Assembly: GCA_026225115.1 (NCBI GenBank)
Contig: JAMFSE010000144.1
Span: 1 to 64,000 of the forward strand
DNA length: 64,000 bases
Direction of reading: 5' to 3'
Origin: Rhodovastum atsumiense
GTDB lineage: Bacteria; Pseudomonadota; Alphaproteobacteria; Acetobacterales; Acetobacteraceae
In this document: piece by piece, positions 1-64,000 of the stretch
Layout: each line of letters opens with the position of its first letter
Position numbering within the stretch: the stretch's first letter is position 1
The notes under the pieces: model-generated
Database searches by the model: none
What the model was told of the DNA's origin: nothing
The model's input: the letters and a program-made list of their open reading frames with translations, nothing else
Made by a program: the position numbers and the translations under genes

Positions 1-381
1 GCCTGCACGCCCTGGGGCAACCCGACCCGCAATGTCTTCGGCTGGCAGCGCCCCTGCTATCTGCTGGGCGAGGGCTACGCCAAAACCTACAAGGAACTCA
101 TGGAGACGACCGAGTGGGATAAATACGGCGTCGGCAATTACGAAAAATGCGCCGACTGCATGGTGCATTCCGGCTTCGAGGCCTCGGCGGTCATCGACTC
201 CTTCAAGAAGCCCTGGAAACTTGCCGCGGTGGCGCTGAAAGGCATCAAAACCGACGGCGCCATGGCCAAGGACATTCCGCTCGATAAAGCCCGCAAGGCC
301 GACTTCGTGTTCTCCAGCCACGTGCAACAGAAAATGGCGGAAATCCACGCGAAGAAGAATGCGCCGCTGCCGGCTGAGTAA
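1..381 (+). CDS. hpnH: Adenosyl-hopene transferase HpnH, C-terminal part (5' end outside window)
   Basis: The reading frame is open from base 1 and ends at a TAA at 379-381, so only about the last 126 residues are seen. They contain the motifs NPTRNVFGWQRPCYLLGEGY and GNYEKCADCMVHSGFEA, which I recognise as the C-terminal end of HpnH. HpnH is a B12-binding radical SAM enzyme that joins the 5'-deoxyadenosyl group to diploptene, the first step towards C35 extended hopanoids. The radical SAM CxxxCxxC motif would lie upstream of the window. A palindromic repeat follows directly after the stop. An hpnG-like gene lies about 2 kb downstream on the opposite strand. Confidence 0.9.
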   Translation, partial: ACTPWGNPTRNVFGWQRPCYLLGEGYAKTYKELMETTEWDKYGVGNYEKCADCMVHSGFEASAVIDSFKKPWKLAAVALKGIKTDGAMAKDIPLDKARKADFVFSSHVQQKMAEIHAKKNAPLPAE

Positions 382-383
382 GG

Positions 384-442
384 GAAGCAGTTCTTTTTCT
401 GTAGAAAAAGAACCAAAAACACTTTTGTTATCCGGGGCATGG
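384..442 (+). repeat. Palindromic intergenic element, half copy 1 (after hpnH)
   Basis: Two bases after the hpnH stop is an inverted repeat with 11-bp arms GTTCTTTTTCT and AGAAAAAGAAC at 390-413. It is followed by CCAAAAACACTTTTG and a remnant of the GGGCCATGG core. The layout matches the element copies further along the window. It would form a hairpin in the 3' untranslated region of hpnH and may terminate transcription. Confidence 0.8.
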
Positions 443-486
443 ATTGTTTGGCCGACAGCGCCATCTCCACGGGATAGGCGCGGCTC

Positions 487-1101
487 GTGATTAATCTGGA
501 GGCCTACTCGGGTTCGCAGATATCCACGGCAATCCCAGACCTTGCCAGATTGCGCGTCGCCGTGTTCCGCGAATGGCCGTATCTGTACGATGGCGACGGC
601 GCCTACGAAGGTGGCTATATCGAGGTCTACGCGCGTTGCCCGGGCGTTGTCGTTTTTCTAGCGCGCAACGGAATGGATATTGTCGGCGCTTCAACCTGTC
701 TCCCACTGCGCGAAGAATCGGCTTCTATCCGCGCGCCATTTCAAGCTCGGGGGCTCGACGTAAATCGATTTTTCTATTTCGGAGAATCAGTTTTGCTGCC
801 GGCATTTCGCGGCCAAGGCGTTGGCGTGAAATTCTTCGAAGCGCGTGAACGCGCCGCGCGGGAAGCAAACGCCGATTTCGCGATTTTCTGTGCGGTGCGG
901 CGCCAGGATGATCATCCTGCGCGTCCCAAAAACAGCATCGATATGCCACGCTTCTGGCGGCAGCGCGGCTATGCGCCATTGCCCGGCATTTCCTGCCAAA
1001 TGGCCTGGAAAGAAATCTCCCAGGCCGAGCCGCTCAACCATGATCTCGATTTCTGGATCAAACCGCTCGGCGCCGCGCCAATTCCCGCAGGCCTCGCATG
1101 A
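487..1101 (+). CDS. GNAT family N-acetyltransferase
   Basis: This is a 204-residue protein with a GTG start. The acetyl-CoA-binding motif RGQGVG is at residues 108-113, preceded by FYFGESVLLPAF, typical of the GNAT fold. There is no signal peptide. It probably acetylates a small molecule or protein amine, but the substrate cannot be read from the sequence. Its stop overlaps the start of the carbon-nitrogen hydrolase by four bases, and a SnoaL-like gene follows 18 bases after that, so the three form an operon. From memory, homologues of these three genes are neighbours in other Proteobacteria. I do not know of a characterised function. The start is uncertain because no clear ribosome binding site is visible. 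Confidence 0.85.
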   Translation: MINLEAYSGSQISTAIPDLARLRVAVFREWPYLYDGDGAYEGGYIEVYARCPGVVVFLARNGMDIVGASTCLPLREESASIRAPFQARGLDVNRFFYFGESVLLPAFRGQGVGVKFFEARERAAREANADFAIFCAVRRQDDHPARPKNSIDMPRFWRQRGYAPLPGISCQMAWKEISQAEPLNHDLDFWIKPLGAAPIPAGLA

Positions 1102-1973
1102 GCAGCAAGCTACGCCTCGGCGTGCACGCATGGCAGGTCGCCCAGGTGACGACGCTCGAGGAATATGCGCAGCATCTCGATCACGTCGTTGCCGCTGGCG
1201 CCAAATCAGCAGAGTTGCTGCTGCTGCCTGAGTATTCCTGTATGGAGGCGGCAGCCGCGGTTGCCGATCAACCGACGGCGGCAGCCGAACTTGCCGCCGC
1301 ATGCCGGATCACAGACCGGTTACTGGAGATCATGATCGCCTGCGCGCAACGGCATAAAACATGGCTGATGCCCGGCAGCTTGCCCTATCACGCGGCAGGC
1401 AAAATTCGTAACCGGGCGCCTTTGATAAACCCCGCCGGAAAAATCGCCTTTCAGGACAAGCGCGTCATGACCCGCTTCGAATCGGAATCCTGGGGTGTGC
1501 AGGCCGGCGAGCCTCCCGGTGTCTTCAAGACGCCCTGGGGCACCATCGGCGCCTCGATCTGCTATGATTCCGAATTCCCCATGCTGGCCCGCGCGCAGGT
1601 TGAGCGCGGCGCCTGGCTGCTCCTGGTGCCTGCCTGCACGGATACGCTGCATGGCTTTAACCGCGTGCGCATCTCCGCTCAAGCGCGCGCGCTTGAGAAC
1701 CAATGTTTCGTCGCGCTCGCCCCGACGGTGGGCCTCGCCCCATGGTCGGCGACATTGGATGAGAATCACGGCCAAGCCGGAATCTACGGTCCGATCGACC
1801 GAGGTTTTTCGCCCGACGGCGTTATCGCGGAAGGCAGAATGGACGTGGCAGGCTGGGTATTCGCGACCCTCGACCCCATCGCGCTTACTACTGTGCGGAC
1901 TCAAGGCGCGGTGCTGAACCATGCGGATTGGCCGGGTGCGATTGCCGAGCCGAAATTCATCGATTTCCTCTGA
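1098..1973 (+). CDS. Carbon-nitrogen hydrolase (nitrilase superfamily)
   Basis: This 291-residue cytoplasmic enzyme has the superfamily's Glu-Lys-Cys triad in order: E45 in LLPEYSC, K121 in QDKRVMTRFE and C155 in SICYDSEFPM. Members hydrolyse amides or, less often, nitriles. The Lys and Cys contexts resemble amidases rather than true nitrilases. The start overlaps the preceding acetyltransferase gene (ATGA overlap), so the two are translationally coupled. One plausible idea is that the pair acts in turn on one amine or amide metabolite, but that is inference. It differs clearly from the second family member at 32035. Confidence 0.88.
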   Translation: MSSKLRLGVHAWQVAQVTTLEEYAQHLDHVVAAGAKSAELLLLPEYSCMEAAAAVADQPTAAAELAAACRITDRLLEIMIACAQRHKTWLMPGSLPYHAAGKIRNRAPLINPAGKIAFQDKRVMTRFESESWGVQAGEPPGVFKTPWGTIGASICYDSEFPMLARAQVERGAWLLLVPACTDTLHGFNRVRISAQARALENQCFVALAPTVGLAPWSATLDENHGQAGIYGPIDRGFSPDGVIAEGRMDVAGWVFATLDPIALTTVRTQGAVLNHADWPGAIAEPKFIDFL

Positions 1974-1991
1974 CTTCCCAAAGGTTCAACC

Positions 1992-2411
1992 ATGTCCGCC
2001 GCAGCTGCCCGCCAATTGATCGAGACCTATTACGCGATGTTCAATTCCGGCGACCGGGAGGCATTTCTAGACCTGCTGACCGAGGATGTCGTGCATGACA
2101 TCAACCAGGGCGGCCGAGAGGTCGGTGTACCCGCATTTCGCAGCTTCCTGATCCGCATGGACCGCTGCTACCGCGAGCAAATCAAAGGCCTTGTTGTCTT
2201 AACCGATGAGGCCGGCGACCGCGCCGCGGCGGAATTCACTGTGCATGGCGCCTACATCGATACGGACGAAGGGCTGCCGGCCGCCAGCGGCCAGACCTAT
2301 GTGCTGCCGGCCGGCGCTTTTTTCACGCTGTCGGACGGCAAAGTTGCCCGCATATCCAACACTTATAATTTGCCAGAATGGATCAGGCAGGTCATGGGCG
2401 TAAACCCGTAG
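1992..2411 (+). CDS. SnoaL / NTF2-like protein (ketosteroid isomerase-related)
   Basis: The 139-residue product has a small alpha+beta cone fold signature: TYYAMFNSGDREAFLDLL at the N-terminus, EDVVHDINQGG, then AAEFTVHGAY and LPAGAFF. These are typical of SnoaL-like NTF2 proteins, which bind small hydrophobic ligands and sometimes act as isomerases or hydrolases. An AAAGG sequence lies a short way upstream of the ATG. It is the third gene of the acetyltransferase / amidase operon and may bind or process the same metabolite. It ends three bases before the stop of the convergent hpnG-like gene. Confidence 0.85.
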   Translation: MSAAAARQLIETYYAMFNSGDREAFLDLLTEDVVHDINQGGREVGVPAFRSFLIRMDRCYREQIKGLVVLTDEAGDRAAAEFTVHGAYIDTDEGLPAASGQTYVLPAGAFFTLSDGKVARISNTYNLPEWIRQVMGVNP

Positions 2412-2414
2412 GGC

Positions 2415-3050
2415 TCATATCGTCCGCAATTTTCCAATCAACGCGGCACGCGCTTTGGCGGCATCCTGGCCAAGGGCAATCAGCGCGGGTATCTGACCCG
2501 GCTTTTTAAATACCGAGGCGAGGACAGACAAAAATCCGATCTCGCCGGCGCCGTTCAACGCAATGAGTGCGGCTGGCGGAAGGTTGCGCGAGGCCGGATC
2601 GGCCACCGCGCGCAGCACGGCGAACGGCAGTTTTCGGGCTGCCGCAACCCTGGCGACCGCACCGGATTCCAGGTCGATCGCTTCCGCATGATTCTGCGCA
2701 AACAAAGCCGCCTTATCGCCTTGCGTCTCGGCAACCCGTTCTGCGGACATCATCAGTTCTGCGTTGGACCCGCCGAGCCATTCGACGAGCGACGGGTCAC
2801 ATAAATAGATTTTGCCATCATCGACAACCGATTCCGGCACCAGAACAGCGCCAGGATGAAGTGCCGGATTCAATCCACCGGCAAGCCCAAAACTGACAAG
2901 TGCCGTCACCCCATCCGCAACCAGTTTTTCCGCCGCCCGACCAGCCCCAGCCGGAAACCCCCCGCCAACGCCGACCCGAACACCAAAACGCCGAAGCAAC
3001 TTCGCCTCGGCGCTAAGCCCAACCACAAACCCAATTTGAGAACGATCCAT
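2415..3050 (-). CDS. hpnG: Hopanoid-associated nucleoside phosphorylase-like protein (HpnG-like)
   Basis: This 211-residue protein belongs to the PNP/UDP phosphorylase superfamily (MTA/SAH nucleosidase-like). The early VGLSAEAKLL, the SFGLAGGLNPALHPGAVLVPE nucleoside-binding region and the AIDLESGAVARVAAARKLPFAVLRAVAD segment with its ribose-binding Glu fit HpnG. HpnG removes adenine from adenosylhopane to give phosphoribosylhopane, the step after HpnH. Having hpnH only 2 kb away supports the call. The usual adjacent, same-strand arrangement has been lost: three unrelated genes lie between and this gene is inverted. A generic nucleosidase is the alternative. Confidence 0.75.
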   Translation of the reverse strand: MDRSQIGFVVGLSAEAKLLRRFGVRVGVGGGFPAGAGRAAEKLVADGVTALVSFGLAGGLNPALHPGAVLVPESVVDDGKIYLCDPSLVEWLGGSNAELMMSAERVAETQGDKAALFAQNHAEAIDLESGAVARVAAARKLPFAVLRAVADPASRNLPPAALIALNGAGEIGFLSVLASVFKKPGQIPALIALGQDAAKARAALIGKLRTI

Positions 3051-3075
3051 CCGCGCCTATATCACACCACCCAGA

Positions 3076-3201
3076 TGCGGATAATTCGCTGTGGTGAGTC
3101 AGCTGGGGCGTCAGTCGAGAACCGGACCGGAGCGATCGTTAAGATCGTGAGGACCGGAAGCGCAGGCAGGCGCCTCAGATCGCCGCCACAGCGGATTATC
3201 T
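3076..3201. repeat. Inverted repeat pair in the hpnG-dps gap
   Basis: GATAATTCGCTGTGG at 3080-3094 and CCACAGCGGATTATC at 3186-3200 are inverted copies matching at 14 of 15 positions, 91 bp apart. The interior holds a smaller near-palindrome around CGATCGTTAAGATCG. The right arm touches the end of dps. It could be a large terminator hairpin for dps or the remnant of a small palindromic insertion. The function is not known. Confidence 0.55.
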
Positions 3202-3689
3202 TAAGCTGACAAATGGGCTTCGAGGAACCAGAGGGCCTTATCCAGCCCGCGTGAGACTTCAGTGAAGACATCGGCGGAGGTGGCATCGCCGGCTTCATCG
3301 GACTCGTCGATATTCGCGCGCACGGAATTGGCGACCTTACCGTAACGATCAATCAGCGCCGCAAGATGATCCTTGATCGCGTGGATATCCGTAGGATAGG
3401 GCTCAAGCGTGGTTTTCTTGTCCGTCGTCTGGACGGTGCCCAAAGCTGTACCGCCAAGCTGGATGATGCGTTCGGCCATCGTATCAACATAGTCGTCGAT
3501 CTGGGTGCGCAGTGTATCGAGCATCTCATGCACCGCGATAAAATTTATCCCTTTAATATTCCAATGCGCCTGCTTTGTGATCAGCGCCAGATCAATGGTG
3601 TCGGCGACGCGCGCGTTCAGCAGCTCGATCACCGTCTGCTTAGCATTCGATGGTAGATCGTTCTTGGTGGGGTATAATTTGGCTGGCAT
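3201..3689 (-). CDS. dps: DNA starvation/stationary-phase protection protein Dps
   Basis: The 162-residue protein is of normal Dps length. The intersubunit ferroxidase ligands are present with the spacing of the E. coli protein: H42, H54, D58, D69 and E73, in KQAHWNIKG...HEMLDTL...DYVDTMAERI. Dps forms a hollow dodecamer that oxidises and stores iron with peroxide and coats DNA in stress. The N-terminal tail has few lysines, so DNA binding may be weak. The gene stands alone, and the pnp gene ends about 217 bp upstream on the same strand. Confidence 0.95.
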   Translation of the reverse strand: MPAKLYPTKNDLPSNAKQTVIELLNARVADTIDLALITKQAHWNIKGINFIAVHEMLDTLRTQIDDYVDTMAERIIQLGGTALGTVQTTDKKTTLEPYPTDIHAIKDHLAALIDRYGKVANSVRANIDESDEAGDATSADVFTEVSRGLDKALWFLEAHLSA

Positions 3690-3777
3690 ATGAAGCTCCT
3701 CGCGGCTGAAATAGTTACCGGAAATGTAGGGCGTCGGGCCGAAGAAGCAATCGTTATTATTGAGAAATTGAAGGCGT

Positions 3778-3807
3778 GGATGGCCGGGTCAAGCCCGGCC
3801 ATGACGC
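3778..3807. repeat. Short CCGGGCTTGACCCGG-type palindrome downstream of pnp
   Basis: ATGGCCGGG, a short loop TCAAG and CCCGGCCATGA form a strong hairpin between the pnp stop and the dps start. I recognise this sequence as a common alphaproteobacterial intergenic repeat. It lies within the pnp 3' region, next to a copy of the large palindromic element, and may add to termination. Confidence 0.65.
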
Positions 3808-3845
3808 GATGGTTTTGGGGCAAAGGCTTCGGTATTCCCAAATCC

Positions 3846-3905
3846 CATGCCCCAGACTCGCAGAAGTCTTTTTGCTTCTTTTTCTTCAGAAAAAGAAGTT
3901 CTTAC
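3846..3905 (-). repeat. Palindromic intergenic element, half copy 2 (after pnp)
   Basis: CTTCTTTTTCT and AGAAAAAGAAG arms at 3875-3898 are followed, in the pnp direction, by GCAAAAAGACTT. The element begins within a few bases of the pnp stop at 3907 and points away from it, as in the other copies. Confidence 0.85.
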
Positions 3906-3906
3906 C

Positions 3907-6054
3907 TCACTCCGCAGCCGCGTCGCGGCGGCCCTTGGCGCCCACGGCTTCGGAGATATCTTCACCGGTGGCCTGATCGACCATCCGCATGGAGAGTTTC
4001 ACCTTGCCGCGGTCATCGAAGCCGATGACTTTCACCTTCACGCTATCGCCGATCTTGACGATGTCGTTGGTTTTGTTGACCCGCGTCGCTGCCAGTTCGG
4101 AGATGTGAACCAGGCCGTCCTTGGCGCCAAGGAAGTTCACGAAAGCGCCGAAATCGGCGGTTTTCACGACCTTGCCATTATAGATCACGCCCATTTCCGG
4201 CTCGGCAATAATGCCGCGGATTTTCTCGATCGCTGCCTGCGCCTTTTTATCGTCGGAGGCGGCGATTTTGACGGTGCCATTATCATCGATATCGATCTTG
4301 GCGCCGGTCTGTTCGACGATCTCGCGGATAACCTTGCCGCCGGTGCCGATGATGTCGCGAATTTTCTCTTTCGGCACCTGGATCACGGTGATCTTGGGCG
4401 CGTTGCCGGAGACGTCTTCGCGGCCGGCGGTGAGCGCCTTCGCCATTTCGCCGAGGATATGGAGACGGCCGTCCTTGGCCTGCTCCAACGCGATCTTCAT
4501 GATTTCCGGCGTGATCGAGGTGATCTTGATATCCATTTGCAGGGACGTCACACCTTGCTCGGTACCGGCAACCTTGAAGTCCATGTCGCCCAGATGATCT
4601 TCATCGCCAAGGATGTCGGAGAGTACGGCAAAGCCGCGATCTTCCTTGATCAGCCCCATGGCGATACCGGCGACCGGACGCGTCAGCGGCACGCCGGCAT
4701 CCATCAGCGCGAGCGAGGTGCCGCAGACGGTTGCCATTGAGGACGAGCCGTTGCTTTCGGTGATTTCGGAGACAATCCGCAGCGTGTACGGAAATTTGTC
4801 TTTCGCCGGCAGCAGCGGATGCACGGCGCGCCATGCGAGCTTGCCGTGGCCGATTTCACGGCGGCCCGGCGAGCCCATGCGGCCGGTTTCACCAACCGAG
4901 TACGGAGGGAAGTTGTAATGCAGCATGAAATGCTCGCGGAACTCGCCTTCAACCGCGTCGATCAGCTGCTCGTCCTGGGCGGTGCCCAAGGTGGCCACCA
5001 CCAGCGCCTGGGTCTCGCCGCGGGTAAACAGCGCCGAACCATGGGTGCGCGGCAGAACCCCGACTTCCGCCATAATCGGGCGAACCGTCTTGGTGTCGCG
5101 GCCATCAATGCGCAGGCCGGTGTCCAGGATGTTGTTGCGGACGATATCCGCCTCAAGCTCCTTGAACAGGCCTTTCGCCTTATCGGCATCCAGCCCTTCT
5201 TCGGTCAGCGACGCGATTGCCGACTTCTTGGCAGCCGAGATTTTTTCCTGGCGAAGCTGCTTCACCGTTTCGGTATAGGCAGCGCGAATGCCATCGCGGG
5301 CCAGCGCATCGATACGGCCGGTAAGGGTCTTGGTCTCTTCCGAGATTTCCGGCAGCGGCCACGGATCTTTGGCGGAATGTTCGGCCAGGTCGATGATCGC
5401 CTGGATCACCGGCTGGAACGCCGCATGGCCGAAGCTGACGGCGCCGAGCATGACTTCCTCGGAAAGCTCGGAAGCCTCGGATTCGACCATCAGCACGCCT
5501 TCAATGGTGCCGGCGAGGACGAGATCGAGCTTGCTCTCTTCCTTTTGCGAGGTGGTCGGGTTCAGCACGTATTCGCCGTTGATATAGCCAACGCGCGCAG
5601 CACCCACCGGCCCGAAGAACGGGATGCCGGAAATGGTCAGCGCGGCGGAGGCTGCAACCAGCGCCAGAATATCGGGGTCGTTTTCCAGGTCATGGCTCAG
5701 CACGGTCACGATGACCTGCACCTCATTCTTGTAGCCATGCGGGAAAAGCGGGCGGATCGGGCGATCGATTAACCGGGAAACCAGGGTTTCCTTCTCGGTC
5801 GGCCGGCCTTCACGCTTGAAGAAGCCGCCCGGTATGCGGCCGGCGGCGAAGAATTTCTCCTGGTAGTTCACCGTGAGCGGGAAGAAATCCAGCCCCGGCT
5901 TCGGCGATTTGGCGCCGACCACGGTCGCCAGCACCACGGTATCGCCATAGGAGGCGACAACGGCGCCATCGGCCTGGCGGGCAACCTTGCCGGTCTCGAG
6001 GATCAGCGTGTTGCCGCCCCATTCCAGCTCTTTACGAAAATAACGATCAAACAT
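3907..6054 (-). CDS. pnp: Polyribonucleotide nucleotidyltransferase (PNPase)
   Basis: This 715-residue protein has the full PNPase layout: two RNase PH-like domains separated by an alpha-helical linker, a KH domain near residues 553-613 ([17 protein letters not shown]) and an S1 domain near 620-690. It degrades RNA 3' to 5' using phosphate and is a degradosome component. Typical early motifs [18 protein letters not shown] and [11 protein letters not shown] are present. The gene usually follows rpsO, but no rpsO lies upstream here. A leader hairpin at 6148-6177 may matter for control. Its 3' end carries two palindromic repeats. Confidence 0.98.
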
Positions 6055-6396
6055 CTTTGTTCACTCCATACGCGACGGAACGGAAGCAGGAGGACTTTGA
6101 TGCAGCGTGAAAATCAACGGCAGCGGCGCCTCGGGCTGCATGGGTCTGGCTGTGAGGGGGAGAACCTCGTCACAGCCACGGACCATGTGGCCGGAAACGC
6201 CGCGGATAAACCTGGCGATTTACGCGAACATCAAAGAGCGAACCCCGCGCCCGTTTGCCGCTTTCAGTCAAAAACCACATCCCGGACCAATTTCCAGGAT
6301 ATGAACACGCCACCCTGGCGTGATGAGGGCTTTCTAGCCCAAAGCGGCTTAACACGCCACCCGCGCCCGAATTGCCCCCAAATCGCCCCCGAATGG
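6055..6396. other. 342-bp gap between pnp and the upstream membrane protein gene
   Basis: I find no convincing gene here. A plus-strand open frame running through it continues antisense into the neighbouring gene and looks like a shadow. The gap should hold the pnp promoter and leader. A small hairpin, GGGCT/AGCCC at 6327-6340, lies 3' of the membrane protein gene but has no following T-run. Confidence 0.5.
6148..6177 (-). promoter_or_regulatory. Hairpin in the pnp leader
   Basis: GGCTGTGA at 6148-6155 pairs perfectly with TCACAGCC at 6170-6177, and GAGG/CCTC inside can extend the stem with one bulge. It lies roughly 95-125 bases upstream of the pnp start. In enterobacteria a pnp leader stem is cut by RNase III for autocontrol, so this is a candidate for a similar role. 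That is inference from position only. Confidence 0.5.
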
Positions 6397-7953
6397 CTAG
6401 GGCGGCCGCGGTTTTACGTCGCAGAGCCGGATCGCCTGTTGAACGGCGGAGCGGATTGGGACGCAGCTAGCCTCGGCATAGGTCAGGCCGAATGCGGCGA
6501 GACGCGCATTTATCGCGGCGTCTCCGGCTTGCGAATTCATGAGCAGCCGGATCGCCCCTGCCGTGTGTGACAGATGTTGCACGGCCGGAAATTCCGCCGT
6601 GCCGGGGCTAAGCCAGTCCAGCGAAACGAAGGCGCTTCCGCGGCCATTTAGATAAGGAACGACAAACCCAATCGGTGCGCCGCTGATAAATACCAGGCTA
6701 TGCGGGGCCACCGGTGGAATGGGTGCCTCGACCAGCGACTTGCCGTAGCCAATCCGCCCCCAGCCAATTGGTTTGGTAAAGGCGATCACCGCGACGCAAA
6801 TACCGGCAAGCACCATCCATGGCGCAGGCTTCTGCAAAAACGGCCGGATCGCCGTCCAGATCACGATGCCGCTGATGGCCTCCAGGGCGAGCGCGTAACG
6901 CAGAATTGAAAAGCCGATCAGCCAGAAAAAATAACTGATCGCAAAAAACGCCCAGACCGCCACGGCGTTACGGGACGGCCGGGCGGCCCGGCGGGTAAAA
7001 ACGGCGAGCAACGCGGCTGCCAGCGCCAAATAAACCAGCGCAAAGCGCGGGTCACGGAGCGGCTCCTCGGAGGCGATGAAGCTATGCCCCTGCAGCCAGA
7101 AAAAAGGATAGAACAGCCATTGCGCGGCATCGCGTGGAAAAAATCTGGTGTCGTGGATGAACACCGCAGGCGCCCAAGGCGAGGGAAAAACCGAGCCGAA
7201 TACGGGAAAAAACGGGTTGTGGAACTCTTCCCACAGCAGCGCCCCCCACCAGCCCCAAAGTGCCAAGAATCCAATGGCGACCGCGGCGCAAAACAAAATT
7301 CCGGATAACACCACTGGCCGCATCCCCCGCGCCTGCAGCAGGCAAAGCACCAGCAGCCCGGGCGCAAAAAGCAAGGCGGTGAGTTTCAAACCCGCGGCGC
7401 ATCCCGCCGCCAGTCCGCATATGCCCGCAATACCTGGGCTGCCCGGTTTTGCCAGAACAACCCAAAGGCCGAGCAGCAGAACATCGGCGATCAGAATGTC
7501 ATCATAGACCGTGCCGACTTCTGACAGGATGGTGGCACCGGTTAACCCCAGAATTCCGGCAAGTGCTGCTTCCGCCACCGCGCCGGGCAGCAGGATCCGC
7601 GCGATATTGAACACAATGAAAGCCAATAGCCCGAACGGCAGTCCAGCCAGCCCGGCAACGATGACCGGATGCGCCGGAAACAAAACGAATTTAGTTACGT
7701 AATAAGGAATGTCCGCCAGCGGATTCAGATAGCCCTGAATACCGGCAACAAAATAATCAGTCGGCAGCCTGCCATGCAAAACCGCAAACGGACCGTACAG
7801 ATGATAGTTTTGAAGATCCCAATTGGCATCGGTGCGATCGATGATCGAAAGGATCGCGCCGGCCGCCAGGCAAAACGCCAACAGACTTAATCTTCCGCCT
7901 GCCATGGCCGAGCGGGCAGGGGCCTCAGGCGCCGCCGGAGTCACGAAAATCAT
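6397..7953 (-). CDS. Multi-pass membrane protein, GT-C glycosyltransferase-like (GT87/DUF2029 type)
   Basis: The 518-residue protein has about ten or more hydrophobic segments and a short soluble C-terminal end. After the first membrane segment comes DANWDLQNYHLYGPFAVLHG, an acidic loop of the kind that holds the catalytic Asp in polyprenyl-phosphate-dependent GT-C enzymes. It probably uses a lipid-linked sugar made by the adjacent GT2 enzyme to glycosylate a periplasmic acceptor. It overlaps the GT2 gene by 29 bases and so is co-transcribed. The exact family and substrate are not certain. An alternative start is ATG at 7905. Confidence 0.7.
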   Translation of the reverse strand: MIFVTPAAPEAPARSAMAGGRLSLLAFCLAAGAILSIIDRTDANWDLQNYHLYGPFAVLHGRLPTDYFVAGIQGYLNPLADIPYYVTKFVLFPAHPVIVAGLAGLPFGLLAFIVFNIARILLPGAVAEAALAGILGLTGATILSEVGTVYDDILIADVLLLGLWVVLAKPGSPGIAGICGLAAGCAAGLKLTALLFAPGLLVLCLLQARGMRPVVLSGILFCAAVAIGFLALWGWWGALLWEEFHNPFFPVFGSVFPSPWAPAVFIHDTRFFPRDAAQWLFYPFFWLQGHSFIASEEPLRDPRFALVYLALAAALLAVFTRRAARPSRNAVAVWAFFAISYFFWLIGFSILRYALALEAISGIVIWTAIRPFLQKPAPWMVLAGICVAVIAFTKPIGWGRIGYGKSLVEAPIPPVAPHSLVFISGAPIGFVVPYLNGRGSAFVSLDWLSPGTAEFPAVQHLSHTAGAIRLLMNSQAGDAAINARLAAFGLTYAEASCVPIRSAVQQAIRLCDVKPRPP

Positions 7954-8875
7954 ACTGCAGATAGGCCAGCATCCGCGCTTCGCGCCGCCCGCGGGTCACC
8001 GTATCCAGGATCAGCCCCGTGGCCGAACTCAGCGCCGCCATCAAAATCAAGCCAGTCGCCAGCACGGCCGTCGGCAAACGCGGCACCAGGCCAGTCGCCA
8101 GATAATGCGTCACCACCGGCGTACCCAACACCAACGCCGCCGCCAGCATCGCGAAAGCCATGGCCCCGAAAAGCTGCAGCGGCCGCTCATGCTTCACCAG
8201 CACCACAATCAGCCAGAGAATCCGCAAACCATCACGATACGTGTTCAACTTGCTGGCAGAACCTTCCGGCCGGCCCTTATAATCGCCGGTCAAATGCCCG
8301 ATGGGCAACGAAAGCTCCAGCGCATGCACGCTCAATTCCGTCTCGATGTCGAAACCGCCCGACAGCGCCGGAAAGGATTTAACAAACCGGCGCGACAGCA
8401 GCTTGTACCCCGAAAGCATATCGGTCAGCCGGTTGCCGAAAATAACCGTCACCATGGAGGTCAGCAGCCGGTTGCCGAACTGATGCCCGCGCCGGTAAGC
8501 CTCCGGCTGATCCCCTGCGGCCGTGCTTGCCCGCACGCAATTCACGAGATCGATCCGCTCGGCCAGCGCCAACTGCAGCATGGCCGGCGCCATGCCTGGG
8601 TCATAGGTGCCGTCGCCATCGACGAGAATATAGAAATCGGCCTCGACATCGCGGAACATGCGCCGCACCACATTGCCTTTGCCCTGCATCGTCTCATTGA
8701 ACACCGATGCGCCGGCCCCCCGGGCCTGCGCCGCCGTCGCATCGGTGGAATTATTATCATAGACCAGAATACTGGCCTGCGGCAGCGCGGCTTTGAAACG
8801 CGTCACCACATCGGCGATCGTCAGCGCTTCATTATAACAGGGGATCAACACCGCAACCGACGGCGCCGCAGCCAT
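7925..8875 (-). CDS. Family 2 glycosyltransferase with C-terminal membrane segments
   Basis: From the ATG at 8875 the protein has 316 residues. It opens with the GT-A fold motif SVAVLIPCYNEA and has the metal-binding DGD at residues 86-88 in LVDGDGTYDP. Two hydrophobic segments follow near the C-terminus. This plan fits dolichyl/undecaprenyl-phosphate sugar transferases, which charge a lipid carrier at the inner membrane face. I chose 8875 over the longer frame from 8926 because it starts three bases before the gpt stop and directly precedes the conserved fold. It is coupled to the downstream GT-C-like gene. Confidence 0.88.
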   Translation of the reverse strand: MAAAPSVAVLIPCYNEALTIADVVTRFKAALPQASILVYDNNSTDATAAQARGAGASVFNETMQGKGNVVRRMFRDVEADFYILVDGDGTYDPGMAPAMLQLALAERIDLVNCVRASTAAGDQPEAYRRGHQFGNRLLTSMVTVIFGNRLTDMLSGYKLLSRRFVKSFPALSGGFDIETELSVHALELSLPIGHLTGDYKGRPEGSASKLNTYRDGLRILWLIVVLVKHERPLQLFGAMAFAMLAAALVLGTPVVTHYLATGLVPRLPTAVLATGLILMAALSSATGLILDTVTRGRREARMLAYLQYDFRDSGGA

Positions 8876-8877
8876 GC

Positions 8878-9348
8878 TCAGGACTTGCGCGCCAGAGGGG
8901 CGATGAATTGCGGCTCCGTGTCCCATGGGAACAAGATCCAGGTATCCTGTGAGACCTCGGTGATAAACGTATCTACCTGCGTCTTGCCGGCAGGCTTGGC
9001 ATATACGGTCGCAAAATGCGCTTTGGGGAGCAAATTCCGCACCACCTTCGCGGTTGCCCCGGAGTCCACCAAATCATCGATGATCAGCCAGCCCTCGCCA
9101 TCGCCCGCCGCCAAAGGATATTTCGAAATCACCGGCTCGCCGCGGCTCTCGTCATCATAGGTAACGATCGAAACACTCTCGATCAGCCGGCACTCCAATT
9201 CGCGGGCAATAATCGCCGCCGGAATCAGCCCGCCCCGCGTAATCGCGACAATCCCCGCCCAGGGCCCCCGCTCATTCAGCCGCCAGGCCAGCGCCTTGGC
9301 ATCGCGATGCAGCTGGTCCCAGGTCACGGTATAATAAAATGTCGACAT
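8878..9348 (-). CDS. gpt: Xanthine-guanine phosphoribosyltransferase
   Basis: The protein is 156 residues from the ATG at 9348, close to the E. coli Gpt length of 152. It aligns by eye from the start ([19 protein letters not shown]). The PRPP-binding loop is [10 protein letters not shown] at residues 90-99, and [11 protein letters not shown] and [14 protein letters not shown] are typical. It salvages guanine, xanthine and hypoxanthine. An upstream in-frame start would add 13 unlikely residues. A full palindromic element lies between it and mmsA. It shares a transcript with the two glycosyltransferase genes, probably by chance. Confidence 0.95.
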
Positions 9349-9392
9349 GCAGACGCCTTCGGTCAGGAAGGCCAGGAAGTCAAGCAACGGCC

Positions 9393-9523
9393 AAGCAGTT
9401 CTTTTTTGAAAAAAAGAACCAAAAAACTTTCTTTACTCCGGGCCATGGGCCGTGACCGCGCCAACGCCCATGGCCCAGCATAAAAAAGTCTTTTTGCTTC
9501 TTTTCCTTTAGAAAAAGAAGTGC
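9393..9523 (-). repeat. Palindromic intergenic element, complete copy 3 (after mmsA)
   Basis: This is a complete copy. From the mmsA stop it reads AAGAAG-type hairpin, GCAAAAAGACTTTTTT, then a core with GGGCCATGGGC at 9440-9450 inverted at 9466-9476 (15-nt loop). A second hairpin of GTTCTTTTTT/AAAAAAGAAC type follows at the far end. It starts at the base next to the mmsA stop. Confidence 0.9.
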
Positions 9524-11023
9524 TTACTCCATCGTTGGAATTACAAAGCTGGCGCCGTCCTTGATGCCGCTCGGCCAGCGTGAAGTCACGGTTTTGGTCT
9601 TGGTGTAAAAGCGGATGGAATCCGGGCCGTGCTGGTTGAGATCGCCGAAGCCCGAGCGCTTCCAGCCGCCGAAGGTGTGATAGGCAATCGGCACCGGGAT
9701 CGGAACGTTGACGCCGACCAGGCCGACCTGAACATTGGCGACGAAATCGCGGGCGGCATCGCCGTCGCGCGTGAAGATGGCGACGCCATTGCCGTATTCA
9801 TGCTCGTTCGGCAGCTTGATCGCATCGGCATAATTTTCCGCGCGGACGATGGCCAGGACTGGGCCGAAAATCTCTTCCTTGTAGATTTTCATGTCCGGCG
9901 TGACGTTGTCGAATAAAGTGCCCCCGATGAAGAAGCCTTCCTCATAGCCCTGCATCCGGAAATCGCGGCCATCGACCAGCAGATTTGCTCCCGCAGCCAC
10001 ACCATCATCGATATAGGCTTTCACCCGGTTGAGCGCGTCCTTCGTTACCAGCGGGCCATAATCGGCGCCGGCATCGGACGACAGGCCGATTTTCAGGGCT
10101 TCAACGCGGGGGATCAGCTTTTTCACCAGCGCGTCGGCGGTGGCTTTGCCAACCGGCACGGCGACGGAGATCGCCATGCAGCGTTCCCCGGCCGAGCCAT
10201 AGCCGGCGCCGATCAGCGCGTCGGCCACCATATCCAAATCCGCATCCGGCATGATGATGGCGTGGTTTTTGGCGCCGCCGAAGCAATGGGCGCGTTTGCC
10301 GTGCTGGGCGGCGGTGGCGTAAATATAATTGGCGATCGAGGACGAGCCGACGAAACCAATGGCTTTCACGCGCGGATCTTCGAGCAGTGTGTCGACGGCG
10401 AGCTTATCGCCGTTGACCACGTTGAAAATACCGGGCGGGCCGCCGGCTTCCAGGAAAAGCTCCGCCAGCATCACCGGAACGGAGGGATCTCGCTCGGAGG
10501 GTTTCAGGATGAAAGCGTTGCCGCAGGCAATGGCGGGGGCAGCCTTCCAAAGCGGGATCATGGCCGGGAAGTTGAACGGGGTAATGCCGGCGACGACGCC
10601 GAGCGGTTGGCGAAGCGAATACACGTCGATGCCGGTGCCCGCACTCTCGCTATATTCACCCTTCAGCAGATGCGGGATGCCGATCGCAAATTCCAAAACC
10701 TCGATGCCGCGTTGAATATCGCCCTTGGCGTCCGGGACGGTTTTGCCGTGCTCAGAGGACAAAACCTTAGCGAGCTTTTCCATGTCGCGGTTGATCAGCT
10801 CCAGCCATTTCATCAGCACGCGGGCGCGACGCTGCGGGTTGGTGGCGCCCCAGGCCGGTTGGGCAGCCTCGGCATTGGCGATGACAGCCTCAACCTCTTC
10901 TCGGGTTGCGAGCGGGCAGAGGGCCTGCACGGCGCCAGTATTTGGATCGAAAACATCGGCAAAACGGCCAGAGGTGCCGGCAACGGATTTTCCGCCAATA
11001 TAATGGGTCAGTTCGTGTGTCAT
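9524..11023 (-). CDS. mmsA: Methylmalonate-semialdehyde dehydrogenase (CoA-acylating)
   Basis: The 499-residue aldehyde dehydrogenase superfamily enzyme has the MmsA hallmarks GITPFNFPAMIPLWK, a nucleotide-binding FVGSSSIA and catalytic C282 in SAGERCMAISVAV. The usual ALDH general-base glutamate is absent before it, as in CoA-acylating MmsA enzymes. It converts methylmalonate or malonate semialdehyde plus CoA and NAD to propionyl- or acetyl-CoA, in valine, beta-alanine and inositol breakdown. It is divergent from a LysR regulator gene that may control it. No other valine-pathway gene is next to it. Confidence 0.95.
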   Translation of the reverse strand: MTHELTHYIGGKSVAGTSGRFADVFDPNTGAVQALCPLATREEVEAVIANAEAAQPAWGATNPQRRARVLMKWLELINRDMEKLAKVLSSEHGKTVPDAKGDIQRGIEVLEFAIGIPHLLKGEYSESAGTGIDVYSLRQPLGVVAGITPFNFPAMIPLWKAAPAIACGNAFILKPSERDPSVPVMLAELFLEAGGPPGIFNVVNGDKLAVDTLLEDPRVKAIGFVGSSSIANYIYATAAQHGKRAHCFGGAKNHAIIMPDADLDMVADALIGAGYGSAGERCMAISVAVPVGKATADALVKKLIPRVEALKIGLSSDAGADYGPLVTKDALNRVKAYIDDGVAAGANLLVDGRDFRMQGYEEGFFIGGTLFDNVTPDMKIYKEEIFGPVLAIVRAENYADAIKLPNEHEYGNGVAIFTRDGDAARDFVANVQVGLVGVNVPIPVPIAYHTFGGWKRSGFGDLNQHGPDSIRFYTKTKTVTSRWPSGIKDGASFVIPTME

Positions 11024-11125
11024 AATAATCCTCCGGCCTTATCCAATTTAGCATTCTCAGCGATTTACTGGCCCGCCAATCCCGTCACTCTTCGTATTAC
11101 AATGGATGGGAGGGTGGGACAGTAG

Positions 11126-11190
11126 GTGCATATACGCATATAGGAGATAATTGAAGGGCTTTTGGCCGCAATCATTGTGCATGAATGCAC
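11126..11190. promoter_or_regulatory. Candidate LysR operator region between mmsA and lysR
   Basis: The 182-bp divergent gap contains GTGCATGAATGCAC at 11177-11190, an inverted repeat with 6-bp arms. A second GTGCAT half site starts at 11126 in GTGCATATACGCAT, 51 bp away. Paired half sites near the regulator's own start are typical of LysR operators. Binding is not shown. Confidence 0.45.
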
Positions 11191-11205
11191 GGAAGAATCG
11201 GGTAG

Positions 11206-12117
11206 ATGGCAGGGCGTAAGTTAACGCAAAACTGGGATGATCTGCGGCATTTCCTGGCCGTGGCCCGCTTGGGAACATTGTCGGCTGCAGCTGAAACACT
11301 TGGCACCGACCATACTACCGTAGCCCGCCGCATCCAGCGCCTCGAGGAAGCGCTATCCGCGAAGGTGTTCTACCGCAGCAGCCTGGGCTACAGCCTGACG
11401 CTCGACGGTGAAAAACTGCAACCCATCGCCGAGGCGATGGAGGCCGGGTATCTCGCCGCCGCTGCAGCGCAGCGCGCCAACCCCGTTGTCAGCGGCAGTG
11501 TCCGCATCGGTGCCCCGGACGGCTTCGGCACCTGGTTTCTCGCGCCGCGGATTCACAAACTGGCGCAGCTGCATCCGAAGCTGGATATTGAGTTGGTGGT
11601 GACCGCCCGGGCCTTCAGCCTGTCGAAGCGCGAAGCCGATCTGGTGATCAGCCTGACCTCACCAGAGCACATCCGAGTCGTCTCCCGCCGTCTCACAGAC
11701 TATCGGCTGATGGTTTATGCGGCACGCGAATACCTCAATTCGCATCCGCCGATCACCAGCCCCGCCGGTTTCAACAAACATGATTTTATCGGCTATATCG
11801 AAGATATGCTGTTCACGCCCGAGCTGAACTATCTTGCCGCCATCGGCACCGGCATCAACGCCCGCATCCGCAGCACCAATTTGATCGCCCAGGTTAACGC
11901 CACTTTGGCCGGCGGCGGACTATGCGTGCTGCCGGCCTTTATTGCCCGATCCTATCCGGGGCTCATTCCGGTCCTGCCGGACAAAAGTTCATTAAAGCGT
12001 TCCTATTATATGCACATCCACGAGGATAACAGCAAAGCTGCCCATATCCGCGCCGCCGCCGCCTTCATCGCGACCGAAGTATCTGAAGCCCAGGGGATGT
12101 TCGAAGGAATTGGCTGA
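11206..12117 (+). CDS. LysR family transcriptional regulator
   Basis: The 303-residue protein has an N-terminal winged helix-turn-helix in WDDLRHFLAVARLGTLSAAA...TTVARRIQRLEEAL (roughly residues 7-55). An effector-binding domain follows, opening with GSVRIGAPDGFGTWFLAPR. The length is normal. It is divergent from mmsA and overlaps the start region of the downstream transporter gene, so it may control one or both. The inducer cannot be inferred. Confidence 0.93.
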   Translation: MAGRKLTQNWDDLRHFLAVARLGTLSAAAETLGTDHTTVARRIQRLEEALSAKVFYRSSLGYSLTLDGEKLQPIAEAMEAGYLAAAAAQRANPVVSGSVRIGAPDGFGTWFLAPRIHKLAQLHPKLDIELVVTARAFSLSKREADLVISLTSPEHIRVVSRRLTDYRLMVYAAREYLNSHPPITSPAGFNKHDFIGYIEDMLFTPELNYLAAIGTGINARIRSTNLIAQVNATLAGGGLCVLPAFIARSYPGLIPVLPDKSSLKRSYYMHIHEDNSKAAHIRAAAAFIATEVSEAQGMFEGIG

Positions 12118-12121
12118 CCAC

Positions 12122-13498
12122 ATGAGGAAATTCCCCCCGGATTTTGATGATGGCGATACGGATCTGCGCGACGCGCAGAACGCTATCAGCCGCGAGGATT
12201 TGCTAAGAACGCGCGACCGCCAGAAAATCCATCAGACCAGGTCCCGCGGCCGCTGGTTTCATTTGCTCTGGCTGCTGGCCGGCCCCGGCGTGCTGGTGAT
12301 GATGGGCGAGAACGACGGCCCGAGCATGGTCTCCTACGCCACCACCGGTGCCGCCTACGGCGTTGGATTTTTCGTCCCCTTCATCCTGCTCACCTTTGTC
12401 ATGGCGTTCGTGGTGCAGGAGATGGCGGTGCGCCTCGGCGTGGCCACCGGCCGCGGCCATGCCGAATTGATTTTCCAGCGTTTCGGCCCGTTCTGGGGCT
12501 ATTTTGCAATGGCGGACCTGGTCGTCGGCAATGTGTTGACATTGGTGACGGAGTTCATCGCCATTCAAGCCGGCGGGCTCTATTTTGGCTTGCCGAGCTG
12601 GCTATCGGTCGCCCTCGGTTTCGGGCTGGTAACCGCCGCCCTCGGGCTCCGCCGCTACGCGACCTGGGAGCGCGCGTTGATGGTGCTCGCCGCCGGCAAT
12701 CTGCTTTTTATCCCAGCCGCACTCCTCGCGCATCCAAACGGTGCCGCCCTCGTGCACGCATTGGCGACCTGGTGCCCGCTGCCGGGCGGTTCCAGACTCA
12801 TCTTTGTGACGCTGATCCTTGCCAATATCGGCGCCACCGTCACCCCCTGGATGATCTTTTTCCAGCAGAGCGCTGTCGTCGATAAAGGGCTGGCCCGCGT
12901 CGATCTGCCGCAGGGACGGATGGACACGGCCATCGGCGCCGTTCTCGCCGCAATCGTCGGAGTCGCCACTTTGGTTGCAGCGGCGCCGCTTTTTGCCGCC
13001 CATGTGAATGTGGCCGAGTTTGCCAGCGGCGCCGATTTCGCAACCGCCCTGCGGCCGCTGGTCGGCAGCACCGGCGCCACTCTGTTCGCACTCGGCATCA
13101 TCGAGGCTGGGCTGTTGGCGGCGATGACGATTTCGACCAGCTCGTCCTATGCGCTGGCGGAGACCATCTCGGCCCGCCACAGCCTCAACCTGGATTTCTC
13201 CCAAGGCCGAATTTTTTATGGCGCCGCCATTCTCTCCACCGTGTTCGCCGCCTGCATCGTGCTGATCCCCGGCGCGCCGCTGCTGGCCATAACCCTCACC
13301 GTCAATGTCATCGCCACCTTGCTGATGGCGCCGGCGCTGCTGTTTCTGCTGCTGCTCGTCAATGATCGCGAGATCATGGGCAATCTGGCGAATGGCTGGA
13401 AAGCCAACCTTGCCGGCGGCAGCATCGTTATCGCTATTTCCCTGGTCGGCGCATTTTACGGCGTGATCACCGTATTTCCGAACCTGCTCGCCAGATGA
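12122..13498 (+). CDS. Nramp-like divalent metal transporter with atypical metal-site motifs
   Basis: The product has 458 residues from the ATG at 12122 and about eleven membrane segments. The first segment reads GPGVLVMMGENDGPSMVSYA, where classical Nramp proteins have DPGN. The sixth reads TPWMIFFQQSAVVDKG where they have MPH. The fold is therefore Nramp-like, but the metal-binding side chains differ, so manganese or iron transport cannot be assumed. The gene sits five bases after the LysR stop and overlaps by four bases a 62-residue membrane protein gene. A TTG at 12110 is an alternative start. Confidence 0.85.
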   Translation: MRKFPPDFDDGDTDLRDAQNAISREDLLRTRDRQKIHQTRSRGRWFHLLWLLAGPGVLVMMGENDGPSMVSYATTGAAYGVGFFVPFILLTFVMAFVVQEMAVRLGVATGRGHAELIFQRFGPFWGYFAMADLVVGNVLTLVTEFIAIQAGGLYFGLPSWLSVALGFGLVTAALGLRRYATWERALMVLAAGNLLFIPAALLAHPNGAALVHALATWCPLPGGSRLIFVTLILANIGATVTPWMIFFQQSAVVDKGLARVDLPQGRMDTAIGAVLAAIVGVATLVAAAPLFAAHVNVAEFASGADFATALRPLVGSTGATLFALGIIEAGLLAAMTISTSSSYALAETISARHSLNLDFSQGRIFYGAAILSTVFAACIVLIPGAPLLAITLTVNVIATLLMAPALLFLLLLVNDREIMGNLANGWKANLAGGSIVIAISLVGAFYGVITVFPNLLAR

Positions 13499-13683
13499 CA
13501 ATGAATCCGGATGATCCCGCTTTGACAGCCTCGGAGATAACCGCATTCGGCGCGCCCAAAGGCAAGCTGCCGCGGAGAAAACTTGGCCGCGGCACGGTTG
13601 CGTTGCTGATTCTGCTGCGTATCTACGTGCTGCTGGCGATCCCGATTGTGGCCTATGCTTTCTTCAAGGCAGTGGCTCACTAG
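13495..13683 (+). CDS. Small single-span membrane protein coupled to the Nramp-like gene
   Basis: This is a 62-residue protein with a soluble N-terminus (NPDDPALTASEITAFGAPKG), a basic stretch PRRKLGRG and one hydrophobic helix at about residues 33-57. The start overlaps the transporter stop as ATGA, so translation is coupled. The frame ends exactly where the convergent panB gene ends. I do not recognise a named family. The pairing suggests an accessory subunit of the transporter. Confidence 0.7.
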   Translation: MTMNPDDPALTASEITAFGAPKGKLPRRKLGRGTVALLILLRIYVLLAIPIVAYAFFKAVAH

Positions 13684-14493
13684 TCAGGACTTCAGTTTCG
13701 TCAAATCAGCCTCCGGCGTTGTGGGAAAGCTACCGCTGCGCACTTCACCGGCATATTGCTCCAGCGCTTCGCGCATCAGCGTGGCGCCGTCGAGATAGGC
13801 TTTGGCGAAGGACGGTGCGCGGTCCGGATTGAGGCCAAGCACGTCGTGCATCACCAGCACCTGCGCATCGGTCCCCGGACCGGCGCCAATGCCGATGGTT
13901 GGCACCGCCAGGCGCTGCGTGATTTCACGCGCCAGATCCGACGGGATTGCCTCCATCAGCACCATGCGCGCCCCGGCGTCGGCCAAAGTGACGGCGTCAT
14001 CGAATAATTTCGAAGCAGCTTCCTGGGTTTTGCCCTGGCGCCTGAAGCCGCCGAACTGATGCACATGCTGGGGGGTCAGGCCGATATGCCCGCAAACCGG
14101 TATGCCGCGCGCCGAAATAAACGCAACGGTATCAGCCATCGCAGCGCCACCCTCGAGCTTGACGATCTGCGCCCCGGCCTTCACCAGCCGGACAGCGGCG
14201 CCAAAGGCCTGTTCCGGGCTTTCCTCGAAACTGCCGAACGGCAAATCCGCCATCACCAGCGCATTGCTCACCCCGCGGGCAACGATCCGCGTATGGTATT
14301 CCATCTGTTCAAGGCTGACGAACAGGGTGTGCGGGTCGCCGCCCACCATCATGCCGACCGAATCGCCGATCAGCACGCCATCGACGCCCGCCGCATCTGC
14401 CAGTTTTGCAAATGTGCAGTCATAAGCGGTGATGAAGCTGAGGCGCCGGCCTTCGCGCTTGGCCTTATCCCAGAGGTTTAAATTCTTGCTCAT
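13684..14493 (-). CDS. panB: 3-methyl-2-oxobutanoate hydroxymethyltransferase
   Basis: The 269-residue enzyme carries KREGRRLSFITAYDCTFAKL, the metal-binding GDSVGMM and the conserved VCGHIGLTPQHVHQ. It transfers a hydroxymethyl group from methylene-tetrahydrofolate to alpha-ketoisovalerate to form ketopantoate in pantothenate synthesis. panC and panE are not in the window. It overlaps pncC upstream by four bases and is convergent, with no gap, with the small membrane protein gene. Confidence 0.97.
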   Translation of the reverse strand: MSKNLNLWDKAKREGRRLSFITAYDCTFAKLADAAGVDGVLIGDSVGMMVGGDPHTLFVSLEQMEYHTRIVARGVSNALVMADLPFGSFEESPEQAFGAAVRLVKAGAQIVKLEGGAAMADTVAFISARGIPVCGHIGLTPQHVHQFGGFRRQGKTQEAASKLFDDAVTLADAGARMVLMEAIPSDLAREITQRLAVPTIGIGAGPGTDAQVLVMHDVLGLNPDRAPSFAKAYLDGATLMREALEQYAGEVRSGSFPTTPEADLTKLKS

Positions 14494-14972
14494 TCGCTGA
14501 TTCCACCAAGGAGGAGTTCCAGCGCGTAAATGACGCTGGCCGCACGGATCTGATCGCGGTCTCCGGTAAATAATTTATGCCTTGTAAGCAATTCGCCGTT
14601 CCGGCCGGCAAGTCCGAACCACACCGTTCCCACAGGTTTGGCCGCACTGCCGCCGCCAGGACCGGCGATACCCGTCACCGCGACCGCCAGATCGGCATTC
14701 GCCCGCAGCCTGGCGCCCGCCGCCATACGGCGGGCCACGGCCTCGCTCACCGCGCCGACCGCGCCGATCAATCCCGCCGGCACGCCGAGCATTTTGGTTT
14801 TGGCGGCGTTGGAATAGGTGACGAAGCCGCATTCCAGCACATCGGACGCGCCTGGAACGGCGGTGATCGCGCCGGCCACCAGCCCGCCGGTGCAGCTCTC
14901 CGCGGTCGTCACGGTCAGATGATGCGCCCGGGCGAGCGCCACCAGCCGTGCCGCGAGTTCCCGCTCCGCCAT
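14490..14972 (-). CDS. pncC: Nicotinamide-nucleotide amidase, CinA C-terminal domain protein
   Basis: The 160-residue stand-alone CinA C-terminal domain has TTAESCTGGLVAGAIT, with the catalytic Ser region, and the later AVTGIAGPGGGS and KPVGTVWFGLA. It deamidates NMN to nicotinate mononucleotide in pyridine nucleotide recycling. It lacks the N-terminal COG1058 domain of long CinA proteins, as in E. coli PncC. It overlaps pgpA by one base and panB by four, giving a pgpA-pncC-panB operon. Confidence 0.93.
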   Translation of the reverse strand: MAERELAARLVALARAHHLTVTTAESCTGGLVAGAITAVPGASDVLECGFVTYSNAAKTKMLGVPAGLIGAVGAVSEAVARRMAAGARLRANADLAVAVTGIAGPGGGSAAKPVGTVWFGLAGRNGELLTRHKLFTGDRDQIRAASVIYALELLLGGISE

Positions 14973-15421
14973 TAATGCCGGCCGGGGAAAAGAAACAGAA
15001 TGACAAACACGCAGAAAAAGGCGAACAGGCCCGCCACCCAGTCATCGCCCATCACGCCCCAGGCGTCATGGCGCCGGTCCAGCACGCCGACCGGTCCCAA
15101 TTTGGTGATGTCGAACAATCGGAACAGCGCGAAGGCCAGAACCGCCCCGGCGACAGTAAAATAGGGCAGCGCCAGCATAGCGATCATCTGCCCGGCAATT
15201 TCGTCGACGACGATCCAGCCCGCGTCGTCGCCACCGCCGATCTGCATGATGGCCCAGACGCCGCCGGCGCTGACCAGCACGATACCGACCAGCAACGGCC
15301 CATGCCCGAAATAAAGCAGGATTCCGCCAATAATCAGGCCGAGCACGGACCCGAAGGTCCCCGGCGCCCGGGGCGCGTAACCAACACCACCACCGCTGGC
15401 GATCAATTGCGGCAAGTCCAT
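14972..15421 (-). CDS. pgpA: Phosphatidylglycerophosphatase A
   Basis: The membrane protein has about 149 residues. Signatures are SGGGVGYAPRAPGTFGSVLG near the N-terminus, the acidic WIVVDEIAGQMIAM and FRLFDITKLGPVGVLDRR. It dephosphorylates phosphatidylglycerophosphate to phosphatidylglycerol. I prefer the ATG at 15421 because AGGGG then lies six bases upstream; the ATG at 15427 leaves no spacing. It is the first gene of the operon with pncC and panB. Confidence 0.94.
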   Translation of the reverse strand: MDLPQLIASGGGVGYAPRAPGTFGSVLGLIIGGILLYFGHGPLLVGIVLVSAGGVWAIMQIGGGDDAGWIVVDEIAGQMIAMLALPYFTVAGAVLAFALFRLFDITKLGPVGVLDRRHDAWGVMGDDWVAGLFAFFCVFVILFLFPGRH

Positions 15422-15468
15422 AGGCATCCCCTATCACTGGCGCGAGCCGCGGTCTCGCAGCGCCCGGG

Positions 15469-15524
15469 TCCCAGTATATAAAAAGTCTTTTGCTTCTTTT
15501 CTTCAGAAAAGAAGGGCGTACTTC
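15469..15524 (-). repeat. Palindromic intergenic element, half copy 4 (after the lytic transglycosylase)
   Basis: A shortened hairpin, CTTCTTTTCT/AGAAAAGAAG, is followed in the minus direction by CAAAAGACTTTTT and a remnant of the core. It starts a few bases past the stop of the transglycosylase gene and points away from it. Confidence 0.8.
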
Positions 15525-15525
15525 C

Positions 15526-17154
15526 TTACGACTGCAACCACTTTTCAAGCGGGCTCTCAGCCTGCCCGGTTTGTAGCGCCCGATAAATCACGATGCTTTC
15601 GGTCACCCGCTGCACATAATTGCGGGTTTCGTTAAAAGGTATTTCTTCAACCCAATCGATCATATTGGCCCCGCCGGTCGCCGCGCCCATCTCAGGATCG
15701 CCATTCTCGGCCAGCCAGTTGGCGACATTGGTGGGGCCGGCGTTATAGGCGGCGATGGCCAGCGGCAGGCAATTGCCGAAGTTCTGGATCAAGCCGCTGA
15801 TATAGGCGCCGCCAAGCGCCATATTGGTGTTGGGATCGTCCAGATCGCCGACTCCGCTATAGGGGATGCCGTTCAGCTGCGCGGTGCGCCTGGCGGTCGC
15901 CGGCATCAGCTGCATCAGGCCCACGGCGCCGGCGCCACTGACGATGGTGGGGTTAAAGCTGCTTTCCTGCCGCATGATGCCGTAGGCGATCGCCGGCTCC
16001 AATCCGGCCGGCGGCGTCACCGGTGTCGGCCAGCCCTCGCGGATCAGCATTTGCCCGGCGATGCCGGCGTTGCGGGCAATCGTGATGGCACTTTGCGGAT
16101 AGCCGAGGCCCAGCGCCAGCTTGGCCGCCAGTTCACGGCAGCTGCCCAGCGCGCAAGACTGTCCCATCCGGTTCAGGAAAATCTGCGCATCCGTCGGATC
16201 GTCCATTTGCGTCAGCAGGAACGCCGCCCGCGGCAGCTCCATAAAGGCGAAGTCCAAAGCGTCAGTGGGCGAATAGCCCGGCTCCGGCGTATTCAGAATC
16301 CGGGTGGCGAGGCCGGTTGGGGTGTCACCCAGCGCCAGGGCCGCCAGCTGACCATAATAAGTGTCGGGATAGCCGGCAGCCACCGTATAATCGGCCTGCG
16401 CCGCGGCGCCGGTTTCCGTCCGTGCCCGCCAATAATAGGCCCGCGCCTGGGTGATGACGGCAGTGGAAGAAGAGGCAAGATCAGTAAACCAGGTGGCGGC
16501 CTCGGTCGGTTCCTTCAAAAACCGCAGGAGCAGAAATCCGGCGAGAAAATCGCGGTCGGCCAGCTGCGCGCGGGCGGTGGTTCCGGCAATCGGAGGGTTA
16601 ACCGCAATCACCACCTGATAGGCGTCCTTGGCGTCGCCTTCCATCAGCAGCGCGCGGGCCAGCTGATCCTGCGCTGGCCAGAACAATAGCTGAGAATCAG
16701 ATGAGGCCGCCGCCGCGGCGGCCTTGCCCTGGGCGATCCAAAGGGCTGCTGCCGCAGTGTCGTTGCCGCCGGCATGCAGGGTTTGCGCCTGCGCCAGAAA
16801 CGGCACCGGCGCCGGACCATAACTGGGGGTATAGGTCCCATTGGCTTGGGCGAGCCGCAGCGCCAGCGTGCCTTGCTCCGGCCAATCCGGGCTGGAGCTG
16901 ATAAAACCCTGGATCGCATCGGGGTCGCCGCCGCCCAACAACTGAAAGAATGTCACCAGCTTGACCACCAGCGGATCCCCGGTCGCCTGCGCCAGCGCAA
17001 ACGCATCGTTCCAATCGCCGGATTTCACATCCGCCATTATCTGTGGGCTGGCCGCCTGTGGGCTGGCCGCCTGCCCGGCCGAGGGTGAGCCAGCCTGCTG
17101 AGCAAAGGCAACGAGAGGCAAAAAACCGAAAAGCAAAATCAGCAGGACTCGCAT
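15526..17154 (-). CDS. Soluble lytic murein transglycosylase (Slt-like)
   Basis: The 542-residue exported protein starts with a signal peptide ([17 protein letters not shown]). A long alpha-helical repeat region forms the Slt ring. The C-terminal SLT domain has catalytic E397 in [11 protein letters not shown], then [13 protein letters not shown] and the [10 protein letters not shown] motif. It cleaves peptidoglycan to 1,6-anhydro-muropeptides in the periplasm. A small in-frame 15-bp tandem repeat just after the signal peptide encodes a Gln/Ala/Ser-Pro linker. dapA is divergent upstream. Confidence 0.93.
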
Positions 17155-17262
17155 GCAACTGGTTTAGCATCCCCCAGCTTGCAGGCCATCCCCCATCAGC
17201 CTAACTCGGCACTTAATACGCCGAGTGCGGTTCGGTTGAACCACGCTCTAGAGGAGTTTGTT

Positions 17263-18141
17263 ATGTTTCACGGTTCACTGGTGGCGCTGGTCACCCCGAT
17301 GCGCGCGGACGGCGCCATTGATGAGGACGCCTACGCCCGGCTGATCGAGTGGCAAATCGCCGAAGGGACCAACGGCATCGTGCCGGTCGGCACCACCGGC
17401 GAATCTCCGACGCTGAGCCACGATGAACATAAGCGTGTCGTCGAATTGGCGATCGAGGTCGCAGCCAAACGCATTCCCGTCATGGCCGGCGCCGGCTCCA
17501 ATTCCACGGCCGAGGCGATCGGCCTGGCGCGCCACGCCAAGGGCGCCGGCGCCGACGGCGTGCTGGTGGTGACCCCGTATTACAACAAGCCGACCCAGGA
17601 AGGCCTGTTCCGGCATTTCACCGCCGTCGCTGATGCCGTCGACATCCCGCTGGTCATCTATAATATCCCAGGCCGGTCGGTGATCGACATGTCGGTGGAA
17701 ACCATGGCCCGGCTCGCCGCGCACAGGAACATCGTCGGCGTCAAGGACGCGACCGCCAATCTCACGCGGCCGCTGCACACCACGCGCGCCTGCGGACCCG
17801 ATTTCATCCAGCTTTCCGGCGAGGACCACACGGTGATCGCCTACCTTGCCTCCGGCGGCCATGGCTGCATCTCGGTCACCGCCAACGTGGCCCCGAAACT
17901 CTGCGCGCAAATGCATGCCGCCTGGCAGGCCGGCGACGTGCAAAAGGCCATGGAAATTCAGAGCCACCTGGTGCCGCTGCATGATTCGATGTTCGCGGAA
18001 TCCAATCCCGGCCCAGTGAAATACGCCGCCTCGCTGCTCGGCTTCGGTACCGCCACCTGCCGCCTGCCGCTGGCCCCTATCGCCGATGCAAACGCCGCCC
18101 GGGTCAAAACCGCGATGCTGGAACTTGGATTGTTGAACTGA
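17263..18141 (+). CDS. dapA: 4-hydroxy-tetrahydrodipicolinate synthase
   Basis: From the ATG at 17263, preceded by GAGGAG, the enzyme has 292 residues, the usual length. Schiff-base Lys is K161 in [10 protein letters not shown] and the catalytic Tyr is Y133 in VIYNIPGRS. The GTTGESPTL pyruvate-binding motif is present. It condenses pyruvate with aspartate semialdehyde for lysine and diaminopimelate. A longer frame to 17179 lacks a binding site. It overlaps smpB by one base. Confidence 0.98.
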
Positions 18142-18632
18142 TGGCCACCGAAGCCCCGTCAAAGAGCAAATCCGGTTATATCTCGCACGGCATCGCCGCG
18201 CAGAACCGCAAAGCGCGCTTCGACTACAAAATCCTGTCCACCGTCGAGGCCGGCATCGTTCTGAAAGGCGTTGAGGTCAAATCCCTGCGCCTCGGCCGCG
18301 CCACGCTCTCCGAAGCCTGGGCCGGCGAGCGCAACGGCGAACTCTTTCTCTTCAACGCCTATATCCCGGAATACCAGGGCGGCGTGCTGTCCCGCTTCGA
18401 CGTCCGCGGCGCCCGCAAGCTGCTGGTGAAGAAAAAGGAGCGCGGCGTCCTCATCGGCGCCATGGCCCGCGACGGCCATACCGTCGTGCCCCTGGATATC
18501 CACTTCAACCCGCGCGGCCTCGCGAAAGTGACCCTCGGCGTCGCCGAAGGCCGACAAAAACACGATAAACGCCACGCCATCGCCGCCCGCGACTGGCAAC
18601 GCGACAAAGCCCGCCTGCTGCGCGCCAAGTAA
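18141..18632 (+). CDS. smpB: SsrA-binding protein SmpB
   Basis: The 163-residue protein has the SmpB beta-barrel core: AQNRKARFDYKILSTVEAGI, LKGVEVKSLR and FLFNAYIPEY. The basic C-terminal tail HDKRHAIAARDWQRDKARLL occupies the empty A-site during rescue. It binds tmRNA for trans-translation. The start overlaps the dapA stop. The tmRNA gene itself was not seen in the window. Confidence 0.97.
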   Translation: MATEAPSKSKSGYISHGIAAQNRKARFDYKILSTVEAGIVLKGVEVKSLRLGRATLSEAWAGERNGELFLFNAYIPEYQGGVLSRFDVRGARKLLVKKKERGVLIGAMARDGHTVVPLDIHFNPRGLAKVTLGVAEGRQKHDKRHAIAARDWQRDKARLLRAK

Positions 18633-18645
18633 AGGCAAGGGAAGG

Positions 18646-18716
18646 CAAGCACTTCATTTTTCTGCAGAAAAAGAAGCAAAAAGACTCTTATTTATTCTGG
18701 GATATGGGCTGTGGCC
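18646..18716 (+). repeat. Palindromic intergenic element, half copy 5 (after smpB)
   Basis: About 14 bases past the smpB stop are the hairpin arms CTTCATTTTTCT and AGAAAAAGAAG, followed by CAAAAAGACTCTTATTTATT and a remnant of the GGGATATGGGC core. Same orientation relative to the upstream gene as other copies. Confidence 0.85.
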
Positions 18717-18727
18717 ATGCCGAAGCC

Positions 18728-19396
18728 CTACTTCAAAATCTGCCTTATGCTTTGAACGACCGCCTCAAACATCGCCGTGTCCAATCGTTTTGTGCTCGTA
18801 TTGTACCGGGACACATGATAGCTGTTCGCCAAGAGCAGACCCGGCTTTGGCTCATGCAAGGCGTGATGCCCGAATTTATGCGCGGCAAGCCTTATCCCTA
18901 AAGCCCGCAAGCTCATCTGATGCGCCACCGTGCCCAAGGTCAAAATTGCGCGCAGCTTCGGCATCGCCGCAATTTCCGTCTGCAGGAACGGATTGCAGGC
19001 CTTATTCTCCAGCGGCGTCGGCAAATTCTGCGGCGGCACGCAGCGCACCGCATTGGTGATCCTGGTGTCGACCAGCCGCAGCCCGTCATCCGCACGCTGC
19101 AGATAATCGCCCTCGGCAAAGCCGAATTTAAGCAGCGTCGCGTACAACAGATGGCCCGCATAATCCCCCGTGAAGGGCCGGCCGGTACGGTTGGCCCCGC
19201 GCACACCGGGCGCCAGCCCCACAATCAGCAGCCGCGACGATAAATCGCCGAAACTCGGCACCGGCGCGTTGTGCCAAAAAGGCTCTTTGGCGCGATTAGC
19301 CTCGCGATACGCCACCAGCCGCGGACAAAGTGGACAATCCCGCCCTGGACCCGGGCTCAAGCCAGCCCCAAGCGCATCGGCGACTGTGACAGTCAA
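18728..19396 (-). CDS. Uracil-DNA glycosylase, family 5 (UDGb) type
   Basis: About 222 residues. It carries four-Cys iron-sulfur ligands (CPLCPRL near the start, plus C in NAVRCVPPQN and NKACNPF). The family 5 active-site motif is GLAPGVRGANRTGRPFTGD, which lacks the catalytic Asp of classic Ung. The C-terminal motif HVSRYN replaces the usual HPSxxN. It removes uracil and other deaminated bases from DNA. The start codon is a TTG and the 5' end is uncertain. It is divergent from folK across an AT-rich gap. Confidence 0.85.
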   Translation of the reverse strand: MTVTVADALGAGLSPGPGRDCPLCPRLVAYREANRAKEPFWHNAPVPSFGDLSSRLLIVGLAPGVRGANRTGRPFTGDYAGHLLYATLLKFGFAEGDYLQRADDGLRLVDTRITNAVRCVPPQNLPTPLENKACNPFLQTEIAAMPKLRAILTLGTVAHQMSLRALGIRLAAHKFGHHALHEPKPGLLLANSYHVSRYNTSTKRLDTAMFEAVVQSIRQILK

Positions 19397-19446
19397 GGCC
19401 TTGTCCCTCGGAGCGAACCAGCACCGACTGGCGGCAATCCAGGATG

Positions 19447-19628
19447 ATAAATGTTAAAAAAAGAGGTTAATATTTTTAAAGATACGTTCAAAAACATTTC
19501 CTTTTAACAAAAATACGAATATGTATAAAAATTACGATGAAACAGTGTAAAAATTGTCGCGTGTTAATACATTGTTTGAAGCAGAACGGGATATAGAAAG
19601 AGACGAATTTGTTCATGATGGCTGACCT
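19447..19628. other. AT-rich divergent spacer between the uracil-DNA glycosylase gene and folK
   Basis: About 180 bases are strikingly AT-rich compared with the flanks. They should hold both divergent promoters. Two tiny plus-strand frames exist, an 18-codon one from 19451 and a 20-codon one from 19537 whose product has a CKNC motif. Neither is supported well enough to call a gene. Confidence 0.5.
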
Positions 19629-20123
19629 ATGATCTTAATCGGCATCGGGGCAAACCTGCCTACGCTCGATAATCGGTCGCCGCTGGAAACCTGTTCCGCG
19701 GCAGTGGAAGCCTTGAAAGCCATTCCCGGCCTGCGCTTTATTACGGCCTCCCCTTGGTACCGCACCGCGGCCATTCCAAAATCGGCCCAGCCGGATTTTT
19801 GCAATGGCGTCGCCCGGCTTGAGGGAGAGATCGGACCGATCGAGCTGTTAACCGCGCTGCAGGCAATCGAAGATCAATACGGCCGTACCCGCAGCGCGCT
19901 CAATGCGCCGAGAACGCTGGATCTGGACATTATAGATCTGAACGGCGCCATCCGCGCGATCCCACCAGTGATTTTGCCGCATCCGCGCGCCCATTTGCGC
20001 GCCTTCGTCCTGCGCCCGATCCTGGACGTCGCTCCGGCCTGGCGGCATCCGACCTTGCGGCGCGGCGTGGCCTCGTTGCTGGTCGACCTTTCCCCGCAAG
20101 CAATCGAACCCTGGCATGTCTGA
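19629..20123 (+). CDS. folK: 2-amino-4-hydroxy-6-hydroxymethyldihydropteridine diphosphokinase
   Basis: The 164-residue enzyme has the HPPK landmarks: ITASPWYRTAAIP, QPDFCNGVARLE, the catalytic PRTLDLDIIDL and the C-terminal LPHPRAHLRAFVLRP. It pyrophosphorylates the pterin for folate synthesis. folP and folB are not adjacent. It is followed by rpoZ after about 100 bp. Confidence 0.96.
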   Translation: MILIGIGANLPTLDNRSPLETCSAAVEALKAIPGLRFITASPWYRTAAIPKSAQPDFCNGVARLEGEIGPIELLTALQAIEDQYGRTRSALNAPRTLDLDIIDLNGAIRAIPPVILPHPRAHLRAFVLRPILDVAPAWRHPTLRRGVASLLVDLSPQAIEPWHV

Positions 20124-20225
20124 GCCGCGTCTTGGCGCTAGCACGGCGCCGCTTGCCTTGCATTGTCCCTGACCGTGGCGTATCTGATCGCTCTGATATT
20201 CATTTTTTAAGCTGGAGAACCACGG

Positions 20226-20633
20226 ATGGCCCGCGTCACCGTAGAAGATTGCGTCCTTAGAGTGCCGAACCGGTTCGAGCTGGTCCTGCTGGGCGCGCAG
20301 CGCGCCCGCAACATCAGCCGCGGCGAGCAACTCACCATCGAACGCGACAACGATAAAAACCCCGTCGTCGCTTTGCGCGAAATCGCCGAGGAAACCCTGC
20401 ATCTGCCGGATCTGGAACAGGATCTGGTCAAATCCCTGTCCCGCGTGCCGGAACCCGAGCCCGTGGACGAGGAAGTGCTCGACCTGATCCCGACCGACCA
20501 GAACATTTTTGGTCTGCAGGACGTCTCGGCCGAGGAAGAGGCCGCCGCTTTGGCTGCTGAGTCCGAAGAAATGACCCCTGAAGATATTCAGGCCGCCATC
20601 GAGGCCGAGCTCGGCGGCAAATCCCGCCGCTGA
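20226..20633 (+). CDS. rpoZ: RNA polymerase omega subunit
   Basis: The 135-residue protein has the omega core [20 protein letters not shown] and [33 protein letters not shown]. An acidic C-terminal tail follows, common in alphaproteobacteria. Omega helps assemble RNA polymerase and forms part of a ppGpp site. It lies eight bases before the rsh gene, a conserved pairing. Confidence 0.98.
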
Positions 20634-20641
20634 AGAATGGC

Positions 20642-22912
20642 ATGAAAGCAGGGCGTCAAATTTCAAGCCCGCTTTTATCCCCCGAGGGCCTGGCCTCCGG
20701 CGGCGTAGCTTTGGCCCATCCGGAAATTGGGCCGTTAATCTCCCGCATCGCCGCCTATGATGCGAAATCAGACCCCAAAATTATCGACGCCGCCTATGGG
20801 CTCGCCTTCAATGCCCATGAGGCGCAAAAGCGCGATAACGGTGAGCCCTATATTACCCACCCGCTGGCCGTCGCCACCATTCTGGCAGGCTACCGGCTGG
20901 ACAGCGCCTCGATCATCACAGCACTCCTCCACGATGTCATCGAAGACACGAGCGTCACTTTGGCCACCGTGCAGAAAAAATTCGGCCAGGAGGTCGCGGG
21001 GCTCGTTGACGGCGTCACCAAGCTAACCCGGCTCGAATTACAATCAGACCGCACCAAGCAGGCCGAAAATTTCCGCAAGCTGGTGCTGGCCATGAGCAAG
21101 GACATCCGTGTCCTGATCGTCAAGCTGGCCGACCGGCTGCACAATATGCGCACCATCGGCGCAGTCTCCGCACTGCCGCGCCGCCAGCGCATCGCCCGCG
21201 AGACCATGGAAATCTACGCGCCGCTGGCCGAGCGCATCGGCATGGAATCGGTCAAAACCGAACTGCAGACGCGCTCCTTCGCCGAGCTCGATCCCGAAGC
21301 TTTTGATACAATCCAGGCCCGCTTGAATTTTCTGCGCGGCCAAGGCGCTGACGTCATCGAGGAAGTGCGCAAGGAACTGCTGCGCGTCTGCCGCGATTCC
21401 GAAGTTGAAATCGTCGAGATAACGGGCCGCGAAAAGTCACCTTACTCCATCTGGGAGAAAATGCAGCGCCGCAATGTCGCCTTCGAACAGCTCTCCGACA
21501 TCATGGCATTTCGCATCATCGTGCCCTCGCGCGAGGCTTGCTACATGGCGCTCGGCGCCATCCACGCCGCCTATCCCGTCATCGCCGGCCGCTTCAAGGA
21601 TTATATCTCGACCCCGAAAGCCAACGGTTACCAATCGCTGCACACCGGCGTCACCCTGCGCCAGCCGCGCAACCAGAAAATCGAACTGCAGATCCGCACG
21701 CCGGAGATGCAGATCATCGCCGAAAACGGCGTCGCCGCGCATTGGCTCTACAAACAGGCAGACGCCACCACGGCCGACCTCAAGCAATTCCGCTGGGTGC
21801 AGGATCTGCTCGAAATCCTGGAAAACTCCGCAGCGCCCGACGACTTCCTGGAAAACACCAAACTCGAGCTGTATCAGGACCAGGTTTTCTGCTTCACGCC
21901 CAAGGGCCAGCTGATCCAGCTGCCGCGCGGCGCCACCTCGGTGGATTTCGCCTACGCCGTGCATAGCCAGATCGGCGATACCTGCGTCGGCGCCCGCATC
22001 AACGGCAGGTTGATGCCGCTGCGCTATGAACTGCAGAACGGCGATCAGGTGGAAATTCTCACCGCCCGCGGCGGCACGCCGTCGCCGGCCTGGGAACGCT
22101 TCGTCACCACCGGCAAAGCCCGCGCCCGCATCCGCCGCTTTCTCACCCAGCAGATGCGCGACCAGCATCGCGACCAGGGCAAATCCGAACTGGCAAAAGC
22201 CTTCCGCCAGGAAGGCGTGGATGGTTCGGAGAAAATTCTGGAACCGGTCGCCAAGGCCCTCAAACAGGCCAGCCTCGATGATTTATACGTCGCCGTCGCC
22301 ACCGGGACACTGGGCCCCAAGGAGGTCGTCAACGCCGCCTATCCGGAACTGCGCGCCGCCCGCGCCCGGCGTATGCTCCCCGGCTTCATGGGCAATTCGC
22401 TTACCGCCCGTTCGCCCCGCAATACCCTGGCCCGGCACGATACCGGCATGCCGCTCACCGGCCTCGTGCCCGGCATGGACATCCATTACGCCGGCTGCTG
22501 CCACCCGATCCCCGGCGATAAAATCGTCGGCATCGTCACCACCGGCAAGGGTGTTACGGTCCATGTGCAGGACTGCGCGCAGTTGGAAACTTTCAACTCC
22601 ACGCCGGAACGCTTTATCGACGTGGACTGGGACCAAGCCAACCTCACCCACCCGGCCGGCAAACCCGGCGGCACCTTCACCGGCCGCATCAGCGTCATCG
22701 CCGGCAACACGCCCTCGTCCCTGGCAACCATCGCCAACGCGGTCGCAAAACAAGACGGCGCCATCGCAAATCTGAAAGTCGTGCAGCGCCAGCAGGATTT
22801 TTTCGAAGCCCTTGTCGACGTCGAAATCCGCGACCTGCGCCACCTCAACCAGGTCATCGCCGGCCTGCGCGGCGCCGCCGGCATCGCGCAGGTCGAGAGA
22901 CAGAAAACGTGA
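20642..22912 (+). CDS. rsh: Bifunctional (p)ppGpp synthetase/hydrolase (Rsh, RelA/SpoT family)
   Basis: The 756-residue protein has, in order, an HD hydrolase domain with HDVIED at residues 97-102 and a synthetase domain with STPKANGYQSLHTGV. A TGS domain (QVFCFTPKGQLIQLPRGATSVDFAYAVHSQ), a zinc-finger/helical region with YAGCCHPIPGD and a C-terminal ACT domain follow. An intact HD motif makes it a bifunctional Rsh of the alphaproteobacterial type. It sets ppGpp levels in starvation. It is co-transcribed with rpoZ. Confidence 0.97.
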   Translation: MKAGRQISSPLLSPEGLASGGVALAHPEIGPLISRIAAYDAKSDPKIIDAAYGLAFNAHEAQKRDNGEPYITHPLAVATILAGYRLDSASIITALLHDVIEDTSVTLATVQKKFGQEVAGLVDGVTKLTRLELQSDRTKQAENFRKLVLAMSKDIRVLIVKLADRLHNMRTIGAVSALPRRQRIARETMEIYAPLAERIGMESVKTELQTRSFAELDPEAFDTIQARLNFLRGQGADVIEEVRKELLRVCRDSEVEIVEITGREKSPYSIWEKMQRRNVAFEQLSDIMAFRIIVPSREACYMALGAIHAAYPVIAGRFKDYISTPKANGYQSLHTGVTLRQPRNQKIELQIRTPEMQIIAENGVAAHWLYKQADATTADLKQFRWVQDLLEILENSAAPDDFLENTKLELYQDQVFCFTPKGQLIQLPRGATSVDFAYAVHSQIGDTCVGARINGRLMPLRYELQNGDQVEILTARGGTPSPAWERFVTTGKARARIRRFLTQQMRDQHRDQGKSELAKAFRQEGVDGSEKILEPVAKALKQASLDDLYVAVATGTLGPKEVVNAAYPELRAARARRMLPGFMGNSLTARSPRNTLARHDTGMPLTGLVPGMDIHYAGCCHPIPGDKIVGIVTTGKGVTVHVQDCAQLETFNSTPERFIDVDWDQANLTHPAGKPGGTFTGRISVIAGNTPSSLATIANAVAKQDGAIANLKVVQRQQDFFEALVDVEIRDLRHLNQVIAGLRGAAGIAQVERQKT

Positions 22913-22915
22913 AGG

Positions 22916-22990
22916 CAAGTAAGGCCCTTCTTTTTCTGAAGAAAAAGAAGCAAAAAGACTTTTTTGAATTTGGAGCATGGGCGTTGGCTC
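22916..22990 (+). repeat. Palindromic intergenic element, half copy 6 (after rsh)
   Basis: CTTCTTTTTCT and AGAAAAAGAAG arms with a 2-base centre at 22928-22950 are followed by CAAAAAGACTTTTTTG and GGAGCATGGGCGTTGGC from the core. It starts four bases past the rsh stop and runs almost up to acpS. An in-frame ATG upstream of acpS belongs to this repeat. Confidence 0.85.
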
Positions 22991-23000
22991 GATTGCGCCA

Positions 23001-23402
23001 ATGATTATCGGTACGGGCTCCGACCTTTGCGATATCCGCCGCATCGAGAAATCAATTGAGCGTTTCGGCGAGCGTTTTACCCAGCGCGTATTTTCCGAAA
23101 CGGAACGCGCGCGCGCCGACCGCCATGCGCATAGCCGCGCATCATCCTACGCCAAGCGCTTCGCCGCCAAAGAGGCCTGCGCCAAGGCGCTGGGCACCGG
23201 ATTTCGGCGACAGGTATTCATGTCCGACTTACGCGTCACCAACCTGCCATCCGGCCAGCCGACGCTCTCATTGCACGGCGGCGCACTGACCCGGCTGCAA
23301 TCCATGATCCCGGAAGGTTACGCTCCTCAAATAAACCTCTCGCTCACAGATGAATATCCCTACGCCTACGCCAGCGTCATCATCTCAGCCGTTAAGCTGT
23401 AA
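23001..23402 (+). CDS. acpS: Holo-[acyl-carrier-protein] synthase
   Basis: From the ATG at 23001 the protein is 133 residues and starts in the family's usual way, [20 protein letters not shown]. The second signature [19 protein letters not shown] holds the metal-binding Glu. It transfers 4'-phosphopantetheine from CoA to acyl carrier protein. The in-frame ATG at 22977 lies inside the upstream repeat and is rejected as a start. Confidence 0.96.
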
Positions 23403-23446
23403 CGCCGTCATTGCGAGCCCAGCGAAGCAATCCATCTTTTTCTCGT
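23403..23446. repeat. GTCATTGCGAGC...GAAGCAATCCATC repeat, copy 1
   Basis: Directly after the acpS stop, CGTCATTGCGAGCCCAGCG and AAGCAATCCATC form a sequence I recognise as a common alphaproteobacterial intergenic palindromic repeat. An inverted copy lies at 54422-54465. Confidence 0.75.
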
Positions 23447-23493
23447 TGCACGGAAGATGAATTGACGCGCTGCCCATCCCAATGATGTGAGAA

Positions 23494-23841
23494 CTACAAT
23501 ATTTCAAACACCAGCTCCTTCGGCCGGCACAGCCGCACACCTTTGTCCGACACGACAATCGGCCGTTCGATCAGCACCGGATGCGCGATCATCGCATCGA
23601 TCAGCGCATCATCGCTCAATGACGCATCCGCCAGCCCAAGCTCGGTGTAGACATCGCCTTTGGCCCGCAGCACTGCCCTCGGTTTGGCGCCCATCTTCTT
23701 GATCAGCTGCACCAGCCGCGCGCGGCTCGGGGGATTTTTCAAATATTCGATCACCTCGGGCTCGACGCCGCGCTCTTTGATCATCGCCAACACGTTGCGC
23801 GACGTGCTGCATCCTGGATTATGGTAAATTGTAACGCCCAT
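23494..23841 (-). CDS. arsC: Arsenate reductase-like (ArsC/Spx family) protein
   Basis: From the ATG at 23841 the protein is 115 residues, normal for glutaredoxin-coupled ArsC. The N-terminal YHNPGCSTSRNVLAMI contains the catalytic Cys, and IAHPVLIERPIVV carries the conserved Arg. It would reduce arsenate to arsenite with glutathione. No arsB, acr3 or arsR gene is near, so a general thiol reductase role (YfgD-like) is also possible. A longer frame to 23886 is rejected because the fold starts at MGVTIYHNPG. Confidence 0.88.
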   Translation of the reverse strand: MGVTIYHNPGCSTSRNVLAMIKERGVEPEVIEYLKNPPSRARLVQLIKKMGAKPRAVLRAKGDVYTELGLADASLSDDALIDAMIAHPVLIERPIVVSDKGVRLCRPKELVFEIL

Positions 23842-23915
23842 CTCACATCTCCCGCATTGATCGCCGGCCTCGGCACAATATGTCATGGCAGAGCAAGCAA
23901 GCGCAAAGGCAACGT

Positions 23916-24542
23916 ATGACCGATCCGGCGAACACCCATTTCTACGAACCGAAGAACGGCCACGGCCTGGCGCATGACCCGTTCAACGCGATCATCGGTC
24001 CGCGGCCCATCGGCTGGGTCTCCACCAAAGGCCGGGACGGCAGCGTCAATCTTGCCCCCTACAGCTTTTTCAACGCCTTCAACTACACACCGCCCATTCT
24101 CGGTTTCTCCAGCGTTGGTTCCAAGAACAGCCTGCGAAACATTCGCGAGACCGGCGAATTTGTCTGGAACCTCGCGACAAAGGACATCGCCGAGCAGATG
24201 AACCTGAGCTGCGCCACATTGCCCTATGGCAGCAGCGAATTCACCTTCGCAAGTCTGACCGAGGCGCCTTCGCGGCTCGTCGCGCCGCCGCGCGTCGCAG
24301 AGAGTCCGGTGAATTTCGAGTGCAAGGTTACCGAGATCATCCAGATGAAATCCCACACCGGCGTTCTGGCCCAATCCTGGCTGGTGCTGGGTGAAGCCGT
24401 CGCTATCCACATCGACAAAAAACTGCTGAAAGACGGTGTCTTCGACACATTCAATGCGGACATAATTTTGCGCGCCGGCGGCCCCAGCGCCTACGCGCTG
24501 ATCAAACCCGATTCCCGCTTCGACATGAAACGGCCGCCTTAA
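23916..24542 (+). CDS. Flavin reductase-like domain protein (FMN-binding split barrel)
   Basis: About 208 residues from the ATG at 23916. The motif NAIIGPRPIGWVSTKGRDG near the start, then NLAPYSFFNAFNYTPPILGFSS and the ETGEFVWNLATKD segment define the flavin reductase-like family. Members bind FMN and reduce flavin or act as oxidoreductases of unknown substrate. It stands alone between the ArsC-like and DUF3297 genes. An in-frame ATG at 23880 would add 12 residues without family similarity. Confidence 0.88.
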   Translation: MTDPANTHFYEPKNGHGLAHDPFNAIIGPRPIGWVSTKGRDGSVNLAPYSFFNAFNYTPPILGFSSVGSKNSLRNIRETGEFVWNLATKDIAEQMNLSCATLPYGSSEFTFASLTEAPSRLVAPPRVAESPVNFECKVTEIIQMKSHTGVLAQSWLVLGEAVAIHIDKKLLKDGVFDTFNADIILRAGGPSAYALIKPDSRFDMKRPP

Positions 24543-24569
24543 CTTGGTCCCCAGGCGCTCGAAAATCCC

Positions 24570-24625
24570 AGGTCCAGAGTAGCGAAAGTTTTTGCGGAGC
24601 TTTTTTCAAAAAGCGACCGCTCAAC
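24570..24625. repeat. Palindromic intergenic element, degenerate copy 7
   Basis: AGAGTAGCGAAAGTTTTTGC and GCTTTTTTCAAAAAGC resemble the distal arm of the complete elements with substitutions. It fills the space between the two convergent genes and ends at the DUF3297 stop. Confidence 0.6.
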
Positions 24626-24626
24626 T

Positions 24627-24866
24627 TCATTCGTCCTTAAAATAAGCTTCCACGTTCCCCTTCAACTTCATCGTCATCGGCTGTCCGCGGCGATCGACTG
24701 TTTTCCCGACGCTGACGCGCACCCAGCCTTCACTGATCGAGTATTCCTCGACATTGGTTTTCTCGGTGCCGTTGAAGCGGATGCCGATGCCACGCTCGAG
24801 CACGGCCTCGTCGAAAAACTTGCTGTTCGGGTTGATGGACAGATGGTCGGGCGGGGTATCGGTCAT
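24627..24866 (-). CDS. DUF3297 family protein
   Basis: The 79-residue protein matches the DUF3297 family as I know it: HLSINPNSKFFDEAVLERG, GIRFNGTEKTNVEEYSISEGW and GQPMTMKLKGNVEAYF. The family is small, conserved in Proteobacteria and of unknown function. There is no signal peptide or membrane segment. It follows the D,D-carboxypeptidase gene position-wise by nine bases and is probably its co-transcribed downstream partner. Confidence 0.9.
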   Translation of the reverse strand: MTDTPPDHLSINPNSKFFDEAVLERGIGIRFNGTEKTNVEEYSISEGWVRVSVGKTVDRRGQPMTMKLKGNVEAYFKDE

Positions 24867-24875
24867 GGGTAGCCT

Positions 24876-26102
24876 CTAGAACATTTTGCTGAGTTTGCGT
24901 TGCAGCTTGGTGATCATGCTGGCCGGCGGTGCGTCGGCCAGCGCCACGGCCGGCACGGTTGCAATGGTTTTGCCATCCAGCGTGTAGGTGATGGTGCCCA
25001 GCGTTTCGCCCTTGGTCACGCCGTTATCCAGTGCCGCGGTATAGGTGACGCTATGGGTAATTTTCTTGGCGGCATCGGCGGGCAGTGTTAGCACCAAAGT
25101 TTTGGCGGGGCCGACATCGACGGATCCGTCATCGAGATCAGTGCTTTTCAACGTATCGATCTTGCTGCCGGCGGTGGCGACCGAGGCGTCGGTAAAGAAT
25201 TTTTCGCCGTAGTTCAGTAGCGATTCGATCGCCGCGGTGCTGGCGTGCCAGGTCGGGCCGCCCATCACCACCGCGATCATCCGCATGCCGTTGCGCATGG
25301 CGGTGGCGTCGATGCAATGGCCGGATTCCTTGGTGAGCCCGGTTTTCAATCCGTCCACCGTCGAATCATGCTGCAGAACCGGGTTCCAGCTCGCCTGGGT
25401 GATGCCGTTATAGGTGTAGCTCTGCTGTTTGGAGATATTCAAAATCTCCGGCTCGTCCTGCAATATGATCTGGCTGAGTTTGGCGACATCCATGGCGGTG
25501 GTGTGCAGCGCCGGGTCCGGCAGGCCGGTGACATTTATATAGGTGGTGTTGGTCAGGCCGATATCGCCGGCCTGCTTGGTCATCAGCTGCACGAAGGCAT
25601 CCTGGCTGCCGGCGATCTGCTCAGCCAGAGCAACCGCGGCGTCATTGCCGGAATCGATGATCAATCCATGCAGCAGCTGGTCGACCGTCACGACCGAAGT
25701 CGGGTCGATGAACATGCGCGAGCCGCCGGCACGCCAGGCATCCGGGCTCACCGGCACCACCTGGTCGGGTTTCAGGCTGCCGTGATGCAATGCCTGAAAG
25801 GCAATATGCGCGGTCATCAGCTTGGCGAGGCTGGCCGGCGGCAGCGACAGCGTGGGGGCGGCTTCGGCCATAATAACGCCGGTGGTCGCGTCCATCAGCA
25901 CATAGGCGGTAAAGCCGGGCAGGGTTGGCGGGACCGGGGTGGATTTGTCGCCCGCGGGGGAATCCGGCACCGGCGGCGCGCCGGCCGGCATGGCCGTGGC
26001 GGTATCCTTATCCGTGGGCCGTGCCAGCTTGGCGGGCGCCGCCGCGGGCAGCGCCAAAGCGGCGACAAGCGTCAGGGCAACGGGAGAGAGGGGTTTGATC
26101 AT
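24876..26102 (-). CDS. D-alanyl-D-alanine carboxypeptidase (PBP5/6 family)
   Basis: From the ATG at 26102 the protein has 408 residues and a signal peptide (MIKPLSPVALTLVAALALPA). A Pro/Ala-rich linker follows, then the penicillin-binding motifs SLAK at residues 91-94, SGN in IDSGNDAAVAL and KTG in DGLKTGLTKESGH. The C-terminal domain and amphipathic end (ITKLQRKLSKMF) anchor it to the inner membrane. It trims the terminal D-Ala from pentapeptides. The longer frame to 26279 runs into the divergent lepB region and is rejected. Confidence 0.94.
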   Translation of the reverse strand: MIKPLSPVALTLVAALALPAAAPAKLARPTDKDTATAMPAGAPPVPDSPAGDKSTPVPPTLPGFTAYVLMDATTGVIMAEAAPTLSLPPASLAKLMTAHIAFQALHHGSLKPDQVVPVSPDAWRAGGSRMFIDPTSVVTVDQLLHGLIIDSGNDAAVALAEQIAGSQDAFVQLMTKQAGDIGLTNTTYINVTGLPDPALHTTAMDVAKLSQIILQDEPEILNISKQQSYTYNGITQASWNPVLQHDSTVDGLKTGLTKESGHCIDATAMRNGMRMIAVVMGGPTWHASTAAIESLLNYGEKFFTDASVATAGSKIDTLKSTDLDDGSVDVGPAKTLVLTLPADAAKKITHSVTYTAALDNGVTKGETLGTITYTLDGKTIATVPAVALADAPPASMITKLQRKLSKMF

Positions 26103-26226
26103 CAGGGTGCGAATCCTTGAATTTAGCCGTCCGGTTCGGCGCCTCTCTGCACCCATTTCTTGACAAGCTGCAAGCGGCGGGCTTGATGCGCGCCTTCTGG
26201 CAACCGGTATGGATTCAGAGTCGAAC

Positions 26227-26970
26227 ATGGCAAAGCGTAAGCAATCTACCTCGACCATGGTCGATAACCTGAAGACCATCCTCTACGCGGCGCTGATCGC
26301 GGTTGTCATCCGGACCTTCTTTTTCGAGCCGTTCTTCATCCCTTCCGGCAGCATGGTGCCGACCCTGCTGGTCGGGGACTATATTTTCGTCGCCAAATAC
26401 GCCTATGGCTACACCCATTTCTCCTTCCCGTTTTCGCCGGATTTCTTCTCCGGCCGCATCCCCGCGGGCATGCCCAGGCGCGGCGACGTGGTGGTATTCC
26501 GGCTGCCGCGCGACACCAGCGTCGACTATGTCAAACGCGTGATCGGCCTGCCGGGCGACAACATCCAGGTCACCAATGGCCAGCTGCTCGTCAACGGCGA
26601 CCAGGTCGCCCGCATGGACGACGGCAATTACACCGACGACAGCAGCGGCGAGCCGATCGTGGTGGAGGAGTTCACCGAGGATCTGCCCGGCGGCAAGGAT
26701 CATCTGATCCTCAAGCAGAGCAGCGACGGTTTCATGAACAACACCCCGGTCTACACCGTGCCGGCCGGCCATTTGTTCATGATGGGCGACAACCGCGACA
26801 ACAGCCTGGATTCCCGCGTGCTGGATGATGTCGGCTATGTGCCGGTTGAGAATGTGTTGGGCCCGGCCACGATCATTTTCTTCTCGATCGATCTGCAATA
26901 TCCCTGGTACGAGATCTGGGAATGGCCGTTCGAGATCCGTTGGAACCGGCTTCTGCATCATGTCTCGTAA
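26227..26970 (+). CDS. lepB: Signal peptidase I
   Basis: From the ATG at 26227 the protein has 247 residues. An N-terminal membrane segment (TILYAALIAVVIRTFFF) precedes box B with the catalytic S42 in PSGSMVPTLL. The general base is K103 in DYVKRVIGLPGD, and box E is GDNRDNSLDSR. It removes signal peptides at the outer face of the inner membrane. It leads the conserved lepB-rnc-era operon, four bases before rnc. An in-frame ATG at 26209 would add six residues. Confidence 0.97.
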   Translation: MAKRKQSTSTMVDNLKTILYAALIAVVIRTFFFEPFFIPSGSMVPTLLVGDYIFVAKYAYGYTHFSFPFSPDFFSGRIPAGMPRRGDVVVFRLPRDTSVDYVKRVIGLPGDNIQVTNGQLLVNGDQVARMDDGNYTDDSSGEPIVVEEFTEDLPGGKDHLILKQSSDGFMNNTPVYTVPAGHLFMMGDNRDNSLDSRVLDDVGYVPVENVLGPATIIFFSIDLQYPWYEIWEWPFEIRWNRLLHHVS

Positions 26971-26973
26971 GAG

Positions 26974-27663
26974 ATGAGTAAAGCGACGGCGAAATCCGGC
27001 GATGACGGCGCCGAGATTTTGCTCGGGCATCATTTTGCCCAGCCGAAATTGCTTACCGAGGCGCTGACCCACCGCTCGGCGGCCGGCGCCCGCGGCAAGG
27101 GCTCGAATGAGCGGCTGGAATTCATCGGCGACCGGGTATTGGGGCTGATCATCGCAGAATGGCTGATCGAGCGCTTTCCGCAGGAGCGGGAGGGCGCGCT
27201 GGGGCCGCGGCTGGCGGCGCTGGTATCGCGACCCGCTTTGGCGGCGATTGCCGAGGCCAACGGGCTGGCGGCACTGCTTGCAGTCGCCCCCGGCGAATCC
27301 CGGCGCGGCGTGCGGGAGCGCTCCACTGTTCTGGCGGACGCGCTGGAAGCGATTATCGGCGCGCTCTATTTGGATGCCGGGCTTGGTCCTGCCCGCGATT
27401 TCATCCGCCGGGTGTTCGCCGGCGTGGTGGATCAGCAGTTCACGCCGCCGAAAGACCCTAAAACCGCCTTGCAGGAATGGGCGCTGAAACGCGCCCTGCC
27501 GCTGCCGGCCTATGACGTGCTGGAGCAGTCCGGCCCGTCGCACGCCCCGCAATTCGTCGTGCAGGTGAAGGTCGGTGACGCCGCGGCCAAGGGTGAGGCG
27601 GGCTCCAAGCGGGCTGCCGAGCAACTGGCCGCCAGCCTGTTATTGGGAATTTTACCACCATGA
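26974..27663 (+). CDS. rnc: Ribonuclease III
   Basis: The 229-residue protein has the catalytic signature SNERLEFIGDRVLGLIIAEWL, the second acidic site in LADALEAIIGALYLDAG and a C-terminal double-stranded RNA-binding domain ending in SKRAAEQLAASLLL. It processes rRNA precursors and other duplex RNA. Its stop overlaps the era start by four bases. Confidence 0.97.
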   Translation: MSKATAKSGDDGAEILLGHHFAQPKLLTEALTHRSAAGARGKGSNERLEFIGDRVLGLIIAEWLIERFPQEREGALGPRLAALVSRPALAAIAEANGLAALLAVAPGESRRGVRERSTVLADALEAIIGALYLDAGLGPARDFIRRVFAGVVDQQFTPPKDPKTALQEWALKRALPLPAYDVLEQSGPSHAPQFVVQVKVGDAAAKGEAGSKRAAEQLAASLLLGILPP

Positions 27664-28574
27664 AAATCGACGAAAACAAGGCCACGCGCTGCGGCTTCAT
27701 TGCCATCATCGGCGCGCCGAATGCCGGGAAATCGACCCTCCTCAACCGCCTGACCGGCGCCAAAATTTCCATTGTAACACCGAAGGCGCAGACCACGCGG
27801 GCCCGGGTGCTGGGGATTTTGATGCACAGCACCGCCCAGGTGCTGCTGGTCGATACGCCGGGGATTTTTGCGCCAAAGCGCCGGCTGGACCGGGCGATGG
27901 TGGCGGCCGCCTGGGGCGGCGCCGATGAAGCGGATTACGCGCTGCTTATTGTCGATGCCAAGACAGGCTTGACCAAAGCCGTCGCCGAAATTGCCGGCAA
28001 GCTTGCCGGTTCGGGGCGCAAGCTCAGCCTGGTGCTGAACAAAACTGATCTGGTGGACCGGCAGAAATTGCTGCCGCTGGCCGGGGACATGTCGAAACTG
28101 GCCGAGTTCGAGCAAATTTTCATGATCAGCGCCGCAACCGGCGACGGCATCGAGGGACTGCTCGATTTCTGCGCGGCCAGCGTCCCGCCGGGGCCATTTC
28201 TGTATCCCGAAGACAACCTTACCGACTTAACGGATCGTCTGCTTGCATCTGAGGTTGTAAGAGAGCAGATTTTCTTACAGACCCGAGATGAAGTTCCCTA
28301 TGGCACGACGGTGGAGACGGAGCAGTTCCTTGAGCAGAAAGATGGTTCGGTACGGATCGAGGCGATCATCTATGTCAGCCGGTCCGGCCATAAGAAGATT
28401 CTGATTGGCGCAGGTGGTGCAAGGATCCGTGAAATCGGCGCCCGCGCGCGGCGCGAACTGAGCGGCCTGCTGGAATGCCCGGTGCATTTGTTTTTGCGGG
28501 TGAAGGAACGGCCAGGCTGGGACGAGGAGGCTGCCCGCATCCGAGCCACAGGGCTGAATGATCCGTCCAGCTGA
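27660..28574 (+). CDS. era: GTPase Era
   Basis: The 304-residue protein has a G1 loop GAPNAGKS at residues 18-25, G3 DTPGIF, G4 NKTD and a C-terminal KH domain with HKKILIGAGGARIREIGARAR. Era binds the 3' end of 16S rRNA and helps 30S maturation. It is coupled to rnc. recO, which often follows era, is not present; a membrane protein gene overlaps the last 17 bases instead. Confidence 0.97.
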   Translation: MKIDENKATRCGFIAIIGAPNAGKSTLLNRLTGAKISIVTPKAQTTRARVLGILMHSTAQVLLVDTPGIFAPKRRLDRAMVAAAWGGADEADYALLIVDAKTGLTKAVAEIAGKLAGSGRKLSLVLNKTDLVDRQKLLPLAGDMSKLAEFEQIFMISAATGDGIEGLLDFCAASVPPGPFLYPEDNLTDLTDRLLASEVVREQIFLQTRDEVPYGTTVETEQFLEQKDGSVRIEAIIYVSRSGHKKILIGAGGARIREIGARARRELSGLLECPVHLFLRVKERPGWDEEAARIRATGLNDPSS

Positions 28575-30291
28575 AGCTGGCGACCTAAACCAAGCGCGGC
28601 GCCCGGCGCGCCTTGCCACCGGGCGGGATTTCGCCCGGCCCCGCACCGCCCTGTTCTGGCATGCGTTGGCGCTTGTCTGCTACGCGGCCATCGCTTTCAT
28701 TTTTATCGGCCATGGAGAATCACTGACCCGTTCGCTTGCCGGCCAGGGCAGCGACCCATTTGCCTTTGTATGGTTCCTGGCCTGGTGGCCCTGGGCGATT
28801 GCGCATCACCTCAACCCGCTCTTCACCAATCTGGTCTGGCAGCCCGAAGGGGTTTATCTGGCCTGGGTTACCTCGGTGCCGTTGCTCGCCATCATCGGCT
28901 GGCCGCTGACGATGATTTCTCCGATCCTGACCTATAATATATTCGTCCTTTGCGCGCCGGTTCTCAGCGCCTGGGCGGCGTATTTCTTGTTGCTCACCAT
29001 CGCCCGGCGGCCGGCGGCGGCGCTGGTCGGCGGATTTCTGTTCGGCTTCTCGTCTTACGAAATGGCGCAGGATACCGCGGCGCTGAACATGAGTTTCACC
29101 GCCTGCGTGCCGCTTTTACTTCTCCTGATTCTGGTCCGTCTGGATGGTGGATTGAGCCGCGTCCAACTGATGCTGTGGGGCGGACTGGCGTTGGTTTGCC
29201 AGTTTCTACTGTGCATCGAGATTTTCGCGATGATGTTCGTCTTCGGTGGGATCGCGTGGCTGCTCGGTCTGGCCTATCTGCCGGCACGGCGGCCGGCTTT
29301 GTTCCGGTTGCTTGTGGACGCGTTATGGACAGCGCCGTTTGTGCTGCTGGTACTCTCGCCCTTCGTGGTCTCGATGGCGCTGCATTTCGGCAGCATCAAC
29401 CACCCGGCGCTCTGGCCTTATTTTTTTGTCGCCGATCCGCTTAATTTCTGCATCCCCGGTCATGGCAATTTGCTGGGCGGCCTGCTGCGGTTACCCTTCC
29501 ATTTCAATGGCGGCGTTCAGGAGCAAGACAGCTACATTGGCCTGCCGCTGCTGCTGATTGTCGTCCTATTTGCCTGGACAAAATTCAGGGTGCCGGCAGC
29601 GCGGCTGTTGCTTGTGATGTTCATAATGCTGCTGGTCGCAAGTCTGGGGCCGCGGCTTTGGATCGGCGGTCAGGTTTACCGCGCGGCCTTGCCCTGGGCG
29701 TTGTTCGTGCATCTGCCGCTCATCGGCTCGGCGCTGCCAACGCGCTTCGCGCTGTTTGCGTCCTTGCTCGCCGCCATCATCGCCGTGCTGTGGCTGCGCG
29801 ATGCGGTGACCTTGCCGCAGCACCGCAGGCGCTACGCGCTGGCCGTGCTCGCCTGTATTTTTCTGCTGCCACGATTTCATCCATGGATGCCGGTGCCGTC
29901 ATCACAATTTTTTCAGCCTGGCCGGCTCCAAACTGTCCTCGGAGAAAATGCCAGGGTGCTGGTGCTGCCGTTCGCAATTACCGGACCCTCCGCATTATGG
30001 CAGGCAGAAACGCATTTCGGTTTCCTGGAAACTGGCGGCTATCTGGGGTTTCCACCGCGCCGGATGCAGCAGTACAAGGCGGTGGATGAATTGTTCAGCG
30101 GCAGTTATACCGCAAGTCTCTCCACGGATATCGGAGACTTTTGCGAAGCGACGCAAACGCAATTCATCGTGGCGGGTCCGGGAACAACGCCAACGCTGCG
30201 GGCGGCAATAGAACGACTGGCAGGGCAGGGGCGGCAGGTGGACGATGTCACTGTTTACACGCTGCCAAGCGGAGCCGAGCGGCATGGATAG
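28558..30291 (+). CDS. Multi-pass membrane protein, GT-C glycosyltransferase-like
   Basis: The 577-residue protein has around eleven to thirteen membrane segments and a soluble C-terminal domain of about 140 residues. After the first segment comes an extracytoplasmic loop with GQGSDPFAFVWFLAWWPWA, where GT-C enzymes place acidic catalytic residues. Similar proteins occur in O-antigen and surface-glycan loci. It is followed, with an 8-bp overlap, by a GtrB-like GT2 gene and then a methyltransferase. I infer it transfers a sugar from a lipid carrier in the periplasm. The N-terminal 30 residues are basic and may not all be translated. Confidence 0.7.
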   Translation: MIRPAEAGDLNQARRPARLATGRDFARPRTALFWHALALVCYAAIAFIFIGHGESLTRSLAGQGSDPFAFVWFLAWWPWAIAHHLNPLFTNLVWQPEGVYLAWVTSVPLLAIIGWPLTMISPILTYNIFVLCAPVLSAWAAYFLLLTIARRPAAALVGGFLFGFSSYEMAQDTAALNMSFTACVPLLLLLILVRLDGGLSRVQLMLWGGLALVCQFLLCIEIFAMMFVFGGIAWLLGLAYLPARRPALFRLLVDALWTAPFVLLVLSPFVVSMALHFGSINHPALWPYFFVADPLNFCIPGHGNLLGGLLRLPFHFNGGVQEQDSYIGLPLLLIVVLFAWTKFRVPAARLLLVMFIMLLVASLGPRLWIGGQVYRAALPWALFVHLPLIGSALPTRFALFASLLAAIIAVLWLRDAVTLPQHRRRYALAVLACIFLLPRFHPWMPVPSSQFFQPGRLQTVLGENARVLVLPFAITGPSALWQAETHFGFLETGGYLGFPPRRMQQYKAVDELFSGSYTASLSTDIGDFCEATQTQFIVAGPGTTPTLRAAIERLAGQGRQVDDVTVYTLPSGAERHG

Positions 30292-31210
30292 GCTGGTATC
30301 CATCATCATCCCGTTCTTTAACGAAGCTGGGATGATCGCCCGGTTGCCCGGCGCCTTATGGCCGCAGCTGGAGCAAATCGAACATGTGCAATGGGAAGTC
30401 ATCTGCACCGATGACGGCAGCAGCGATACGACCTTGCTGGAACTGATCGCTTTGGCGCAACAGGATCCGCGCTTTCGCATCCTCGAACTGTCGCGGCATT
30501 TCGGCAAGGAGGCGGCGTTGACGGCCGGGCTGGATGCCGCGCGCGGCGACGCCGTAATCCCGATGGATGCGGATCTGCAGGACCCGCCGGAGCTGATCGC
30601 GCCAATGATCGCGGCCTGGCAGGCTGGTGCGGAAGTGGTGCTGGCGCGCCGCAGCGACCGCAGTTCAGACGGCGTATTGAAACGCAAATCCGCCGTCTGG
30701 TTCTACCAACTTCACAACCGGCTATCGCGAACGAAAATTCCGGAAAACGTGGGCGATTTCCGCTTGCTCGACCGAGTGGTGGTAGAAGCGCTCAAGCAAT
30801 TGCCGGAACGCCAGCGCTTCATGAAGGGCCTGTTTGCCTGGGTGGGGTTTAGAACCCATGTCATCGATTACGTCCGGCCCTGCAGGCAGGCGGGCAGATC
30901 GAAATTCTCCGCCTTCGCCTTGTGGCAGCTGGCGATGGAGGGATTCACGAGTTTCAGCACCATTCCGCTAAAAATTTGGACCTATGTCGGCGCACTGGGG
31001 GCACTGATTACCGCGGCCTATGCAGCTTTCATCGTTCTTTATACGCTGCTGCACGGCACCGGCGTGCCGGGATATGCCTCCCTGTTGGTGGCGATTTTGT
31101 TTTTCGGCAGCCTGCAGCTGATGAGCATCGGTCTGCTCGGCGAATATATCGGCCGGATCTATCTCGAAACCAAACAGCGGCCGATCTATTTGATTCGCAA
31201 AACCTACTGA
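30284..31210 (+). CDS. Family 2 glycosyltransferase, GtrB/bactoprenol-phosphate type
   Basis: From the ATG at 30284 it is 308 residues. The GT-A start is VSIIIPFFNEAG, the DxD is DAD at residues 95-97 in PMDADLQDPPEL, and FRLLDRVVVEALKQLPERQRFMKGLF is typical of the GtrB/DPM1 group. Two C-terminal membrane helices (near 235-260 and 270-295) end in LGEYIGRIYLETKQRP. It probably makes an undecaprenyl-phosphate sugar for the upstream GT-C-like protein. The frame from 30245 is rejected because the domain starts at MDRLVS. Confidence 0.93.
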   Translation: MDRLVSIIIPFFNEAGMIARLPGALWPQLEQIEHVQWEVICTDDGSSDTTLLELIALAQQDPRFRILELSRHFGKEAALTAGLDAARGDAVIPMDADLQDPPELIAPMIAAWQAGAEVVLARRSDRSSDGVLKRKSAVWFYQLHNRLSRTKIPENVGDFRLLDRVVVEALKQLPERQRFMKGLFAWVGFRTHVIDYVRPCRQAGRSKFSAFALWQLAMEGFTSFSTIPLKIWTYVGALGALITAAYAAFIVLYTLLHGTGVPGYASLLVAILFFGSLQLMSIGLLGEYIGRIYLETKQRPIYLIRKTY

Positions 31211-31213
31211 GCC

Positions 31214-31969
31214 ATGGAACACGATTCCTATATTGAGATGGCGGCGACCGAACAGGCGCATTGGTGGTTCACCGGCCGGCGGCAGATTCTAAGCACAGTC
31301 ATCGCGAGCCTGCGTTTGCGCGAAACCGCGCGGATTCTCGAATTGGGTTCCGGCACCGGCGGTAATTTTCAAATGCTCACGCGCTTCGGGCAGGTGACGG
31401 CGGTCGAGGAAAACGCAATGGCGCGCGCCCTGTCGGTGCGCAACGCCTGGGGCATGGTGGAGGTGAAATCCGGCCGTCTGCCCGATGGATTGCCGGAACT
31501 CGGAAAATTCGATTTGATCTGCCTGTTCGATGTTCTGGAGCATGTCAAAGAAGATGAAGCGACATTGAAGGTGGTTCGCGGCCTGCTGGCGCCCGGCGGC
31601 GCGGTTGTGATTACCGTGCCGGCATTCAAAAAATTATGGGGCGCCCACGATGAACAGCTGCACCATAAGCGGCGCTATGAACGCGCGGAGCTCGGCATGA
31701 AATTACAGCGCGCCGGGTTTGCGGTGCCGCTGCTCACCTTCAGCAATATGTTTCTGTTCCCCGTGGCATTGGCGATGCGCGGTGTGGACCGGCTGGCGGC
31801 GCGGCTTTGGCGCCGGCGCAAAGTAAGCGGCACCGCAATGCTGCCCTCGCCGCTGAACAAGGTTTTTGCAGGTATTTTTGGCGCTGAGCGGTTCCTGGTA
31901 TGCCGGATGAACCTGCCGATCGGGCTGTCGCTGCTGGCGGTCGCACGCGCCGGCCCTGATCCGGCCTAG
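31214..31969 (+). CDS. Class I SAM-dependent methyltransferase
   Basis: The 251-residue protein has the SAM-binding motif I ILELGSGTGGNF at about residues 41-52, motif II DLICLFDVLEHV and motif III around APGGAVVITVPAF. The N-terminal HWWFTGRRQIL is common in methyltransferases of polysaccharide and lipid-sugar loci. It lies three bases after the GT2 gene and likely methylates a sugar or lipid-linked product of the cassette. The acceptor is unknown. Confidence 0.87.
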   Translation: MEHDSYIEMAATEQAHWWFTGRRQILSTVIASLRLRETARILELGSGTGGNFQMLTRFGQVTAVEENAMARALSVRNAWGMVEVKSGRLPDGLPELGKFDLICLFDVLEHVKEDEATLKVVRGLLAPGGAVVITVPAFKKLWGAHDEQLHHKRRYERAELGMKLQRAGFAVPLLTFSNMFLFPVALAMRGVDRLAARLWRRRKVSGTAMLPSPLNKVFAGIFGAERFLVCRMNLPIGLSLLAVARAGPDPA

Positions 31970-32034
31970 CAAGGGGAATACGGCGTTTGGACAAGCCGCA
32001 ATTTGGCGCTACCGTTACCTGGTTGGGGGTGGTT

Positions 32035-32871
32035 ATGCGCGTCAGCGTGATTCAGATGTCGCCGCGGGCCGACAAGGCCGAGAATATTGCGCAAGCAGAG
32101 GCGCTGATCATCCGCGCGCTGGCGGCGGACCGGGCCGACATCGTGGCACTGCCGGAAATATGGACCTGCCTGGGTGGCACGAGGTCAGGCAAATTCGCCG
32201 CCGCTGAAACCTTGCCGGCGCCCGGATCGGGCGAGACCGGCGGCCCCGCCTACGAATTTCTGCGGCGGATGGCGATCGAGCAAAAAATATTTCTGCACGG
32301 CGGCTCAATCGGCGAGCTGGCGGGCGAAAAACTTTACAACACGACTTTGGTGTTCTCGCCCGAAGGCCGCGAGCTTGCGCGCTACCGGAAAATCCATCTG
32401 TTCGACATCACCACGCCGGACGGCCAGGGCTATAAGGAAAGCAACACCTACGGCGGCGGCGACGCGGTGGTAAGCTTTGAGGCCGGTGGTCTGAAAATCG
32501 GCCTTGCGATCTGCTACGATGTGAGGTTCCCGGAACTTTTCCTTGGCCTGCGCCGGCGGAATGTCGACCTCATCATCCTGCCGGCGGCATTCACTTTGCA
32601 AACCGGCAAGGATCATTGGGAAGTGCTGCTGCGCGCCCGCGCCATTGAAACCCAATGCTATGTCGCCGCCCCTGCCTGTACCGGCAGCTATACCGAGGGC
32701 AATGGGGAGACCCGGTTCACCTACGGCCACGCGCTGATCGCGGATCCCTGGGGTCACGTCGTCGCCAAGGCCTCGGACGGGCCAGGCTTCGCGAGTGCCG
32801 CCATCGACACCGAATTCCTGGGCCAGGTGCGGGCAAACATGCCGGTGCTCGAGCATCGGAAACTCGCTTGA
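32035..32871 (+). CDS. Carbon-nitrogen hydrolase, Nit1/deaminated glutathione amidase-like
   Basis: From the ATG at 32035 the enzyme has 278 residues. The triad is E41 in LPEIWTC, K119 in RYRKIHLFD and C160 in [11 protein letters not shown]. The Nit-family [20 protein letters not shown] and [13 protein letters not shown] are present. Nit1-type enzymes hydrolyse deaminated glutathione, a metabolite-repair role. A TTG-initiated longer frame from 31987 lacks similarity. The stop overlaps the nadK start (TTGA), and no functional link is implied. Confidence 0.88.
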
Positions 32872-33629
32872 GCCGTATTGCCTTCGTCGCCGCCCAGACC
32901 GAGATCGCGATCGCGGCGCGGCTGCGGCTGACCGCGCTTTACGGCGATACCACCCCCGAGGAAGCCGATATCATTGTCGCGCTTGGCGGCGACGGGCTGA
33001 TGCTGGAAGTCCTGCACACCGTGCTCGGCACGCCAAAACCGGTTTACGGCATGAATTGCGGCTCGGTCGGCTTCATGATGAACGAATTCTCCGAAGCCAA
33101 TTTGCCAGAGCGCGTGGCGGCCGCACAGGCCAGTACGCTTTTTCCCTTGCGCATGCATGCGGTAACCGCATCGGGCGTGGTGGAAGAGGCGCTCGCCGTG
33201 AACGACGTGTTCCTGTTCCGGCAATTGCGGCAGGCGGCAAAAATCCGCATCACCGTCGATCATCGCGAACGCCTCTCGGAACTGATCTGCGACGGTGTGC
33301 TGATCTCCACCCCGGCCGGCTCGACCGCGTACAACCTCTCGGCCCACGGCCCGATCATCCCGCTCACCGCCAACCTGCTGCCGCTGACGCCGATCTCGGC
33401 ATTCCGCCCGCGGCGCTGGCGTGGCGCGTTATTGCCCTCCACCGTCGAAGTGCTGTTTGAAATTCTGGAGCCGGACAAACGCCCGGTCGCGGCGGTGGCG
33501 GATTTCACCGAAGTCCGCAATGTGGTTTCCGTCGCCGTATCGGAAGATCAAAGCCTCAGCGCAACGGTTTTGTTTGACCCGGACCGCGCCCTGAGCGAAC
33601 GCATCATAACCGAACAGTTCACCGTCTAA
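32868..33629 (+). CDS. nadK: NAD kinase
   Basis: The protein has 253 residues from the TTG at 32868, whose last two bases start the stop codon of the upstream gene. It has the GGDG motif at residues 40-43 in [14 protein letters not shown], then [13 protein letters not shown] and the NEF/S-type [18 protein letters not shown]. It phosphorylates NAD to NADP. The length suits short alphaproteobacterial enzymes. The frame is open further upstream, but that part is antisense-like to family expectation and belongs to the amidase gene. Confidence 0.94.
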
Positions 33630-33658
33630 CCATAAAAGACTCCGGGAGAGCAACGGCA

Positions 33659-34390
33659 ATGTCCCAGCCCCTTATCGTCTACGGCATGCACAGCCCGAAC
33701 GTCCGCAAGGTGGTGATCATGCTGGAGGAGCTGGAACTGCCCTTTGAGCTTCGCCATGTGGCGGTATTCAAAGGCGAACAATTCACGCCGGAATTTTTGG
33801 CGCTCAACCCGCTGGCCAAGGTGCCGGTCCTGTTGGATCCGGAATTGGAGGAACCGCTGGCGGAATCAGGCGCCATCCTGTTCTGGCTCGCTGAGCGGAC
33901 CGGAAAATTGCTTCCCGCGCAGGGCGGCGCCCGCTACCGCATCATGCAATGGCTGATGGTGCAGATGGCCGCCATCGGCCCGATGCTGGGCCAGCTGAAT
34001 CATTTCCAACTGCTGGGTGGCTCCGAGCCCTACGCATCAGGCCGCTACGCCGCCCAGGCCAAACGCCTATACCGATTGCTGGACGACCGTTTGGCTCAGC
34101 ACGAATGGATCGCTGGCAATAGCTACTCGATCGCCGACATCGCAATCTATCCCTGGGCCCGCTACCTTGAACAACACCGTTTCGATCCCGCGTCTCACCC
34201 GGCCTTGATGCGCTGGCGCAACGGCATCGATGCCCGCCCCGCAATTACCCGCGCCAATGCGCGGATGGATGCCGATTTCACCGCCAAAACCAACGAAGCC
34301 CGTTTCAACGCCACCCCGGCCGACCTCGACCGCTTTTTCGGCCGCACCGAAACAATGCCGCCGGCAGATTTTTCGATTGTGACGCGGTAG
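33659..34390 (+). CDS. Glutathione S-transferase family protein
   Basis: The 243-residue protein has an N-terminal thioredoxin-like domain (YGMHSPNVRKVVIMLEELELPFE, NPLAKVPVLLDPE, ESGAILFWLAE). An all-helical C-terminal domain with SIADIAIYPWARYLEQHRF follows. The S of HSPNVRK may be the glutathione-activating residue. This resembles YghU/YfcG-like disulfide-bond reductases. A GGGAGAG sequence precedes the ATG. It is separate from the GST at 59695. Confidence 0.9.
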   Translation: MSQPLIVYGMHSPNVRKVVIMLEELELPFELRHVAVFKGEQFTPEFLALNPLAKVPVLLDPELEEPLAESGAILFWLAERTGKLLPAQGGARYRIMQWLMVQMAAIGPMLGQLNHFQLLGGSEPYASGRYAAQAKRLYRLLDDRLAQHEWIAGNSYSIADIAIYPWARYLEQHRFDPASHPALMRWRNGIDARPAITRANARMDADFTAKTNEARFNATPADLDRFFGRTETMPPADFSIVTR

Positions 34391-34526
34391 GGTCCAGCTG
34401 CGGCGCGGGTTTGCCGTGCATGGAGTTTCGCTCGCCAAGGCGCAGATTTTGGAGTTAGCTTGGTCGAAACTGTCGGAGCTTGTGTCTGACAATGCCATCA
34501 ATTTTCGATTTTCATTGCAGTGAAAG

Positions 34527-36242
34527 ATGCGCGCCATGCTGAACTGGAAAATACGGTACAGTAACATAATGCTTGCAACGCCGGAGTTGTTTGATCCAGC
34601 ATGCTCGGTTGCCGAGGTTGGCTGTGGTCCTGCTGGCATCGCGCAATTTCTTGGCCGCAAGGTGTTTGGTGTCGAGCCTACGCCGATTGAAGTAGCCAAC
34701 GAGAATCTGGAAATCGCCGCAGGTTCAATTTTGGCGCTGCCCTTTGCGGATGACGCAATCGACTACGTAGTATGTGTCGACGTGCTGGAGCATCTTGCAG
34801 CCGAAGATCGAAGATGCGCGATCTACGAGTTGCTTCGGATCGCCAGAAAAAAAGTGATCATTTCCTGTCCCTGTCACGTATGGGCCAGGGAAGGCGAGGT
34901 TCAGCTGAAAAAGATGTTCGAAGACACACAACGATCAGTGCCCGATTGGTTGCTGGAGCATCTGCAATTCGGATTGCCATCCGTGCAGGATATATTAATC
35001 CCGATATTCGAAACGGGCTTGGCCTTCGAGATGACAGGGAACGAGACGATATTGCAACATTATGCGGGAATCGCTCTCGATTGGTTATATCCCGGGGCGC
35101 AGGCAATACACCTACGCCTGCAATCAAAATCCCCTTTGCAGGCTCCCATCGCCGGAAATGAATGGGATCTGTATTATAGTTTTATGTTCAGTATCTACAA
35201 ATCGGATCATGGAACGGCGCGGTACGGCTTGGGAAATCTCCAGAACCCGCTTGCGCCTCGGACTGAAGCAAAAAGCCGTTATAGCATTTTTTACAGGCTC
35301 CTTCAGAATCTTCTTGCCTCGTCATATCAGGGTCCGACGAACCTGCGCGATCCCACCAACGCCACCCGGCTTCATTCGTGGAAATCTATGAAGCGAAAAC
35401 CAAAAGGCCAAGCTGCGCCGACGCTCCATGGCGAAGCGATATACGCGGTTTATCACAAGGATTTTCCAGTATCACATCTCGGCCCAATCAAGCCGATATT
35501 TGCCGGAGATTTGGCGCAAGCGATCGTAAATTCCCGTCCACCAAAGGCAGTGCTAACGGATATCCTTAACGGCGCAGTGAGTCTTTCGAACCACAGATGG
35601 TCGGAACTTTCAGCAATTTACAAGATTTGGACGGAAGGTCCCAAAACTTCGGTGGTCGGGTTCTGCCATTACCGGAGATTATTTGATTTCACCCCTGACC
35701 ATGTCGGATCAAAGGGGGCGGCGCGCATGCGCGAGACGAATGTAACAGCCGATGATCTGACAAGCGGCGCCTGTCTCCTCTACGACCCCGGTGTCATATC
35801 GATGGTCGCAGACAGCACGAAAATTATCGTTGCGATACCGCATGATACGACGAATTCGGTTTTCCAACATTATTGCGAAGTTCACAATACGAACGACTAT
35901 CTCGAATTACTCAATCACTGTTCCGCCTGCAAATCGCCGTTATTGCCATTTTTTATCGAACAGTTTTCGGACCATTTTTTATTCGCCAACAATATGTTCG
36001 TGCTTTCCTGGGCATTATTCTCGGAGCTTTGCGGTTTCTGGTTTCAAATCTTGAGTTCGTTCGCCGCCAAGTTTCCCGGCAGACCGTCCAGCCCCTACCA
36101 ACACCGCGACGTGGCGTTTCTCTCCGAGCGGATATTCGATGCCTGGATCCGCTACAGAAAAAAATGCGGCAGCGAGATCATCCAGTTGCCTATCCTGTTC
36201 GTGACCAGTGCGGCCGGGGAGGCGTCAGCGGCGGAAGCGTAA
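34527..36242 (+). CDS. Fusion of class I methyltransferase and DUF4422 domain
   Basis: The 571-residue protein has two parts. Residues about 25-200 are a SAM methyltransferase with EVGCGPAG at 30-37 and the DYVVCVDVLEHLA motif. Residues about 303-555 match my knowledge of DUF4422: EAIYAVYHKDFP, SLSNHRWSELSAIYKIW and VVGFCHYRRLFDF. DUF4422 proteins occur in capsule and O-antigen loci and are thought to be glycosyltransferases. A linker of about 100 residues joins the two. The gene is visibly less GC-rich than its neighbours and stands alone, suggesting transfer. A glycan-modifying role is likely, but the substrate is unknown. ATG at 34536 is an alternative start. Confidence 0.75.
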   Translation: MRAMLNWKIRYSNIMLATPELFDPACSVAEVGCGPAGIAQFLGRKVFGVEPTPIEVANENLEIAAGSILALPFADDAIDYVVCVDVLEHLAAEDRRCAIYELLRIARKKVIISCPCHVWAREGEVQLKKMFEDTQRSVPDWLLEHLQFGLPSVQDILIPIFETGLAFEMTGNETILQHYAGIALDWLYPGAQAIHLRLQSKSPLQAPIAGNEWDLYYSFMFSIYKSDHGTARYGLGNLQNPLAPRTEAKSRYSIFYRLLQNLLASSYQGPTNLRDPTNATRLHSWKSMKRKPKGQAAPTLHGEAIYAVYHKDFPVSHLGPIKPIFAGDLAQAIVNSRPPKAVLTDILNGAVSLSNHRWSELSAIYKIWTEGPKTSVVGFCHYRRLFDFTPDHVGSKGAARMRETNVTADDLTSGACLLYDPGVISMVADSTKIIVAIPHDTTNSVFQHYCEVHNTNDYLELLNHCSACKSPLLPFFIEQFSDHFLFANNMFVLSWALFSELCGFWFQILSSFAAKFPGRPSSPYQHRDVAFLSERIFDAWIRYRKKCGSEIIQLPILFVTSAAGEASAAEA

Positions 36243-36250
36243 ATAAACAC

Positions 36251-36889
36251 TCACTTGATCTTGAATTCAGCCTCGGTCAGCTTGCGGATATCCTCAACGC
36301 TGACATCCGGCGCATGATCAACCAACAGCAGTGACGGCGTGGCATTCTTATCCACTTCGAACACCGCGAGATCCGTAATGATCAGGCTGACGACGCCCTT
36401 GCCGGTCAGCGGCAGCGTGCATTCCTTCAGGATTTTCGGCTCGCCCTTGGCGGTATGCTCCATCAGCACCACCACCCGCGGCACGCCGGCGACCAGGTCC
36501 ATGGCGCCGCCCATGCCCTTCACCATTTTGCCCGGCACCATCCAATTGGCGAGATCGCCGTTCTGCGCCACCTGCAAGGCGCCCAGGATCGAGATGTTGA
36601 TATGGCCGCCGCGGATCATCGCAAAACTATCCGCCGAGCTGAAAAAACTCGTCGTCGGAATCTGCGTCACGGTCTGTTTGCCGGCATTGATGAGGTCGGC
36701 GTCCTCCTCGCCCTCGTAGGGGAACGGGCCCATGCCGAGCATACCGTTTTCCGACTGCAGCTGGATCGAAATATCATCCGGAATATGATTGGCTACCAGC
36801 GTCGGAATGCCGATGCCGAGGTTGACGTAAAATCCGTCTTCCAGTTCGGCGGCGGCGCGGGCCGCCATTTCATCGCGAGTCCAAGGCAT
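36251..36889 (-). CDS. scoB: 3-oxoacid CoA-transferase, subunit B
   Basis: The 212-residue subunit carries the catalytic Glu E47 in [15 protein letters not shown]. The early [12 protein letters not shown] and [25 protein letters not shown] are typical of SCOT beta chains. With ScoA it moves CoA between succinyl-CoA and acetoacetate. It follows scoA directly, and the nearby thiolase and PHA genes fit a role in acetoacetate or polyhydroxybutyrate use. An acetate CoA-transferase (AtoDA) is the alternative. Confidence 0.95.
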
Positions 36890-37600
36890 CTATGCGGCCC
36901 TTTTCTGAACGGTGCGCTGCTCGATTCGCTTGTCGACCTTATCAAGCTTGATCAGCCGCTTCACAAAAATCCCCGGCGTGATGATATGGTCCGCATCGAT
37001 CTCGCCCGGCTCAACCAGATGCTCCACTTCGGCCACCGTAAACTTTGAAGCCGTGGCCATCACCGGATTAAAATTCCGCGCCGTCTTGCGGTACACCAGA
37101 TTGCCCTCGGTATCGCCTTTCCAGGCGTGCACGATCGACAAATCGGCAACCAACCCGCGCTCCATAACGTAATGCCGGCCGTCGAACTCCCGCGTCTCCT
37201 TGCCCTCGGCGATCTGCGTGCCATACCCGGTCGCGGTGAAAAAAGCCGGTATCCCAGCGCCGCCGGCGCGAATGCGCTCCGCCAGCGTTCCTTGCGGATT
37301 GAACTCGATCTCCAACTCACCGGAGAGATATTGTTTCGCAAAAGTGGCGTTCTCCCCAACATAGGAAGAAATCATCTTCTTCACCTGCCGGGTCTGCAAC
37401 AAAATCCCCAGGCCGACATCATCAATGCCCGCATTGTTGGAAACGATGGTCAGGTCCTTAACCCCGGAATCCCGGATCGCCTCGATCAACGCCGCCGGAA
37501 TGCCGCATAACCCGAACCCGCCGGCCATAATCGTCATGCCATCCTTAAGCACGCCCTCAAGCGCCGCCTTGGCATCCGGGAAAACCTTGCTCACCGCCAT
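36890..37600 (-). CDS. scoA: 3-oxoacid CoA-transferase, subunit A
   Basis: The 236-residue alpha chain has DGMTIMAGGFGLCGIPAALIEAI, the glycine-rich CoA-binding segment, and SSYVGENATFAKQYLSGELEIEFNPQGTLAERIRAGG. The signature for the transferase 1 family is complete. Its stop is adjacent to the scoB start. A complete palindromic element separates it from the upstream thiolase gene. Confidence 0.95.
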   Translation of the reverse strand: MAVSKVFPDAKAALEGVLKDGMTIMAGGFGLCGIPAALIEAIRDSGVKDLTIVSNNAGIDDVGLGILLQTRQVKKMISSYVGENATFAKQYLSGELEIEFNPQGTLAERIRAGGAGIPAFFTATGYGTQIAEGKETREFDGRHYVMERGLVADLSIVHAWKGDTEGNLVYRKTARNFNPVMATASKFTVAEVEHLVEPGEIDADHIITPGIFVKRLIKLDKVDKRIEQRTVQKRAA

Positions 37601-37635
37601 TCGAACGCCCCCAATAAGGAATTAAGTAGGATAAG

Positions 37636-37772
37636 TCCAAGCGGTTCTTTTTTGAAAAAAAGAACCAAAAAACTTTTGCTACTCTGGGCCTGGGGCGTTG
37701 GCGCGGACAACGCCCCAGGCCCAGCATAAAAAGTCTTTTTGCTTCTTTTTCTTCAGAAAAAGAAGGCCTTCC
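37636..37772 (-). repeat. Palindromic intergenic element, complete copy 8 (after the thiolase gene)
   Basis: This complete copy abuts the thiolase stop. The core is a perfect inverted repeat with 15-bp arms at 37686-37700 (GGGCCTGGGGCGTTG) and 37708-37722 around a 7-base loop. Both outer hairpins are intact (CTTCTTTTTCT type at the thiolase end and GTTCTTTTTT type at the scoA end). Confidence 0.92.
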
Positions 37773-38945
37773 TCACCTTTCCAGGCACATCGCCACGCCC
37801 ATGCCGCCGCCGATGCACAATGTCGCCAGGCCTTTTTTGGCGTCGCGGCGTTTCATCTCGAACAGCAGGGTGTTGAGGATGCGTGCGCCCGAGGCGCCGA
37901 TCGGGTGGCCGATGGCGATGGCGCCGCCGTTTACGTTTACTTTCTCGGGGTCCAGGCCGAGCGCTTTGGTGACCGAGCAGGCCTGTGCGGCAAACGCCTC
38001 ATTGGCTTCGATCAGGTCGAGGTCGGCGACGCTCCAGCCAGCCCGGGCCAGCGCTTTTTTGGAGGACGGGATCGGTCCGGTGCCCATCAGCGCCGGGTCG
38101 ACGCCAGCGGTTGCGAAGCTGACGATGCGGGCGAGCGGGCTGAGGCCCCGCTTTTCGGCTTCGGCGGCGGACATCACCACCACGGCGGCCGCGCCGTCGT
38201 TGATGCCCGAGGCATTGCCGGCCGTCACGGTGCCGTCTTTCTGGAAAGCCGGCCGCAGCTTCGCCATCGTCTCGATCGAAGCGTCATGGCGGATATATTC
38301 ATCGTCGGAAACCACGGTCTCGCCCTTGCGGGTGGTCACGGTCACCGGGGCAATTTCGTCCTTGAACTTGCCGGCCTTCTGCGCTGCCGAGGCCTTCTGC
38401 TGGCTGAGCGCCGCAAACGCATCCTGTTCGTCGCGGGTGATCTGATATTCCTTGGCGACGTTCTCGGCGGTGACGCCCATGTGGTAGCCCTGGAACGCGT
38501 CCCACAGCCCGTCCTTCAACATGCTGTCGAGGAAGGTGAGGTCCCCCATCTTGGTGCCGCCCCGCAGGTACGCCACGTGATTTGCCTGGCTCATGCTTTC
38601 CTGGCCGCCGGCGACGACGATGTCGCTCTCACCGGTGCGGATCTGCTGGGCGGCGAGCGCCACGGCGCGCAGGCCGGAACCGCAGAGCTGGTTGATGCCG
38701 AAGGCGGTTTTCGAATCCGGAATACCGGCGCCGCGCGCCGCCTGCCTGGCCGGGTTTTGCCCCTGTCCCGCGGACAGGATCTGGCCCAGGATCACTTCAT
38801 CCACTTCTTCCGGCGAGAGGCCGGCGCGTTCGATGGCCGCCTTCAACGCCGTGATGCCGAGCAGATGGGCCGGAACGGCGCCAAAAACGCCGTTAAAGCT
38901 GCCCACCGGGGTCCGCGCTGCGGAAACAATAACAACGTCACTCAT
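37773..38945 (-). CDS. phaA: Acetyl-CoA C-acetyltransferase (beta-ketothiolase)
   Basis: The 390-residue thiolase has the active-site residues C88 in [11 protein letters not shown]347 in [12 protein letters not shown] and C377 in LCIGGGMG. These are within one residue of their positions in the Zoogloea enzyme. It condenses two acetyl-CoA to acetoacetyl-CoA or does the reverse. With scoAB and the PhaC-like gene it suits polyhydroxybutyrate and ketone-body metabolism. The reductase PhaB is not in the window. Confidence 0.95.
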
Positions 38946-38988
38946 AGCAGGCTTCCTTTGGTTGAGTTTGTATCTGGTTTACCTGGTC

Positions 38989-40216
38989 TCAAGATAGGCG
39001 GTGCAGCCAGTTCGCGAAAGGCTGCCATAATGCGTCCTGTGCATTGGTGCCCGCGATCATGCCGATATGTCCAGAAGCAGGTTCGATAATCGTTGCATTT
39101 TTGAATGCGGCGGCCAGCGGCCGCGCACTTTCCGGCGGCACCAGCCGGTCGCGCGCCGGGATGGCGCAGAATACCGGGCCGTCGAATTGCGCCGGGTTCA
39201 CCGCCAGCCCGGCGATCCGCCAATTGCCTGAAGCCGGGTTATTGCCGCCATACCAGCCGCCAATCGCCTCCCGCGCCACGGGCGCCGCCAGCGGAACGCC
39301 ATCCGCCAGCCAGTCCTCCATGGCCACGAACCGCCTGGCCCGGGCGCAGCTTTTGTCCAGCTGCGCGAAGCTGCGGTATTTCTCCCCAACCCCGAATGGG
39401 TCGATCATTGTGAACAGGGTCTGCAAGGCGTCGATCGAAAGCGCGCCGGAGAATTGCATTATCGGCTCGAGCATGGGCAGGGTTTCGCTGACCGATTTCG
39501 CCTGCGCCGGGTCGGCGGCATGAAAATCCCATGGTGTCGCCAGCAGGGCCAGCGCCTTTATTTTCTCGGGTTGCCGCAGGGCGGCTGCCAAGGCCAACAG
39601 GCCGCCCATGCAATAGCCGGCCAGTACGATCGGTCCCGGGATACTGGCCATCGCCCGTTCCAACCGGCCGGCCACGTAATCGGTCAGGGTAAATTTGCGC
39701 TCCGTTTCGCCGGGCCACCCCCCAGTCCAACAGGTAAGCGTGGAAGCCCCGGCCTGCCAGCCAGCGCAGCATCGAATCCTCGGGCGTCAGGTCGAGAATA
39801 TAGCCGCGGTTGATCAGGCTCGGCACGAACAGCACCGCCGGGCCGCCAGCCGCCGGTCCACCGGCCGCCGGTCCGCCCCCCCAAAAATCGAGCAAACGGG
39901 TTTCCGCCTCCGCCCAGGCCACTGGCGGTTCATCGAAGCTCCGAAAATACGGGTCGCGCCGGTAGGCGGCGATCCCGGCAACAAGATCGCGGTCCTCGCG
40001 GGCCGCCGTATCAAACGCCTTTCTGAGAACTTCCGGGTCGGGCGGGCTTGCGGCGTCCCCCGTTTTCAAATGCTGAAAGGCGAGATTCCAGTTCGGCAAT
40101 GCGCTCATAAAGCCGCCGGGCCTCATCACTGCCAAGGTCAGATGCAGCAGCAGCGGGCGGGGACCCCGCCGGCTTAACGGCGCCGGCAACTCCGGCCGTA
40201 CCCCCGGCATGATCAT
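38989..40216 (-). pseudogene. phaC: PhaC-like polyhydroxyalkanoate synthase/alpha-beta hydrolase, split by a frameshift
   Basis: Two overlapping frames make one protein. The upstream part (from 40216) contains RPLLLHLTLA, VLFVPSLINRGYILDL and ends sensibly at YLLDWG. The downstream part continues with WPGETERKFTLTDYVAGRLERA, then VLAGYCMGGLLALAA, the lipase-like box with catalytic Cys. Moving between frames needs removal of one G from the six-G run at 39718-39723. It polymerises hydroxyacyl-CoA to PHA or is a related hydrolase. This may be a real mutation, a sequencing error or slippage. An in-frame Gly/Pro/Ala repeat lies near 39843-39880. Confidence 0.8.
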
Positions 40217-40379
40217 AGGCTCCGGATGCCAGTTTTAGCGCAGCACCGGCCGTACTCGCCCACAGCGCCAGCAATCCGGTCCAGGTTTCCCTTAATTCGC
40301 GGTCCGCGGCCATCGCGGCCATTTCGCTTTGCCACAGGGCTACCCAGTCCTCGGCCAGAGTATCTGTGTCATGCGCCAT
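40011..40379 (-). CDS. Small PhaE-like/accessory protein overlapping the PhaC-like gene
   Basis: The 122-residue protein has an N-terminal helical part (LAEDWVALWQSEMAAMAADRE), an Ala/Gly/Pro linker and a coil-forming DEARRLYERIAELESRLSAFE. A helical protein of this size before a PhaC-like gene resembles PhaE or phasin-like accessory subunits, but I cannot assign a family. It overlaps the first 206 bases of the PhaC-like gene in another frame, an unusually long overlap. The true PhaC start could be as late as 40108, which would reduce it to about 98 bases. Confidence 0.55.
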   Translation of the reverse strand: MAHDTDTLAEDWVALWQSEMAAMAADRELRETWTGLLALWASTAGAALKLASGAYDHAGGTAGVAGAVKPAGSPPAAAASDLGSDEARRLYERIAELESRLSAFENGGRRKPARPGSSQKGV

Positions 40380-40488
40380 GCTTTCCCCGGTAAACCCTCG
40401 GCGATCCTCCTAGCCCATAACCGCCCTGATTTGCCATATGCCAGCCCGAAACCGTCATCATTTCGGCTACGGAATTATGAATACCCAT

Positions 40489-40497
40489 TGCGCCGCA
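40489..40497. promoter_or_regulatory. Candidate PhaR operator
   Basis: TTGCGCCGCAG in the gap between phaR and the divergent PHA genes contains TGC-N3-GCA. Rhodobacter PhaR is reported to bind CTGC-N3-GCAG, so the site is one base away from that. It lies about 60 bp upstream of phaR and would allow autoregulation. Binding is not shown. Confidence 0.4.
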
Positions 40498-40558
40498 GCA
40501 TATCCCATGTGATCCTGAAACCCTTGTGGCCCAGACAAGCCGGGGGAGCAGAGACTAA

Positions 40559-41155
40559 ATGAACGAAACACCGCAGGAGCCGCAAACGCCGGTTCAAAAT
40601 CCTGTGATCGTCAAAAAATACGCCAATCGCAGGCTCTATAATACCGAGAGCTCCAGCTACATTACCCTGGAAAACCTCGCCGATATGGTGCGCGAGGATC
40701 GCGATTTCGTGGTTTATGACGCCAAATCCGGCGAAGACATCACCCGCAGCGTCCTCACCCAGATCATCGTCGAGGAGGAAGGCAAGGGCAAAGCCATGCT
40801 GCCGACCAACTTCCTGCGCCAGTTGATCGGGTTTTACGGCAATAACATGCAGAGCGTGGTGCCGCGTTATCTGGAGTCGGCGATGTCGAGCTTCGCCCGC
40901 CAGCAGGAGAACATCCGCGACGCGATGCAGAAGACCATCAGCCCGTTTCTGCCGCCTGGCATGGAAGATGTCGGGCGCAAGAATCTTGAGATGATGGAAC
41001 GCGCGATGACGCTGTTCACGCCCTTCTACCGCGAGGGCGAGGCCAAGCCGGACGAGCCGGGCAGTGAATACCGGGAAGAAATTGAGAGTCTGAAGGCTGA
41101 GGTTGAACGCCTGCAGCACCAGCTGGCGACGCTGCGCGCCAAGCAGAAACGCTGA
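40559..41155 (+). CDS. phaR: Polyhydroxyalkanoate synthesis repressor PhaR
   Basis: The 198-residue protein has the PhaR DNA-binding domain at about residues 17-80: VIVKKYANRRLYNTESSSYITLENLADMVRE and DFVVYDAKSGEDITRSVL. A PHB-accumulation regulatory domain with NNMQSVVPRYLESAM and a C-terminal coiled coil (EIESLKAEVERLQHQLATLRA) follow. It senses PHA granules and represses phasin and PHA genes. It is divergent from the PHA gene pair. Confidence 0.95.
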   Translation: MNETPQEPQTPVQNPVIVKKYANRRLYNTESSSYITLENLADMVREDRDFVVYDAKSGEDITRSVLTQIIVEEEGKGKAMLPTNFLRQLIGFYGNNMQSVVPRYLESAMSSFARQQENIRDAMQKTISPFLPPGMEDVGRKNLEMMERAMTLFTPFYREGEAKPDEPGSEYREEIESLKAEVERLQHQLATLRAKQKR

Positions 41156-41230
41156 AAACAGGGCACCCAACCCAAGTTTAACTTCTCGCGGCGCTGTCCT
41201 GCTGTAGACTGGCTCTCTGTTTAAGGGGCT

Positions 41231-41773
41231 TTGGCTTCAGGAGCGCGTGTTTTCGATAATCAGAACGGGTTTGAATATTTTCCGGCGCCGAAATATCAGC
41301 TGAGCGCGCTGCTGGGCTTGATCGGACTCGCGTCTTTAGCCGGCATTGCCTCCGCCAGCGTTGCATTGGCCAGCATGCGCGGCTGGTACGCTGTTTTGAC
41401 GCCTCCACCCTTCACCCCGCCGAACCCGCTGCCGGCTGCCGTTTGGGGTCTTTTGGGTGCCTCATATGTGCTGATGGCGGTTGCCGCCTGGCTGGTATGG
41501 CGGCGCGCAAATCCAATCAGAACCCAACGGTTGGCGATGAACGCCTGGGGTTGGCAACTGGCCATCGGCGCTGCCTGGCCGGCGGCATTCTTTGGTTTTC
41601 ACGCCATGTTCGCGGGTATAATCATCGCCGTTGCGCTGGTATCGAACATTGGGGTGACGATCCGGCAATTCGGCCGGCTCAACGCCGCCGCTGCCATTTT
41701 GCTGGTGCCGTATCTGGTCTTTGCCGGTTTTGCGCTCTATCTCAATGCGGGGTTCTGGTGGTTAAACCATTAA
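41231..41773 (+). CDS. tspO: TspO/MBR family protein
   Basis: The 180-residue membrane protein has five hydrophobic segments and the family motifs WYAVLTPPPFTPPNPLPAAVWGLL and LYLNAGFWWLN. TspO proteins bind porphyrins and affect tetrapyrrole and stress responses. The first about 20 residues (ARVFDNQNGFEYFPAPKYQ) are extra. The only in-frame start is TTG at 41231, and the AAGGGG before it is only about three bases away. It ends 19 bases before an exported ankyrin-like protein gene. Confidence 0.88.
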   Translation: MASGARVFDNQNGFEYFPAPKYQLSALLGLIGLASLAGIASASVALASMRGWYAVLTPPPFTPPNPLPAAVWGLLGASYVLMAVAAWLVWRRANPIRTQRLAMNAWGWQLAIGAAWPAAFFGFHAMFAGIIIAVALVSNIGVTIRQFGRLNAAAAILLVPYLVFAGFALYLNAGFWWLNH

Positions 41774-41792
41774 TACGCTATCTGGCGCAGCC

Positions 41793-42407
41793 ATGAAGAA
41801 AATCTCTTTCATTCCCGCCGCCGTTCTGGTCCTGGGCTTTGCCGCGCATCAGGCTGTTGCCCAGTCCGCGCCGCAGTCGTCCGGCGGCTCCTCGCCATCC
41901 GGAACCATGCAGGCTCCGCCCTTGCAGCCCAAATCGAACGACAACCAGGTGCTGCCGCCGGCTTTGCCGGGTGCGGGCGACCAGAGCCTGAACACCGCAC
42001 CCAGCGTCGCCAAGCCGCAAACCGGTGACCCGACCGTCCAGCTTTTCACCGCCATTAACGCGAACAACTATAATTCCGCCCAGGATGCGATCAGCCGCGG
42101 CGCCGATCTTAATGGCCAGAATGCGCTGGGGGAAACGCCGATCGATCTGTCGGTCAGCCTGAACCGCAACAGCATCACCTTTATGCTGCTGGGCGCCCGC
42201 AATGATTCCGGCGACGATCCGGATGCCACGGGACCCACGTCCGCCGTGCCAGCGACCAAATATTCGTCCAAAAGCGCACACGGCAAGACACTGGCCAAGA
42301 CCCAGGCCGCAGTGCCGATCAAGCTGATCGAAAACCCGAATGCGGCCCCCGGCAACAACCCGGGCACGCCAAATGCGCAGGCGGGGTTCCTCGGCTTCGA
42401 CAAATAG
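41793..42407 (+). CDS. Exported ankyrin-repeat-like protein of unknown function
   Basis: The 204-residue product has a signal peptide ending near AVAQSAP and a low-complexity Ser/Pro/Gln stretch. One or two ankyrin-like motifs follow in LFTAINANNYNSAQDAISRGADLNGQNALGETPIDLSVSLN. The C-terminus is disordered. It is probably periplasmic, and a protein-binding role is possible. It precedes kdpD by about 62 bp on the same strand. Confidence 0.75.
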   Translation: MKKISFIPAAVLVLGFAAHQAVAQSAPQSSGGSSPSGTMQAPPLQPKSNDNQVLPPALPGAGDQSLNTAPSVAKPQTGDPTVQLFTAINANNYNSAQDAISRGADLNGQNALGETPIDLSVSLNRNSITFMLLGARNDSGDDPDATGPTSAVPATKYSSKSAHGKTLAKTQAAVPIKLIENPNAAPGNNPGTPNAQAGFLGFDK

Positions 42408-42469
42408 GCCGGCTGCGGTGTGCGCCGCGCGACTGTTTCATTTCGCATTATTGATCTAGCCTCCCGGCA

Positions 42470-45091
42470 ATGATGCGCGACTCCCGCCCGGATCCGGATG
42501 CATTGCTGGCTGGCCTGCATCGCGAAACGCGCGGCCGCCTGAAAATCTTCCTCGGCGCTGCGCCCGGCGTCGGCAAAACCTGGGAAATGCTGGTCGCCGC
42601 CAACCATAAGCGGCAGGCGGGCATCGATGTGGTCGCGGGCTTGATTGAAACCCATGGCAGGGTGGAAACCATCGAGGAAATCGGTGAATTAGAGGTCCTG
42701 CCGCGAAGCAAAATCCCCTATCGCGGCCAGACGCTGGAGGAATTCGACCTCGACGCCGCTTTGGCCCGCAAGCCGGCACTGCTGCTGGTCGACGAGCTTG
42801 CCCATACCAACGCGCCCGGGCTGCGCCATGCCAAACGCTGGCAGGACGTGCGGGAGATTCTCGACGCCGGCATCGATGTCTGGACCACGGTAAACATCCA
42901 GCATCTGGAGAGCCTGAACGATCCGGTGGCCCGCATCACCGGGGTGAGGGTCGCCGAGACCATTCCGGATACCGTGCTGGACCTGGCCGATGAGATCGAG
43001 CTGGTGGACTTGCCGCCGGCCGAGCTGCGCGCCCGGCTGGAAGAAGGCAAAATTTATCGCAAGGACGTCGCCAGCCGCGCTTTGGGTGAGTTTTTCCGGG
43101 AAGGAAATCTGGGCGCATTGCGCGAGATGGCGCTACGCCGGGTCGCCCAGCGCGTCGATAAGGACGTCACCCGCTACATGCGGGCCCAAGCGATCCCGGG
43201 ACCCTGGCCGGCCAGCGAGCGGGTGCTGGCACTGATTGGTGCGGATGCATCGGCGGATAACGTGGTGCGGCATGCGGCGCGGCTGGCCGATGCGCTACGG
43301 GCGCCGATGGTCGCCTTTCATGTCGAGCGGCAGGACGATAATGCGAATGTTCAGCACGCCTTGGACCTGACGGTGCAGTTGGGCGGGACGGTTGCCACCA
43401 CCACCACATCGGATACTGTCACCGCCGCACTGAATTACGCCGCCGCGCACAACATTACCCATATCGTAATTGGGCGGGGTACGACCCGGCCCTGGTGGCG
43501 CTTTGGCGGCCGCACCATGGGCGAGGTGCTTACCCGAAAGGCCGCAGCCTATACCTTGCATTTCGTACCGGTGCCGGCCTCGCCCGCAGCCCGTGTCAAA
43601 GCCGCTTCGCCGAAGCCGGCCTGGCAAAACTATGCGGTCATTGCTGCGATACTGGCTGTCGTCACATTGGCCGGCACGGAACTGCGCGCCTATATTCCGC
43701 AGGAGGCGATGGGGCTTATCTTCATTGCGGTTATCGCCGGCGCCGCCAGCCGGCTTGGGCGCGCCGCCGGGCTGGTGACCTCGATTGCCGGCTTCCTGCT
43801 TTGGAACTTCTTCTTCCTATCGCCGATTTTTACGTTCTCCGTTTCCGACCCGCGCGATGTCGTGGCCCTGGTGGTGTTTTTGCTGGTCGGCATCGTCACC
43901 GGCTCGCTGGCCGGGCGGGTGCGGCTGGAAGCGGAAAACGCCAGCGCCCGGATCGAGGCTTTGCGGCGGATATCCTTGTTCGGACAGCGGTTCTCCGGCG
44001 CCGCGACGCAGGCCGATGTATTGCGAGGTGCTGCCGCGGAAGCGGCTGCGATGACCGCCGGAGGCGTGGTGATGCTGGCCGACAAGCAAGTCCTGCAGTC
44101 GCCCATCTCGGAGCCGGCCGGCACCTGGCTGGATGACGCTGCACTGGCCGCAGCCGACTGGTCGCTCCGGAATAATATTGAAACCGGCATCGGCACTGCC
44201 ACGCTGCCCTCCGTCCCCTGGCGCTTCATCCCACTGCGCGTTGGCGGGAGTCCCGTCGGGATATTGGGCGCGAAACCGAATGGACCCCCCCCGGAACCGC
44301 TGTCGCAGACCTTGGCGGCGCTGGCGGATCAAACCGCAATGGCGCTGGAACGCGTGCGCCTGACCATCAATGCTGCCCAGACCGAAGCGCGGCAAGACAG
44401 CCAGAAACTGCGCACGGCGCTGCTTTCCTCGCTCTCGCATGATCTGCGCACGCCGCTGACCGCCATCCGTGGCGCCGCTGAAACCCTGGCCAGCGCTGGG
44501 CCTGCGCTGGATGCGGCCACGACTGCCGATTTGCTGGCCAGCATCACCGAGGATACCGGGCGGATGACGAAATTTCTCTCCAACATCATGGAAATGGCGC
44601 GGGTGGAAACCGGCGAGATCAACGCGCGGCGCGAAAATCTGCAGCTTGCCGAAATCATCGAGGCGGCGGTCGCGCGCGTTCCAGGCGCCACCTACGCTGG
44701 CGTCAATATTGCCGATGACGCCAGCCATGTGCTGGCGGATGCAGCACTACTGGAGCAAATCCTCGTCAATATTCTGGACAATGCGGTGAAATACGCGCCG
44801 GAGGGCAGCCGCATCGCCATCTCCGCGCGCCGCTCCGGTGGAAAAATCGCCCTTTCAATATCTGATGAAGGGGTGGGCATTCCCGCTGAAGATTTGCCGC
44901 ATGTTTTCGACAGTTTTTTCCGCGCGACCCGCGGCGACCGGGTGGCGCCCGGCACAGGCCTTGGCCTTGCCATCGCCAAGGCGTTCACCGAGGCCATGGG
45001 CGGCAGCATCCGCGCCCAGAGCCCCCGCTTTGATCTGCCGGCCGACGGCGCGCCCGGCACCGTCATCACGCTCGAACTGCCGCCCGCATGA
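42470..45091 (+). CDS. kdpD: Sensor histidine kinase KdpD
   Basis: The 873-residue protein has an N-terminal KdpD domain with Walker A GAAPGVGKT at residues 29-37 and the LLVDELAHTNAPGLRH motif. A universal-stress-like domain, four membrane segments (DUF4118 region near residues 390-490) and a GAF-like region follow. The kinase core has H657 in LSHDLRTPLTAIRG and an ATPase with NILDNAVKYAPEG and GTGLGLAIAKAF. It senses low potassium or turgor. kdpFABC is not in the window. Confidence 0.97.
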   Translation: MMRDSRPDPDALLAGLHRETRGRLKIFLGAAPGVGKTWEMLVAANHKRQAGIDVVAGLIETHGRVETIEEIGELEVLPRSKIPYRGQTLEEFDLDAALARKPALLLVDELAHTNAPGLRHAKRWQDVREILDAGIDVWTTVNIQHLESLNDPVARITGVRVAETIPDTVLDLADEIELVDLPPAELRARLEEGKIYRKDVASRALGEFFREGNLGALREMALRRVAQRVDKDVTRYMRAQAIPGPWPASERVLALIGADASADNVVRHAARLADALRAPMVAFHVERQDDNANVQHALDLTVQLGGTVATTTTSDTVTAALNYAAAHNITHIVIGRGTTRPWWRFGGRTMGEVLTRKAAAYTLHFVPVPASPAARVKAASPKPAWQNYAVIAAILAVVTLAGTELRAYIPQEAMGLIFIAVIAGAASRLGRAAGLVTSIAGFLLWNFFFLSPIFTFSVSDPRDVVALVVFLLVGIVTGSLAGRVRLEAENASARIEALRRISLFGQRFSGAATQADVLRGAAAEAAAMTAGGVVMLADKQVLQSPISEPAGTWLDDAALAAADWSLRNNIETGIGTATLPSVPWRFIPLRVGGSPVGILGAKPNGPPPEPLSQTLAALADQTAMALERVRLTINAAQTEARQDSQKLRTALLSSLSHDLRTPLTAIRGAAETLASAGPALDAATTADLLASITEDTGRMTKFLSNIMEMARVETGEINARRENLQLAEIIEAAVARVPGATYAGVNIADDASHVLADAALLEQILVNILDNAVKYAPEGSRIAISARRSGGKIALSISDEGVGIPAEDLPHVFDSFFRATRGDRVAPGTGLGLAIAKAFTEAMGGSIRAQSPRFDLPADGAPGTVITLELPPA

Positions 45092-45777
45092 GCCCCTCGC
45101 TTGGCACCATCCTGGTGGTGGATGACGAACCGCAGATCCACCGCTTCCTTACCCCGGCTTTAACCGCCGCCAATTATCTGCCGCTGCGCGCCGAGCGCGG
45201 CGACGAGGCCCTGCGCCTGGCCGCCGCCCGCGCGCCTGACGCCATTCTACTCGACCTCGGCCTGCCCGACATGGACGGCCATTTGGTCCTCGCCAAACTC
45301 CGCGAATTCACCGATGTGCCGGTCATCATTCTATCCGCCCGCGATCGCGAGGCCGAGAAAATCCAGGCGCTCGACGCCGGCGCCGATGACTATGTGGAAA
45401 AACCGTTCGCGCTTGGGGAACTTCTGGCCCGCATCAGAACGGCGCTCCGGCACCGTCTGCGCCAGGACAATGCCGAAAAACCGCTCACCCTCGGCGGCCT
45501 GACCATTGACCCGGTCTCGCATAAAGTAACGCTGGACAACATCGTCCTGCCGCTCACCAAACGCGAGCACGCATTGCTGCTGCTGCTTGCCCGCAACCGC
45601 GGCCGCGTCCTCACGCATCGGCAAATTTTGACCGCTTTATGGGGTCCCGCCCATACCGAGGACGTCGCTTACCTGCGCGTCTATATCGGCCAGCTCCGGC
45701 GCAAATTGGGCCCAGAACCGGCGGCGCTGATCATCACCGAGCCGGGGATTGGGTATAGGCTGCAGGATGGTGAGTAA
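45088..45777 (+). CDS. kdpE: Response regulator KdpE
   Basis: The 229-residue OmpR-family protein has the phospho-acceptor D56 in AILLDLGLPDMDG and the K in the VEKPFALGELLARI segment. The winged-helix domain ends in AYLRVYIGQLRRKLGPEPA. It overlaps kdpD by four bases. It would activate kdpFABC elsewhere in the genome. Confidence 0.96.
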   Translation: MSPSLGTILVVDDEPQIHRFLTPALTAANYLPLRAERGDEALRLAAARAPDAILLDLGLPDMDGHLVLAKLREFTDVPVIILSARDREAEKIQALDAGADDYVEKPFALGELLARIRTALRHRLRQDNAEKPLTLGGLTIDPVSHKVTLDNIVLPLTKREHALLLLLARNRGRVLTHRQILTALWGPAHTEDVAYLRVYIGQLRRKLGPEPAALIITEPGIGYRLQDGE

Positions 45778-45782
45778 GGGGC

Positions 45783-45919
45783 GGGAAGCACTTCTTTTTG
45801 TGAACAAAAAGAAGCAAAAAAACTTTTTTATTCTGGGACTGGGGCGTGACGCCGCCAGCGCCCATGGCCCGGAGTAGCAAAAGTTTTTTGGTTCTTTTTT
45901 TCAAAAAAGAACTACTTTC
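45783..45919 (+). repeat. Palindromic intergenic element, complete copy 9 (after kdpE)
   Basis: The third complete copy starts six bases after the kdpE stop and points away from it. CTTCTTTTTGT/ACAAAAAGAAG forms the first hairpin, and the core reads GGGACTGGGGC and GCCCATGGCCC. The far arm has TCTTTTTTTC and GAAAAAAGA type sequences. It ends about five bases before the next gene start, leaving no clear ribosome binding site there. Confidence 0.9.
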
Positions 45920-45924
45920 CTTCC

Positions 45925-48372
45925 ATGACTTCTGAGAGTTTTCCTACCCAATCGCGTGCCGTCATTATTGGAGGCGGAATTGTTGGTGTTTCGACCGCAT
46001 ATCATCTGGCCGGGCTGGGCTGGGAGGTGACGTTGCTGGAGCGGCACAGACTGACCTCGGGCAGCACGTTTCATGCGGCCGGGCTGGTGGGGCAGCTGCG
46101 TAGTTCCGCCAGCATTACGCAGTTGCTGGGAGAGTCCGTAAAACTCTACCGGCGGCTGGAGGAAGAGACCGGCCTTGCCACCGGCTGGAAGATGAATGGC
46201 GGGCTGCGGCTGGCCTGCACCAAGGAGCGTTGGACCGAGGTGAAGCGCCAGGCCACGACTGCGCGCTCCTTCGGGCTTGAGATGCATTTGTTGTCGGCAT
46301 CGGAGGCGCAGGCATTATGGCCGCTGATGAATGTGGATGATGTGATCGGCGCGGCGTTTTTGCCGACCGACGGCCAGGCCAATCCTTCGGATATCACGTT
46401 ATCAATGGCCAAGGGCGCGCGCACGCATGGGGCGCGGATTTTTGAGGATGTCGAAGTTACCCAAATTGAAACGAATGGCGGGCGTGCGAGCGCGGTTGTG
46501 ACGCAGCAGGGCCGAATCAATTGCGAGGCGGTGATTGTTTGCGCCGGACAATGGACGCGGGAGGTTTGCGGGCGGGTCGGTGTCAACGTGCCGCTGGTTT
46601 CGGTCGAGCATCAATATATCGTCACTGAAACGATACCGGGTGTAGCCCGGGATCTGCCGACTTTGCGCGATCCTGACCGGCTGACCTATTATAAGGAGGA
46701 GGTGGGCGGGCTGGTGATGGGGGGCTATGAGCCCAATCCAATTGCCTGGGCCGAGCACGGCATTCCGGAAAAATTCAATTATCAGCTGCTGAATTCCAAC
46801 TGGGATCATTTCCAGCCGATCATGGAACTGGCGATCGGCCGGGTGCCGGCGCTGGAAACGGCGGGCGTTAAAACCCTGATCAACGGGCCGGAGAGTTTTA
46901 CCCCGGACGGCAATTTCATTCTGGGCGAGGCGCCGGAGTTGCCTGGGCTGTTTGTCGGCGCCGGGTTCAACGCTTTCGGAATTGCGTCGGGGGGCGGTGC
47001 GGGGAAAATGCTGGCGGAATGGGTGGCGGGCGGCGAGCCTTCGGCGGATTTATGGCCGGTGGATATTCGCCGTTTTGGACGTAATCACGCGGACACCGCC
47101 TGGGTGCGCACGCGGACGCTGGAGGCCTATGCCAAGCATTACAGCATGGCCTGGCCGGCGGAAGAGTTCTCCTCCGGCCGGCCATTGCGGCGGTCCCCGC
47201 TCTACGAAAAATTGCGTGCGGCGAATGCCTCCTTCGGCGAAAAGCTGGGATGGGAGCGGCCAAATTGGTTTGCGGCGCCGGGTGAGACGCCGGCGGATAT
47301 CTACACCTATGAGAAACCCAACTGGTTTGCCGCAGTGGCGCGCGAGCATAAAAATACCCGCGAGAATGTCTCCATTTTCGACCAGAGTTCGTTTGCCAAA
47401 TTTCTCGTCATCGGCCGGGATGCCGAGGCTGCGCTGTCCTGGATCTGTTCCAATGATGTTGCGCGCGCGCCTGGCGCGCTGACCTATACGCAAATGCTGA
47501 ATGCACGCGGCGGCATTGAATGTGACCTGACCGTCGCGCGGCTGGCGGACCAAAAATTCTATATCGTCACCGGAACCGGATTTGCGACGCATGATGCCAA
47601 TTGGATCTCCCGCAATATTCCGGCGGGCATGGATGCGCGGCTTGTCGATGTCACTTCCGCCTACGCCTGTTTTGCGTTGATGGGGCCAAATGCGAGGACG
47701 GTGCTGGAAATTTTGACAGCCGATGATGTGTCCAATGCGGCGTTTCCCTTCGGCACGGTGCGTGAGATAAAAGTCGCGGGTGCGCCATTGCTGGCTTTGC
47801 GGGTAACCTATGTGGGCGAGCTCGGCTGGGAACTGCATGTGCCGACCGAATTTGCGGTCACAGTCTATGATGCTTTGATGCAGGCGGGTTCTGCCCATGG
47901 CATCATGAATGCCGGCTACCGCGCCATAGAAACCTTGCGGCTGGAAAAAGCCTATCGCGCCTGGGGCTCGGACATCGGACCTGACCACACGCCGTTGGAA
48001 GCCGGGCTCGGCTGGGCGGTGAAGCTGAAAAAAGACATTCCATTTCTGGGCCGCGCGGCGCTGCAGGCGCAGGCCGCCGCCCCGCAGACAAAACAATTTG
48101 CCGGCTTTACCGTCGATGATCCGGAAATCATCCTGCTCGGCCGGGAAACGATCTATCGGGACGGCGTTCGGGTTGGCTGGCTGTCCTCCGGAGGCTACGG
48201 CCACACAATCGGCAAGCCGATCGGCTATGGTTACGTCCGTACCCCGGACGGCGTGGATGCGGCATTTATCCATTCCGGGTCGTATGAACTCGAAGTCGCC
48301 ACGGCCCGCATTCCCTGCACTGCACATCTTTTTCCGTTATGGGATCCGAAAATGCAAAGGGTCAAACAATGA
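45925..48372 (+). CDS. FAD-dependent dimethylglycine/sarcosine dehydrogenase-like protein with GcvT domain
   Basis: The 815-residue protein has an N-terminal FAD-binding DAO domain with GGGIVG at residues 16-21 and FHAAGLVGQLRSS. A middle linker with FSSGRPLRRSPLYEKL is followed by a C-terminal GcvT-like folate-binding aminomethyltransferase domain, with GYRAIETLRLEKAYRAWG. This is the dimethylglycine/sarcosine dehydrogenase layout: it oxidises N-methyl groups and passes one-carbon units to tetrahydrofolate. The exact substrate is not determinable. No other glycine-betaine gene is adjacent. Confidence 0.9.
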   Translation: MTSESFPTQSRAVIIGGGIVGVSTAYHLAGLGWEVTLLERHRLTSGSTFHAAGLVGQLRSSASITQLLGESVKLYRRLEEETGLATGWKMNGGLRLACTKERWTEVKRQATTARSFGLEMHLLSASEAQALWPLMNVDDVIGAAFLPTDGQANPSDITLSMAKGARTHGARIFEDVEVTQIETNGGRASAVVTQQGRINCEAVIVCAGQWTREVCGRVGVNVPLVSVEHQYIVTETIPGVARDLPTLRDPDRLTYYKEEVGGLVMGGYEPNPIAWAEHGIPEKFNYQLLNSNWDHFQPIMELAIGRVPALETAGVKTLINGPESFTPDGNFILGEAPELPGLFVGAGFNAFGIASGGGAGKMLAEWVAGGEPSADLWPVDIRRFGRNHADTAWVRTRTLEAYAKHYSMAWPAEEFSSGRPLRRSPLYEKLRAANASFGEKLGWERPNWFAAPGETPADIYTYEKPNWFAAVAREHKNTRENVSIFDQSSFAKFLVIGRDAEAALSWICSNDVARAPGALTYTQMLNARGGIECDLTVARLADQKFYIVTGTGFATHDANWISRNIPAGMDARLVDVTSAYACFALMGPNARTVLEILTADDVSNAAFPFGTVREIKVAGAPLLALRVTYVGELGWELHVPTEFAVTVYDALMQAGSAHGIMNAGYRAIETLRLEKAYRAWGSDIGPDHTPLEAGLGWAVKLKKDIPFLGRAALQAQAAAPQTKQFAGFTVDDPEIILLGRETIYRDGVRVGWLSSGGYGHTIGKPIGYGYVRTPDGVDAAFIHSGSYELEVATARIPCTAHLFPLWDPKMQRVKQ

Positions 48373-48390
48373 AGCCGTTTCCAGCTGGGA

Positions 48391-48412
48391 AAATGTCACA
48401 CGTGTGACATTT
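48391..48412. promoter_or_regulatory. Perfect 22-bp palindrome
   Basis: AAATGTCACAC is followed immediately by its exact reverse complement, GTGTGACATTT, 19 bp after the dehydrogenase stop. With no loop it looks more like a dimeric-regulator operator than a terminator, though it could also form a short hairpin ending in T residues. It lies 200 bp upstream of the patatin gene. Confidence 0.6.
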
Positions 48413-48611
48413 TGGGCCTAACTATATGTTATATATACTAACTTTATAAGTTATCCACAGGTGAAGTATAATGATTTCCCCAGTCTCCCCATAATAATTT
48501 CAATTGATTTCGTTTAGAAATCGATATAAGCGGGCCAGCGGCCGCATCGATAAAAACAGTCGTGCCGATATTGGCTGACGCGCCTTCCAATACGCGAAAG
48601 ATGGGGAAGAG

Positions 48612-49796
48612 ATGACATATAAAATTCTGACTCTCGATGGCGGCGGCGTGTGGGCCTTGATCGAGGTCAAAGCGCTGATCAGCATATTTGGCGGCCAGAT
48701 GCGCGGCAACGAGGTGCTGAAGCAATTTGACCTGGTCGCCGCCAATTCGGGCGGCAGCATCGTTCTGGGCGGGCTGGTCGAGAATGTGACGCTGCAGGAA
48801 CTCCTCAATTATTTCATGGATGCGGCAAATCGGAACGCGATTTTCTCTCCGACGAGCTCGTTTGTCGACAATAGCCTGGAGAAACTGCTGGGCTTTGGTC
48901 CGAAATATAGCGCCACCGCCAAATTGCCCGCTCTGGAAAGCTTGCTGCCGCAAACCGGCAATAAAGCATTGCGGGGCATCAACGAAGAACTGTTCGGCCC
49001 GCGCGGTGATCCCGTACGGTTGATGATCGTGGGGTTCGATTACGACCGTAACCGCGGCACTTATTTCCGCTCAACAGCGGTCGGCTCGCCTTGCCTCGGC
49101 ATTGCCAATGCGGCCGATATCACGCTGGCCGAGGCGATCCACGCCTCCACCAACGCGCCGGTGAACTATTTTGATGGCCCGGCAATTTTTCCGGCGCGCA
49201 GCGTGCGCTACTGGGATGGCGGCACCAGCGGCAATAACAACCCGGTGCTGGCGGCGGCGACCGAGGCGCTGGTCATTGGTCAAACACCCGAGAATATCGC
49301 CGCGTTAAGTCTTGGCACCGGGACGGTGCAGCTTTTGCCAGGCGTGCAGGGCCAGCCGGATTCGCCCTTCTATGCGGCGTGGCAAAACTCCGGGCTTGCC
49401 GGCGATCTTGGCAAGATCGCCAGTTCGATCCTGGACGATCCTCCGGATTCCGCCAGTTTTATCGCCCATGTCATGACCGCGGGCGCGAGTGCGCCGCCGG
49501 CCGGTGCTGTCAGCCGGATCGTGCGGCTGAACCCCGTCATTGCCCCGATAACCGTTGGCGGTCAGCTGCAGCCACCGGGCGGCATGTCGGTTGCGCAGTT
49601 CCAATATCTCTGCGGTATCGGGATTGACGCGCTGCTGCCGAACGAGGTGAATTCGATCGCCGCTTATGCGGATTTATGGCTTGCCGGCCAGGCGCCGAAT
49701 CAGCTGATCCATAATGATAATGCAACGCCGCCGGTGACAATCGGCCAGGCCGATTTCCCGACCGCGCTAGCCGCCTGGAATGTCATAAAAAACTGA
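48612..49796 (+). CDS. Patatin-like phospholipase
   Basis: The 394-residue protein has no signal peptide or membrane segment. The oxyanion motif is DGGGVW at residues 9-14, and the likely Ser is S46 in the elbow AANSGGS, where the usual residue at the first Gly position is Asn-adjacent Ala. The dyad Asp is D202 in WDGGTSGNNNPV. It would hydrolyse acyl esters of phospholipids. GGGGAAGAG lies upstream of the ATG. The 239-bp gap before it is AT-rich and holds a palindrome and a DnaA-box-like TTATCCACA at 48451-48459. A bacteriotoxin or lipid-turnover role is possible. Confidence 0.85.
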   Translation: MTYKILTLDGGGVWALIEVKALISIFGGQMRGNEVLKQFDLVAANSGGSIVLGGLVENVTLQELLNYFMDAANRNAIFSPTSSFVDNSLEKLLGFGPKYSATAKLPALESLLPQTGNKALRGINEELFGPRGDPVRLMIVGFDYDRNRGTYFRSTAVGSPCLGIANAADITLAEAIHASTNAPVNYFDGPAIFPARSVRYWDGGTSGNNNPVLAAATEALVIGQTPENIAALSLGTGTVQLLPGVQGQPDSPFYAAWQNSGLAGDLGKIASSILDDPPDSASFIAHVMTAGASAPPAGAVSRIVRLNPVIAPITVGGQLQPPGGMSVAQFQYLCGIGIDALLPNEVNSIAAYADLWLAGQAPNQLIHNDNATPPVTIGQADFPTALAAWNVIKN

Positions 49797-49798
49797 CG

Positions 49799-50272
49799 TC
49801 AGCTTGCCGGTGCGAAGGCGAAATGCACCGCGTCGGCGTCACATGCAGCGGCGGGGAAGGTCCAACGGATCGAGACGTTGCTCTTTCCCTGGCCGCCGAG
49901 CACGCCCCAGGAAGCCATGGGAAATCCGGAATGATCCGGGTCCGCCGCGGGATGCACGATCGCGACATGGCCGTTGGTGTGGGTGCCGTAACCCGCGTCA
50001 AGCTCGGCCAATGTCATGCCCGCCACGACCAACCCGTCCTTGGCCCATAACATCGCGGTTACCGGATTCGTCGTGGTTTTTGTAAATGGCGCGGCCGGGA
50101 ACGCATCGACTATCTCGTCGGCGTCGAGACCGGGGTCGATCGGGACGCCGAATTTTCCGGCGACTTTCTTCACGAAAGCATTGCAGTCACGCATCACGGG
50201 GTCATTGGCGCGATCGAGCGAGAGGCAATAATTCAAAATGTCAGCGCTGATCGAATCCGGCGTCGTGTCCAT
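49799..50272 (-). CDS. Hypothetical protein, possible NlpC/CHAP-like cysteine amidase
   Basis: The 157-residue protein has no signal peptide. C30 in MRDCNAFVKKVA, and H102 and H107 in NGHVAIVHPAADPDH, fall where a papain-fold amidase has Cys and His, and the C-terminal FPAAACDADAVHFAF is a possible strand-rich end. I do not recognise a named family, so this is tentative. GGAGG precedes the ATG. It is convergent with, and two bases from, the patatin gene, which may be functional or accidental. Confidence 0.6.
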   Translation of the reverse strand: MDTTPDSISADILNYCLSLDRANDPVMRDCNAFVKKVAGKFGVPIDPGLDADEIVDAFPAAPFTKTTTNPVTAMLWAKDGLVVAGMTLAELDAGYGTHTNGHVAIVHPAADPDHSGFPMASWGVLGGQGKSNVSIRWTFPAAACDADAVHFAFAPAS

Positions 50273-50386
50273 TCATCCTCCAGTTCAAATATTGAAATCG
50301 TTCCACTCCTGACCGTCGATTCCGGGATCCGGAGATATCTCTCTAACTTTGCCGGCGGCCTAGCCTTTTTGTCTAGAACAGTTGCT

Positions 50387-51397
50387 TCAGAACCCAGCCA
50401 GAAAGACGGTGGCTTGGCTGGGGGCGGAGGAGGCCAAGCCGGTGCCGGAGATGTAGCCGACGATATCCGCATCCGGCGTTGCGCGTTCCAGGTCGCGTTC
50501 GATGAGATGGTAGTCCGGCGGGTAGAAGGCCAGCGTGATCTTGCCGGAATTGAGCGCCGGTTTCGGCAGTGCCTGCCAGCAGCGGCGCATGGCTTCGGGC
50601 GGAATCAGCTCATCATGGCCGCCGTAGAGAAACAACGCCGGTTGATTGAAAGCGGCGCAGGCGGCCTGCGCCTGGCCCATCAGTCTCACCAACCCGGCGA
50701 CGTTATCCACGCGCGGGGCGTGGATGGTCAGCGGGTCTTCGCCGAAGGCGATCAGCGCCGGCATATTATCGCTCGCCATCACATGCACCGAGCCGCCGGT
50801 GACGCGCTTGCCGGGGTAGGTCAGCCGCGCCAGATCCATGCTGGCGCGCAGCATCGGGTTGAGCGCCTTGCCGCCCCAAACGGCAGGGGCTGAGAGAATA
50901 TAGCCATCCACCGGCGGCGGGTTGGGCGAGGCACCGAGCAGGATGCCGACGGCGCCGCCCATGCTCTCGCCCATGATGAGAAGCTTGGTGGTCGGATATT
51001 GGCCCCGAAGCTGGATTGCCATGTCGCGGGCCTCGTTCACCAGCGTTGCGGTGCCGGGCCAATGCCCGCGATTGACGGTGGCGCCGAAGCTGGACTGGTC
51101 CGGCGCATAGACGGCGATGCCCTGGGTATTCAGCACTTTTGCCAGCATCGCCCAGCCGTCCCGGCTATCGGTATAGCCGTGCAAGGCCAGCACCACGGCC
51201 TGCGGCGCCCCGGCCGGAAGATAGCTGCGATAGGGCAGCCTGGCGCCGTCGGGGAGGTTGAAATAACCGCTGGTGATGATGGGGCGCTGCGGTGTGCCCT
51301 TGGGGATCCCGAAGGGAATGGCGCAGGCGGCGAGCGTGGCTGCCAGGATGCCGGCGAGAAGGTTCAAAGTAATCGGCGCAGGTCGCTTTGTTGCCAT
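50387..51397 (-). CDS. Predicted lipoprotein alpha/beta hydrolase (monoacylglycerol lipase-like)
   Basis: From the ATG at 51397 the protein has 336 residues, with a lipoprotein signal ending in LAAC (C25). The hydrolase core has LALHGYTDSRDGW and the nucleophile S145 in GESMGG. Serine-aminopeptidase S33/lysophospholipase-like. It is probably anchored to a membrane by the lipid and acts in the periplasm on lipids or esters. A TTG-initiated longer frame to 51427 is less likely. The 110-bp gap to the upstream small protein gene shows nothing notable. Confidence 0.85.
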   Translation of the reverse strand: MATKRPAPITLNLLAGILAATLAACAIPFGIPKGTPQRPIITSGYFNLPDGARLPYRSYLPAGAPQAVVLALHGYTDSRDGWAMLAKVLNTQGIAVYAPDQSSFGATVNRGHWPGTATLVNEARDMAIQLRGQYPTTKLLIMGESMGGAVGILLGASPNPPPVDGYILSAPAVWGGKALNPMLRASMDLARLTYPGKRVTGGSVHVMASDNMPALIAFGEDPLTIHAPRVDNVAGLVRLMGQAQAACAAFNQPALFLYGGHDELIPPEAMRRCWQALPKPALNSGKITLAFYPPDYHLIERDLERATPDADIVGYISGTGLASSAPSQATVFLAGF

Positions 51398-51450
51398 CGC
51401 TTTTAGGGCTATCATCAGACGCGCCAACTCCCAACCCGTGAGGCCGATAA

Positions 51451-51648
51451 ATGCCCGAAGGCTCGAAAACGCCGACCGAAATTATCCAGACCAAAACCCG
51501 CACGGTCTCCTGCGATGGCGGCAACGGCGCTTACGGTCATCCAAAGGTGTTTTTACGCATTTCGCCGGATCTGCCGGAACAACAAATCATGTGCCCGTAT
51601 TGTTCAAGGCTTTTCGTGCTGGAGGGTAGCGGGAGCGAGGCGCATTGA
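51451..51648 (+). CDS. CHCC zinc-finger protein
   Basis: The 65-residue protein has the CHCC pattern of the NDUFS6-like zinc-finger family: C21, H30, C48 and C51 in VSCDGGNGAYGHPKVF and MCPYCSRLFVL. Bacterial members are small, widely conserved in alphaproteobacteria and poorly understood. The mitochondrial relative is a complex I subunit. Its stop overlaps the polA start, so the two are coupled. Confidence 0.88.
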   Translation: MPEGSKTPTEIIQTKTRTVSCDGGNGAYGHPKVFLRISPDLPEQQIMCPYCSRLFVLEGSGSEAH

Positions 51649-54419
51649 ACGAGTCTAAGCTGAGCGCGCAGTCGCACGACGCCAGCACCCCGGTGCGGCT
51701 GGTGCTGGTGGACGGCTCCGGCTTCATCTTCCGGGCCTTTCACGCATTGCCGCCGATGAGCCGCCCGGACGGCACGCCGGTCAACGCGGTGTTCGGCTTC
51801 TGCAACATGATCACGCGGCTGATGAAGGAGCATACCGGCACCCATCTGGCAGTGATTTTCGATGCAGGCAGCAAGACCTTCCGGAACCGGATGTATGACC
51901 AGTACAAGGCCAACCGGTCCGAACCGCCCGATGAGCTGATCCCGCAATTTGCACTGATCCGGGAAGCGACGCGGGCCTTTGGCCTGCCCTCGATCGAGCT
52001 TGCCGACTGGGAGGCCGATGATTTGATCGCCGCCTATGCCAAGGCGGTGAAGGAAATTGGCGGCGAGGCAATCATCGTCTCATCCGACAAGGATTTGATG
52101 CAGCTGCTGGGCCCGGCGGTCACCATGCTGGACCCGATGAAGAACACGCCGATTGGCCTCGCTGAAGTGGAGGCCAAATTCGGCGTGACGCCGGATAAGG
52201 TGATCGAGGTGCAGGCGCTGATCGGCGATTCGGTGGACAACGTGCCGGGCGTGCCGGGCATCGGTCCGAAAGGTGCGGCGCAGCTGATCAATGAATACGG
52301 CACGCTGGAGGCGGTGCTGGAAGCAGCACCCGGCATGAAGCCGAGCAAGCGCCGCGACATGCTGATCGAGCACGCGGACAAGGCGCGGATTTCCAAAGAA
52401 CTGGTGATTTTGCGCGACGATGCGCCGCTGCCGGAGGCGATCGAGGATCTGGTGCTGCGGCGCTGGGACGACAAGATTTTAAGCGATTTCTTCGATGTGC
52501 AGAATTTCAAAAGCATCAAGCACCGGCTGGCGCTGATCGATATCGGCAAGGACGAACCCGAGCCCGAGACCGTTGCCGCTCTGGACCCGCACGGCGCCGA
52601 TGCGCCGTTTTCCGGCTATCAGACCATCACGACCGCAGCGCAGTTGGAGGCTGTGATCGTCGCCGCCCGCACGGCCGGACGGGTTGCCGTAAAAACCCAG
52701 ACCGACCGGCTGGACAGTTTCAATTCGAGCCTGATCGGGATCGCGCTGGTAACGGCGCCGGGGCAGGGGGGGTATATTCCGGTCGGCCACCACCTTGGCC
52801 TGGATGACGCACCGCAATTGCCGATGGTGGAGGTTTTGCAGGCGCTGCGGCCGCTGCTGGCGGATGCCGGGGTTTTGAAAATTCTGCACGACGCCAAGTT
52901 CGGGATCGAGGTGTTGAATCGGGCCGGGGTGGAAACGATCTGGCCGGTGGATGACGCCATGGTGATCTCCTACACGCAGGATGCCGGCCGGCACGCGCAT
53001 GCGCTGGAAGAACTCTCGGCGCTGCATCTCGGCCATACGCCGGTCAGCCTCGATGCGGTTACCGGAACCGGGCGCAACCGGCTGTCTTTTGCCAACGTGC
53101 CTGTCGATCGCGCCACTGGCTTCGTGGCTGAGGATGCGGATGTGGCGCTGCGGCTATGGCTGGCGCTGAAGCCGCAATTGCGCGGCAATAAAGCGTTGGC
53201 CTTGTATGAGCTGACAGAGAAGAAGATGATCCCGGTGCTGGTGGCCATGGAAGAGGCCGGGGTGCGGGTGGATCGCGGCGATCTGCAGGCGATGTCGAAG
53301 GAATTCGAAGGCCGGATGGCGGATTTCGAGACCGAGATTTTTCGGCTCGCCGGGCAGAAATTCAATACCGGCAGTCCGAAGCAGCTCGGCGAGATATTGT
53401 TTGAAACTTTGCGGCTGCCGGGTGGTAAAAAGAGCAAACTCGGCGCCTGGGGCACGGATTCCGGCGTGCTGGAGGGGCTCGCCGAACAAGGCCATGAGAT
53501 CGCGCAGCGCGTGCTGGACTGGCGGCAGCTATCGAAGCTGAAATCGACCTATGCCGATGCGCTGGTCGAGAAAATCGACCCGGCGACGGGCCGCGTCCAC
53601 ACCAGTTTCGCGATGGCGGCGACCACCACCGGACGGATATCTTCCACAGATCCAAATCTTCAAAACATCCCGATTCGTACGATAGAGGGCGCGCGTATTC
53701 GCAAGGCATTTATTGCCGCTCCCGGACATTCTCTGATTTCGGCCGATTATTCGCAGATCGAGCTGCGGCTGCTGGCGCATGTTGCGAATATCCCAGCGCT
53801 GAAAGATAGTTTTTCAAAGGGTGAGGATATTCACGCGCGCACGGCCTCGGAAGTGTTCGGCGTGCCGATGGCCGATATGGACGGCGCTACGCGCAGGCGC
53901 GCCAAGGCGATTAATTTCGGTATTATCTATGGCATTTCCGCCTTTGGCCTGGCGCGGCAGCTCAACATTACCGGCGGCGAGGCGAAGATTTATATCGACG
54001 CCTATTTCCAGCGCTATCCGGAAATTCGCGATTATATGGAAAATACCAAGGAACAGGCGCGCATCGACGGCTATGTGCTGACTCCCTTCGGCCGCAAATG
54101 CTGGGTGCCGCGCATCAAGGACAAGATGCATGGGCTGCGGGCGTACGCGGAACGGCAGGCGATCAACGCGCCGCTGCAGGGCGGGGCCGCGGATGTGATT
54201 AAACGGGCGATGATTATATTGCCTGCGGCTTTGCAGACGGCAAAATTATCTGCGCGGCTGATTTTGCAGGTACATGACGAATTGTTGTTTGAGGCACCGG
54301 AGGAAGAGGCGCAGGCGACCGCAGAAATTGCGAAGGTAGTTATGCAGAATGCGGTGTCGCTGTCGGTTCCGTTGACGGTGGAAACGGGCATCGGCAGCAA
54401 CTGGGGAAGCGCGCATTAA
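51645..54419 (+). CDS. polA: DNA polymerase I with degenerate 3'-5' exonuclease site
   Basis: The 924-residue protein has a 5' nuclease domain (LVDGSGFIFRAFHALP, ADDLIAAYA, PGVPGIGPKGA), a DnaQ-like domain and the polymerase domain. The polymerase domain has motif A ISADYSQIELRLLA, motif B RRRAKAINFGIIYGIS and motif C LQVHDELLFEAP. In the DnaQ-like domain the expected Asp-x-Glu is Lys350-Thr-Gln352 and the Exo II Asp is Gly420, while the Exo III segment FVAEDADVALRLW remains. Proofreading is therefore probably lost. The TTG start at 51645 overlaps the zinc-finger gene stop. It works in repair and Okazaki fragment processing. Confidence 0.95.
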   Translation: MNESKLSAQSHDASTPVRLVLVDGSGFIFRAFHALPPMSRPDGTPVNAVFGFCNMITRLMKEHTGTHLAVIFDAGSKTFRNRMYDQYKANRSEPPDELIPQFALIREATRAFGLPSIELADWEADDLIAAYAKAVKEIGGEAIIVSSDKDLMQLLGPAVTMLDPMKNTPIGLAEVEAKFGVTPDKVIEVQALIGDSVDNVPGVPGIGPKGAAQLINEYGTLEAVLEAAPGMKPSKRRDMLIEHADKARISKELVILRDDAPLPEAIEDLVLRRWDDKILSDFFDVQNFKSIKHRLALIDIGKDEPEPETVAALDPHGADAPFSGYQTITTAAQLEAVIVAARTAGRVAVKTQTDRLDSFNSSLIGIALVTAPGQGGYIPVGHHLGLDDAPQLPMVEVLQALRPLLADAGVLKILHDAKFGIEVLNRAGVETIWPVDDAMVISYTQDAGRHAHALEELSALHLGHTPVSLDAVTGTGRNRLSFANVPVDRATGFVAEDADVALRLWLALKPQLRGNKALALYELTEKKMIPVLVAMEEAGVRVDRGDLQAMSKEFEGRMADFETEIFRLAGQKFNTGSPKQLGEILFETLRLPGGKKSKLGAWGTDSGVLEGLAEQGHEIAQRVLDWRQLSKLKSTYADALVEKIDPATGRVHTSFAMAATTTGRISSTDPNLQNIPIRTIEGARIRKAFIAAPGHSLISADYSQIELRLLAHVANIPALKDSFSKGEDIHARTASEVFGVPMADMDGATRRRAKAINFGIIYGISAFGLARQLNITGGEAKIYIDAYFQRYPEIRDYMENTKEQARIDGYVLTPFGRKCWVPRIKDKMHGLRAYAERQAINAPLQGGAADVIKRAMIILPAALQTAKLSARLILQVHDELLFEAPEEEAQATAEIAKVVMQNAVSLSVPLTVETGIGSNWGSAH

Positions 54420-54421
54420 GG

Positions 54422-54465
54422 AAAGATGGATTGCTTCGGCGGCTGCGCCGTCTCGCAATGACGGT
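54422..54465. repeat. GTCATTGCGAGC...GAAGCAATCCATC repeat, copy 2 (inverted)
   Basis: AAGATGGATTGCTTCGGCGG and TCTCGCAATGACGG after the polA stop are the inverted version of the repeat at 23403-23446, with an internal difference. It is a common alphaproteobacterial repeat. Confidence 0.75.
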
Positions 54466-54477
54466 TTTTGGCGCGGA

Positions 54478-54618
54478 GAGGTTGTTTCAGAAGTCGCTCT
54501 GGTGAGTCGGATGGCGGTGATTTTTGAGCACCGGAGGGGAGCGGCCTACTGGCCGTGAGCGCCGGCGCGCAGAAAATCGCCGTCAGGCGGCCGCCAGAGT
54601 GGCTTTTGGAATAACCTC
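54478..54618. repeat. 141-bp imperfect palindromic element between polA and fabG
   Basis: The left end GAGGTTGTTTCAGAAG and the right end CTTTTGGAATAACCTC are inverted copies with differences. The similarity runs inward through TCTGG and GGCGGTGATTTTT to CCGGAGGGGAGCGGCCTACT, so almost the entire element is self-complementary. It ends at the fabG stop. Size and structure resemble a MITE-like element. No second copy was found in the window. Confidence 0.7.
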
Positions 54619-55356
54619 TTAGATCATTGCCATGCCGCCGTTCACGTGCAGTGTGGTGCCCGTGATCCAGGCAGCTTCGCTGGAGGCGAGGTAGACGACC
54701 GCGGCGGCGATGTCGCTGGGGGCGCCGAGGCGGCCCAAGGGGATTTTTTCGGCCAAAGCTGATTTCTGGGCGTCGTTCAGGGCGTCGGTCATCGGGGTGG
54801 CGACGAAGCCGGGGGCGATCAGGTTGACCGTGATGTTGCGGGAGGCGATTTCCTGCGCCAGCGATTTGGTGAGGCCTACGAGGCCGGCCTTGGCGGCGCA
54901 GTAATTGGCCTGGCCGGGATTGCCGGTGGCGCCGACGATGCTGCCGATATTGATGATGCGGCCGGATTTGCGGCGCATCATGAATTTCAGCGCGGCGCGC
55001 GACAGGCGGAACGGCGCGCCGAGATCGACATCGAGCACTTTCGACCAATCGGCGTCGGACATGCGCATGGCCAGGCCGTCTTTGGTGAGGCCGGCGTTAT
55101 TGACCAGGATTTCAACGCTGCCCATTGCAGCTTCGGCGTCCGCGATGAGGGTGGGGGCTGCTGCGGGGTCGGAGAGATCGGCCGGCAGGATGTGGATGCG
55201 TTCGGAGAATTCTGCACCTAAGCTGTCCAGCGCTTCGCGGCGGGTGCCCGAGATTGCAATTGTGGCGCCTTGCGCATGCAAAGCGCGGGCGATTTCGGCA
55301 CCGATGCCGCCGGAGGCGCCGGTAACCAATGCGGTTTTGCCGGAAAGGTTGAACAT
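54619..55356 (-). CDS. fabG: 3-oxoacyl-[acyl-carrier-protein] reductase
   Basis: From the ATG at 55356 it is 245 residues, the normal length. TGASGGIG is the NADP-binding loop, and the catalytic S139, Y152 and K156 are in GSI and YCAAK. It reduces 3-oxoacyl-ACP in fatty acid synthesis. The start overlaps the fabD stop by one base. The longer frame to 55686 is rejected. acpP and fabF, usually next, are absent; a palindromic element and convergent polA follow. Confidence 0.97.
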   Translation of the reverse strand: MFNLSGKTALVTGASGGIGAEIARALHAQGATIAISGTRREALDSLGAEFSERIHILPADLSDPAAAPTLIADAEAAMGSVEILVNNAGLTKDGLAMRMSDADWSKVLDVDLGAPFRLSRAALKFMMRRKSGRIINIGSIVGATGNPGQANYCAAKAGLVGLTKSLAQEIASRNITVNLIAPGFVATPMTDALNDAQKSALAEKIPLGRLGAPSDIAAAVVYLASSEAAWITGTTLHVNGGMAMI

Positions 55357-56312
55357 CAGAGGACTTTCAGCAGATTTTCGATATCGGCCGGCGAACCGGC
55401 GGAGAAGGTGGCGGCATCCGGCGCGATGCGTTTGACCAGCCCGGCCAGGACCTTGCCGGTGCCAAGTTCGATGAAGCTGTCGACGCCGAGGGCGGTCATG
55501 GCGAGCACGCTTTCGCGCCAGCGGACGGTGGCGGTCATCTGCTGCACCAGCAGATCGCGGATTTCGGCGGGGTCGGTCACCTTGGCGGCGCTGACATTGG
55601 CGACCAGGGGGATGATCGGGGCGTGCGGCGGAGTGTTGGCAAAGGCTTCCGCCATGGCGTCGGCCGCCGGCGCCATCAGCGCGCAATGGAAAGGGGCGGA
55701 GACCGGCAGCAGCATGGCGCGCTTGACGCCCTTGGTCTTGGCGATCTCGATGGCGCGTTCAACCGCGGCCTTATGACCGGAGATGACGACCTGGCCGCCG
55801 CCGTTATCATTGGCGCAGGCGACGATTTCGCGGCCGGAGGCGGATTTCTCGGCTTCCAGGCATATTTCGCGGGCCAGTTCCAGTTCAACGCCAAGCAGGG
55901 CTGCCATGGAGCCGACACCCGGCGGCACGGCGAGCTGCATGGATTGGCCACGCAGCTTCAATAGCGCTGCGGTATTGGCGATGGAGAAGGTATTGGCGGC
56001 TGCCAGCGCGCTGTATTCCCCGAGCGAATGGCCGGCGACCAAAGCGGCTTTTTCCTTCAGCTTGATCCCGCCTTCGGCCTCCAGCACCCGCAGCACCGCG
56101 AGAGACACGGCCATCAATGCCGGCTGGGCATTTTCGGTAAGCGTGAGCTCCTCGATGGGGCCCTCGAACATCAGCTTGGAGAGCTTTTGTTTGAGAACCT
56201 CGTCGACTTCCTCGAATACCGCCCGGGCCGGGGCAAAAGCAGCCGCGAGGTCGCGGCCCATGCCGACGGCCTGGCTTCCTTGACCGGGAAAAATAAAGGC
56301 GTGAACCGCCAT
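55356..56312 (-). CDS. fabD: Malonyl-CoA:ACP transacylase
   Basis: The 318-residue enzyme has FPGQGSQAVGMG at the N-terminus, the catalytic S96 in AGHSLGEYSAL and QPALMAVSLAVL. It loads malonyl groups on acyl carrier protein. It is coupled to fabG. A 63-bp gap separates it from the DUF1489 gene upstream. Confidence 0.97.
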   Translation of the reverse strand: MAVHAFIFPGQGSQAVGMGRDLAAAFAPARAVFEEVDEVLKQKLSKLMFEGPIEELTLTENAQPALMAVSLAVLRVLEAEGGIKLKEKAALVAGHSLGEYSALAAANTFSIANTAALLKLRGQSMQLAVPPGVGSMAALLGVELELAREICLEAEKSASGREIVACANDNGGGQVVISGHKAAVERAIEIAKTKGVKRAMLLPVSAPFHCALMAPAADAMAEAFANTPPHAPIIPLVANVSAAKVTDPAEIRDLLVQQMTATVRWRESVLAMTALGVDSFIELGTGKVLAGLVKRIAPDAATFSAGSPADIENLLKVL

Positions 56313-56375
56313 GCGTACAGTCTCCTAATACCAAGGCGGGGTAGCCAGGGCGCAAGCCGCTGTCAAATTGTTGCC

Positions 56376-56795
56376 CTATAGCAGCGCCAACTCGTTTAGC
56401 GCGAGCCGCATGATTTCCGGAAGCGCGTCGATGCCTGAACTCGGCGCCGTCCCGAGATCGGCGGGAGCGTCGGCGGCGTTGAGGTAGCGCCAGCCCTGAA
56501 AGGGTTTGGCGGCACGGGCGGCGACGCGGATGAGCTGCGGGTCGAGCACCAGGGCGCCGCAGGGGGAACCGTCATCGCGCTGGTCGCGGATGACGCCGAT
56601 GATGCGTTGGCGCACCAGGATGGCGCGATTGATAACCCAGTAAATCGAGCCGCCGGAAATGATTTCCTCGGCGCGCTTGGGGCTATTGCGGGTTTTATGG
56701 CGGAGCGGAGGGTCCGACTTTGCGCGCAGTTGCTGAATTTCAGCAAGATGCGCGACGTCGCGCACGCCGACCGCGAGTTTGATGATGTGAAGCAT
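56376..56795 (-). CDS. DUF1489 family protein
   Basis: The 139-residue protein matches what I know of DUF1489, an alphaproteobacterial family: LHIIKLAVGVRDVAHLAEIQ, the basic HKTRNSPKRAEEI, and IYWVINRAILVRQRIIGV with FQGWRYL near the end. The function is unknown. There is no signal peptide. It precedes the fabD-fabG pair, which may share its transcript. Confidence 0.88.
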   Translation of the reverse strand: MLHIIKLAVGVRDVAHLAEIQQLRAKSDPPLRHKTRNSPKRAEEIISGGSIYWVINRAILVRQRIIGVIRDQRDDGSPCGALVLDPQLIRVAARAAKPFQGWRYLNAADAPADLGTAPSSGIDALPEIMRLALNELALL

Positions 56796-56941
56796 GTTTA
56801 AGGATAATGGCTGCAGTTTTCACGGGCAAGCGCGCTGATGATCGGGTCGCCGGGGTCAGGTAAAATATCCGGTAGTTAATCTTTGGTCATTTATGGTTGA
56901 ATAAGCTTAACGGGACGGGCAATACAGTTAGATTAGACCTT

Positions 56942-57967
56942 ATGGATATTCCTCATATTCAGCCGAACCCGAATGATGCGGCCAGAAGGAGCGCTGTGCC
57001 TTCTGAGGGCCGGACTACCGAGGCTAAGCACACGGCGCTGTTCAGTACCGTTTTTCATCAGCCTTGGTGGCTGGATGCGGTGACTGGCGGTGATTGGCAT
57101 GAGACGAAGGTAATTTCGAACGGTGCCGTTGTTGCCCGCCTGCCTTATGTAACAAAACGCCTGTTGGGCGTGCCCGCAGTTGGAATGCCGCCGCATACTT
57201 ATGTGCTGGGGCCGCAACTGCCGATAATCAGAGGCGCGGTGGAGCCGCGGTTTTCCAATCGCCGCGCGCTGTTGACCGAATTGATGACCAATCTGCCTGA
57301 GCACAAGTATTTCAATCAGATATGCGACCCCAGCGTTACCGATGGGTTACCATTTTACGCCCTGGGGTACGATAGCTCGGTGAAATACACGTTGCGGGTC
57401 ACGCCGCGGGGTACGACGGATCAGATGCTGCAGCGGATGCGTAAGCAAGTCCGCTACGATATCCGCAAGGCGGAGAAGATGCTGTCCGTCGACCTTGACC
57501 TCGGGATCGACGAATTTTGCCATTTTTTCAACGTCTGTACGCAGGCAAACAACAAGCAATGGTGGTCGAAACGCTTTGTTAGGCGGGCAGATGCCATCAA
57601 AATCAGACTATATGAGGCCTGCATACGCGAGGGTGCGGGTTGCCTGCTGGCAGCCCGTGATAGCGCCGGTATTCTGCGCGCCGCCATCTTATTGGTCTGG
57701 GGCGATGGCGTCATCTATTACCTTCTCACCGCGCATGATGCCCAGCCGGAAGGGGCGGGCTCCGTCAAGCTTCTTATTTGGGAAGGTATAAAGCTTGCCC
57801 AGCGCATGGGAATGATTTTTGATTTTCACGGCTTACCGCGCCCAGGCGCGATCAACATTCTGACCGGCTTTGGCGGTGTTGTCGCCAACCGCATCGTGGT
57901 GACGAAGATCCCGCCGGCGCTGTACCTTGCCCGCGAGGTCGCTTCGCGGTTGCGCTTCGGGCTTTAG
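56942..57967 (+). CDS. BioF2/FemAB-like GNAT acyltransferase
   Basis: From the ATG at 56942 it is 341 residues; a TTG at 56897 would add 15. The QPWWLDAVTGGDWHE N-terminus, RKQVRYDIRKAEK and AAILLVWGDGVIYYLLTAHDAQPEGAGSVKLLIWEGIKLA are features of the BioF2-like GNAT family (PF13480). This is related to FemAB transferases and common in exopolysaccharide loci. It probably transfers an acyl or aminoacyl group to a glycan or lipid. It looks less GC-rich than its neighbours. Confidence 0.75.
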   Translation: MDIPHIQPNPNDAARRSAVPSEGRTTEAKHTALFSTVFHQPWWLDAVTGGDWHETKVISNGAVVARLPYVTKRLLGVPAVGMPPHTYVLGPQLPIIRGAVEPRFSNRRALLTELMTNLPEHKYFNQICDPSVTDGLPFYALGYDSSVKYTLRVTPRGTTDQMLQRMRKQVRYDIRKAEKMLSVDLDLGIDEFCHFFNVCTQANNKQWWSKRFVRRADAIKIRLYEACIREGAGCLLAARDSAGILRAAILLVWGDGVIYYLLTAHDAQPEGAGSVKLLIWEGIKLAQRMGMIFDFHGLPRPGAINILTGFGGVVANRIVVTKIPPALYLAREVASRLRFGL

Positions 57968-57976
57968 CTGAAAACT

Positions 57977-58350
57977 TTAGCGTTTGACCAGCATTGAGCG
58001 CCGCATCCACAAGGCGTCGTGCAAGTCCCGTTGAGAGCGGCGCATGGCCGGCTAACAACCGGTAGATAATCGGCGCAAAAATCATGTCCATTGCTACGTC
58101 CGGATCGATATCAGCTCGAAATTCTCCCCGCGTCACGCCGCGCTGAAAAATCGAGGTAACCGCAGCCCGGCGGTGCTTTAGAAATTTTTCACGAAATTCC
58201 TCGGCTAGAATCGGATCTGCCTGCGCCTCGGCGATGAATTGTGCGAATATCCTACCCTCCGGGCCGGCGTAAAACCGGATAACGGCCTCAGTGTGCCGGC
58301 GAAAATCCTCGGCCGAATCGCCAGTATCTGGAATCAGGACTTTCGCGCGC
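57977..58350 (-). pseudogene. TetR-family regulator remnant, C-terminal half only
   Basis: The minus-strand frame encodes AKVLIPDTGDSAEDFRRH...FIAEAQADPILAEEFREKFLKHRRA and ends in MDMIFAPIIYRLLAGHAPLS, matching the ligand-binding half of TetR_C_11 regulators. The helix-turn-helix half is missing, and upstream of about 58350 the sequence is a different gene remnant. The C-terminal end seems to switch frame near 58010. Without a DNA-binding domain it cannot be a working repressor. Confidence 0.75.
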
Positions 58351-58517
58351 ATGTCCGCCAAATCGCCGGGCTGCTGGTGATCGCCGACGCCGCCGAGCCG
58401 CCCTTGCGCCTGCCGTTTGGGAGCGACGCCATAAAGCGGATCGAAGCCAAGAACGCCCATGTGGCGGCGGAGATCGCCCAATGGCGGGACCTTGCCATTT
58501 CCACCGATGCCGTTTGA
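58347..58517 (+). pseudogene. Short-chain dehydrogenase remnant, C-terminal end only
   Basis: The plus strand encodes IADAAEPPLRLPFGSD and IKRIEAKNAHVAAEIAQW, then RDLAISTDAV and a stop. This is the typical end of an SDR-family oxidoreductase (PPLRLPLGSDA...). The Rossmann N-terminal region is missing. It abuts the TetR remnant at about 58346-58350, consistent with one deletion removing both 5' halves of a divergent TetR-SDR pair. Confidence 0.7.
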
Positions 58518-58601
58518 TCCGCTGCGTCAGTCCAATGCGCCGCCCGAACATTCCGCCGCTGCGCACTAGAGGTTATTTCTTGGTCGACAGAGGAGAGGTA
58601 T

Positions 58602-59663
58602 ATGAGCGAGATTCAACATGGAGCAGGAAGCGCCGGCAGTGCCGCTTTCATCCAGGCGAGCGGGTCAGCGGATCAAGCGGTAGACGTTCATAGGTCAACG
58701 TCGAAGGGGCGGTTTGAATACTTGCCGGTTGGCTTATTCGGTTCCGTCATGGGCCTGACCGGGTTGAGTGTGGCCTGGCATCTTGCCGCAGAGCATTATG
58801 GTGCGCCGGCCTGGATTTCCGGAGGGATAGGCAGCATCGCCGTCATCGCCTTCGTGGCTATGAGCATTGCTTATCTTTTGAAATTGATAACCGCGCCGGA
58901 GGCCGTTCGAGCCGAATTCCGGCATCCGATTGCCGGCAATCTGTTCGGCACGATTTCGATCAGCCTGTTATTGCTTCCCATTATTCTGGCGCCGGTCAGC
59001 CTGCTGCTGGCGCAAGCGCTATGGGCCGTCGGCGCGGTTAGTACGACGGTGTTTGCCTGGGTCATCGTCAGTCGCTGGATGAGCGACCGTCAGCAGGTGG
59101 CGCATGCGACGCCTGCGTGGTTTATTCCCATGGTGGGCATGCTGGACATTCCGTTGGCATTGCCGGCGCTGCATTTACCCGGCTTGCACGGCGTGATGGT
59201 ATTGGGCCTCGCGGTCGGTTTGTTTTTTGCGGTCCCGCTTTTTACCCTGGTCTTTTCGCGGCTGGTTTTTGAAGCGCCGCTGCCCGACGCGTTGCTCCCC
59301 TCGCTGGTTATCATGATCACGCCCTTTGCGGTTGGCTATTCCACCTACGTGTTGACGACCGGACAGAACGATATTTTTTCCGAATCCCTTTACACGCTCA
59401 CTTTGTTCGTTTTGGCGGTATTGCTGGGACGGCTGCGCAATTTTCTCATCTGCTGTCCTTTCAAAGTATCCTGGTGGGCGGTAAGCTTCCCACTGGCGGC
59501 ATCCGCAATCACCACGCTGCGCTATGCCGCAGTGCAGCCGAATTGGTTCACGAACAGCGTTGCAATTCTGTTGCTCGGCTTTGTTACCTTGGTGATTGTG
59601 GGGCTGTTCGGCCGGACCCTGCGCGGAATTATAAATGGCGAGCTGCGGCATCTGAGCAGCTAG
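58602..59663 (+). CDS. SLAC1/TDT family anion channel (TehA-like)
   Basis: The 353-residue protein has ten membrane segments and a soluble N-terminal tail of about 40 residues. FEYLPVGLFGSVMGLTGLSVAW, GNLFGTISISLLLLPI and CPFKVSWWAVSFPLAA are TehA/SLAC1 motifs. The family includes anion channels and the tellurite/dicarboxylate transporters. GAGGAGAGG lies at good spacing before the ATG. The ion carried is not readable from the sequence. It stands alone after the TetR/SDR scar. Confidence 0.9.
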   Translation: MSEIQHGAGSAGSAAFIQASGSADQAVDVHRSTSKGRFEYLPVGLFGSVMGLTGLSVAWHLAAEHYGAPAWISGGIGSIAVIAFVAMSIAYLLKLITAPEAVRAEFRHPIAGNLFGTISISLLLLPIILAPVSLLLAQALWAVGAVSTTVFAWVIVSRWMSDRQQVAHATPAWFIPMVGMLDIPLALPALHLPGLHGVMVLGLAVGLFFAVPLFTLVFSRLVFEAPLPDALLPSLVIMITPFAVGYSTYVLTTGQNDIFSESLYTLTLFVLAVLLGRLRNFLICCPFKVSWWAVSFPLAASAITTLRYAAVQPNWFTNSVAILLLGFVTLVIVGLFGRTLRGIINGELRHLSS

Positions 59664-59694
59664 GCGACATCCCAGTCGGCGATAGGAGTTACCC

Positions 59695-60312
59695 ATGAAT
59701 TCGGAACAAAAAATCATTCTGCACGGCGCAAAACTTTCCGGCCATTCGCACCGGGCGGAGCTGATGCTGAACCTGCTGGGGCTGAACTATGAATTCCGGG
59801 CGGTTGATCTGGCGGCGGGCGCCCAGCGGCAGCCGGGGTTTCTCCGCCTCAATCCTTTCGGCACCGTGCCGGTGCTTGAGGATGGGCAGATTGTGGTCGC
59901 GGATTCCATCGCCATTCTCGTCTATCTGGCGGGGAAATATGATCCCGGCCATCGCTGGCTCCCGGCCGATCCGCTGCCGGCGGCGCAGGTTCAGCGCTGG
60001 TTCTCGGTGGCCCAGGGCGATGTGTTCAACGGGCCCTGCAAGGCCAGGCTGGCGAAGGTTTTCGGCTATCCCTTCGACCATGGCCAGGCGGTTGCGGTGG
60101 CTGAGCGCTTGCTGAAAATTCTCGAAGCGCATATCGCCGGCTCCGCCTTCTTCACCGGCGCGGCCGCGACACTCGCCGATGTGGCGCTCTACAGCTACAT
60201 CGCCAAGGCGCCGGAGGGTGGTGTCGCCCTGGATGCCTTCCCGAACGTTCGGGCCTGGCTCGAGAGAGTCGAGGCTTTGCCGGGATTTCTGGCAATGCCC
60301 GAAGCGGGATAA
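59695..60312 (+). CDS. Glutathione S-transferase family protein
   Basis: The 205-residue protein has the thioredoxin-like N-terminal domain (LHGAKLSGHSHRAELMLNLLGLNYE, NPFGTVPVLEDGQ, DSIAILVYLAGKY) and a helical C-terminal domain ending in VRAWLERVEALPGF. The S in GHSHR may be catalytic. AGGAGTT precedes the ATG. It is followed eight bases later by a flavin-binding protein gene, probably the same transcript. Confidence 0.9.
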   Translation: MNSEQKIILHGAKLSGHSHRAELMLNLLGLNYEFRAVDLAAGAQRQPGFLRLNPFGTVPVLEDGQIVVADSIAILVYLAGKYDPGHRWLPADPLPAAQVQRWFSVAQGDVFNGPCKARLAKVFGYPFDHGQAVAVAERLLKILEAHIAGSAFFTGAAATLADVALYSYIAKAPEGGVALDAFPNVRAWLERVEALPGFLAMPEAG

Positions 60313-60319
60313 GGGCGCC

Positions 60320-61234
60320 ATGGATCAGACCGATCGGCAGGTTTGGCATCCGGGCGAGCTTGCCTGGCAGAGGCAATTGGGTTTTGCCGAGCAGATGGCG
60401 CAGGTCGGCGCGCGCTCGATCCGCGATGCAATGCCGGACCAGCATCGGAGTTTTTTCGCCCAGCTTCCCTTTATCCTGGCAGGCTTTGAGGATGCGGAAG
60501 GCCAGGTTTGGGCTTCGCTGCTATCCGGGGCGCCGGGCTTCGTCTCCAGCCCCGATCCGCGGCGGCTCAGAATTGACTTGGTTCCGGCACCGGAAGATCC
60601 CGTCGCATCCGCTTTGCGGCCCGGCCTGCCGCTGGGCTTGCTCGGCATCGAGCTTCCGACGCGGCGGCGTAACCGCGCCAATGGTCGGGTTGAGCAGGTT
60701 GATGAGACCGGGCTCGTGCTCGGCGTCGAGCAGAGCTACGGCAATTGTCCCAAATATATCGAGAAGCGGAATTACGGCGCTGTACGCCCGCCGGCGGTGG
60801 TCAAATCCGAAACGATACAGAGCTTGAGCACGGATACGCGGCAACTGATCCATGCTGCCGGCACTTTCTTTGTGGCCTCCACGGCCGGGCGTGGCGCGTT
60901 GCCGGATGTGTCGCATCGCGGCGGCCGGCACGGTTTCGTTGCCATCGATGCCGATGGCACCCTGACGGTGCCCGATTACAGCGGCAATCATTTTTTCAAT
61001 ACGCTGGGGAATTTTCTGCTCGATCCGCGTGCCGGCCTGCTGTTTCCGGATTTCGCCGGCGGGGATCTGTTGCAGTTGACGGGGCATGCGACGATCATCG
61101 CCGACGCGCCGGCGGGTCTGGCGATGCCGGGCGCGGAGCGCTACTGGCAATTCAAGACAGAGAGGGGGCAATGGCTGCGCCATGCCATGTCCATCGGCTT
61201 TGCGGATAGCGAAGTCTCCAGCTTCTCGCCTTAG
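60320..61234 (+). CDS. Pyridoxamine 5'-phosphate oxidase-like FMN-binding protein
   Basis: From the ATG at 60320 the protein has 304 residues, preceded by AAGGG. It contains QLPFILAGFEDAEGQVWASLLSG, EQSYGNCPKYIEKRNY and HAAGTFFVASTAGRGALPDVSHRGGRHGFV, the split-barrel fold features of PNPOx-like FMN proteins. The linked GST gene suggests a detoxification or redox role. A longer frame starting inside the GST gene is rejected. Confidence 0.87.
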   Translation: MDQTDRQVWHPGELAWQRQLGFAEQMAQVGARSIRDAMPDQHRSFFAQLPFILAGFEDAEGQVWASLLSGAPGFVSSPDPRRLRIDLVPAPEDPVASALRPGLPLGLLGIELPTRRRNRANGRVEQVDETGLVLGVEQSYGNCPKYIEKRNYGAVRPPAVVKSETIQSLSTDTRQLIHAAGTFFVASTAGRGALPDVSHRGGRHGFVAIDADGTLTVPDYSGNHFFNTLGNFLLDPRAGLLFPDFAGGDLLQLTGHATIIADAPAGLAMPGAERYWQFKTERGQWLRHAMSIGFADSEVSSFSP

Positions 61235-61245
61235 ATTTGCGGGCC

Positions 61246-61276
61246 TTGACAAATATGGGTAATTGCCCGTAGTTGT
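61246..61276 (+). promoter_or_regulatory. Tautomerase promoter with MarR operator
   Basis: TTGACA at 61246-61251 is followed by TGGGTAATTGCCCGTAG within the spacer or the -10 region. The motif GGGTAATTGCCCGTA closely matches the one in the marR promoter at 62174-62188. It lies about 45-70 bp upstream of the tautomerase start. The -10 box is not convincing. The likeness suggests control by the convergent MarR gene. Confidence 0.55.
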
Positions 61277-61318
61277 GATGACATGGCTCGATAGGGCGTT
61301 GAGGTACAGGAGTTAAGA

Positions 61319-61702
61319 ATGCCGCTCGCACGCATCGATTTGATCAAGGGTAAATCCGCGGAATACCGCAAGACGATCGGAGATGTCGTCTACTCCGCAA
61401 TGGTCGAGATTCTGCAGGCCCCGCCGGGAGACCGCTTTCAGGTGATCGCCGAGCATGAGGCCACGGATTTCCATTACGATCCGAATTTTTTTGGCATCGA
61501 CCGTTCGGCGGACGAAATTTTCATCCAGCTCACTCTGGTCGGCAACCGGACGCTTGAGCAAAAACGTGGATTTTACAAAAAAGTCGTCGACGATCTGAAC
61601 GAAAAATTGGGGTTGCGGCGCGAGGACGTGCTGATCAATCTGGTGTCCACGACCATCGAAGACTGGTCATTCGGCAATGGCGTCGCATCCCTCATCAGGT
61701 AG
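61319..61702 (+). CDS. Tautomerase family protein
   Basis: The 127-residue protein has the N-terminal Pro directly after the start Met (MPLARIDLIKGKSAEYR), which serves as catalytic base in the tautomerase superfamily. Later ATDFHYDPNFFGIDRSADEI and LVSTTIEDWSFGNGVAS are typical of Tautomerase_2 members. The substrate is unknown. CAGGAG precedes the start. It is convergent with, and overlaps by eight bases, the marR gene. Confidence 0.87.
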   Translation: MPLARIDLIKGKSAEYRKTIGDVVYSAMVEILQAPPGDRFQVIAEHEATDFHYDPNFFGIDRSADEIFIQLTLVGNRTLEQKRGFYKKVVDDLNEKLGLRREDVLINLVSTTIEDWSFGNGVASLIR

Positions 61703-62141
61703 CTCGCGCGGCGCCGAATTCCACGGCGGTGATGTGTTGCAGCATTATGCGCATCTCCGCCGCGTTTGACTCTCCAAAAATTTTACCGAATTGAGTCTCC
61801 GCCTTGTACCACCGCTCTTTCGCAGACGCGAACAGCTTTGCGCCGTCTTTGCTCAACGCGATAATCCGCTCCCTGCCATCGCGTTCGGAGGCCGCCATTT
61901 TGACCAGGCCGCGGGTCTGCAACGGCCGCAGCAATTTGCCGAGGCTGGAGCGGTCCATGACCAGAAGTGCCGCCAGATCCTGCAAAATATTCGGCCCGAA
62001 GCGATCCAGCTTGGCAAGAATCGAATATTGATTGAGGCTGATGCCGTCCGGCGCCAAAGCCTCGTCGTAGAGCCTGCTCAAATGCCGGGCGGCCTGCCTG
62101 AGCGCCGAGCAGCTGCAAATTTCCGGCAAGGTTTCTTCCAT
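61695..62141 (-). CDS. MarR family transcriptional regulator
   Basis: From the ATG at 62141, preceded by GGAGG, it is 148 residues. The winged helix is in [47 protein letters not shown], followed by the wing [13 protein letters not shown]. It is convergent with the tautomerase gene and shares an operator-like motif with its promoter, so it probably represses both. The inducer is unknown. A longer frame to 62246 is rejected because its ATG lacks a site. Confidence 0.92.
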
Positions 62142-62166
62142 CTGCAACCTCCATTTTGAGATCCAG

Positions 62167-62195
62167 AATATATCGGCAATTGCCCGTAAATTCAA
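62167..62195 (-). promoter_or_regulatory. marR promoter with operator palindrome
   Basis: On the minus strand, TTGAAT, 17 bp and TATATT form a good -35/-10 pair. The spacer contains the palindrome GGCAATTGCC at 62175-62184 within ACGGGCAATTGCCGA. A repressor bound there would block RNA polymerase, giving autorepression. The same core sits in the tautomerase promoter. Confidence 0.65.
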
Positions 62196-62202
62196 GCCTG
62201 GA

Positions 62203-64000
62203 TCATGAGGCACGGGCCGCGCGCGCCGCCGCGACCATGTTTTCAATCGCCAGCCGAACCTCCGGCCATTTGCGTGTTTTCAGGCCGCAGTCCGGGTTGA
62301 CCCATAGCCGGTCCGCCGGCAGGCGGCCGGCGGCGGCGGCAAGCAGCGACGTCATTTCCGCCGCGGCCGGCACGCGGGGGGAATGGATGTCGTATACCCC
62401 CGGCCCGATTTCGGCCGGATAACGATAACCGGCAAAAGCATCGAGCAATTCCATCTTCGACCGGGCGGTCTCTATGGAGATCACATCCGCATCCATCGCG
62501 CCGATCGAGGCGATGATATCGTTGAATTCCGAATAGCACATATGGGTGTGGATCTGGGTGGCGTCCGTAACGCCGGACGCCGTGATGCGGAAGCACTCCA
62601 CGGCCCAGTCGAGATAGGCCTGCCAATCGCTTTTGCGGAGCGGCAGTCCTTCGCGCAGAGCCGCCTCGTCGATCTGGATGATGGGCGCGCCGGCGGCCTC
62701 CAGATCCACCACCTCGTCACGGATCGCGAAGGCGAGTTGCCGGCAGGTCTCATCGCGCGGCTGGTCGTCGCGCACGAACGACCAGTTCAGGATTGTTACC
62801 GGCCCCGTCAGCATCCCCTTCATCGGGAGGCTGGTCAGGGATTGGGCGTAGCGCCACCATTCAACCGTCATCGGCCGCGGGCGGGAGACATCGCCGTAGA
62901 TGATCGGCGGGCGCACATAGCGCGAGCCGTAGGACTGCACCCAGGCATGTTTGGTGAACACGAACCCGGAGAGCTGTTCACCGAAATACTGCACCATGTC
63001 GTTGCGCTCGAACTCGCCATGCACCAGCACGTCGAGCCCGACCGCTTCCTGCCAGCGAATAGCCCGCGCGGTTTCCTCGCGCAGAAAAGTTTTATAGGCG
63101 GCATCGCCGATCACATGCTTATCGTGGTCGGCGCGCGCTTTGCGGACTTCAGGGGTCTGCGGAAAGGAGCCGATGGTGGTCGTCGGGTAATCGGGCAGAT
63201 GCAGTTTTTCGCGTTGGATCCGGCGTCTGGTCTCAAACGGCGACGCACGGCGGGCGAGGGATTCTTCGCCGGCCGCCGCCCGCTTTTTCACTTCGGGATC
63301 GTTGATCCTGGCAGAGATGCGGCGCGACGCCACGGCCGCGGTGGCGGCGTCCAGCACATTGCGCACGCTGTCGCGCCCTTCGTTCAGCGCTTTTGCCAGC
63401 ACGGTCAGCTCGGCAATTTTTTGTACCGCGAAAGCCAGCCAGTGTTTGACTTCCCCGTCGAGCCCGGTCTCGCGTTCCAGATCGATCGGCGTGTGCAGCA
63501 GCGAGCATGAAGGTGCGAGGATTATTTTTCGGCCCGAGGCAACGACAGGTTCGAGCCGATCCAGAACGGCATTGAGATCGGCCTTCCAGATGTTGCGGCC
63601 GTCGATGACGCCGAGCGACAAGGCAAGGTCGGGCCGCGCGCCGGCGAGCACCGCGCCAAGCTGCCCCGGCGCGCGCACGAGATCGACATGCAGGCCATGA
63701 ACCGGCAGTGCCAGCGCCGTTGCCAGGTTATCGTCCAGCGCGCCGAAATAGGTTGCGAGCATCAGGGATAGGTCGGGCGCCGCAGCGGTCAGCGTTTCGT
63801 AGGCAACGGCAAAAGTCTCGCGCGCCGCAGCGGTCAGGTCGAGCACCAGGCAGGGTTCGTCTATTTGAACCCAAGTGGCGCCAGCCTGGGCCAAGGATTT
63901 CAGCACTTCGGCATAGACCGGCAGCAGCCGCGGCAGCAGCGTCAACCGATCGAAATCGCCGCCTGCAGGTTTGCCGAGGAGCAGAAAACTGACCGGCCCG
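62203..64000 (-). CDS. metE: Cobalamin-independent methionine synthase (5' end outside window)
   Basis: The frame is open to the window edge; about 599 residues of an expected ~750 are present. The N-terminal half's end has [15 protein letters not shown] and [20 protein letters not shown]. The C-terminal catalytic domain has [24 protein letters not shown] with zinc ligands, and the last zinc Cys in [13 protein letters not shown]. It methylates homocysteine from 5-methyltetrahydropteroyltriglutamate. It ends just before the marR promoter. Any B12 riboswitch would be outside the window. Confidence 0.97.

Follow-up and report, generated by a model that had tools for sequence, protein, structure and literature searches.

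A conserved GNAT and amidase gene pair with an optional SnoaL-type partner in Rhodovastum atsumiense and other Proteobacteria

Three adjacent genes of Rhodovastum atsumiense (contig JAMFSE010000144.1, whose first 64,000 nucleotides we analysed and call the window) encode a GNAT-type acetyltransferase, an amidase and a SnoaL-type protein, and they raise the question of whether these products work together and, if so, on what. The initial annotation had described a tightly spaced or overlapping set, and our check of the open reading frames reproduced its gene boundaries, with all three genes on the plus strand in the order GNAT, amidase, SnoaL. The GNAT stop and the amidase start share an ATGA, which is a 4-base overlap between two separate ORFs, and an 18-base gap then leads to the SnoaL-type gene, so the tight spacing was borne out. 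The 3.67 Mb genome contains a single match to each of the three. The trio is flanked by the end of hpnH and a HpnG-like gene, beyond which lie dps and an ORF that we take, by eye, to be polynucleotide phosphorylase (Table 1). A promoter scan found none against 0.8 expected, and no PADLOC family matched at E≤0.01. The palindromic repeat TTCTTTTTCT-NN-AGAAAAAGAA occurs in seven window copies at ≤2 mismatches, with none in shuffled sequence, and at 105 exact places genome-wide; its first copy, between hpnH and the GNAT gene, may mark the end of the hpnH transcript. A further element, GCCGGGTCAAGCCCGGCCATGAC, has a single window copy with an inverted repeat and is presumably of a type common in alphaproteobacterial intergenic regions.

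Table 1. Positions of the trio, its flanking genes and repeat elements within the window.
Feature	Position	Strand	Remarks
hpnH, 3' end	1-381		Upstream of GNAT; 121.8 bits to the end of TIGR03470
Palindromic repeat TTCTTTTTCT-NN-AGAAAAAGAA	391-412, 3876-3897, 9498-9519, 18654-18675, 22928-22949, 37743-37764, 45792-45813		
Predicted GNAT-fold N-acetyltransferase	487..1101	+	204 aa; GTG start, matching the start of homologues
Predicted carbon-nitrogen hydrolase (nitrilase superfamily) amidase	1098..1973	+	291 aa; E45, K121, E128, C155
SnoaL/NTF2-like protein, TIGR02096 ('ketosteroid isomerase-related protein')	1992..2411	+	139 aa
HpnG-like gene	2415-3050	-	Downstream of SnoaL; 174.2 bits against a TIGR03468 cut-off of 187.1
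GCCGGGTCAAGCCCGGCCATGAC	3783-3805		

The first gene product scored just below the gathering threshold of PF00583 in a Pfam search (19.4 against 20.7 bits), and comparison with PDB sequences gave no match. A fold search with its structural model (pLDDT 88.6) gave 667 matches in the PDB at E≤0.001, and every one of the 50 listed is an acetyltransferase entry, the best among those listed being PaiA (Z 17.8 over 165 residues, 2.7 Å). It also carries the CoA-loop motif R108-G-Q-G-V-G113, in which R108, G109 and G111 are kept in 171, 167 and 170 of 172 aligned rows, respectively, while G113 is invariant in a 16-row alignment and falls below 95% of the 172 rows. With both the modelled fold and an R-x-x-G-x-G CoA loop, the protein qualifies as a GNAT. 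Phosphinothricin and tabtoxin-resistance N-acetyltransferases appear among the listed structural matches and have this fold in common with it, although at ~10-15% identity they lie within the general GNAT background.

Assignment of the second gene product was more direct, with a match to PF00795 of 79.4 bits (E=3.6e-22; cut-off 23.2). Its model (pLDDT 93.3) is closest to mouse Nit2 (Z 31.7, 256 residues, 2.4 Å), followed by formamidases, yeast Nit3 and aliphatic amidases at Z 30-32. Nitrilase-superfamily amidases act through an acyl-enzyme on a cysteine, with one glutamate as base, a lysine at the oxyanion and a second glutamate for positioning. The initial annotation had noted an intact Glu-Lys-Cys triad, and this claim held across the 152 relatives scoring at least 225 bits, window included, which we term solo-type: numbered by the window protein, E45 is kept in 151 and K121, E128 and C155 each in all 152. 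Domain match, modelled fold and triad together place the protein in the nitrilase superfamily, which is marked by an alpha-beta-beta-alpha fold with this triad. Mouse Nit2, an omega-amidase, is also its top sequence match, at 23% identity, and the deaminated glutathione amidase model NF043013 matched at E 1.5e-14, its cut-off not being reached (53.8 against 500 bits).

The third gene product belongs to TIGR02096 (115.9 bits, E=1.5e-33; curated cut-off 97.1) and also matches SnoaL_2 (E=2.3e-15). Proteins of the SnoaL type act on small molecules, which they isomerise, cyclise, hydrate or bind, and by analogy with its solved relatives, PDB entries 3f7x, 3i0y and 3f8h, the window protein would adopt this fold. 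Of these, 3f8h has, across 131 residues, the same sequence as the SnoaL of a megaplasmid-borne trio in Ruegeria sp. TM1040, and 3f7x is closest to that of a Pseudomonas mosselii trio. All three entries are titled 'putative polyketide cyclases', where 'polyketide cyclase' is a label; to our knowledge, no activity has been measured for any of them or for TIGR02096.

The initial annotation stated that homologues of the three genes stay together in other Proteobacteria, and asked whether the trio is limited to close relatives. It is not: we collected 73 distinct trio loci, window included, with named alpha- and gammaproteobacteria among their carriers, although 73 is an upper figure since some genomes may repeat named records (three duplicate extracts were removed). 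Three layouts occur, namely SnoaL>GNAT>amidase (55 loci), a divergent SnoaL (10) and the window's GNAT>amidase>SnoaL (8), and the statement therefore stands. A scan of named genomes gave at least 558 relatives, of which the 80 top-scoring were kept; a GNAT lay within ~1.1 kb at 74 of these loci, a SnoaL at 45 and both at 44. The amidase was present in 30 of 60 genomes of the window's family, which we took as Acetobacteraceae; at the 29 family loci other than the window a GNAT adjoined it in 26, the remainder being L006 (at a contig edge), L008 and L031, and SnoaL was present in six. GNAT and amidase are the commoner core, and SnoaL is an optional part. Distances in the gene trees correlate (r 0.43-0.65, Mantel p≤0.001, over 76 rows that include 3 duplicates and with species kinship ignored). 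The trio occurs on annotated plasmids of two Ruegeria, of Aeromonas and of Aquicella, the GNAT-amidase pair on one of Xanthomonas and the amidase alone on one of Novosphingobium. Two trio loci, L035 and L056, come from MAG records whose titles name Acidobacteria and Acidimicrobiia; in the tree the amidase of L035 falls among those of the window's family, and transfer or mis-binning is therefore likely for these records. A description of the trio as a unit was not found in the open-access full-text literature (PMC).

Association of the genes was also examined at the level of whole genomes, using 249 genomes of the window's phylum (its own included), taken as Pseudomonadota, and 321 of the class of genome G248, taken as Gammaproteobacteria. 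Most of these represent different genera; the Fisher tests ignore species kinship, and the searches score best first-look candidates only, such that absences may be missed matches. In the phylum sample SnoaL, GNAT and solo amidase were found in 12, 18 and 15 other genomes, respectively, and all 12 with SnoaL also held GNAT and solo amidase (p 2e-16 and 5e-18, kinship ignored); the genes were linked in nine of them, and in three (G212, G148 and G090) SnoaL lay on a separate contig. In the class of G248, GNAT was present in 31 genomes and solo amidase in 16, all 16 of which were GNAT-positive. Fourteen of the 15 GNAT-positive genomes without solo amidase contained a lower-scoring relative whose frame spans 517-578 residues, whereas just 35 of the 290 GNAT-negative genomes had any relative (p 2e-11, kinship ignored), and SnoaL was found in 11 of the 16 GNAT-positive genomes with solo amidase and in 0 of the 15 without (p 7e-5, kinship ignored). 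Fifty further GNAT-positive genomes from both classes yielded a solo amidase in 22, adjoining the GNAT in every case, another relative in 22 and none in 6 (E≤1e-35). The genes are less tightly associated in the class to which the window belongs, and the trio is not obligate: 7 of 12 new SnoaL genomes there had SnoaL beside GNAT with no solo amidase found, of which four held a distant amidase relative, one a fusion-size frame and two neither. In five genomes (G382, G489, G576, G560 and G820; loci L198-L202) we also observed a distant stand-alone amidase relative (E 1e-36 to 1e-47) unlinked to the GNAT and SnoaL genes that are present there too.

The longer frames have the size of proteins annotated 'GNAT family N-acetyltransferase/carbon-nitrogen hydrolase', in which, as in the trio, the GNAT part precedes the amidase. 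These bifunctional proteins are single polypeptides, whereas the window has two ORFs, and unlike them the trio has a SnoaL partner. The profile of the solo amidases aligned with that of five fusions, all taken from the phylum sample, at E 3.7e-50 over 277 columns, and 15 more fusion-size frames have the amidase domain in their C-terminal half or third. In this amidase domain the E-K-E-C residues are each kept in 26 of 27 rows. At the position of R126 all 26 lower-scoring rows have proline against arginine in an 18-row solo alignment, although over the 152 solo rows R126 is below 95%. Comparison of the fusion's GNAT with the window-type GNAT gave an hhalign probability of only 15% (E 0.0018), over 80 columns around the CoA motif. 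Two genomes, G104 and G769, hold fused and solo forms together. We take these bifunctional proteins to be 'branch 12' of Pace and Brenner, and YhcX to be their Bacillus member. In one study (PMC4558970), YhcX is a predicted nitrilase, and disrupting yhcX reduced IAA by 24% in strain SQR9 and to 50% in strain FZB42, which is weak evidence. From the profile comparisons, the trio amidase is the free-standing relative of the fused amidase, and the trio GNAT appears to be at best a remote relative of the fusion's GNAT half. That the fusion is found so often in GNAT genomes without a solo amidase suggests a GNAT that needs an amidase of that branch. The Nit1C cluster combines nitrilase and MSMEG_0567-type GNAT families of its own with a radical SAM protein and other partners; no Nit1C-type NCBIfam model matched the window genes at E≤0.01, library coverage of those models being uncertain.

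The window's copy of the trio looks acquired. Of 38 genomes of its genus, 24 (its own included) have the amidase; the congener proteins are 46-55% identical to that of the window, whereas identity rises to 65-67% in four other genera of the family. In all 11 congener loci examined, of 23 (L218-L228), a GNAT-amidase pair directly precedes lpxB, with SnoaL absent from the stretch examined. The same arrangement was seen in nine further loci (L033, L034, L036-L038, L041 and L043-L045), eight of them chosen because lpxB had already been seen there. In the tree, the window amidase sits in a clade (100/98) with five trio-order loci of other genera, one of them truncated by a contig edge ahead of its GNAT, and the congener amidases form a separate clade (100/99). 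The simplest reading is that the lpxB-linked pair was lost and the trio gained between hpnH and hpnG; an old duplication with loss could also account for the window copy. This placement, distinct from that of the pair in its genus, was overlooked in the initial annotation.

The trio is real, conserved and made of known families, and its products probably act on one metabolite in a shared pathway, as was first proposed. That part of the proposal is strengthened by the behaviour of the trio as a unit, by its three layouts and by co-occurrence of the genes where unlinked; what it had missed is the GNAT-amidase core, the fused relative and the pair before lpxB in the window's own genus. By analogy with the chemistry of these families, the shared substrate may be an amide or an amine. 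We envisage that the GNAT would transfer an acyl group from acyl-CoA onto the amine of a small metabolite, and that the amidase would open an amide bond, either in this metabolite or in what is made from it. Since the E-K-E-C tetrad is conserved, the amidase would be expected to use the usual superfamily acyl-enzyme mechanism, passing through an acyl-Cys155 intermediate with E45 as base, K121 at the oxyanion and E128 for positioning. The SnoaL-type protein may bind or rearrange an intermediate, consecutive action on one metabolite being suggested by the gene linkage.

Our preferred reading, held tentatively and with a little under even confidence, is a conserved module of GNAT and stand-alone amidase, the latter elsewhere fused to a GNAT, with SnoaL in some lineages, which would detoxify or repair a damaged or toxic small amine or amide rather than support growth on a nutrient. 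We prefer it to catabolism because transporter and catabolic genes have no set position in which they recur, and because those neighbours that do recur are specific to single lineages and for the most part housekeeping genes (lpxB; rpoS-nlpD; UPF0262/LMW phosphatase...infA/Maf/RNase E/G). Clustering of neighbours at the 80 named loci, around amidase-less GNATs and around fused or distant amidases, with the larger clusters and part of the smaller ones named, gave no conserved fourth gene. Generic neighbours at the 80 named loci were ABC ATPases and GGDEF/EAL proteins (13 each, with five genes each within 3 kb), LysR regulators (nine, three within 3 kb) and SDR proteins, and at L007 a different LysR follows the trio. 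Downstream of lone GNATs nothing recurred across lineages as a replacement for the amidase, the genes there being HMGL-like, SDR, BCCT, ABC transporter, LuxR-type regulator and ribonucleotide reductase genes.

A catabolic operon, in which, in line with the shared pathway first proposed, the trio would free ammonia or carbon from an amide, an acylated amine or a derivative of an amino acid taken from the environment, is unlikely but retains an appreciable chance. The closeness of the amidase fold to Nit2/omega-amidase, formamidase and aliphatic amidase is compatible with it, as are several transporter genes: the GNAT is followed by a BCCT gene in L170 and by a glycine-betaine-type ABC operon in L175, SnoaL is followed by an ABC permease gene in L006, and in Ruegeria pomeroyi an amine ABC transporter lies upstream of the trio, separated from it by two genes. 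However, BCCT and the L175 substrate-binding gene each occur in 1 of 212 loci and the L175 permease in 2, at no fixed place, and 13 loci have a generic ABC ATPase no more than 3.5 kb from the GNAT, both orientations being represented; a betaine transport theme was dropped on these counts. A threonine/hydroxyaspartate-dehydratase-like PLP gene near an unlinked SnoaL would also fit catabolism, being found in three of the five genomes read (L112-L114, from two families, with neighbours named via a GC3-based gene caller) and absent in L229 and L230, the latter a 5.4 kb contig. Its best NCBIfam match is BhcB, at 369-405 bits against a cut-off of 550, and a DUF218 gene lies between it and SnoaL in L113 and L114; near a complete trio, though, such a dehydratase is found in L132 only, 5.8 kb away.

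A link to aldehydes, in which the module would clear an adduct that formaldehyde or a related carbonyl forms with a metabolite bearing an amine or thiol, for instance glutathione, is improbable. Five loci (L035, L061, L084, L123 and L135) have frmA, for glutathione-dependent formaldehyde dehydrogenase, within ~2.1 kb, where we estimate ~0.3 such loci among ~180 (taking one frmA per 4.5 Mb and 3.5 kb each side); fghA accompanies it in L084, and frmR, frmA and fghA are all present on the Aeromonas caviae plasmid of L135. In addition, a DJ-1/PfpI gene follows in L117, L118, L193 and L072, and among the 80 named loci, kept as the top-scoring of at least 558 relatives, 16 bear titles of methanotrophs or methylotrophs. 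Against this, frmA was tested only after its sighting in L135 and was found in 0 of 60 loci in L138-L197, L191 has one fghA fragment >6 kb away, flanks are short in L003-L031, and the four DJ-1 loci are a single lineage. Comamonas and Diaphorobacter clusters, moreover, hold the frm genes with a LysR (69% of the query) and have no trio gene named. Hitchhiking of unrelated genes through vertical descent, which would fit the pair before lpxB in the window's genus and many relatives and the trio between identical flanking genes in two Ruegeria, is highly improbable given three gene orders, flanks that differ by lineage and the different placement of the window copy, and is largely refuted by co-occurrence of the unlinked genes.

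Returning to detoxification or repair, a more specific and quite improbable version is an unrecognised metabolite-repair pathway of the GNAT and a solo or fused amidase, with SnoaL as the third step, whose targets would be adducts derived from reactive carbonyls or enamines on an amino compound or on glutathione. If true, it would supply a first function both for TIGR02096 and for the nitrilase branch that comes with a GNAT, which is not known to have an established substrate. The trio also ties three deposited SnoaL structures that bear guessed names to a GNAT and an amidase, and the standing of the three families as one unit, supported even where unlinked, points to joint assays and to suitable genomes for them. 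As observations on individual loci, the L135 trio (NZ_CP068231.1 18845-31690) lies between a LysR gene and a cluster of frmR, frmA, VOC, DUF3422 and fghA, and the DJ-1/PfpI gene of L117, L118, L193 and L072, the last from Pseudomonas, stands either after a GNAT with the amidase absent or after a GNAT-amidase pair.
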